Below, in pieces: positions 1 through 32,236 of a DNA stretch of 32,236 bases. This stretch comes from Gammaproteobacteria bacterium. Its GTDB lineage: Bacteria > Pseudomonadota > Gammaproteobacteria > Ga0077536. Location: contig CANFVX010000005.1 of NCBI GenBank assembly GCA_947450495.1, positions 1 through 32,236 of the forward strand, read 5' to 3'. The notes under the pieces were generated by a model, which saw only the letters and a program-made list of their open reading frames with translations, was not told where the DNA came from and did not search any database. The position numbers and the translations under genes were made by a program. How positions within the stretch are numbered: the first letter of the stretch is position 1; each line of letters opens with the position of its first letter.

Positions 1-1
1 G

Positions 2-754
2 GCCGATTGGCCTCACGGCCTCGATTTTCTGGAACTGGCGCCCGAGAACTGGTTGGGGCTCGGGCCCGGTTGGCAGCGCAGGCTGCGGGCGCTGACCGAG
101 CGAGTGCCATGCTTTGCGCACGGTCTTTCGCTCAATCTGGGCGGCACCGCACGGCTCGATATCGCTTTCCTGGCCCAGCTCAAAACGTTTTTCGATCAAC
201 ACCAGATTCGGCGCTACTCGGAGCATCTGAGTTTTTGCGCCGACGACGGCCAACTCTTTGAACTCCTGCCACTGCCGTTTACCGACGAAGCCGTGCGTCA
301 CGTCGCGCAGCGTATTCGCGAAGTTTGCGAGCGGCTGGAGCGACCGCTCGCGATTGAAAACGTCTCCTGTTATGCCACCCCCGGCGCGGCGATGAGCGAA
401 CTCGAATTTCTCAACGCGGTGCTGGCCGAAGCCGACTGCGAACTCATGCTCGATGTGAACAACGTCTATGTGAACAGCGTAAATCTGGGTTACGACCCGC
501 GCGCCTTTATTGCCGGATTGCCGGGGGAGCGCATCGTGAGCGCGCATATCGCCGGGCATTGGGTGAAAGCGCCGCACTTGCTGATCGATACCCACGGCGC
601 GCCGGTGGTCGATGCGGTGTGGGACTTGCTGAGCGCGGCCTACGACGCCCACGGCGTGTTTCCGACGGTGCTGGAGCGCGACGCGAATCTACCGCCACTG
701 GCAGATCTCATGCTTGAAGTGCGGCATATCGCGCGCCTGCAGGCCGCCGCGTGA
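2..754 (+). CDS. DUF692 family TIM-barrel metalloenzyme (MbnB/HvfB/BufB-like), 5' truncated
   Basis: The reading frame is open from base 2, so the N-terminus lies outside the window. DUF692 proteins are TIM-barrel, iron-dependent enzymes related to MbnB of methanobactin synthesis; relatives modify cysteines in small precursor peptides (bufferins) that bind copper. Visible family signatures run in order: an ELAPENW segment near the start, SLNLGG, the IENVS strand with its glutamate, [11 protein letters not shown] with metal-binding Asp/Asn, [15 protein letters not shown] and LERD near the C-terminus. These match the expected metal-ligand positions. The next gene starts inside its stop codon (GTGA overlap) and encodes the usual DUF2063 partner. 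A small precursor gene would be expected upstream, outside the window. The substrate cannot be told from here. Confidence 0.9.
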
Positions 755-1497
755 GTGGCTCTTCGCTGGAGGCGCAAATGGCCGCGCTCGCGGCGGCGCT
801 GCGCGATCCGGCGGCGCCCGCGCCAGCGGATTTTTCGCCCTCGCGTTTGGCGGTGTATCGCCAACTCAGCGCAGCCAACGTGGAGTCCTTGCTGACCGCC
901 AGTTTTCCGCGTTTGAGCGCGGTGTTGGGCGTGGCGGCATGGTGCGCACTGCTGGCTGATTTCTATCGCGACTGGCGCGCGCAGACGCCCCTCTTTGCCA
1001 GCCTGCCCGGTGAACTCGTGGCTTATTTGGAGACCGCGCGGCGGGTGAGCGATGACCCGCCGTTTTTACTCGAGCTCGCGACGTTTGAAGCTCTGTTGCT
1101 GGCGGTCACGCATGATGCTCGCGAATTGCCGAGCGGGCTGGCGGCACCCGCGGACTGGCAGCACGCGGTGCCGGTGCTGAATCCGCTCCTGAGGCTTCGG
1201 ATGTTTCAGTTCGCGGTGCATGAGTGCGGGCTGGGGCAGGTGCCTGAAGCGCGCGCCACTCCGGTGTGTCTGGTGCTGTGGCGTAATCGGTGGGACCAAG
1301 CGCGCTACGTAGAATTAACGCCGGTTACGGCGCGCCTGCTGGCCGTGATGCTCGAGCGACCGCAGCAGCCCGCGGGCGCGCTGCTGTTGCAGATTGCGAA
1401 GGAGATGGCGCATCCCGCGCCGGCTACTGTGGTAAGCGCCGGGATGGTGATGCTGGACGAGTTGCTGGCGCAGGAGATAGTGCTGGGCGCGGCCTGA
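751..1497 (+). CDS. DUF2063 (HvfC/BufC-like) partner of the DUF692 enzyme
   Basis: A 248-residue protein starting at GTG, overlapping the DUF692 stop by four bases, so the two are probably translationally coupled. The N-terminal third (about residues 8-95) has the DUF2063 pattern: an [11 protein letters not shown] segment, a stretch like [18 protein letters not shown], and an aromatic DFYRDW segment. The rest fits the C-terminal half of this family. DUF2063 was once described as putative DNA-binding, but with DUF692 it acts as the partner or recognition protein for precursor-peptide modification (the MbnC/BufC role). No signal peptide or membrane segment is visible. The neighbouring argG converges with a 21-bp gap. 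Confidence 0.85.
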
Positions 1498-1518
1498 GTG
1501 ACCGCGCCCCGCACGGTC

Positions 1519-2733
1519 TTAGCCGCGTTTGGCCGCCACCCGCATGCGCAAGGCATTGAGGCGGATGAAGCCGCCGGCGTCCGCCTGATTGTAGCTGCCG
1601 GCGTCGTCTTCGAAGGTGGCCAGCGCGGTGCTGAACAGGCTGTCGTTGTCTGACTGCCGGCCAATCACCGTCACGTTGCCCTTGTAGAGCTTCAAGCGCA
1701 CCAGACCGTTCACGCGGGCCTGAGAGTCGTCGATCATCTTCTGCAGCATCAGGCGTTCCGGGCTCCACCAGTAGCCGTTGTAGACCAGAGAGGCGTAGCG
1801 CGGCATCAGTTCGTCTTTCAAGTGCGCCACTTCGCGGTCGAGCGTGATGGACTCAATCGCGCGATGGGCGCGGAGCAGGATGGTGCCGCCGGGGGTTTCG
1901 TAGCAGCCGCGCGACTTCATGCCCACATAGCGGTTCTCGACCAGATCGAGGCGACCGATGCCGTTGGCGCCGCCGATTTCGTTGAGTTTGGCCAGCAAGG
2001 CGGCGGGGCTCAGGCGTTCGCCGTCGAGGGCCACGGGGTCGCCGTGTTCAAACGTGATGTCGAGCATGCGGGCGGCGTCGGGCGCGGCTTCCGGTGAAAC
2101 GCTCCAGCGCCACATGATGTCTTCCGCCGGGGTCCAGGGGTCTTCCAGCACGCCGCCTTCGTAGGAAATGTGCAGCAGGTTGGCGTCCATGGAGTAGGGC
2201 GATTTCTTGCCCTGCTGGTATTCGATCGGGATCTGATGCTTGGCGGCGTAGGCCAGCAGGGTTTCGCGCGAGGTGAGATCCCATTCGCGCCAGGGCGCGA
2301 TGACGCGGATGTCGGGTTGCAGGGCGTAGGCGCCGAGTTCGAAGCGCACCTGATCGTTGCCCTTGCCGGTGGCGCCGTGAGAGATGGCGTCGGCGCCGGT
2401 CATGCGCGCGATTTCCACCAGCCGCTTGGCGATCAGCGGGCGGGCGATGGAGGTGCCGAGCAGATATTCGCCCTCGTAGATCGTGTTCGCGCGAAACATC
2501 GGGAAGACGAAATCGCGCACAAATTCTTCACGCAGGTCGTCGATGAAGATTTCCTTCACCCCCATCAGCTTGGCCTTGCTGCGCGCCGGTTCCAGTTCTT
2601 CGCCCTGACCGATATCGGCAGTGAAGGTCACGATTTCGCAGTCGTAGGTTTCCTGCAGCCATTTGAGGATGACGGAGGTATCGAGACCACCTGAATAGGC
2701 GAGAACGACTTTCTTGACGGAGTTTTTGGACAT
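1519..2733 (-). CDS. argG: Argininosuccinate synthase
   Basis: ATP-dependent ligation of citrulline and aspartate to argininosuccinate, the penultimate step of arginine synthesis, in the cytoplasm. The 404-residue product is full length for the family. The PP-loop ATP-binding motif AYSGGLDTS lies at residues 12-20, followed by [16 protein letters not shown] and the [17 protein letters not shown] segment that binds citrulline and aspartate. The start at 2733 was chosen because [16 protein letters not shown] matches the normal N-terminus. The frame stays open to 2826, but that extension has no family resemblance. The ribosome-binding site is weak. No other arginine gene is adjacent. The upstream 434 bp carry the repeat locus described separately, so the promoter lies in or close to repetitive DNA. 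Confidence 0.97.
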
Positions 2734-2844
2734 GATGGAACCGTGGCGCTGGGAGGGGCCAGCATTTTGCCGAAGGGGCTGCGGGCCGTCCACACGGAGG
2801 GTGTGGCGTTGCGCCGGCTCGTTCATCCTTCGACGGGCGGAGGC

Positions 2845-2953
2845 ACGAACGGACTCAGGCCTTGGGCGAGCACCGTCTTTGAATTTTGCGTCTCGCGCTA
2901 CCGTTCGCCCTGAGCTTGTCGAAGGGCGTGGGCCGGCACTGGAAGCTCAGCGC
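2845..2953. repeat. Direct repeat copy 1 (109 bp, REP doublet)
   Basis: This aligns without gaps to 3038-3146 (offset 193) with 6 mismatches in 109 positions by eye. The right half carries CCGTTCGCCCTGAGC followed by TTGTCGAAGGGC (2901-2927), a REP-type motif with complementary CGCCCT/AGGGCG arms. The left edge, with bases just outside the repeat (2826-2852, TCCTTCGAC to ACGAACGG), looks like a degenerate inverted copy of the same motif. The unit therefore resembles a REP doublet with inverted REPs about 48 bp apart. Confidence 0.85.
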
Positions 2954-3031
2954 ATTTGGGGTCAGAGTAAAAACTATTCGCACTCACGCGGTCCCCAAGT
3001 GTTTCTTTGAGTTTTTACTCTGACCCCAAAT
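2954..3031. repeat. 78-bp palindromic element with perfect 22-bp arms
   Basis: The left arm 2954-2975 begins ATTTGGGGTCAGAGT and the right arm 3010-3031 ends ACTCTGACCCCAAAT. The two are exact reverse complements over 22 bases, separated by a 34-base loop. The element is too short to encode anything. GGGGTCAGAGT-type termini are, to my recollection, common near REP-associated tyrosine transposases and small non-autonomous elements; this could not be searched. It starts exactly at the end of repeat copy 1. It could also act as a transcription terminator or an RNA hairpin between the YbfF-like gene and argG. Confidence 0.85.
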
Positions 3032-3037
3032 TCCAGG

Positions 3038-3146
3038 ACGAACGGACTTACGCCTTGGGCGAGCACCGTCTTTGAATTTTGCGTCTCGCGCTACCGTTCG
3101 CCCTGAGCCTGTCGAAGGGCGTGTGCTGGCACTGGACGCTCAGCGC
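3038..3146. repeat. Direct repeat copy 2 (109 bp, REP doublet)
   Basis: Second copy of the 2845-2953 repeat. Its REP motif is at 3094-3120 (CCTGTCGAAGGGC variant instead of CTTGTCGAAGGGC). The sequence just left of it (AATTCCAGGACGAACGG) looks like the truncated left arm of an inverted REP, interrupted where the palindromic element ends. It finishes 21 bp before the stop codon of the minus-strand YbfF-like gene. Confidence 0.85.
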
Positions 3147-3167
3147 GAGCCCGTCACCTTGCCCCGC

Positions 3168-3947
3168 TCACAGCAGCAGGCAATCGTTGAGCGCGCGCAT
3201 GAAATCCGCCGGCGCCTCGGCGTGCGGCCAGTGGCCGGCATTACCCACCGTATGCAGGCTGGCGGCGGGAAAGTGATGACGAATAAGTGGCAGGGCTTCG
3301 GCATTTACCCGTGGCGAGTTTTCACCCCGGATGATCCTAAATGGCCCCGCATAGCGCGCCGCTGGCGCCACCGGCAGCGGTCCGATGAGATCCGGCATGC
3401 CGCTTTTGAGTGCCGCCAGATTAAACCGCCAGCTGCCGCCATTTTCGGCAGGTAGCAGGCTTTGCAGGAGGAAGAGCCGGATATCGTCTTCCGGTACGGC
3501 GGCGCGGAGCAGGGCGTCGACTTCGCTCCGCCGACGCAGGCTGCTGGGCGGCAACGTCAGCATGGCGTCGATCATCGGCGTGTGCTGGTCTTCGGACGGC
3601 ACCGGCGAGATATCAACCACCACCACGCGCGCCAGCCGCGCGCAATCGTTTAGCGCCAGCGTCATCGCGGTTTTACCGCCCATGCTGTGGCCCAGCAGCG
3701 TCACTTCGTGGAGATCGAGCTTTTCCAGCAGCGCCGCCACATCAGCCGCCATCAGCGTGTAATCCATGCCTGCCGTATGCGTCGAGCGGCCGTGATTGCG
3801 GGCGTCGACCGTAATCACCCGATAGCGCGAGGCCAGCTGCCGCGCCACGTTCTGCCAGTTGCGCGCCCAGCCGAACAGGCCGTGCAAAATCACCAGCGGC
3901 GGGCCTTCGCCCAAAGTATCGAAAGCCAGTTCAACGGCCTTGCTCAT
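3168..3947 (-). CDS. ybfF: YbfF-like alpha/beta-hydrolase (esterase)
   Basis: A 259-residue soluble alpha/beta-hydrolase close in length to E. coli YbfF (254), an esterase active on short acyl esters and acyl-CoA-like substrates. Visible features: the oxyanion-hole loop LHGLFGWARNW (residues 21-31), VDARNHGRS (47-55), the nucleophile elbow GHSMGG with Ser88, VVVDISPVP after it, and the C-terminal catalytic His239 in GNAGHW. The start at 3947 (MSKAVEL) puts the first beta strand directly at the N-terminus. The frame continues upstream, but into sequence rich in Pro/Arg/Cys that overlaps the Nudix gene. It lies 37 bp behind the Nudix gene and is probably the last gene of the pyruvate dehydrogenase operon. 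The physiological substrate is unknown. Confidence 0.88.
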   Translation of the reverse strand: MSKAVELAFDTLGEGPPLVILHGLFGWARNWQNVARQLASRYRVITVDARNHGRSTHTAGMDYTLMAADVAALLEKLDLHEVTLLGHSMGGKTAMTLALNDCARLARVVVVDISPVPSEDQHTPMIDAMLTLPPSSLRRRSEVDALLRAAVPEDDIRLFLLQSLLPAENGGSWRFNLAALKSGMPDLIGPLPVAPAARYAGPFRIIRGENSPRVNAEALPLIRHHFPAASLHTVGNAGHWPHAEAPADFMRALNDCLLL

Positions 3948-3984
3948 ATCCGGGATCCGAAGTCTTGGGGGCGTTGGCGGGAGA

Positions 3985-4470
3985 TCACAGTCGCGGTGGC
4001 GGCACCGCGAGGCCGCCGAGGGCAATCGGCACATGTTCGAGGTGCAGACGCTCCAGCGGCCAGATATCGAGCAGCCGGATGTCTTCGTCCACGCCCCGCA
4101 TCACGGGCAAGCCGCGATAGTCGGCGGCCCCGATCCAGCGGTGGTCGGTGTGTTCGTGATTGATTTCTACCGTGCCCTCCAGCCAGCGGTAGTGAAAGAG
4201 ATGCACTTCATAGATGCCGCCAAACAGGCTGTCGCGCCGCGGGCCCAGGCGAGACTGTTCCGCCAACTGATGCTGGAGGCCAATCTCTTCGCGCAGTTCG
4301 CGCCTGGCGCATTCTTCCGGCGTTTCGCCCTCTTCGATATGCCCGGCGGGGAAGCCCCATTGGTCCGGCCCTATCACGCGGTCCGGCGCCCGTTTCAGAA
4401 ACAGGAGCCGGCCCTCGGCATCTTCCACCAGACAAATCGAGAAGCGCGCCCGGGGCGGCGAGTCCGTCAT
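3985..4470 (-). CDS. Nudix hydrolase
   Basis: A 161-residue Nudix pyrophosphatase. The Nudix box is complete at residues 43-65: Gly43, Glu49, Arg57-Glu58, Glu61-Glu62 and Gly64 fit GX5EX7REUXEEXGU exactly, so a Mg-dependent hydrolase is expected. A QWGFPAGH lead-in precedes it. Family members cleave nucleoside diphosphates linked to other groups; this sequence does not fix the substrate. It sits between aceF (12 bp upstream) and the YbfF-like gene (37 bp downstream) on the same strand, so co-transcription with aceEF is likely. A link to CoA or nucleotide-cofactor housekeeping is only a guess from context. Confidence 0.92.
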   Translation of the reverse strand: MTDSPPRARFSICLVEDAEGRLLFLKRAPDRVIGPDQWGFPAGHIEEGETPEECARRELREEIGLQHQLAEQSRLGPRRDSLFGGIYEVHLFHYRWLEGTVEINHEHTDHRWIGAADYRGLPVMRGVDEDIRLLDIWPLERLHLEHVPIALGGLAVPPPRL

Positions 4471-4482
4471 CGGGCGCTTTGC

Positions 4483-6183
4483 TCAGAGCAGGATCTGGCG
4501 AATGTCGCCGAGGATCTGACCCAGACAGCGGGTGAATTCCGCCGCCGCCACGCCGTCGATCACGCGATGGTCGTAGGACAGCGACAAGGGCAGCATGAGC
4601 CGGGGCACAAACGCGCCGTTCTGCCACACCGGCTTCATCGCGGCGGGAGAGACGCCGAGGATGGCAACTTCCGGCACGTTGATGATCGGCGTGAAGCCGG
4701 TGCCGCTCACGCCGCCGAGGCTCGAGATGGTGAAGCAGCCGCCCTGCATTTCAGCCGGCGTGAGCTTGCCATCGCGCGCCTTGGTGCCGAGCTCGCGAAC
4801 TTCCTTCGCGAGCGCCAGCAGGCCTTTGCCATCGGCGTTACGCAGCACCGGCACCACCAGCCCGCGCGGCGTGTTCGCCGCCATGCCGATGTGGAAGTAC
4901 TTTTTGTAGATCAGCGATTCGCCGTCGGCCGCAAGGGATGCGTTGAAATCCGGGTAGCGCGCCAGCGCCACCGTCACGGCCTTGATCAGAAACGCCAGCA
5001 AGGTGAGTTTGGTGCCGGCAGCTTCAGCGGCCGCGCTTTGGGCTTTGCGGAAGGCTTCGAGTTCGGTGATGTCGGCCTCGTCGAACTGGGTCACATGCGG
5101 TGCCGTAATCCAGCTTCGATGGAGGTTCTGGCCGGTCACGCGGCGGATTTTGCTCAGCGTCTGCGTTTCGATTTCACCGAAGCGGCTGAAGTCGACGCTG
5201 GGCTGCTCCGGCAGGCCGAACTTGGCGCTGGCAGCGGCCGGCGGCGTGGTCAGTACCTTTTTCACATGCCCCACGATGTCCTGGCGCACGATGCGTTGCT
5301 TGCGGCCGGTGCCCACCACCTGCGTGAGGTCGACGCCCAGTTCGCGCGCCAGTTTGCGCATCGCCGGCCCCGCATAGAGACGGCCGGTGGCCGGCGGCGC
5401 TTCCAGCGAGTGCGAGTCGGCGGGCGCCATGCTGACCGCCGACGGCGGCAGTGCGGCCTTGGTGGTAGTCGGGGATTGTGCCGCTGGCACGGCAGCCGGG
5501 GCCGTGACGGCGGCCGGCGCGGGTGTCGCCGGGGCTGCGACGACTGCGGGAGCGGCGGGCGCCGGCGCAGCAAGTGCGCTACCGCTGACTTCTACCAGCG
5601 CTGAACCGGTTGCCACCTTGTCGCCGAGCTTGACCAGCACGCGCGTGATACGGCCGCTCAAACCGGCAGGAATTTCCATCGTCGCCTTGTCGCTCTCCAG
5701 CGTCACCAGCGCGGTGTCGGCGTCGATCTCGTCGCCCACCTTGACCAGCACTTCGATGACGTCGACTTCGGGGAAGTCGCCGAGGTCGGGCACGCGAACG
5801 GCCTGCGGTTCGGCGCTGGCAGCAACCGCCGACGGCGCGGCGCTTACCACCGGCGCTGCCGGCGCGGGTGGCGCCACGACCGGGGCCGATGCGCTCGGTG
5901 CCGGAGCGCTCGGCGCGGCCTTGGCCGGTGCTGCCGCTGCCGGCGCATCCGCCAGTTCCAGCACGAGAATGCGTCCGCCTTCGGCGATTTTGTCGCCGAC
6001 TTTCACGCTGATGGCGCCAATCACCCCCGCACGCGGGGCGGGAATATCCATCGTTGCCTTGTCGCTCTCCAGCGTGATGAGCGAGTCTTCGGCCTGCACC
6101 GTATCGCCGGGTTTGACCAGAATGTCGATCACGTCGACCGATTCGAAATCGCCGATATCCGGCACCAGGACTTCAATTTCCAT
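4483..6183 (-). CDS. aceF: Pyruvate dehydrogenase E2, dihydrolipoyllysine acetyltransferase
   Basis: Core subunit of pyruvate dehydrogenase; transfers the acetyl group from lipoamide to CoA. The 566-residue protein has two N-terminal lipoyl domains (about 1-77 and 126-200) with lipoyl lysines Lys42 and Lys166, each in an ESDKAT context. Long Ala/Pro-rich swinging linkers lie at 78-125 and 201-262. The peripheral-subunit-binding domain is at about 268-310 (GRLYAGPAMRKLAREL), and the catalytic acyltransferase domain spans about 330-566 with His539 and Asp543 in SYDHRVIDG. E. coli AceF has three lipoyl domains; two is common in other proteobacteria. It starts 15 bp downstream of the aceE stop. 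No E3 (lpd) gene follows, so dihydrolipoamide dehydrogenase must be encoded elsewhere. Confidence 0.97.
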   Translation of the reverse strand: MEIEVLVPDIGDFESVDVIDILVKPGDTVQAEDSLITLESDKATMDIPAPRAGVIGAISVKVGDKIAEGGRILVLELADAPAAAAPAKAAPSAPAPSASAPVVAPPAPAAPVVSAAPSAVAASAEPQAVRVPDLGDFPEVDVIEVLVKVGDEIDADTALVTLESDKATMEIPAGLSGRITRVLVKLGDKVATGSALVEVSGSALAAPAPAAPAVVAAPATPAPAAVTAPAAVPAAQSPTTTKAALPPSAVSMAPADSHSLEAPPATGRLYAGPAMRKLARELGVDLTQVVGTGRKQRIVRQDIVGHVKKVLTTPPAAASAKFGLPEQPSVDFSRFGEIETQTLSKIRRVTGQNLHRSWITAPHVTQFDEADITELEAFRKAQSAAAEAAGTKLTLLAFLIKAVTVALARYPDFNASLAADGESLIYKKYFHIGMAANTPRGLVVPVLRNADGKGLLALAKEVRELGTKARDGKLTPAEMQGGCFTISSLGGVSGTGFTPIINVPEVAILGVSPAAMKPVWQNGAFVPRLMLPLSLSYDHRVIDGVAAAEFTRCLGQILGDIRQILL

Positions 6184-6198
6184 GAGGGTCTCCTGTGC

Positions 6199-8853
6199 TC
6201 AGACCGTGGTCGGATTGGGCTTGTCGGCGTTGATTTGATACTTCGCGATCGCCGCGCTCACGGTAGCGAGCGGAATCACGCCCTCGTCGGCCAGCGACTT
6301 CAGCGCCGCGACCACCACGTAGTGGCGGTTCACTTCAAAGAACTCGCGGAGTTTCAGGCGCGAATCCGAACGGCCGAAGCCGTCGGTGCCCAGCACGCGG
6401 TAGCGCGCGGGGATGAACTCACGCACCTGGTCGGCATAGGTCTTGATGTAGTCGGTGGCGGCGACCACCGGCCCCACCTGCCCGGCAAGGGCGGCGGTGA
6501 TGTAGGGCGTCCGCGGCGTCGCTTCCGGATGCAGCATGTTCCAGCGCTCGCAGTCCAGACCGTCGCGGCGGAGTTCGTTGAAGCTGGTGACGCTCCACAC
6601 ATTGGCGCCGATGCCGAAGTCCGACTCCAGCAACGCAGCGGCGGCGATGACTTCGCGCAGAATCGCGCCCGAGCCCAGCAGCTGCAGCTGCGGTTTGGCG
6701 TGAGCCTGCAGCTGATAGATGCCGCGAATGATCCCTTCTTCCGCGCCTTCCGGCATCGCCGGGTGGCCGTAGTTCTCGTTCATCACGGTGATGTAGTAGA
6801 AAACGTTGTCCTGCTGCTCATACATCCGCTTCAGACCGCTGTGGATGATCACCGCGAGCTCGTGGGCGAAGGTTGGGTCGTAGGCAATGCAGTTGGGGAT
6901 GGTCGCCGCCTGCAAGAGGCTGTGGCCGTCCTGATGCTGCAGGCCTTCGCCGGCCAGCGTGGTGCGTCCGGAGGTGCCGCCAAGCAAGAAGCCCTGCGCC
7001 CGCATATCGCCCGCCGCCCAGGCCAAATCGCCCACGCGCTGGAAGCCAAACATCGAATAGAAAATGAAGAACGGAATCATCTGCAGGGCGTGATTGGAGT
7101 ACGCCGTGCCGGCCGCAATCCACGAGCACATGGCGCCCGCTTCGTTGATGCCCTCTTCCAGAATCTGCCCGCGGATGTCTTCGCGGTAGTACATCACTTC
7201 GTCGTGATCGACCGGTTCGTACAGCTGCCCCACGGAGGAGTAGATGCCGAGCTGGCGGAACATGCCTTCCATGCCGAAGGTGCGCGCCTCGTCGGGCACG
7301 ATGGGCACCACGCGCTGGCCAATCACCTTGTCGCGGGTCATCGCCGAGAGCATGCGCACGAAGGCCATGGTGGTCGACATTTCGCGATCGCCCGAGCCTT
7401 TGAGCAAGGCGTCGAAGATTTCGATCGAAGGAATCTTGAGCGGCTCGGCGCCGCGTCGGCGATGCGGCAGGAAGCCGCCGAGGGCTTCGGTGCGCTCGCG
7501 CAGGTAGCGCATTTCCGGGCTGTCTTCCGGCGGCCGGTAGAACGGCGCGTCGGCGATTTTGTCGTCGGAAATCGGGATGTTGAAGCGGTCGCGGAATTTA
7601 CGCAGCGAGTCTTCGCCCATCTTCTTCTGCGAGTGGGTGATCATCTTGCCTTCACCCGCCTCGCCCATGCCGTAACCCTTCACGGTTTTGCACAGGATGA
7701 CGGTGGGCTGGCCGGTGTGGGCCATCGCTGCGGCGTAAGCCGCGTAGACCTTGTGCGGATCGTGGCCGCCGCGGTTCAGGCGCCAGATGTCGTCGTCGCT
7801 CATGCTGGCGACGAGGGCTTTGAGCTCTGGATATTTGCCGAAGAAGTGTTCGCGCACGTAGGCGCCGTTCACCGCCTTCATGGCCTGATATTCGCCGTCG
7901 ACGGCTTCTTCCATGCGCTGCAGGAGCATGCCCTTGGTGTCGCGCGCGATGAGCGGGTCCCAGGCGGCGCCCCAGATGACCTTGATCACGTTCCAGCCCG
8001 CGCCGCGGAAGTCAGACTCCAGTTCCTGGATGATTTTGCCGTTGCCGCGCACCGGGCCATCGAGGCGCTGCAGGTTGCAGTTGATGACGAACACCAGGTT
8101 GTCGAGTTTCTCGCGGGACGCCAGCGCGGCCGCGCCGAAGGACTCGGGTTCGTCCATTTCGCCGTCGCCCATGAAGGCCCAAACCTTGCGGCCGGCGGTG
8201 TTGGAGAGACCGCGGTGTTCCAGATAGCGCATGAAGCGGGCCTGATAGATGGCCATGATGGGCCCAAGGCCCATCGACACCGTGGGGAACTGCCAGAAGT
8301 CCGGCATGATCCAGGGATGCGGGTAGGAAGTCAGGCCTTTGCCGTCGACGTCCTGCCGGAAGTTGTCGAGCTGTTCTTCGGTGAGTAATCCCAACAGGTA
8401 GGCGCGGGCGTAAATACCGGGTGCCGAGTGGCCCTGAAAGAACACCAGATCCCCGCCGTGCTGCTCGCTCGGGGCATGCCAGAAATGGTTGTAGCCGACT
8501 TCGTAGAGCGTGGCGGCCGAGGCGTAGCTCGCAATGTGGCCGCCGAGTTCGCTGTTGCGGCGGTTGGCTTTAACCACCATCGCCATCGCGTTCCAGCGAT
8601 TGATGGAACGAATGCGCCATTCGAGTTCGGGATTGCCCGGCGTGTACTGCTCGAGGTGCGGCGGAATCGTGTTGAGGTAGGCGGTGTTGGCGGAATAGGG
8701 GAGGTCGGCGCCGGAACGGCGTGCCTTGTCGATCAGGCGTTCCAGGAGATAGTGGGCGCGTTCGATGCCCTCATTCTCGACCACTGCTTCTAATGCTTCG
8801 ACCCATTCATCGGTTTCAATTGGGTCCAGATCGTTCTGGCCTGAGATGCTCAT
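6199..8853 (-). CDS. aceE: Pyruvate dehydrogenase E1 component (homodimeric type)
   Basis: Thiamine-diphosphate-dependent decarboxylation of pyruvate and reductive acetylation of E2 lipoamide. The 884 residues compare with 887 in E. coli AceE. The ThDP/Mg motif is visible as MGDGEMDEPES (GDGE at 229-232) ending in the VINCNLQRLDG segment (Asn258/Asn260), at the same numbering as in E. coli. The segments YPHPWIMPDFWQFPTVSMG and GHSAPGIYAR are also typical. The start at 8853 (MSISGQNDLD) was preferred over the open extension to 8931, because family length fits and GGGAG lies about 10 bp upstream. First gene of the aceE-aceF-Nudix-YbfF unit, divergent from the aminopeptidase across a 155-bp intergenic region. 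Confidence 0.97.
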   Translation of the reverse strand: MSISGQNDLDPIETDEWVEALEAVVENEGIERAHYLLERLIDKARRSGADLPYSANTAYLNTIPPHLEQYTPGNPELEWRIRSINRWNAMAMVVKANRRNSELGGHIASYASAATLYEVGYNHFWHAPSEQHGGDLVFFQGHSAPGIYARAYLLGLLTEEQLDNFRQDVDGKGLTSYPHPWIMPDFWQFPTVSMGLGPIMAIYQARFMRYLEHRGLSNTAGRKVWAFMGDGEMDEPESFGAAALASREKLDNLVFVINCNLQRLDGPVRGNGKIIQELESDFRGAGWNVIKVIWGAAWDPLIARDTKGMLLQRMEEAVDGEYQAMKAVNGAYVREHFFGKYPELKALVASMSDDDIWRLNRGGHDPHKVYAAYAAAMAHTGQPTVILCKTVKGYGMGEAGEGKMITHSQKKMGEDSLRKFRDRFNIPISDDKIADAPFYRPPEDSPEMRYLRERTEALGGFLPHRRRGAEPLKIPSIEIFDALLKGSGDREMSTTMAFVRMLSAMTRDKVIGQRVVPIVPDEARTFGMEGMFRQLGIYSSVGQLYEPVDHDEVMYYREDIRGQILEEGINEAGAMCSWIAAGTAYSNHALQMIPFFIFYSMFGFQRVGDLAWAAGDMRAQGFLLGGTSGRTTLAGEGLQHQDGHSLLQAATIPNCIAYDPTFAHELAVIIHSGLKRMYEQQDNVFYYITVMNENYGHPAMPEGAEEGIIRGIYQLQAHAKPQLQLLGSGAILREVIAAAALLESDFGIGANVWSVTSFNELRRDGLDCERWNMLHPEATPRTPYITAALAGQVGPVVAATDYIKTYADQVREFIPARYRVLGTDGFGRSDSRLKLREFFEVNRHYVVVAALKSLADEGVIPLATVSAAIAKYQINADKPNPTTV

Positions 8854-8919
8854 AAGCGCTGGTGACTCCCGCTGTTGGCTTGATGTTCTTTTGGGGCCGG
8901 ACAGACATCCCCCAGCCCT

Positions 8920-8947
8920 AGTGTAACGCACGCGGAATGGGTGTCGC
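8920..8947 (-). promoter_or_regulatory. Candidate sigma70-type promoter for aceE
   Basis: Read on the minus strand: a GCGACA -35-like box (8942-8947, 4 of 6 matches), a 16-bp spacer and a TACACT -10-like box (8920-8925, 4 of 6). This would give a leader of roughly 60 nt before aceE. It is the best candidate I see in the 155-bp divergent region, but both boxes are imperfect. Confidence 0.3.
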
Positions 8948-9008
8948 CGAATTGGCTTGCCTCGGATCGCGGCAGCCGAAAGACCGAAAACTTTGAAGGA
9001 AATTGCCC

Positions 9009-10496
9009 ATGAGTCCTGTCCGTTTTCAGATGCCGGAAGTCCCGCTGGTTCAGCAACAGGTAGACGCTTCCCCGGCGTGGATTCTGATGACCAGCGAGCG
9101 GCCGCAGTGGAACGATTTACCCTATGGCGCTGAACTTCTGCAACGACGGAGTCGACACGCGGGCGAGGCGCCCGAGGTCTGGGCGACGGACTTGCCTAAC
9201 CCCCACGCCACCCGCGCCGTACACGTCACCTTGAGCGATACGGCGACGGCCTTTGAGCGCTTGAGCCTCGCGCGACGGGCGATGGACCTCATCGCTGAGA
9301 TTAATCCGCGTGAATTGCTGATCAGTGGCCACGGACTGGCGGAGGCCGGGGCCGCTTATGAAGCCTTCGCGAGTGCCGCGTTAGCGCGCGTCGTGGCATT
9401 GCCGACCCACCGTCGACAGGCCCAGCAGCCCGCCCGCCTCGCGCGGATCAAACTGGTAGGGCCCGGGGCGGCGATAGACCACAAGCGGGTGCTGGCCGAG
9501 GCGCGCGCCAACGGGCTGGCCCGCCAGCTGTCGGTCATGCCCCCGAACCAGTTAACGCCCGGTCATTACCGCGAACGGCTGAGCGATCTGGCGACCCGCG
9601 AAGGGCTGGACTTTGAGTTTCTCGGGCACGCGGCGCTGCGCAAACGTGGCGCCGGGGCGTTTCTGGCCGTCGCGCAGGGCAGTAGCCGCAAGGACGCGGG
9701 GATCGCGCATTTATCCTGGCGTCCGCCGCGCCGGCGCCAGCTGCCGCGTCTGGCGCTGGTGGGCAAGGGGCTTTGCTACGACACCGGCGGGGTCAACGTA
9801 AAAAGCGCCCGCGGCATGTTCGGGATGCATCAGGACATGGCGGGCAGCGCCGTGGCCCTCGGCGTCATGCTGGCCTTGAAAGAGTTGGGGGCGCCGTTCC
9901 AGCTGGACTGCTGGCTCGCCTTGGCGGCCAACGATATCGGGCCCGAGGCCTATCAGCCGAATGATGTGGTGAGCGCGGCAGACGGCACCACGATTGAAAT
10001 CGTGCATACCGACGCCGAAGGCCGCATGGTGCTGGCAGACACCCTGGTGTTGGCCACCGCCTCCAAGCCGGACCTCGTGATCGACTACGCCACGCTGACC
10101 GGCGCCTGCATCAACGCGCTGGGCAAACGCTACAGCGGGGTATTCTCGAATCGGGACGCGCTGCTGCCGGTGCTGATTGCCGCCGGCCGGGCGAGCGGTG
10201 AGCGGGTGTGGCCGTTTCCGCTCGATCCCGACTTCGACAAGGCGCTGGAGAGTTCAGTGGCCGACATCAAGCAGTGTGCGATGGATGGCGAAGCGGACCA
10301 CATCATTGCCGCCCGTTTCCTGCAACGTTTTGTGCGGCATGAGGTGCCGTGGATCCATCTCGATCTGGCGGCGAGTAATCACAAAGGCGGGCTGGCGCAC
10401 GTGCCGACCGAGGAGACCGGGTTTGGCGTGCGCTACACCTGCAATCTGATGTTGGACCAGCAGGTGTTCCGGGTGCTCGGACGAACGCCGGCCTGA
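9009..10496 (+). CDS. Leucyl aminopeptidase, peptidase family M17
   Basis: A two-metal aminopeptidase that removes N-terminal residues from peptides in the cytoplasm. The 495-residue protein carries the M17 C-terminal catalytic domain: LVGKGLCYDTGGVNVK (Lys253, Asp258, Lys265), GMHQDMAGSA (Asp276) and HTDAEGRMVLAD (Asp335, Glu337, Arg339). The canonical NTDAEGR reads HTDAEGR here, and GITFDSGG reads GLCYDTGG, but all metal ligands are kept. The N-terminal domain (1-150) is divergent, as usual. The start at ATG 9009 has AAGGA 8 bp upstream, better than the in-frame TTG at 9003. It may be closer to the PepB/proteobacterial M17 subgroup than to PepA. It ends 2 bp before the convergent lipoprotein gene. 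Confidence 0.93.
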   Translation: MSPVRFQMPEVPLVQQQVDASPAWILMTSERPQWNDLPYGAELLQRRSRHAGEAPEVWATDLPNPHATRAVHVTLSDTATAFERLSLARRAMDLIAEINPRELLISGHGLAEAGAAYEAFASAALARVVALPTHRRQAQQPARLARIKLVGPGAAIDHKRVLAEARANGLARQLSVMPPNQLTPGHYRERLSDLATREGLDFEFLGHAALRKRGAGAFLAVAQGSSRKDAGIAHLSWRPPRRRQLPRLALVGKGLCYDTGGVNVKSARGMFGMHQDMAGSAVALGVMLALKELGAPFQLDCWLALAANDIGPEAYQPNDVVSAADGTTIEIVHTDAEGRMVLADTLVLATASKPDLVIDYATLTGACINALGKRYSGVFSNRDALLPVLIAAGRASGERVWPFPLDPDFDKALESSVADIKQCAMDGEADHIIAARFLQRFVRHEVPWIHLDLAASNHKGGLAHVPTEETGFGVRYTCNLMLDQQVFRVLGRTPA

Positions 10497-10498
10497 GG

Positions 10499-11074
10499 CT
10501 AATGCGTGGCGTTGGCGTTCGGACAAGGCGCGGTGCGTTCGCACTTCGAGCCTTTCTCGTAGATGAAGCGGATGAAATCGCTGCCCGGCATAAAGCGCTG
10601 TTTGAGATCCGGCAGATTCGCGCCTCTGTCGATTTCGCGCAGGAAGCAGTTCATGTCCTCGCCGCTGCCGTTGCAACGGAAATCGAGCGGCTGGACTTGC
10701 GCAGAATGAGTAGACAGCAAATAGCCGCCGGACGTGCGCTCCCAGGCCCGCGCAAACCGGGTGTCGGCACAGTCGCAGGTCAGGTAGCGGTCGGCGTACT
10801 CAATGAGTTTGCCCACCGTCATGCCGGGCACGGCATCGCCGGCGGCCCGCGCGTTGATGAGGCGCGCGGTCAGGAGTTCGCGGGGCGTGAGTGAGGGGTC
10901 TACCGTCGGTGCCGGGGCGGGGGCTTCGACGACGGCGGCCGGCGCTTCGCGTTTGAGGAAACTCGGCATGCTGGGCATGCTCGGGCGCAGCGAGGGTGCC
11001 TTGCAGGCGCTGAGCAGGAGCGCGGTGCCGAGTAGGAAAACCGCGTGCGCGGCGCGAGAGCGGGTGAAGGTCAT
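10499..11074 (-). CDS. Putative lipoprotein of unknown function
   Basis: A 191-residue protein with a lipoprotein signal peptide: RSR near the N-terminus, a hydrophobic stretch, and the lipobox LLSAC with Cys24 as the lipidated residue. A Pro/Ala-rich linker (about residues 28-60) follows. The mature domain contains four to six cysteines (CDC near 100, C about 134 and 142, C about 178 and 185), consistent with disulfides in the periplasm. I do not recognise the family. It is the last gene of the seven-gene operon starting at 15737, and its start overlaps the HAD stop by four bases (ATGA). Confidence 0.75.
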   Translation of the reverse strand: MTFTRSRAAHAVFLLGTALLLSACKAPSLRPSMPSMPSFLKREAPAAVVEAPAPAPTVDPSLTPRELLTARLINARAAGDAVPGMTVGKLIEYADRYLTCDCADTRFARAWERTSGGYLLSTHSAQVQPLDFRCNGSGEDMNCFLREIDRGANLPDLKQRFMPGSDFIRFIYEKGSKCERTAPCPNANATH

Positions 11075-11991
11075 CGGGCATCCATTTCTGTCTTGAAAGC
11101 GTGTTGTTCGCGCTCGAACCGGATCCTCGCAATGATGAGGTCGAGGATTGTTCTGACGCGCTTTTCCAGTGTCTTGCCGCTGCGATAGTCGGCTTCAGCA
11201 AAAAAATCGATGCGCTGGCCGGCGACCAGATCGCGGCACACCGCGAGCGAATTGTCGTTGCCGGGATTGTGCACGGCGATCGCGAAGCCGCCGTAGTTTT
11301 TGGTCACCGTCATGCAGGGCACGTCGGTCAGACCATCGCCCAGATACAGCATGTGACCAAACGGCACCGGGCGCTCGGCTTCCGGCATGTATTCGTTAAT
11401 TGATTCGCCCTGCTGCTCGCGACCCTTGTTGATGCGGAACAGATACTGCGTCTTGCTGGTGTCGTTAATGACGATAGTGGGGAAGCAGGCCACCTCGTGA
11501 TGATTGAAGTGATACTGCGAGGCGTAAATGCGCTCGAAGTGATGCTTGATGCTGATGCCTTCCAGAATCTCGCTTAAACCAGCTGAAATAATGTAGTGCC
11601 GGGCCTGCACCGTGCCGCCGGAGGCGCTGGCGACGTAGCGATTGACGCGCTCAAACCAGGTTTCGACGCCCGGAAAATACTGCACGTCGCGGGCGAGCTT
11701 GCGCAGGGCGTCTCGGCTGAGATGCGCCTTGTTGGCTTCAATCTTTTCCACCAGCAAACGCATGTAGGTGAGGATGCCGTCACCGCCGGTGCGTTTGGCT
11801 TCGGCATTCACTTCGGCCCAGAAGTCCTGTGGCGCAATCCCGAGCTGGGGCAGGACGGTGTATTCCTGCATGGGCTGCGGGGTGAGCGTGCCGTCGAAAT
11901 CGTAAATGAGCGCGAGCGTGTTGCGCGCGAAATCGCCGTGGCGCTGGTTGGCCTTGGCGCTGCCGGTGCTGGTGCTGGTGCGGCGGGTCAT
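11071..11991 (-). CDS. HAD-superfamily phosphatase, type with long cap
   Basis: A 306-residue HAD hydrolase. Motif I is YDFDGTLT with Asp31 (nucleophile) and Asp33; motif II is IISAG with Ser136; motif IV is LGDGLTDVPC with Asp219 and Asp223. Between motifs I and II lies a helical cap. The DFDGTLTP start and the GDGLTD motif resemble the phosphoserine-phosphatase-like branch, but the substrate cannot be assigned. It overlaps the next gene (lipoprotein) by four bases and the preceding exported-protein gene by one base (TGATG), so translation is probably coupled. There is no signal peptide, so it acts in the cytoplasm although the flanking operon genes encode exported proteins. Confidence 0.85.
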   Translation of the reverse strand: MTRRTSTSTGSAKANQRHGDFARNTLALIYDFDGTLTPQPMQEYTVLPQLGIAPQDFWAEVNAEAKRTGGDGILTYMRLLVEKIEANKAHLSRDALRKLARDVQYFPGVETWFERVNRYVASASGGTVQARHYIISAGLSEILEGISIKHHFERIYASQYHFNHHEVACFPTIVINDTSKTQYLFRINKGREQQGESINEYMPEAERPVPFGHMLYLGDGLTDVPCMTVTKNYGGFAIAVHNPGNDNSLAVCRDLVAGQRIDFFAEADYRSGKTLEKRVRTILDLIIARIRFEREQHAFKTEMDAR

Positions 11992-12482
11992 CAGGGCGCC
12001 GCCCGCTGGGCCAGGGCGCTGGCAAGCTGGCCCTTACGGCGCGCTTCCGCCCATTGGTCGAGCTGCTTGATGTCGAGCTTGGGATGGGTGGGTTTGAGCT
12101 GCGCCCAGGCGTCGAGCGTCGCGCTGATGCCGGCTTCTGCATCGTCACCCTGACGTTTGCCACGTAGCTGGGAGTCGAGATTGCCGCCCATGTAAGCGGC
12201 ATACAGCACGGCCTGCACGTCTTGCGGATAGGGCTGATACATCCAGAAGAGCAAATCACTGCGCAGCACGGTGTGCACCGTGCCCCGCTGCATGAATTTC
12301 AGGAAGGTTGGGGCTTCACGCAATTGCTGCTCTGGCGCCTGGCGGAAGCGATCCCAGGCCGCCAGCGCTTGTTCCTGCGTGATGACCTCCGGTACCGGCG
12401 CGCTGGTCGTGGCTGCGAGGGCGCAAATGCTGCTCAACATCAGCAAGCTGGCGACCAAGGTCTTGGTGAATTTCCCGGCCAA
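11991..12482 (-). CDS. Exported protein of unknown function (TTG start)
   Basis: A 163-residue protein with a clear signal peptide: Lys residues, then LVASLLMLSSICALA with cleavage near residue 23 or 24 (ALAA). The mature part is helical and charged; I do not recognise a domain. No ATG lies at a position that keeps the signal peptide. The TTG at 12482 follows the upstream TAA directly (TAATTG), and an AGAGGAAG ribosome-binding site lies 6 bp before the TTG, which decides the start. It is in the middle of the seven-gene operon, between two HAD phosphatases, and shares a base with the downstream one. The gene is probably real, since start, stop and signal peptide all fit the operon spacing. Confidence 0.75.
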   Translation of the reverse strand: MAGKFTKTLVASLLMLSSICALAATTSAPVPEVITQEQALAAWDRFRQAPEQQLREAPTFLKFMQRGTVHTVLRSDLLFWMYQPYPQDVQAVLYAAYMGGNLDSQLRGKRQGDDAEAGISATLDAWAQLKPTHPKLDIKQLDQWAEARRKGQLASALAQRAAP

Positions 12483-13172
12483 TTACGCTTCCTCTAAGCG
12501 GACACGGCCTGCGCGCAACAGCTCATGCACCCGCTGTGCGGCGGCCGGCATGGACGGCAAGATCTCGTGCACCAGTTCGGCGATGGCGGCGCCGGCGGGT
12601 TTCAAGTCCGGGATCATCAAAGTCCACATGCCGGCGCTGACGGCGGCCTGGGCGCCAACATCGGAATCTTCGAGGGCGATGCAGCGCGCCGGGTCCACGG
12701 CCAGACGCGAGGCCGCAAGGAGATAGACATCCGGCGCCGGCTTGCCCTGCTTCACTTCATCGCCGGTGGCGCACACGGGCAGATAGTCGATAAGGCCGGC
12801 GGCGCTTAACGCGGCCTGGGCGTGGCCGCTACGGGTCTGGGTGGCGACCGCGATGGGTACCCCGCCGGCGGTGAGGGCTTGCAGCAGCGCCGGAATGCCG
12901 GGCTTGCTGCGCATGCCGTCGCGGCTCACGGTCTGCTGATAGAAATGCTGGAACCGCAAGCGGTATTCGGCGAGCGGAAAGTCCGCGCCGAACACTTCCA
13001 TCAACATCGCTTCCACCCGCCCGCCCGGCAGGCCGATCATTTTGAGATACAGCTCATCGGTGAGGGTTTTGCCGAAATCTTCGCCCGCCAGCTGCGCGGC
13101 GCGACGAATGACGGGCTCGGAATCAATCAGCACGCCGTCCATATCGAAGATGACGGCATCGAAGCGTGTCAT
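12483..13172 (-). CDS. HAD-superfamily phosphatase, beta-phosphoglucomutase-like
   Basis: A 229-residue HAD hydrolase of the subfamily with an alpha-helical cap (PGMB/Gph/YniC type). Motif I is FDMDGVLIDSEP with Asp10 and Asp12; motif II is the Thr/Ser of ATQTRSG; motif III is the Lys of KQGKPAPDVY; motif IV is ALEDSDVG. DxDGVLIDSE is typical of sugar-phosphate phosphatases and mutases; which sugar phosphate cannot be said. It overlaps the LOG gene by four bases, and the next gene starts immediately after its stop. Two HAD proteins of different subfamilies in one operon suggest processing of more than one phosphorylated intermediate. Confidence 0.88.
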   Translation of the reverse strand: MTRFDAVIFDMDGVLIDSEPVIRRAAQLAGEDFGKTLTDELYLKMIGLPGGRVEAMLMEVFGADFPLAEYRLRFQHFYQQTVSRDGMRSKPGIPALLQALTAGGVPIAVATQTRSGHAQAALSAAGLIDYLPVCATGDEVKQGKPAPDVYLLAASRLAVDPARCIALEDSDVGAQAAVSAGMWTLMIPDLKPAGAAIAELVHEILPSMPAAAQRVHELLRAGRVRLEEA

Positions 13173-13729
13173 GGGGCGGCGACCAGTGGCAGACTTTCTT
13201 CCAGCGCTTCGAGCAGGCGGTCAACGCGGTCGTGGACCAGCAAGCGCGAGACTTCTGACCGATCGAGAAAGCCTTCCTTCACGGCGTGTTCAAGCACCGC
13301 ACACCAAGGGTCGAAGTAGCCGGCGGTGTTCAACAGCGCGATGGGTTTGTCGATACAGCCGAGTTGTCGCCACGCCATCACTTCCAGCAATTCGTCGAGC
13401 GTGCCGATGCCGCCGGGCAGGGCAATGAAGCCGTCGGCGAGTTCGATCATCAGGCCTTTGCGCTCAAACAGATCCTCGACCTGATGATTCACCTGCAGGC
13501 CCGAGTGCAGCACTTCACGGCTGGAGAGAAAACCCGGAATCACGCCGGTGACTTCGCCGCCCGCGTCGAGACAGCCCTGCGCCACCACGCCCATCAAGCC
13601 CACTCGGCCACCGCCATACACCAGCGGCCAGCCGCGCGCCGCCAGCGCTTTGCCCAGCGCCTGGGCATCTTCGGTATAGAGCGCGTTGGCGCCGGCGCGC
13701 GCGCCGCAAAACACAGCAATACTCGGCAT
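13169..13729 (-). CDS. LOG family protein (cytokinin riboside 5'-monophosphate phosphoribohydrolase type)
   Basis: A 186-residue Rossmann-type LOG protein. These hydrolyse nucleotide 5'-monophosphates (AMP or N6-modified AMP) to base plus ribose 5-phosphate. Signatures: SIAVFCGA at the N-terminus, VYGGGRVGLMG at 37-47, ERKGLMIELAD containing the Arg-Lys pair (90-91), and the PGGIGTLDE motif at 105-113. All catalytic and phosphate-binding positions appear intact. It overlaps the downstream HAD gene by four bases and lies 2 bp behind the exported-protein gene. A nucleotide or modified-base salvage role is known for the family; which substrate applies here is open. Confidence 0.9.
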   Translation of the reverse strand: MPSIAVFCGARAGANALYTEDAQALGKALAARGWPLVYGGGRVGLMGVVAQGCLDAGGEVTGVIPGFLSSREVLHSGLQVNHQVEDLFERKGLMIELADGFIALPGGIGTLDELLEVMAWRQLGCIDKPIALLNTAGYFDPWCAVLEHAVKEGFLDRSEVSRLLVHDRVDRLLEALEESLPLVAAP

Positions 13730-13731
13730 GG

Positions 13732-14349
13732 TCAGGGTCTCGCTATCCAGATCAGTTCGCCGCTGAGGACGGTCCAGTTTTTCCCTTTGCGGACGGCGCG
13801 GATGAGGCGACCAGAACCGCAGGCGGGGCCACAGGTAAATTCGATATACGCCAATGCATGTCCCTCGGGGGCGTCGACGGCCGTTCTTGAGAGGCGGAGC
13901 AGCCCGGGCGCATCGGGAAATTGCGCCCGAAATCGGCCCCAGTTCGCGGCCGCATCTTCGCCGGTGAAGATGTCAGCGCGGGTCTTGTCGTCCAGCAAAT
14001 GATATTTGGCCCGCAGGCTGAACTGCCGCTCAAGGGTAAGCGCGCTTTGATTGGCTTCCACCCAGGCTTTGAGCAAGGTCGGCGAGACGTCCAGTTTTTT
14101 CGCGACGTCCTCAAGTTTGGCGCCCGGTGCCAGGACGGCACCGGTTTCGTCGGTGGTGCGTTGGGCGATGACCACCGTCTTGGCGTCCGCCCCCAGCCCG
14201 TGGGAAATCAGCGCCGACCACAGCGCGTATTGGGTGCTCGTGTCGGGTTCGGCGGCGGTGACTGCGACCGGCGGCGCTGCCAAGGCAAGGCTTTGCCAGA
14301 GCATCAGCGGCAGGAGTCGCCAGCCGAAGCGCCTCAGCAAGCGCGTCAT
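13732..14349 (-). CDS. Exported protein of unknown function
   Basis: A 205-residue protein with a signal peptide (MTRLLRRFGWRLLPLMLW, then LALAA). The mature region includes a segment like LAPGAKLEDVAKKLDVSPTL that looks like a small helical repeat, and a C-terminal part with a CGPAC pair of cysteines in a beta-rich stretch. I do not recognise the family. The start at 14349 gives an ATGA overlap with the upstream MmgE/PrpD gene and places the signal peptide at the N-terminus; the longer open frame to 14448 would bury it. It is followed 2 bp later by the LOG gene. Confidence 0.72.
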   Translation of the reverse strand: MTRLLRRFGWRLLPLMLWQSLALAAPPVAVTAAEPDTSTQYALWSALISHGLGADAKTVVIAQRTTDETGAVLAPGAKLEDVAKKLDVSPTLLKAWVEANQSALTLERQFSLRAKYHLLDDKTRADIFTGEDAAANWGRFRAQFPDAPGLLRLSRTAVDAPEGHALAYIEFTCGPACGSGRLIRAVRKGKNWTVLSGELIWIARP

Positions 14350-15737
14350 CGCGCCACCATGGCGGAGGTGAGTGCTGCCAGATTGGACGCGGTATCGAGG
14401 CCCATCACGGCGGCGATCAAGGCGTCGCTGCTGGATAAAGCCCGACACCGGTCCGCATTGCGGCGGAATTTACGCATCACATCCTCCGGGCCGAGCGGGT
14501 TCTCGGCGGCGCCGCGGTTAACGGCCTCTCGCGCTTCAAGCACGTGGCCATTTTTGAGGTAAATCCGCAGCGCCCCGCTGTAACTGGCGGGATAGCGCGA
14601 TGCCGGATCTGGCTGCCAGCGCACTTTTTGCGCGAGCGCCAGCGTTGCGACATCGCCCAGCGCGGCGGGTTCCAGTTCATCGAGGCCAAAATCCCCGAGC
14701 CGCAGCGTGGCCGCCACGCAGAACTGCAGGCTGAACTGGGCATCGTAGGGCGACTGGGGCGCCAGTTTGGCGACCACGGGTTCGCACACGATCGCGATTT
14801 GGTCGGGGTGAATCAGCGCTTCGATGTGGTCGATGGCTGCGAGGTCGAAGCCCGGCAGTGCCCGGCAGTGCCGGGCGCAATCGATAAAGGCGTGCAGGAA
14901 GTGGCAGGCCGGATACGGTTTGAAGCCGTTGTCGAAAATCGCCCACTGGCGCCCCAGCCCGTCCAGCACGCCGCTGAGGTCCGGTGCCGGGTCGTCGAGC
15001 AGCATGCGATAGAGCCCGAAACGACCCTCAAAGGCCTGCGCCGGGCCCACGAATCCGGCGTGTCCGTACGCGGCCGCCGTGTAGCCCGCGACGGCGGCCC
15101 AGCCGGGATGCAGGCGCTTGGTCCACGCGCCGTCGTTGAGAAATTCCAGATTGCCGCTCGCCATACTGAGCGTGATGCCGAGCGCGTCGGCGATACCGCG
15201 CGAGGACGCGCCAAGCAAGTGGCCGGCGGCGGCCGCGCAGCCGAAGGCGCCAATGATCCCTGTGGGATGCCAGCCCCGCTTTTGCAGGGTGCCGCGGGCG
15301 ACGGCGCCGAGGCGGGCGTCGATTTCAACCGCCAGCAGATAGGCGGTGAGGGCGGCTCGACCGCTCACCCCGCAGCGTTGTCCCACGCCCAGCATCAGCG
15401 GCACCGCGCTGGCGGAACAGTGGACGACGCTCGCGCCGTGGGTGTCGTCGAAATCGAGCCCGTGCACCAGCACGCCGTTCTGGAGCATGGCGTCGCGGAG
15501 CGGCAGGCGCTCGCTGCGGCCAATCACAGGATATTCGCCGGCCTCGCCCAGACTATGGAGGGCGGCTGCGCTGATTTCGGCAAAGTCGCAGGTGCTGGCT
15601 GCAAGCGCGGTGCCCAGCGCATCCAGCACATGGAGTTTGGCGCGTTCAAAAGCTGCCGCCGGAATGGACTCCGGGTGCAGGCTGGCGGCGAACTCGGCCA
15701 GGCGAGTGGCGAGCGTAGGCGATGAGGGCGCTGACAT
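14346..15737 (-). CDS. MmgE/PrpD family protein
   Basis: A 463-residue MmgE/PrpD protein, the family of 2-methylcitrate dehydratase, cis-aconitate decarboxylase and immune-responsive protein 1. Typical features: an N-terminal helical domain starting LATRLAEFAASL, a HVLDALGTALA segment, GLDFDDTH near residue 95, GWHPTGIIGAFG at about 160, and a C-terminal domain with FKPYPACHF. No other propionate or methylcitrate gene (prpB, prpC, acnD) is nearby, so the substrate is probably not methylcitrate. The start at 15737 (MSAPSSPTLATRL) fits the family; the frame stays open to 15920 but that extension is unlike it. First gene of the seven-gene unit that runs to 10499. Confidence 0.9.
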   Translation of the reverse strand: MSAPSSPTLATRLAEFAASLHPESIPAAAFERAKLHVLDALGTALAASTCDFAEISAAALHSLGEAGEYPVIGRSERLPLRDAMLQNGVLVHGLDFDDTHGASVVHCSASAVPLMLGVGQRCGVSGRAALTAYLLAVEIDARLGAVARGTLQKRGWHPTGIIGAFGCAAAAGHLLGASSRGIADALGITLSMASGNLEFLNDGAWTKRLHPGWAAVAGYTAAAYGHAGFVGPAQAFEGRFGLYRMLLDDPAPDLSGVLDGLGRQWAIFDNGFKPYPACHFLHAFIDCARHCRALPGFDLAAIDHIEALIHPDQIAIVCEPVVAKLAPQSPYDAQFSLQFCVAATLRLGDFGLDELEPAALGDVATLALAQKVRWQPDPASRYPASYSGALRIYLKNGHVLEAREAVNRGAAENPLGPEDVMRKFRRNADRCRALSSSDALIAAVMGLDTASNLAALTSAMVAR

Positions 15738-15906
15738 GCGGCGATAGGGGGCTCGTCTCGGGTGGCAAAAGGGAACCCGCGCAGAGGGCGGTGAGTCCGT
15801 TAGAATCTGGAGGTCGGCCATTACACGGGCCGGCCTCCAAAGCGTCAAGCAGGCTCGAGGCTTGTTGAGGGACGCGATCCTTTTCACCTCAAATTGCACT
15901 GGATTC
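15738..15906. promoter_or_regulatory. Divergent intergenic region with a 12-bp-arm hairpin
   Basis: A 169-bp spacer between the MmgE/PrpD gene (minus) and the exported hydratase-like gene (plus). It contains an inverted repeat at 15808-15839: arm TGGAGGTCGGCC, 8-base loop, arm GGCCGGCCTCCA, pairing at 11 of 12 positions plus one G-U. TAGAAT at 15801-15806, just before the hairpin, resembles a plus-strand -10 box, but no good -35 box is present. The hairpin could be an operator or a leader structure for either gene. Confidence 0.5.
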
Positions 15907-16749
15907 ATGCGCACGCTCATTTTTTTCTGTTGCCTCGCCGTTCAGGGTCTCGCTCAAGCCTGGAGCACGCTCGACAACTGGGCCGACGTGGTGCTCCTGC
16001 AAACGCAGGCGCGCCGACCCTTGCCGACCATCACCGCGTTGGAGCCCACCTTGAAGCTGGAAGATGCCTATGGCATCCAGCAGCTGGTGGTGCGCGAACT
16101 CGGGGGCCGCACGCCGCTGGTGGGCTTTCGGTCCGATCTCACCTCGCCGCTCAGCCGGGCCCGCTTGCGCGGCACCGAACCGATTACTTCAGCAGTCCTC
16201 AAGGACCAGTGGCTGGCGCCCGGCGCGTGGGTCACGCGGGCCGCCAAGAGTCAGTTGAAAGTCGCGCCCGCCTTGGGTTTTACGCTCAATGTGCCAATTA
16301 CCAGCCCGGTGACCGATGCTTCCGATCTCGCCGTGAAGGTAAAGGAAGTGCGTCCGGTAGTGGTGCTGGTGGATTACAACTTCGACGACTCAGCGCCGCC
16401 GCAGGTGCAGGATTTGGTGGCCGCCAACGGCGCCAAGGCGAGGCTGGTGGTGGGCGAACCGTTCAGTAGCAGTGAGCCCTCGGTGGTGGACGCCACGTTC
16501 GTGGAGATGCGGCGCGCCGACGAAATAGTGGTGCGCGGCAAAGCCACCAATGTGATGGGCGGGCAGTACGAGGCGTTGCGGTGGCAGGTTAATCAGCTGA
16601 TTGCCCGTGGCTGGCAATTGAAGCCCGGATTTTTGCTTGTTACCGGACCCTTGGCCGAACCGGTGGCGGCCGAGGTTGGCGACTGGCAGGCGGATTACTG
16701 GGAGCACGCGCAGCTGAAGTTCAGCGTGGAATACGGCAAACCGCTGTAA
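15907..16749 (+). CDS. Exported 2-keto-4-pentenoate hydratase-fold protein, likely catalytically inactive
   Basis: A 280-residue protein with a signal peptide (MRTLIFFCCL, then AVQGLAQA, cleavage near 18) followed by a domain that aligns by eye with MhpD/4-oxalocrotonate decarboxylase-type hydratases. The DAYGIQQLVV segment at 53, the LVGFRSDLT segment at 71, and the GWQLKPGFLLVTGPL segment at 235 match the fold. The metal-binding acidic residues of MhpD (Glu106, Glu108, Glu139) align with Ala120, Ala122 and Val153, and the catalytic Lys60 with Arg75. The product therefore looks like a periplasmic binding or structural relative rather than a hydratase. The start at ATG 15907 gives a normal signal peptide. 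It converges with the permease gene with a 6-bp gap. Confidence 0.75.
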   Translation: MRTLIFFCCLAVQGLAQAWSTLDNWADVVLLQTQARRPLPTITALEPTLKLEDAYGIQQLVVRELGGRTPLVGFRSDLTSPLSRARLRGTEPITSAVLKDQWLAPGAWVTRAAKSQLKVAPALGFTLNVPITSPVTDASDLAVKVKEVRPVVVLVDYNFDDSAPPQVQDLVAANGAKARLVVGEPFSSSEPSVVDATFVEMRRADEIVVRGKATNVMGGQYEALRWQVNQLIARGWQLKPGFLLVTGPLAEPVAAEVGDWQADYWEHAQLKFSVEYGKPL

Positions 16750-16755
16750 GCCTGC

Positions 16756-18054
16756 TCAGCCGGCGTTGGCCCACCATTGATAGCCAAAGAGCACGCCCAC
16801 ACCCACGCAATATCCCATTGCGACATAGCCCAGGTTCCAGCGCAGCAGGTCCATCGAACCAAGACCGAAGCGGGTTTGGAACACGAGACTAGTCCCTGAG
16901 AACGGCGAGGCGACCAGACTCAGGCCCCATACCAGCAGGAACACGATACCGAGCAGGTTGCCGTCCAGATCGTTGAAGTGCCAGATGCTGGACAGCGCCG
17001 AAATTGCCGCCACCGGGTGAACGCCCACAATCCCCAGCACGACGAGCCCCGCCAGCAACACCGCCGCGCCGCTGGCATCGAGATGCGCCGGACTCAAGGC
17101 GATATCCCCGTGGCGCACCGCCGCTTCAATGCCGGCGCTCATCACTGCGGCGCCTAGGAACATCGCAATTTCGCTGCCCATGCCGGGGAGACGTTCGCGC
17201 AGGTGGGTGATGAAGACCTGCGGTGCGGCACGACCGCGCACCAGCGGCAGCGTCGCGAGCACCACGCCCAGCGCTGCGCCATCAATCAGCGTCAGCACCG
17301 AGATTTGCGGTAGCAGCCAGTGGCCGCCGAGCACGCAGGTGCTGAGCAATACCGGCGCCCACAGGGCTTGCACGCGTAAAGGGTAGCCAATGAACGCGTG
17401 GGCCTCCGGATCGCGTGGCAAGTGCCAGAAGTTCCACGCCATAAAGCAGCCGGAGGCGATGAAGCCGGCGGCGGAAATGACCGCGAACTGCGCTTTGGGC
17501 AGCAGCTGCAGGATGATCGCCATGGCGATGAAAAACGGCGACCACATCGATGCCGCGACGAACGCGCGGCTGATGGCCTGGCTTTGGAGCCGGCTCAGGC
17601 GTTCGTTCTGCGCAATCCGTTCGCCAATCACCACCGGCGCCGAGATATTGATGACGGCGCCGAAGAGGTGCGTCGCGAGTAGCGTCTGCACCACCGCCCG
17701 CGGGCCGCGGGGCAGGGCCGCGCTGTGCGCCACGCCGGGCTCCGTGATCAAGCGCAGAAAGCTGACCGAGGCGAGCATTGCTAGCATCGGGTGGTTGCCC
17801 TTCTCCAGCGTTGCCCACCAGCTGTAGTCGCCCGCGATGATGGCAACCGAGATCCCCGCCAGACCTATCCCACTCATGATGAGTGCCTGGGTGATCTGAA
17901 AGCGGTTGAGGCCGAACACCAGAATGAGGCCCGCCAACCAGGCGCAGGCGCCCGGCAGAGCGGCGAGTTGGGGCAGAAATCCCGCCCCGGTGAGAAACGA
18001 GGACAGGGTCATCACGGCGACGGCCGTGCCCGCCACCGAGCGGAGCGCAGGCAT
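16756..18054 (-). CDS. Multi-pass inner-membrane protein, probable permease
   Basis: A 432-residue polytopic protein with about ten to twelve hydrophobic segments. Two parts look like half-repeats: one around 95-150 with ATHLFGAVINISAP, and one around 290-370 with GMGSEIAMFLGA and GVHPVAAISALSS. This layout suggests an ion-transporter-type permease with two discontinuous repeats, but I cannot name a family or substrate. It starts 2 bp after the ppsR stop, so it is almost certainly co-transcribed with ppsR, opposite to ppsA. There is no N-terminal signal beyond the first membrane segment. Confidence 0.75.
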   Translation of the reverse strand: MPALRSVAGTAVAVMTLSSFLTGAGFLPQLAALPGACAWLAGLILVFGLNRFQITQALIMSGIGLAGISVAIIAGDYSWWATLEKGNHPMLAMLASVSFLRLITEPGVAHSAALPRGPRAVVQTLLATHLFGAVINISAPVVIGERIAQNERLSRLQSQAISRAFVAASMWSPFFIAMAIILQLLPKAQFAVISAAGFIASGCFMAWNFWHLPRDPEAHAFIGYPLRVQALWAPVLLSTCVLGGHWLLPQISVLTLIDGAALGVVLATLPLVRGRAAPQVFITHLRERLPGMGSEIAMFLGAAVMSAGIEAAVRHGDIALSPAHLDASGAAVLLAGLVVLGIVGVHPVAAISALSSIWHFNDLDGNLLGIVFLLVWGLSLVASPFSGTSLVFQTRFGLGSMDLLRWNLGYVAMGYCVGVGVLFGYQWWANAG

Positions 18055-18056
18055 TT

Positions 18057-18881
18057 TCAGCGCAAACCCTTGTCTCGCACGATGGTGGCGGCAATTTCCT
18101 CGATCGATACCGTGGTGGTGTCCAGAAACTGGATGTTTTGGGCTTTGAACAGGGCCTCAGCCTGCGCCACTTCGGCCCGGCATTGGGTCAGCGTGGAGTA
18201 GGTGCCGTGGGGGCGTCGTTCATGGCGGATGCGGCTGAGTTGTTCCGGCACGATGGTCAGCCCGTAAACCTTCTCGCGACAGCCCACGAGACCTGCCGGC
18301 AAGCCGCCGCGTTCAAAATCCTCCTCTGTCAGCGGGTAATTGGCCGCCTTGAGCGAGTATTGCAGGGCTAAATAGAGGCAGGTGGGGGTTTTGCCGCAGC
18401 GGGAAACCCCGGCGAGCACCACGTCGGCCTGAGCGAGCCCGCGCAGGTTCACCCCATCGTCGTGCGCCAGCGTGTAATTGAGCGCGCTCATTCGCCGCTC
18501 ATAGCTGCTGACGTCGCGAATGCCGTGCATGCGTCCGGCCGTATGCGAGGACTCCTCCCCCAGCGCTTCTTCCAGGGGCTCGATGAAAGTGCCGAACAGG
18601 TCGAAAACGTGTTCGGACGCAGTGCCAATGAAGTACTGGGTGGTAGGGTCAGTGAGGGTGGAAAAGACCACCGGCGCGACCCCATCTTCGTGTTTGGCGG
18701 CGAGAATGATCTCGGCCGCGCTCTGGGCCGCCGCCTGATTGGTCACGAAGGGTAGGGTCTGGGTGACGAACTCGGTGTTGGGAAACTGGGTCAGCAAGGT
18801 CTGGCCGAGCATTTCAACCGTAATGCCGGTCCGATCGGAGACAAAAAAGACCCTGCGTTTTTTGATGATGGAATCGTTGAT
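18057..18881 (-). CDS. ppsR: PEP synthase regulatory protein PpsR, possible ATC start
   Basis: Bifunctional kinase/pyrophosphorylase (DUF299) that phosphorylates PEP synthase on a Thr with ADP and reactivates it with phosphate. The P-loop GVSRCGKTPTCLYLAL lies at 158-173 in this numbering, followed by KAANYPLTEED. The first ordinary start is ATG at 18812, which would remove 23 residues including VFFVSDRTGIT, the conserved family N-terminus. In frame with it, an ATC at 18881 sits 8 bp after GGGGAG (18890-18895), and a TAA stop lies just upstream. With that start the protein is 274 residues, the family's usual length (275-277). It is divergent from ppsA. The ATC start is inferred; a mutated ATG or a sequencing error at the codon is possible. 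Confidence 0.85.
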   Translation of the reverse strand: MNDSIIKKRRVFFVSDRTGITVEMLGQTLLTQFPNTEFVTQTLPFVTNQAAAQSAAEIILAAKHEDGVAPVVFSTLTDPTTQYFIGTASEHVFDLFGTFIEPLEEALGEESSHTAGRMHGIRDVSSYERRMSALNYTLAHDDGVNLRGLAQADVVLAGVSRCGKTPTCLYLALQYSLKAANYPLTEEDFERGGLPAGLVGCREKVYGLTIVPEQLSRIRHERRPHGTYSTLTQCRAEVAQAEALFKAQNIQFLDTTTVSIEEIAATIVRDKGLR

Positions 18882-18961
18882 AAGCCAATCTCCCCGGGTC
18901 GGTTACAATGCCGCTCCCCTTTTCGCCGCGACTGTGCGGAACAGCCTACGAGTAAGCCTGA
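18882..18961. promoter_or_regulatory. ppsR-ppsA divergent intergenic region
   Basis: Eighty base pairs separate the inferred ppsR start and ppsA. On the plus strand TACAAT at 18904-18909 is a good -10-like match. TTGATA at 18877-18882 resembles a -35 box, but the 21-bp spacing is too long for standard sigma70, so the promoter is uncertain. The GGGGAG ppsR ribosome-binding site is at 18890-18895 on the minus strand. Confidence 0.4.
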
Positions 18962-21331
18962 ATGACCGATTATATAGTTCCCCTTGATCACATCGGAATC
19001 GACGATATCGACCGGGTGGGCGGCAAGAACGCCTCGCTGGGCGAGATGATCCGCCATCTCAGCGCCGCCGACGTGCGCGTGCCGGGTGGATTTGCCACGA
19101 CGTCCGAGGCTTTTCGCGAATTTTTGGCGCAAGACGGCTTGGCCGAGCGCATCCAGATCCGTCTGGATACCCTTGATACCGATGACGTCGCGGCCCTGAC
19201 CGCCGCCGGCCGCGAAATCCGCGACTGGGTGTCCAGCACACCGCTACCGGCGGGGTTCGAGGCTGCAATCGCCGAGGCATATGCCGCCATGGCGGCCAGC
19301 GCGCCGGCCGGTTTTTCGGTCGCGGTGCGCTCCTCGGCCACCGCCGAAGACCTGCCCACCGCCTCCTTCGCCGGCCAGCAGGAAACCTATTTGAACGTGA
19401 CCGGTCTGGAGCAGGTTCGACGCCGCATCAAGGACGTCTTCGCCTCTCTCTTCAACGACCGCGCCATTTCCTACCGTGTCCACCACGGTTTTGAACACCA
19501 CAAGGTTGCGCTTTCCGCCGGCATTCAACGCATGGTTCGCAGCGACGTGGGCGCCAGCGGCGTAATGTTCACGCTCGATACCGAATCCGGCTTTCGCGAC
19601 GTGGTGTTCATCACCTCCAGCTATGGTCTGGGCGAACTGGTGGTGCAGGGCGCGGTGAATCCGGACGAATTCTACGTTTACAAGAAAGGCTTGGCCGAAG
19701 GTCGACCCGCAATTCTCCGCCGCAATCTGGGTAGCAAGCATGTGCGCATGAACTACGCCGACGGCGCGGGCACCGGCCACAGCGTGGAAACCCTCGAGGT
19801 CGATGAATCCGACCGACGGGTGTTTTCCATTAACGACCAGGACGTCGAGGAACTGGCCAGACTCGCGGTTGCGATTGAACTGCATTACGGCCGCCCGATG
19901 GACATCGAATGGGCGAAGGACGGGGTGGACGGCAAGCTCTACGTGGTGCAGGCGCGGCCCGAGACCGTGCAAAGCCGCAACGGGCAGGTGATGGAGCGCT
20001 ACGACGTGGGCGCCCGCGGCAAGGTGCTGGTGGAAGGTCGCAGTATCGGCCAGCGCGTGGGCAGCGGCGTGGCGCGGGTTATCTCCGACGTGACCGACAT
20101 GGCCACCTTGCAGGATGGCGACGTGCTGGTCACCGATATGACCGATCCGGACTGGGAGCCGGTTATGAAGCGGGCAGCGGCCATCGTTACCAATCGTGGC
20201 GGCCGCACCTGTCACGCGGCGATTATCGCGCGTGAACTTGGCGTGCCGGCGGTTGTGGGCTGTGGTGACGCGACTGCCAAAATCGTGAACGGCCAGCCGG
20301 TCACCGTGTCGTGCGCCGAAGGCGATACGGGCTACATCTACGAGGGACTGGTGCCTTTCGAACGGCGTGAAATTCGTCTGGATGCCATGCCGGATCTGTC
20401 GGTCAAAATCATGATGAACGTGGGTAATCCCGATCGCGCCTTCGCCTTCGGCAGCTTGCCGCATCGGGGCGTGGGTCTGGCCCGACTTGAGTTCATCATC
20501 AATCGCATGATTGGCATTCACCCGCGAGCGCTGGTCGACTATGCCAAGCTCTCACGCGATTTGCAGGAAAGCATTGCACCGCTGATCGCGGCTTATCCGA
20601 GCCCGCGCGAATTCTTTGTTTCACGGTTGGTTGAGGGCATTTCGACCATTGCGGCGGCGTTCAATCCGCAGCCGGTGATCGTGCGTTTGTCGGACTTCAA
20701 GTCCAACGAATACGCCAACCTGATCGCGGGCAACGTGTATGAGCCCGAGGAGGAAAATCCGATGCTCGGCTTCCGCGGCGCCTCGCGTTACATCGCCGAC
20801 AACTTCCGCGCCTGTTTCCAGATGGAATGCGACGCGCTGAAGCGGGTGCGCAACGACATGGGCCTTACCAACGTGGAAGTCATGGTGCCCTTCGTGCGCA
20901 CGCCCGATGAAGCGCGTCAGGTCATCGACCTGCTGGCCGAAGCCGGCCTGCGTCGCGGTGAGAACGGGCTGCGCATCATCATGATGTGCGAGTTGCCGTC
21001 CAACGCGCTGCTGGCCGAAGAGTTTCTGCAGTATTTCGATGGCTTTTCGATTGGTTCTAACGACCTTACCCAGTTAACGCTGGGACTCGATCGGGATTCA
21101 GGTCTGGTGGCGCATCTGTTCGACGAGCGGAACCCGGCGGTCAAAATGCTGATGGCGAAAGCGATCAGCGCTTGCCGTGCAGCCGGCAAATACATCGGTA
21201 TTTGCGGCCAGGGGCCGTCGGATCACCCTGACCTCGCGGCCTGGTTGCTGGAACAAGGCATCGAGAGCATTTCGCTTAACCCGGATACGGTCGTGGAGAC
21301 CTGGCTAAGCCTCGCCCAGCGTCACGGCTAG
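18962..21331 (+). CDS. ppsA: Phosphoenolpyruvate synthase
   Basis: Converts pyruvate, ATP and water to PEP, AMP and phosphate for gluconeogenesis. The 789 residues compare with 792 in E. coli. The N-terminal ATP-grasp domain begins [15 protein letters not shown] and contains [20 protein letters not shown]. The phosphohistidine domain has [21 protein letters not shown] with catalytic His418 (E. coli His421), preceded by the Thr that PpsR modifies. The C-terminal PEP-binding TIM barrel has [16 protein letters not shown] and [11 protein letters not shown] with Cys748 (E. coli Cys751). The regulator ppsR is divergent, 80 bp away. The start at ATG 18962 matches the family; only a weak GAG stands as ribosome-binding site. 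Confidence 0.97.
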
Positions 21332-21347
21332 GCGTGGGTGTGGCGCC

Positions 21348-22073
21348 CTAGAGCAGGCGGAGTTCGTCTTCCAGAACCCGCCGCTCTATTTCGGACAGGT
21401 CTGCGCTTTCCAGCCGGGACCTCACCACTTCGCGCGGCACCAGGCCGTGCTTGATCAGGCGACGCTTTTCTTCCGGCAGGATGCTGTTGCGGAAGAAGAT
21501 GTCCCCGAGCGGGATGATCCGGTTCTCGATAATCATCTGAACCTCGCCCAGCAAAGTGCGGAAACCGGTGTGCACTTCGCGCAGCCGCGTTTCCACAAAA
21601 TCGGGCCACGCCAGACCGCTGCCGTAGAGCGCCCGGATTTCTTTCTTGTAGCGCTCGATCACCAGCGGATTGACCTGAGCTTCGATCTTTTCCTCCACGC
21701 GTCGCAGCCGCTTTTGCAAAAGTGTTTGCAGGTGCTGCTCAAGCCAGGGACTGCGCTTGGCATTGGCGTAGATGGCAAGCACGTTCTTGACCGTTAGCCG
21801 CTCATAGACGTCGTGCGTGAAATAGCGATCGCGTTGATGCGCCAAGCTGTCGTAGCTGTCGGCACCCAACATGGAAATAACGTCGGGCAACTGGCGAATT
21901 GAGGGGTGGAAGCCGACGGCGCAAATGAGTTGTCCGTTGGCCAGCCCTAAAGCGCGGGCGATTTCGCGCGAGCGCTGGGCGTCTGCGCCGCGCGCGCGGC
22001 TGGAGGCCGCCCGATAGATGAGTTTCAGGAGATCTTCGTCGGCAGCGAGCAGGATTTGTTCGAACAGGGTCAT
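21348..22073 (-). CDS. Uncharacterised protein, downstream of mtdB
   Basis: A 241-residue soluble protein with no signal peptide or membrane segment. The sequence is helical and charged; residues 110-150 (an LLQKRLRRVEEKIEAQ stretch) may form a coiled coil. I recognise no motif or family. It starts 17 bp after the mtdB stop on the same strand, so the two are likely one transcript. It converges with ppsA with a 16-bp gap. Because an unknown gene tied to a C1 gene could have a role in that pathway, its conservation next to mtdB in relatives would be informative. Confidence 0.7.
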   Translation of the reverse strand: MTLFEQILLAADEDLLKLIYRAASSRARGADAQRSREIARALGLANGQLICAVGFHPSIRQLPDVISMLGADSYDSLAHQRDRYFTHDVYERLTVKNVLAIYANAKRSPWLEQHLQTLLQKRLRRVEEKIEAQVNPLVIERYKKEIRALYGSGLAWPDFVETRLREVHTGFRTLLGEVQMIIENRIIPLGDIFFRNSILPEEKRRLIKHGLVPREVVRSRLESADLSEIERRVLEDELRLL

Positions 22074-22090
22074 CGGAATTGAGCGCCGCT

Positions 22091-22957
22091 TTAGCGCGCC
22101 AGCACCAGCGTTTGGGCGGTGGCGAGTACTTCAGGCGCGTCAAAAACGCGGTCATTTGCTTCAAACATCTGGGCGATACAGGCGCGCTGCAGTTCCAGCT
22201 TGAGTCCCCCGAAGCCCAGCGCGCCGTAGCAGCGCTTGCCATGACGAAGCGTGCCGCGGTCCTGCATCTCGATGCCGGCAATTCCCAGCGGCGGGGTGGC
22301 GTTGGAATCCAGCACCGCCTCCAGCGTGGGATGGGTGGACCATAGCGCCTCGGGCAGCAGTTCGATGCCGGCGGCACCGGTGGTCATCACAATTTGGGCG
22401 CCTTGCAGGACGTCCTCTACCGCCGGGAGTTCGGGCGTGGCGGCGGGTGTGATTGCCAGTTTGAAGCGGGTATTCATCGCCTCGCAGGCGCTCGCTGCGC
22501 GGTCATGCGTGCGTGAGCACAAGGTCACCAGTGCGCCCTGCTGCGCCAGCATGGCGGCCGCGCGCTGCCCCACGGGGCCCGTGCCGGCCAGAATCACGGC
22601 GCGCTTTCCGGCCACAGGCAGGTCTTTCCCCAGCAGCGCGATGGCCGCTGCCGCCGTCGTATTGCTGCCATTGCTGTCCAACATGACCGACACCCGGAAC
22701 TGGCCAAAAAACTGCTGACGGACCGCTTTGAACAGCGCCTCGCCATCCGCCATGTTGGTGCCGGTGATGAACAGTGCGGTAAATTTTTTTGCGCTGGGTG
22801 GGCGCGTGAACACCACGCCTTCCACCAACTTCGCGACATTCGCCGCCGAGATGCCGCCTAGCGGAGTCACGTGATCGGCACCGGCGTCGTAGGCCACAAC
22901 TACATCGAAGGTGTTGGGCGGGGTGTCGGTGTCGAAAATAAACAGCAGCTTTTTCAT
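22091..22957 (-). CDS. mtdB: Methylene-tetrahydromethanopterin dehydrogenase
   Basis: Oxidises methylene-H4MPT to methenyl-H4MPT with NAD(P)+ in the tetrahydromethanopterin-linked formaldehyde oxidation pathway. The 288 residues align by eye along the full length with MtdB of Methylobacterium: MKKLLFIFDTD at the start, YDAGADHV, MLDSNGSNTTAAA at 92-104, the dinucleotide loop LAGTGPVG at 123-130, NATPPLGIAGIEMQD and YGALGFGGLKLEL. MtdA-type enzymes are related, but the MKKLLFxFDTD and DSNGSNT pattern favours MtdB. The adjacent divergent gene is fchA (149 bp away) and a co-directional unknown follows. Other pathway genes (fae, mch, fhc) are not in the window. Confidence 0.93.
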   Translation of the reverse strand: MKKLLFIFDTDTPPNTFDVVVAYDAGADHVTPLGGISAANVAKLVEGVVFTRPPSAKKFTALFITGTNMADGEALFKAVRQQFFGQFRVSVMLDSNGSNTTAAAAIALLGKDLPVAGKRAVILAGTGPVGQRAAAMLAQQGALVTLCSRTHDRAASACEAMNTRFKLAITPAATPELPAVEDVLQGAQIVMTTGAAGIELLPEALWSTHPTLEAVLDSNATPPLGIAGIEMQDRGTLRHGKRCYGALGFGGLKLELQRACIAQMFEANDRVFDAPEVLATAQTLVLAR

Positions 22958-23065
22958 GCAATACCAGCGGAGAGACTTTCAATGCGCGAGGGCACACTAA
23001 CCGCAGGCGAGAGCCCTCACAAGCCGCGCTAGAAACTGCGGATGAGTGCAGCGCGCGTCGCTGCC

Positions 23066-23071
23066 TATAAT
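23066..23071 (+). promoter_or_regulatory. Candidate -10 box for fchA
   Basis: A perfect TATAAT, 35 bp upstream of the fchA start, inside the 149-bp region between mtdB and fchA. An ATGAGT sequence 18 bp upstream (23042-23047) is a weak -35 match (3 of 6). The leader would be about 28-30 nt, followed by GGAG at 23095-23098. Confidence 0.45.
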
Positions 23072-23106
23072 CGACGCCTTACCTTGAGCCCTGCGGAGTG
23101 CCCCCC

Positions 23107-23730
23107 ATGCTGACCGAGCAAAAAATTCAGGAATTTCTCGACCAATTGGCCAGCCGTGCGTCGACGCCGGGCGGCGGTAGCGCTGCCGGCCTCATGGGGG
23201 CCATGGGCGCGGCGCTGATCGGCATGGTGTGCAATCTGACCCTCGGCAAAGAAAAGCACGCCGCGGTGGCCGATGAAATGGCGCTGGTGCTGGCCGAGGC
23301 CGAGCAACTGCGTGAACGCTTAACACAAGCAATTACGGCCGACATCGCCGCCTTTGATGCCGTCATGGCAGCCTACGGAATGGCCAAGGACACCGAAGAA
23401 CAAAAGCTCGCGCGCGCGCTAGCCGTGCAGGCGGCGCTGGTGCTGGCGACCGAAGCGCCGATGGATTGTGCGCGATTGTCGGCGCGGGTTATCGCCCTGT
23501 CAGAGCCGGTTGCAGAGCGCGGCAATCCCAATGTGATCAGCGATGCCGGGGTTGCCGTGATGGCCGGATGGGCGGCGCTCAAGAGTGCGGCGCTGAATGT
23601 CTACGTGAACGCCGGCGTGATTAAGGATCGGGCGTTTGCCGAAGCACGCCTGACGGAGTTGTCTGCGCTGCTGGCGAACGCCGAGCCCGCTGTGAATCGC
23701 ATCTATGAGAGCGTCCGCAGCCGGCTTTGA
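23107..23730 (+). CDS. fchA: Methenyltetrahydrofolate cyclohydrolase, formiminotransferase-cyclodeaminase family
   Basis: Hydrolyses methenyl-H4F to formyl-H4F in C1 transfer. The 207-residue protein belongs to the formiminotransferase-cyclodeaminase superfamily and aligns by eye with Methylobacterium FchA: FLDQLASRASTPGGGSAAG near the start, GAMGAALIGMVCNLTLGK, DIAAFDAVMAAYG, ERGNPNVISDAGVAV and SAALNVYVNA. The start at ATG 23107 has GGAG 8 bp upstream; the in-frame GTG at 23098 lies inside that site. It is divergent from mtdB and converges with nadC with a 3-bp gap. Together with mtdB it implies C1 flux between H4MPT- and H4F-linked branches. Confidence 0.93.
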   Translation: MLTEQKIQEFLDQLASRASTPGGGSAAGLMGAMGAALIGMVCNLTLGKEKHAAVADEMALVLAEAEQLRERLTQAITADIAAFDAVMAAYGMAKDTEEQKLARALAVQAALVLATEAPMDCARLSARVIALSEPVAERGNPNVISDAGVAVMAGWAALKSAALNVYVNAGVIKDRAFAEARLTELSALLANAEPAVNRIYESVRSRL

Positions 23731-23733
23731 GGG

Positions 23734-24624
23734 TCAGGCGTCGTTGGCGTGCGTGATTCGCATCGAGAAATCCGTCGCCCGTAAATGTTTGGTCAGGCTG
23801 CCGACGGAGACAAAATCAACGCCGGTGGCGCCAATCGCTGGCAAATCGGCTAACTCAAAGCCGCCCGAGGCTTCAAGTTTCACTCGCCCGGCGGTGAGTC
23901 GCACCGCCTCGCGCAGCATGTCCGTTGAAAAGTTATCCAGCAGCAGCATGTCGGCGCCGGCGCCGATGGCCTCTTCAATTTGAGCAAGGTGCTCTACCTC
24001 AACTTCGACCGGCAGACCAAGCCCGGTGGCGTGAATCAAGCGAATAGCCGCGCTGACGGAACCCGCCGCGGCAATATGATTTTCCTTGATGAGCACGCCG
24101 TCGTAGAGACCGGCGCGGTGATTGAAGCCGCCGCCACAGCGCACCGCGTATTTTTGCCCGCGGCGCAGGCCGGGCAGGGTTTTGCGGGTATCGAGCAAGC
24201 GGGTCCGGCTGTTACTCAGCGCGTCAGCATACCGACGCGTCACGGAGGCGGTGCCTGATAGCGTTTGCAGGAAGTTGAGCGCGCTCCGTTCACCGGTTAC
24301 CAACGCACGGGCGGGGCCCTGTAGCCGGCAGACGAGGTCGTCCGCGGCCAACGGGTCACCGTCCTGCTTGAGCCATTCAATCTGGACCGCCGGATCAATC
24401 GCACTGAAGACACCGTTGAACCAGCGCTGACCGCAGAGCACTGCGGCTTCGCGGGCAATGACCGTCGCAGTTGCTTGGCGGCCTGGCGGAATAAGACTCG
24501 CGGTGGCGTCGCCGCTGCCTACGTCTTCGGCCAGCGCGGCCGCGATGCTGCCCTCAAGGTCTTTGAAGTAATCAATTTCGGTAGCGCTACGATCGAATGA
24601 AGAAGGCACTGAGGCGGCTCGCAA
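23734..24624 (-). CDS. nadC: Nicotinate-nucleotide pyrophosphorylase (quinolinate phosphoribosyltransferase)
   Basis: Makes nicotinate mononucleotide from quinolinate and PRPP in de novo NAD synthesis. The 296-residue frame has the family's LAEDVGSGDATA at 31-42, TRKTLPGLR at 146-154, Lys158, RCGGGFNHR at 162-170, LIKENH with Lys180, EVEVEHL and LLLDNFS. All substrate-binding basic residues look present. The start is uncertain: TTG at 24624 has no clear ribosome-binding site, and an in-frame GTG at 24609 is an alternative. It shares no operon with other NAD genes here, converges with fchA, and is divergent from egtD across 115 bp. Confidence 0.95.
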   Translation of the reverse strand: MRAASVPSSFDRSATEIDYFKDLEGSIAAALAEDVGSGDATASLIPPGRQATATVIAREAAVLCGQRWFNGVFSAIDPAVQIEWLKQDGDPLAADDLVCRLQGPARALVTGERSALNFLQTLSGTASVTRRYADALSNSRTRLLDTRKTLPGLRRGQKYAVRCGGGFNHRAGLYDGVLIKENHIAAAGSVSAAIRLIHATGLGLPVEVEVEHLAQIEEAIGAGADMLLLDNFSTDMLREAVRLTAGRVKLEASGGFELADLPAIGATGVDFVSVGSLTKHLRATDFSMRITHANDA

Positions 24625-24690
24625 CTGAAGGGGCGCTAGCCTAATCGCTCCGGGGCCGGATGTTCAAACGCGGCATGCAGGGGCGGGTGG

Positions 24691-24709
24691 TATCATCGCG
24701 TCCGATGAT
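24691..24709 (+). promoter_or_regulatory. Candidate -10 box overlapped by an inverted repeat, upstream of egtD
   Basis: TATCAT at 24691-24696 resembles a -10 box (5 of 6), without a good -35 at 16-18 bp. It overlaps a perfect 7-bp inverted repeat, ATCATCG at 24692-24698 and CGATGAT at 24703-24709, with a 4-base spacer. This could be an operator for a dimeric regulator, or chance. Confidence 0.3.
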
Positions 24710-24739
24710 TCGCCCGCTCCCTATAGAGAGAAAAAATTG

Positions 24740-25717
24740 ATGTCGAACGCATTGCTGGCAGTAGTCCCACCGTCACGTCCGGTACCCTCGTTAGCGGATG
24801 ATGTGCGCGCGGGTTTGCTCAGCGTGCCGCGGGAATTGCCGCCCAAATATTTTTACGACGACCGCGGATCGGCCTTGTTCGAGGCCATCTGCGAGACGCC
24901 TGAGTACTACCCCACACGCGCCGAAAAGGCCTTGATCGCAGCGCACGCCACTGAGGTAATTGAAGCCTCTCAGCCGCAGTTCATTATTGAACTGGGGAGC
25001 GGGGTGGCGTCCAAGATAGGCCCGTTATTTGCCGCTTGCGCGGCCTTGGATCTGCCTACCGTGTACTGCCCGTTTGATGTCTGCGAAGCGGTGCTCATCA
25101 AAACGGCGGCCTTGTTGTCTGGCCAATTCAGTTCGCTTGAAGTCAGACCCCTGCAGGGTGATTTCACTGCCGGGCTCGAGCATCTGCCGCGCCTGCCAGG
25201 GCGCACCCTGTACATGTTTCTAGGCGGAACGATTGGCAATTTCACCGACCCAGCCGCCATCGCCTTGCTGAGCGAGATCCGCGCCATGATGGGCCCGGAG
25301 GATCGTTTGCTGCTGGGCGCGGATCGCGTGAAGGATGCGGCGAAACTCAATGCTGCCTACAACGACGCCGCCGGTTACACGGCCGCCTTCAATCTCAACG
25401 TACTTTCGGTGCTGAATCAGGCTGTCGATGCGGATTTCGAACTAGACAAGTTTTCGCACCGTGCGTTCTACAACCAGCGTGAAGCGCAGATCGAAATGCA
25501 TCTCGAAAGTCTTGTAGAGCAATCGGTCACCCTTGGTGGTCTCGGGCAGTCGCTACAACTCGCCAGTGGCGAGACCATCCGCACCGAGATTAGCCGCAAG
25601 TTCTCCTCGCAATCGATTGCGAGCCTGCTGTCGGCGGCCGGTTTCCAAATCGAGCAACATCACAGCGGCCCTGAGGGTGAGTTCTCCTTGTTGCTGGCAT
25701 CGCCGGCAGATGCCTGA
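24740..25717 (+). CDS. egtD: L-histidine N-alpha-methyltransferase (EgtD family)
   Basis: SAM-dependent trimethylation of histidine to hercynine, the first step of ergothioneine synthesis. The 325-residue protein aligns by eye along the full length with mycobacterial EgtD: LPPKYFYDDRGSALFE, PEYYPTRAE, IELGSGVASK as the SAM loop, YCPFDVCE, FLGGTIGNFTD with the substrate-binding Asn, a YNDAAGYTAAFNLNVL stretch, IEMHLE and RTEISRKF with the substrate Glu. ATG at 24740 was chosen over the adjacent TTG at 24737; GAGAG lies 9 bp upstream. The sulfoxide synthase EgtB, usual next door, is absent, so it is encoded elsewhere or the product is hercynine only. The ampD gene overlaps it by 8 bp. Confidence 0.93.
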   Translation: MSNALLAVVPPSRPVPSLADDVRAGLLSVPRELPPKYFYDDRGSALFEAICETPEYYPTRAEKALIAAHATEVIEASQPQFIIELGSGVASKIGPLFAACAALDLPTVYCPFDVCEAVLIKTAALLSGQFSSLEVRPLQGDFTAGLEHLPRLPGRTLYMFLGGTIGNFTDPAAIALLSEIRAMMGPEDRLLLGADRVKDAAKLNAAYNDAAGYTAAFNLNVLSVLNQAVDADFELDKFSHRAFYNQREAQIEMHLESLVEQSVTLGGLGQSLQLASGETIRTEISRKFSSQSIASLLSAAGFQIEQHHSGPEGEFSLLLASPADA

Positions 25718-26285
25718 AACGCCCGCCCTGGAATTGGACCTCGCTACCGGCTGGTGTAAGACAGCCAGACGCTGTTCATCCCCTAACTTCAACGCACGAC
25801 CCGCAGGGGTCTGCATCGATCTGCTGGTGATTCACGGCATTAGTTTGCCCGCCGGCCACTACGGTGGCCCGTTTATCGAGGCGCTATTCCTTAACCAACT
25901 CGATCCACACGCCCATGCATCGTTTGCCAGCCTGGGCGATTTGCGGGTCTCGGCGCACTTTCTGATTCGTCGCGACGGCGCCTTGGTGCAATTTGTTTCT
26001 ACCCACGACCGCGCCTGGCATGCGGGCGTGTCGAGCTTCGGAGGCCGCAGCGGGTGTAATGATTTTTCGATCGGGATCGAACTCGAAGGCTGCGATGACG
26101 AGCCGTATGAGTCATTTCAGTACGAGCGACTCATCGCGCTCACTCGGGTGCTTTGCGCGGTTTATCCGGCGATTACCCCGCAACGTATCGTGGGGCATTG
26201 CGAGATCGCGCCAGGCCGCAAAACGGATCCGGGCGCGAGATTCGACTGGTTGGGCTATCGGGCCGGTCTTATCCAGACCCGCTAG
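25710..26285 (+). CDS. ampD: 1,6-anhydro-N-acetylmuramyl-L-alanine amidase AmpD
   Basis: Zinc amidase that removes the peptide from anhydromuropeptides during cytoplasmic peptidoglycan recycling. The 191-residue protein has all expected ligands: His42 (VIHGIS), His163 (IVGHCEIA) and Asp173 (RKTDPG), with Glu124 (IGIELEG) and Lys171 as catalytic residues. SAHFLIRRDG and RAWHAGVS are also typical. The start at ATG 25710 overlaps the egtD end by 8 bp in another frame; the frame extends further upstream but that part lies inside egtD. No ampE follows; lpxH converges with a 6-bp gap. Confidence 0.95.
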   Translation: MPETPALELDLATGWCKTARRCSSPNFNARPAGVCIDLLVIHGISLPAGHYGGPFIEALFLNQLDPHAHASFASLGDLRVSAHFLIRRDGALVQFVSTHDRAWHAGVSSFGGRSGCNDFSIGIELEGCDDEPYESFQYERLIALTRVLCAVYPAITPQRIVGHCEIAPGRKTDPGARFDWLGYRAGLIQTR

Positions 26286-26291
26286 CCCGCT

Positions 26292-27029
26292 TCAGGCAAG
26301 CGCCAGAAATTCGCTGGTCGTAAGTAACCGGTACTCGCCTTCGTTCACCCACAGCACGATGCCTTCCTCGTACCAATCGCCGAGCACGTAGCGTCGGAGC
26401 GTGCCCGACTCAGTCTCGAGGCTGTGAACACCGGGCCGATGCGTGTGGCCGTGGATCAGAACGCTTGCGCCGTTGGCCGCCATCACGCGCCGCACTTCGG
26501 TCTCTTCGACGTCCATGATCTGGTCGTCTTTCTCGGTCATCGAGGCCTGTGTGCCTTCGCGAGTTTGCGCGGCAATCCGGCGCCGCTCGGCCAGCGGGGC
26601 AGCCAGAAACTGTTGCTGGTTGGTCGGGTTCCGGACAAAGCCCCGAAAGGCCTGATATTTGAGGTCGCGCGTGCAGAGCAGGTCACCGTGACCGATCAGC
26701 ACCTTCTCACCGGCAAGTTCGATAACGGTGTAGTCATCAAGCAAGCCAGCGCCGGTGTCCCGTGCGAAGCGCTCCCCGAGCAGAAAATCCCGATTGCCCA
26801 GCGCCACCTTGAGCGCGCCGCCGGCCGCGCTAAACCTTGCGAGTGCGGCGACGACCTCACGATGGAAGGGCGCGTCGTCATCATCCCCCGGCCAGAACTC
26901 CACGAGGTCACCGAGAATGTAGACCTCGGCACCGAGTGCCGAGGCCTGAGTCAGGACGTGCTGAAAATGGCTCAGCTGGACGGGCCGCAGCTCACTCAGG
27001 TGAGCGTCTGACAAAAACAGCGTAGGCAC
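26292..27029 (-). CDS. lpxH: UDP-2,3-diacylglucosamine hydrolase
   Basis: Releases lipid X from UDP-2,3-diacylglucosamine in lipid A synthesis, on the inner face of the inner membrane. The 245-residue protein (240 in E. coli) is a calcineurin-like phosphoesterase with the full ligand set: Asp8 and His10 (SDAHL), Asp41 (ILGDLVEFW), Asn79 (GNRDFLLG), His114 (LIGHGD), His193 (IHGHTHRPG) and His195. It follows ppiB by 14 bp on the same strand, the ppiB-lpxH arrangement known from enterobacteria. The presence of LpxH rather than LpxI supports a gamma- or betaproteobacterial host with lipopolysaccharide. Confidence 0.96.
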   Translation of the reverse strand: MPTLFLSDAHLSELRPVQLSHFQHVLTQASALGAEVYILGDLVEFWPGDDDDAPFHREVVAALARFSAAGGALKVALGNRDFLLGERFARDTGAGLLDDYTVIELAGEKVLIGHGDLLCTRDLKYQAFRGFVRNPTNQQQFLAAPLAERRRIAAQTREGTQASMTEKDDQIMDVEETEVRRVMAANGASVLIHGHTHRPGVHSLETESGTLRRYVLGDWYEEGIVLWVNEGEYRLLTTSEFLALA

Positions 27030-27043
27030 TTTGTGTCGTCCGC

Positions 27044-27547
27044 TTAGAGTACGGTGGCGCCCGTAATTTCAACGGTTTCGACCGGAACGTCGGTCATTCC
27101 CGCAGCGCGGCCGGTTTTCACAGCCTTGATGTCGTTGACGACTTCTATCCCTTCGACCACCTCACCAAACACACAGTAGCCCCAGCCCTGCATCGACTGG
27201 TCGCGGTGATTGAGGAAGTCGTTGTCCTTCACGTTGATGAAGAACTGGGCGGTGGCGGAATGGGGGTCGTTCGTGCGGGCCATGGCGATGGTCCCCACCT
27301 TGTTGCCCTTGCCGTTGTTGGCTTCGTTGCCGACGGGGGCATTGGTCTTTTTCTGATTCATGTCTTTGGTGAAGCCGCCACCCTGAATCATGAAACCATC
27401 GATTACCCGGTGAAAAATGGTGCCGACGTAGAATTGGTCCTGCACGTATTTCAGGAAATTGGCGACAGTGGTCGGCGCCGCTTCGTCGAAGAGTTCGAGG
27501 GTGATGGCGCCTTTGGAGGTGTCGAGTTGTACGCGCGTGCCGGCCAT
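27044..27547 (-). CDS. ppiB: Cytoplasmic peptidyl-prolyl cis-trans isomerase B
   Basis: Cyclophilin-type isomerase that speeds proline isomerisation during folding. The 167-residue protein starts [16 protein letters not shown], with [14 protein letters not shown] as the active-site stretch (Phe-His-Arg), [19 protein letters not shown], and [10 protein letters not shown]. No signal peptide is present, so it is cytosolic. The start at 27547 has AAGGAAAT upstream on the minus strand; the open extension to 27610 has no family resemblance. Transcribed with lpxH, the gene lies divergent from the tRNA cluster. Confidence 0.96.
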
Positions 27548-27676
27548 GGAAATTTCCTTCGTAATAGGTGATGAGAAAAACGATGCTGTCGGCGCGCGCG
27601 GCGCGGGCAATCGGCAGCGGGCGGAATGGTGCTGGACGATGGCCTCGCCCGCAAGCTTAAAACTCGCTCACGCGCG

Positions 27677-27705
27677 TTGCTTCCACGCGTTTCGCTGCGT
27701 ATCAT
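27677..27705 (+). promoter_or_regulatory. Candidate promoter of the tRNA operon
   Basis: TTGCTT (27677-27682), a 17-bp spacer and TATCAT (27700-27705), followed by a C/G-rich stretch (CCGG). It lies 37 bp upstream of tRNA-Pro, which suits a short leader. The -10 box is a 5-of-6 match and the spacing is ideal; the -35 box matches at 3 of 6. Confidence 0.5.
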
Positions 27706-27742
27706 CCGGTCTCTTTCGCGTAGGGCCAGTGACCGAAATAAT

Positions 27743-27819
<77 letters not shown>

Positions 27820-27852
27820 TCCGGTAGCGTCAACAGCGTCTTGGTTTCGAAT

Positions 27853-27929
27853 GCGCCTGTAGCTCATCCGGATAGAGCATCGGCCTTCTAAGCCGAGGGT
27901 AGCAGGTTCGAGTCCTGCCAGGCGCGCCA
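27853..27929 (+). tRNA. tRNA-Arg (anticodon TCT)
   Basis: The 77-nt cloverleaf has acceptor arms GCGCCTG/CAGGCGC, anticodon loop CTTCTAA with anticodon TCT, a T-arm with GGTTCGAGTCC, discriminator G and an encoded CCA. It lies 33 bp after tRNA-Pro. A small hairpin (CCACC, TTTTC loop, GGGTGG) follows in the spacer to tRNA-His, possibly a processing signal. Confidence 0.96.
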
Positions 27930-28002
27930 CCTTTTCGGGTGGTCCGTTGTGGCGGACGGAAACCTGCCGCAGGTCTGCGAAAGAAATGCCTTCAAGTTCG
28001 AT

Positions 28003-28079
28003 GGCGGGCGTAGCTCAGTTGGTAGAGCACAGGTTTGTGGCACCTGGTGTCGTGGGTTCGATCCCCATCGCTCGCCCCA
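28003..28079 (+). tRNA. tRNA-His (anticodon GTG)
   Basis: The 77-nt gene includes the encoded extra G(-1), which pairs with discriminator C73, the hallmark of bacterial tRNA-His. Acceptor arms are GCGGGCG/CGCTCGC with one G-U pair. The anticodon loop is TTGTGGC (GTG), the T-arm contains GGTTCGATCC, and CCA is encoded. Confidence 0.96.
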
Positions 28080-28094
28080 TCTTCTTGCCTTGAA

Positions 28095-28170
<76 letters not shown>

Positions 28171-28389
28171 TCTCTTTACGCCGCAGGCTCTTTCCTCCGC
28201 CGGTTACTGCTGGTCTCCAATCTTGCCTCAGGCTCCCAAAGTCCCGCTCCGATTTGTTACCCCATCGCTTCTGGGGACTCCCGCTGACGTGGTTTTTTTC
28301 TGTCTCTGCGCTAGCAATTAGTTTAGGTTCGACAGTAGGATAGCCGCGAACCTTCCCGCAAGCTGTTACAAGTTGGGAACCTTTTTTGG
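28171..28389. other. Intergenic region between the tRNA cluster and the redox gene cluster
   Basis: A 219-bp spacer. A short hairpin (CCCCA 28260-28264, TGGGG 28272-28276) lies about 16 bp before a T7 run (28293-28299), too far for a classic terminator. GGTTCG/CGAACC inverted repeats are seen in the last 70 bp. No convincing promoter for the cytochrome genes was found. Confidence 0.5.
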
Positions 28390-29214
28390 ATGTTGCACGA
28401 AAACCTTCTGAAGTTCGCCAGCTTTCGCTACCTCAAAGTCGCTACATTGCTGGTGCTGGGTAGCATCGGGGCCTACCTCTGGCATACGCCCCGGACCATC
28501 CCTAACGGTGGCACCTGGCTGGGCTATACCTTGGGGACGATCGGCGCGGTCCTCATTCTCTGGCTGATGTTTTTCGGCCTTCGCAAACGCGCTTACCGCT
28601 CCAGGCTTGGCACTGTGAAAGGCTGGCTGTCGGCGCACGTTTATCTCGGCCTTTCGCTCATCGTGGTGGCCACGCTCCATACCGGATTCCAGTTTGGCTG
28701 GAACATCCACACGCTGGCCTACGTGCTGATGCTGGGGGTGATTTTCAGCGGGATGTGGGGCGTCTACGTCTACTTCCGAAATCCGGTGTTGATGAGCGGG
28801 ATGCTGGACGGGAAGACCGTTCAACAACTGGGTGGCTCGTTGCGCGAGATTGACGCCCAGTCACGCAAAATCGCCAGCAACCTCAACCCCGACTTGCAGA
28901 CCCTGGTGCAGCGATCGTCTGAGGCGGCGATTGTCGGCAGTCTGTTCGGTCGATTCCGTTCTCAGGTCATCGGTTGTCCCACGCGCCGAGCTGTTAGCGT
29001 TCTCGAGCAATTGGCCAAGGCGGAAGGCGCTAGCAAGCCCATACGCGATCTTCTCAACCTGCAGTTCCGGCGCCTGTCTCAACTGGATGAGATTCGCGAG
29101 TTCGTGAAACTAAAAACCTGGACCGATTTGTGGCTGCTGTTGCATGTGCCGCTGTCTTTCGCGTTGCTGGCGACCCTGACGGCGCACATCGTCTCGGTCT
29201 TTTTCTACTGGTAG
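28390..29214 (+). CDS. Inner-membrane protein with diheme b-type cytochrome His pattern
   Basis: A 274-residue protein with about five membrane segments: near 13-32, 42-63, 79-100, 107-129 and 247-272, plus a roughly 115-residue soluble loop (130-245). Helix 3 carries His83 and His97 and helix 5 carries His252 and His266, both pairs 14 residues apart. This is the spacing by which two helices ligate two stacked b hemes in cytochrome b. I infer a diheme quinone-interacting or transmembrane electron carrier; the sequence does not match a family I can name. The next gene, a decaheme cytochrome, starts 6 bp after its stop, so electrons could pass between membrane and periplasm. Confidence 0.75.
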   Translation: MLHENLLKFASFRYLKVATLLVLGSIGAYLWHTPRTIPNGGTWLGYTLGTIGAVLILWLMFFGLRKRAYRSRLGTVKGWLSAHVYLGLSLIVVATLHTGFQFGWNIHTLAYVLMLGVIFSGMWGVYVYFRNPVLMSGMLDGKTVQQLGGSLREIDAQSRKIASNLNPDLQTLVQRSSEAAIVGSLFGRFRSQVIGCPTRRAVSVLEQLAKAEGASKPIRDLLNLQFRRLSQLDEIREFVKLKTWTDLWLLLHVPLSFALLATLTAHIVSVFFYW

Positions 29215-29220
29215 CCGCTC

Positions 29221-30810
29221 ATGCAGCATAAACAGGACGACCCGATAACTGCCCAGATCAAATCTCTGCAGCGCCCGCTGGGCGGGCGTCGACTACTGTC
29301 CTGGAGCTTGTTTGTCATTGCGGCCGTCGTCTGCTTGCTGCTCCCCGTTGCAAGTTCCAGGCATGCGGAAGAACTGAAGGGCTGGCTGCACAAGGTGCCG
29401 GGTCTCGCCGAACACGTTCAACCGCTGATGGCGAGTATGGAACAAGCATTCCTCGCGCGCCGACCCGACCCGGCGGTAAAAGCCCCCGCTGAACGCAAAT
29501 CTCACGACGACATTCATGCCCTGCTGGTCGCGGGGGCCTACACCCCACCGCCGCCGAGCTTGCTCGGTTTGGACCGGGTCTGGAATCCGGGCCCGCTGGC
29601 GCAAGCGCATCAGCCTTGGGCGAACGATTGTAAAGTTTGTCACAGCGTGCCGTTCAAACAGGTCATGGATAAAGACTGCAGAACCTGCCACGCGACGATC
29701 GGTGACCACGTAAACGCCAAGGCGGGCGAAATCCACGGTCTCAGTGACCGCAGCTGCACGAGCTGTCATCAGGACCACGAAGGGGAGTTTGGTCTTGCCA
29801 CGCAAAACCGGCATTTTGTCGGTCGTGATTGCGCAGAGTGTCATCGAGACATCAAGGGCGCGATGCCCACCACGCAAACCGAAAACGTCGCTGACTTTGC
29901 GAAGCAGCACCCCCAGTTCCGCGTGCAACTCGCTGGCACGCCACCCGAGTCGGCACTGACCCGGGTTCGTCTTGAGCCTGGCAAGCCGCTGGAGGAACCC
30001 ACCGGGCTTAAATTCCCGCACGACGTCCATCTCAGCGCGAAAGGCATCGACAGCCCCAAAGGCACGGTGCGGATGGAATGCGCGAACTGTCATGTGCTGC
30101 AGCCGGACGGTCTGCGCTTCGTCCCGACAAACATGAAGGACCATTGCCAAAGCTGCCACGCGCTGAAGCTCGAGCCCCAGATGTCTAACCGCGAAGTGCC
30201 GCACGGCTCGGTGCCTGAAGTCCTCACAGCCTTGCGCGAGTTTTATGCCTATGTGGCGCAGCAGGGCGGACTACCGGCGAGTGCCGAACCCCTCACCCAC
30301 ACCATCCAAATCACCCGGCCTGGCGAACCCGGGGCGGTGCCGCGCAGCTTCATTGATCTGCCCGGTGGCGTGCGTGAACGCGCGGCGGCGGCGGCGGCCG
30401 AGTTGTTCGAAAAAACCTCCTGCGTGGTATGTCATGAGGTAAGCCGCGAGGCTGGCGCCGGACTGGCTGGGACTCCCGGATCAGACCTGCCGCAGTGGAA
30501 GATTGCGCCGGTGCAGTCCGTCCACGTGTGGTTGCCGAAATCGGTGTTCAGCCACGCGACTCACGCCAATGAAGCGTGCACGGACTGCCATCAGGCCGAG
30601 CACTCCCAGAAGGCCACTGAGGTGCTGATGCCGCGCATTGAGGTCTGCCGTGATTGCCACGCGGGAACTGCGCCGTCCGTCAATAAAATCGTCTCGGATT
30701 GCGGGCTTTGCCACGGCTTCCATCAGCCCGCCCGCTTGCCTGTCACCGCGCAACTCACGCGTCCGTCGCTTTTGCCAACCGACAAGGCCGGCGAGGCGCC
30801 CCCGCGATGA
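29221..30810 (+). CDS. Membrane-anchored decaheme c-type cytochrome
   Basis: A 529-residue protein with one uncleaved N-terminal membrane helix (about 25-45) and a long periplasmic part with ten CXXCH heme sites, with the first Cys at 137, 153, 179, 204, 287, 309, 401, 453, 476 and 494. Additional histidines (for example His130, His182, His198, His267, His444, His448) can serve as distal ligands. Heme sites fall in three groups: four, two and four. The spacing resembles cytochrome c3/doubled-CXXCH domains, but the whole does not match NapC, NrfB or MtrA that I can recognise. The gene is flanked by the b-type membrane protein (6 bp before) and an exported heme-binding-like protein overlapping its stop by four bases. 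Confidence 0.9.
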   Translation: MQHKQDDPITAQIKSLQRPLGGRRLLSWSLFVIAAVVCLLLPVASSRHAEELKGWLHKVPGLAEHVQPLMASMEQAFLARRPDPAVKAPAERKSHDDIHALLVAGAYTPPPPSLLGLDRVWNPGPLAQAHQPWANDCKVCHSVPFKQVMDKDCRTCHATIGDHVNAKAGEIHGLSDRSCTSCHQDHEGEFGLATQNRHFVGRDCAECHRDIKGAMPTTQTENVADFAKQHPQFRVQLAGTPPESALTRVRLEPGKPLEEPTGLKFPHDVHLSAKGIDSPKGTVRMECANCHVLQPDGLRFVPTNMKDHCQSCHALKLEPQMSNREVPHGSVPEVLTALREFYAYVAQQGGLPASAEPLTHTIQITRPGEPGAVPRSFIDLPGGVRERAAAAAAELFEKTSCVVCHEVSREAGAGLAGTPGSDLPQWKIAPVQSVHVWLPKSVFSHATHANEACTDCHQAEHSQKATEVLMPRIEVCRDCHAGTAPSVNKIVSDCGLCHGFHQPARLPVTAQLTRPSLLPTDKAGEAPPR

Positions 30811-32236
30811 GGGGATCGCCGCGACGCGGGCGGACGCTCTACGCGCTCGCGCTGACGCTGGTGACCGCCTGGGCGCAAGGCGCCAGCCTGTCGATTGCCG
30901 ACGTTAATCGTGTCGCGGGGCAGGCCGAACAAGCCGCAGAGTCGCTAGGCCAGACTCGCTTCACCATTGCCGTCGTCGATCGCGTTGGCAATGTGCTGGC
31001 AGTGTTTCGGCGCGGCGCCGCCAGCGCACTGACCATTACTTCAGGCCTGCCTGTCACCGGCGGTCTGGAAGGCATTAGTTCCGCTGCCACGGGTTTGGAC
31101 CTTGCGGCAGTGGCGGCGATTTCCAAGGCCGTGACCGGCGCATATCTTTCCTCATCGGGTAACGCGTTTAGTACGCGCACTGCGAGCTTCATCATCCAGA
31201 ATCACTTCGCGCCGGGCGTTAAAAACACACCGGGTGGCCCGCTCTACGGTGTGCAGTTCAGCCAGTTGCCATGCGGTGACTTTGTGCAGACCACCGATCC
31301 CGGCGCTACCACCGGCATTGGCCCACGTCGTTCGCCACTTGGTCTGGCCGGCGACCCGGGGGGCTTTCCGCTTTACAAGGCTGGCGTGGTGGTGGGTGGC
31401 GTCGGCGTCATCGCGGGCGCGACAGCGACCTATACGCTTGATTTGGATCCGCGCCATCCCAAAGCCGACCTTGAAGAGCGGATTGCGCAGGCCGCGACTA
31501 CGGGATTTGCGCCGCCGGATGCCCTGCGCCAAATCACCGCCGGCGGCATTCGCCTGCCATATTCCACTTCAGATGCTAGCGTGCCCGCCGTGACCCGAAG
31601 AGTTCCGGTGCATGCCACACCGCAGACCATTCCGGGTTACACCACTAACGTCGTCAAAGCCGGTCGAGCCTACGGCAGCCAGGGCTCCGGCTATGTGCCG
31701 GCCACGTCCGCGAACGCGACGCCTGCACTTGTCGCCCGCCGCGCCTTCATCCTCGAGGACGGCACGGGCGTCAATCGGTATAAGCCCAGAAGCAGCGTCG
31801 CGCCATCCGCCTTAAGCGCAACGTTTGTGAATGAAATTCTCCAACAGGCGCTAGGTGTGGCGAACCAGGCGCGGGCGCAGATTCGTCGACCACTCAATTC
31901 CACAGCGCAGGTGACGGTGGCCGTGGTGGATGTTGCCGGCAACATCCTCGGGGTGGCCAGAACACCTGACTCGCCGGTCTTCAGTACCGATGTCTCTGTG
32001 CAAAAAGCGCGCACCGCGGCCTTGTTTTCGCGGCGTGACGCGAGCGCCAAAATCAGGGCGATTGCCCCCGACAGCATTGCCGGAATTTCCATTCCAGGTG
32101 GCGCAATCCGCATGAGCGCGGCCCAGCGCTTCTTTGGCCGGGACGTCTTCGCCGGAACCGCCTTCACGGCGCGCGGCCTTAACAACCTCGCCCGCCCGAA
32201 TTTCCCGGACGGGATTGATGCCAACGGTCCTGGACC
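30807..32236 (+). CDS. Exported protein with two GlcG/HbpS-like (DUF336) domains, 3' truncated
   Basis: The frame starts at ATG 30807, overlaps the cytochrome stop (ATGA), and stays open to the window end for 476 codons. A signal peptide is visible (RRGRTLYALALTLVTAWAQGA). Two segments have the GlcG/HbpS pattern: FTIAVVDRVGNVLAVFRRG near residue 51 with a KAVTGAYLSS follow-up near 109, and VTVAVVDVAGNILGVARTP near 370 with VQKARTAALFSRRD near 398. HbpS-type proteins bind heme or sense redox; a link to the neighbouring multiheme cytochrome is an inference. The linker between the domains (about 270-340) shows nothing familiar. The C-terminus is outside the window. Confidence 0.8.
   Translation, partial: MRGSPRRGRTLYALALTLVTAWAQGASLSIADVNRVAGQAEQAAESLGQTRFTIAVVDRVGNVLAVFRRGAASALTITSGLPVTGGLEGISSAATGLDLAAVAAISKAVTGAYLSSSGNAFSTRTASFIIQNHFAPGVKNTPGGPLYGVQFSQLPCGDFVQTTDPGATTGIGPRRSPLGLAGDPGGFPLYKAGVVVGGVGVIAGATATYTLDLDPRHPKADLEERIAQAATTGFAPPDALRQITAGGIRLPYSTSDASVPAVTRRVPVHATPQTIPGYTTNVVKAGRAYGSQGSGYVPATSANATPALVARRAFILEDGTGVNRYKPRSSVAPSALSATFVNEILQQALGVANQARAQIRRPLNSTAQVTVAVVDVAGNILGVARTPDSPVFSTDVSVQKARTAALFSRRDASAKIRAIAPDSIAGISIPGGAIRMSAAQRFFGRDVFAGTAFTARGLNNLARPNFPDGIDANGPG

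Follow-up and report, generated by a model that had tools for sequence, protein, structure and literature searches.

The open reading frame at positions 15907-16749 (+) of the window, a 32,236-nucleotide stretch that is the whole of contig C5 in a draft genome of 3.47 Mb, encodes a protein of the MhpD/HpcG/DmpH hydratase-type fold in which the three metal-binding glutamates of the family are replaced by Ala, Ala and Val. Judged from its sequence and that of its relatives, it is probably a conserved protein that is non-catalytic or re-purposed. Our preferred reading, to which we assign a probability of about 0.68, is a periplasmic pseudoenzyme that arose from an exported, metal-dependent hydratase-like ancestor and was re-purposed for a non-catalytic, metal-free binding role. 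The analysis reveals that a family of aromatic-degradation enzymes known from textbooks as cytosolic has an exported branch, and the loss of the catalytic site can be traced because the ligand-less gene and its ligand-keeping orthologues occupy one genomic place.

A hydratase-type fold behind a predicted signal peptide

The gene and its parts are as follows.
15907..16749 (+): CDS of the hydratase-fold protein with predicted export (P0001), ATG start, 280 aa plus stop; start Met shared by orthologues
15907..15960 (+): Sec signal peptide predicted over residues 1-18 (MRTLIFFCCLAVQGLAQA), from the hydrophobic N-terminal extension, AxA motif and orthologue conservation
15961..16746 (+): mature hydratase-fold domain, residues 19-280, from AlphaFold2 (pLDDT 90.3) and Foldseek matches to HpcG, NahK and MhpD

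The ORF was judged to be real because the same start Met is found in the 95% identical L014/L004 and the 69-70% identical L015 and L016. Within the window's genus, orthologues from seven genomes are 95%, 70%, 69%, 54%, 53%, 51% and 45% identical to the window protein, and those of the next genus about 38-41%. The public contig CAMCQE010000013.1 (L004), which carries the locus of contig C13 of genome G014 from the window's genus, is titled Klebsiella pneumoniae, an organism name that looks wrong.

The N-terminus contains the hydrophobic stretch MRTLIFFCCLAVQG, ending in AQA|W, and the orthologues likewise have a hydrophobic stretch ending in A-W, followed by a conserved W-A; cleavage would be expected before W19. 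Characterised enzymes of the family are typically cytosolic and have no signal peptide. The extension is present in practically all close relatives of the window protein and absent from cytosolic members, in agreement with the signal peptide predicted in the earlier note.

An AlphaFold2 model of the window protein, built with 19 family sequences, has a mean pLDDT of 90.3, falling to low values only around the signal peptide and over the three C-terminal residues. The best Foldseek match is HpcG (2eb6, E 8.7e-24, TM 0.83-0.87), accompanied by NahK, the 8ih6 complex and MhpD, with generic FAH proteins following from about 4e-11. A phmmer search of PDB sequences returned HpcG (2eb4, 4.2e-13), NahK (1.2e-10) and MhpD (4.7e-8), and the profile of the core ligand-less group aligned with the cytosolic enzymes in hhalign at E 1.4e-27. 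The hydratase fold proposed earlier therefore extends over the whole length of the protein by AlphaFold2, Foldseek and hhalign, with sequence homology far beyond chance, placing it in the FAH superfamily. In NCBIfam, the matches to DmpH (3e-14), HpaH (3.1e-14) and DmpE (1.4e-12) all lie far under the curated cut-offs, the protein scoring at most 53 bits against the 350-409 of the equivalogs HpaH, DmpE, DmpH and MhpD. Neither it nor its exported relatives have a Pfam match, so profile libraries name the exported branch only by sub-threshold NCBIfam matches. By ancestry the window protein belongs to the hydratase-type fold family, though under every NCBIfam cut-off.

Replacement of the metal-site residues

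Residues of the canonical site are numbered as in E. coli MhpD (NP_414884.2; K60, E105, E107 and E138), and the codons at their aligned places are listed below.
16129..16131 (+): R75 codon, at the place of MhpD K60
16264..16266 (+): A120 codon, at the place of metal ligand E105; Ala without exception in the core ligand-less group
16270..16272 (+): A122 codon, at the place of metal ligand E107
16363..16365 (+): V153 codon, at the place of metal ligand E138

These four replacements were obtained concordantly by phmmer, by a MAFFT alignment of cytosolic and exported relatives, and by hhalign of the core ligand-less profile against cytosolic enzymes; none of the three returned an acidic residue to the metal site. 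The ligand loss and the Lys60-to-Arg75 change reported in the earlier note thus stand, with its glutamate numbering (106, 108 and 139) corrected downwards by one. K60, G62, E105, E107 and E138 are kept in 26/26 canonical enzymes, every cytosolic sequence compared having E/E/E, and in 16/16 intact exported relatives. The Asp of the A-D-N motif (D157) is also replaced in the window protein, by A173.

At the three ligand positions, the 14 core orthologues have A, A or G, and a variable residue. Both E-x-E glutamates are absent from 14/14, so the loss is not a one-off; conservation of the pocket among homologues, named earlier as a check, bears out the ligand loss. The surrounding scaffold columns are kept and the C-terminal T246-G247 segment is invariant, as had been claimed for the strands and the VTG segment.

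In the FAH superfamily the metal is bound in bidentate fashion by the 1,2-dicarbonyl group of the substrate (PMC8398924), and the single change E106Q leaves vinylpyruvate hydratase with very little hydratase activity (PMC5480330). Because one Glu change already nearly inactivates that enzyme and the substrate binds through the metal, loss of all three glutamates should abolish the family reaction. A monomer model would miss a metal site that other residues, or an interface between subunits, might provide anew.

An exported branch that mostly keeps the ligands

In a maximum-likelihood tree (four site columns removed; unrooted, midpoint-drawn), 38 exported rows form a branch with support 100/99, apart from the cytosolic rows, and the window protein with its predicted export signal lies within it. 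The branch is sparse in Gammaproteobacteria: among 369 genomes of the class, a family profile matched at E <= 1e-38 in 13, of which nine belong to other bacterial families than the window's. Eight of these nine encode a signal-peptide or lipobox protein (e.g. L061, L064) that keeps E-x-E and the third Glu, and the ninth match, L068, is a cytosolic-type sequence. Later searches added the exported members L138-L141, and a plasmid search yielded ordinary cytosolic-type members of about 30% identity or less.

K/E/E/E is kept by 16/16 exported relatives in the main sample, 7/7 members of a second exported subfamily and 9/10 further new loci. Since most members of the branch retain these residues, export preceded ligand loss; the earlier premise that the family is cytosolic, with export arising alongside the loss, is not supported. 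The canonical A-D-N Asp is missing from all exported members, so even the ligand-keepers may not run standard hydration.

The second exported subfamily (support 100/100) has intact E/E/E together with a motif of the I-P-T/H-N type; PG stands where the TG turn would be. Within the window's genus, some genomes carry this subfamily. Its members are:
L110:1001-1807 (-)
L112:995-1825 (-)
L116:986-1813 (+)
L117:974-1801 (+)
L059, L114 and L115: other members

Several ligand-keeping exported members (L138, L137, L136, L139, L140, L064, L061) have a lipobox such as LSAC or LAGC, which makes membrane anchoring probable for part of the branch. L141, a lipoprotein-like sequence from another bacterial family that was left out of the tree, has E-x-K in place of E-x-E (RAGYELKLGY) and may have lost part of the metal set independently.

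A literature search for an exported FAH or hydratase protein found no description, and one joining 'pseudoenzyme' with 'fumarylacetoacetate hydrolase' found nothing, within a coverage that includes a minority of subscription journals.

A single loss at a fixed chromosomal position

Every altered-ligand row in the tree falls in one derived clade (98/97) from one bacterial family, and by parsimony one change accounts for the altered ligands. Early-branching members of the clade keep part of the set, the four site positions reading R-E-H-E in L027 and R-S-E-V in L028. Genus g2 has K/R/I-A-A/G-D/N/E, with the third Glu kept in one member (L024), and the window's genus g1 has mostly R-A-A-V/L, its earliest branch reading K-A-A-M. 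This record (E-H-E, S-E-V, A-A/G-D/N/E, A-A-V/L/M) amounts to a stepwise path from enzyme to pseudoenzyme. With such graded loss, some altered members could bind metal weakly or differently.

The gene is surrounded in the window by the following.
14349..15737 (-): MmgE/PrpD family protein, divergent neighbour (Pfam PF03972 5e-58, PF19305 1e-32)
16756..18054 (-): hydrophobic, probable membrane protein of 432 aa, convergent neighbour, unmatched in Pfam and NCBIfam
18057..21331: genes for the PEP synthase regulatory protein (-) and for PEP synthase (+), which serve as syntenic anchors (Pfam PF03618, PF01326, PF02896)

The psrp-ppsA anchors mark the same slot across the window's bacterial family, and the local gene order, with the genes on the other side, is common to it, including the K-E-E-E genera g3, g5, g7 and g9. 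Because genera that keep the ligands and genera that lack them have the gene in the same chromosomal slot, the loss took place in situ. The MmgE/PrpD gene adjoins in several genera, and the membrane-protein gene is likewise conserved alongside in several of the family's genera; both are missing from this position in g2. As g2 has the protein without the MmgE/PrpD gene alongside, that neighbour is not required. Apart from scattered EAL/GGDEF proteins, taken as chance, no neighbour is shared outside the bacterial family. A MAPEG-like gene, recognised by eye beside two unrelated loci (L091, L093), offered too few cases to use. For the window protein, the analysis yielded neither a ligand nor a partner, and the synteny comparison pointed to no gene linked to it in function.

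Elsewhere in the window, positions 22091-23730 hold a methylene-H4MPT dehydrogenase-like gene (Mpt_N 1.6e-28) beside a divergent cyclodeaminase/cyclohydrolase gene (FTCD_C 7.7e-61), a pair that suggests C1 metabolism for this genome. A multihaem cytochrome c protein (Cytochrome_C7 8e-12) is encoded at 29221-30810 (+), after a hydrophobic 274-aa protein without a Pfam match.

Selection and newly conserved residues

By the NG86 method, dN/dS is 0.09 for the window gene and L014 (0.023/0.252), 0.18 for L015-L016 (0.018/0.097), 0.18 for L017-L018 and 0.09 for L021-L022 (0.113/1.21). The ligand-keeping orthologues give similar values (0.11-0.22). A conserved catalytic motif is thus missing from a gene that is maintained by selection. 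PMC10211241 describes pseudoenzymes as common, and its definition, a missing conserved catalytic motif, is used here.

Targeted change was screened over columns whose conservation among the intact exported relatives is 80% or higher. The core group differs from them at K60, G62, 81-82, E105, E107, E138, 140 and 234, together with one signal-peptide column; nearly all lie at or beside the site in sequence, and 234 is near the TG turn. The scaffold columns G58, T64, P135, D153, A156, N158, G167, W210, T230 and G231 are unchanged. The core group has gained the invariants A120, P121, W19, Q32 and P252, and, as read from the alignment, a constant Ala at position 120 is more than the mere absence of a Glu. 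The whole ligand-altered clade has new invariants of its own, N215 being counted with the following two, which are invariant in all its members, L027 and L028 included.
16504..16506 (+): E200 codon, new invariant residue of the ligand-altered clade
16534..16536 (+): R210 codon, new invariant residue of the ligand-altered clade

Proposed role and alternative explanations

In the proposed course of events, the ancestor would have been an exported metal-dependent hydratase-like protein. Without E105, E107 and E138, its descendant would have no hold on the divalent metal needed to activate the 2-oxo acid, and the catalysis of the family would cease. The retained D169, N174, W226, N229 and T246-G247, together with the new E200, R210 and N215, would then serve a metal-free periplasmic role, most likely the binding of a small organic acid or a partner protein. 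In the earlier proposal of a periplasmic pseudoenzyme with a new binding role, the predicted export, the hydratase fold and the loss of ligands are all upheld; the binding role is the inferred part, with which purifying selection and the new invariants are compatible. A wider scenario, held tentatively and on the whole doubtful, joins two elements: an unrecognised Gammaproteobacteria family of periplasmic or lipoprotein 2-oxo-acid metalloenzymes, and conversion of its resident copy, in place and in one lineage, to a protein that binds or senses in the periplasm without metal and has a new site centred on E200 and R210.

Two alternatives deny either the loss or its significance. Acidic ligands might exist but be misaligned, as identity to the solved enzymes is just about 20-24%; with phmmer, MAFFT and hhalign concordant, and with close orthologues of 27-33% identity aligning gap-free at the E-x-E strand and having E/E/E there, we regard such an artefact as hardly credible. 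That every catalytic residue is gone could also indicate a relaxed, functionless remnant in decay, but all core orthologues are full-length and retain the slot, dN/dS is about 0.1-0.18, and Ala120 and many other columns are invariant across 37-95% identity, leaving this explanation with next to no weight.

The other two grant the protein a different function. It could still be an enzyme, its site rebuilt for a different reaction that is metal-independent or uses a relocated metal, with E200, R210 and R75 functional. The new invariants E200, R210 and N215, the purifying selection and the preserved pocket scaffold would all suit this; however, the triad is not replaced by any conserved acidic cluster, FAH-superfamily chemistry needs bidentate substrate-metal binding (PMC8398924), and the strands carrying E200 (198-203) and R210 (206-212) follow one another in the model, where the two residues may simply form a structural salt bridge. 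We consider a rebuilt enzyme unlikely, though less so than a role as regulatory or structural subunit of the ligand-keeping second exported paralogue, comparable to DmpE-DmpH mixed complexes. Decarboxylase-hydratase complexes are known (PDB 8ih6), and the second subfamily with intact E/E/E occurs in same-genus genomes G007, G010 and G011 and in G003 and G004 of g2. The same searches, however, found no second exported paralogue in G014 (97% complete), G013 (96%), or G001, G002 and G005 (94-100%); because these near-complete genomes have the ligand-less protein without it, the paralogue is not an obligatory partner, and the subunit role appears very improbable. The metal-free pseudoenzyme is retained as the best explanation.

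Comparison with known enzymes

The closest known system in both structure and sequence is HpcG/HpaH, 2-oxo-hept-4-ene-1,7-dioate hydratase (PDB 2eb4-2eb6), which shares the whole-length fold. HpcG carries no export signal and has Mg bound in its solved structure, whereas the window protein is without the metal glutamates and reaches 53 bits against the family cut-off of 351.5. The fold is also common to E. coli MhpD, 2-keto-4-pentenoate hydratase (PDB 1sv6, 2wqt), of which the scaffold residues G58, T64, D153, N158, W210 and T230-G231 are kept, while K60, E105, E107, E138 and D157 are replaced and export is predicted. NahK/DmpH, 4-oxalocrotonate decarboxylase (PDB 5d2f-5d2k), has the same fold and a similar score; unlike the window protein, it is a metal enzyme of a meta-cleavage pathway with all ligands and no export signal. 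Closest by profile (hhalign E 5.6e-59) are the ligand-keeping exported proteins (L029-L032, L050-L052, L055, L060-L067, L130-L140), which have a signal peptide or lipobox, belong to the same fold family and, within the window's bacterial family, occupy the same chromosomal slot. Like the window protein they lack the A-D-N Asp, but they have the K, E, E and E that it has lost.
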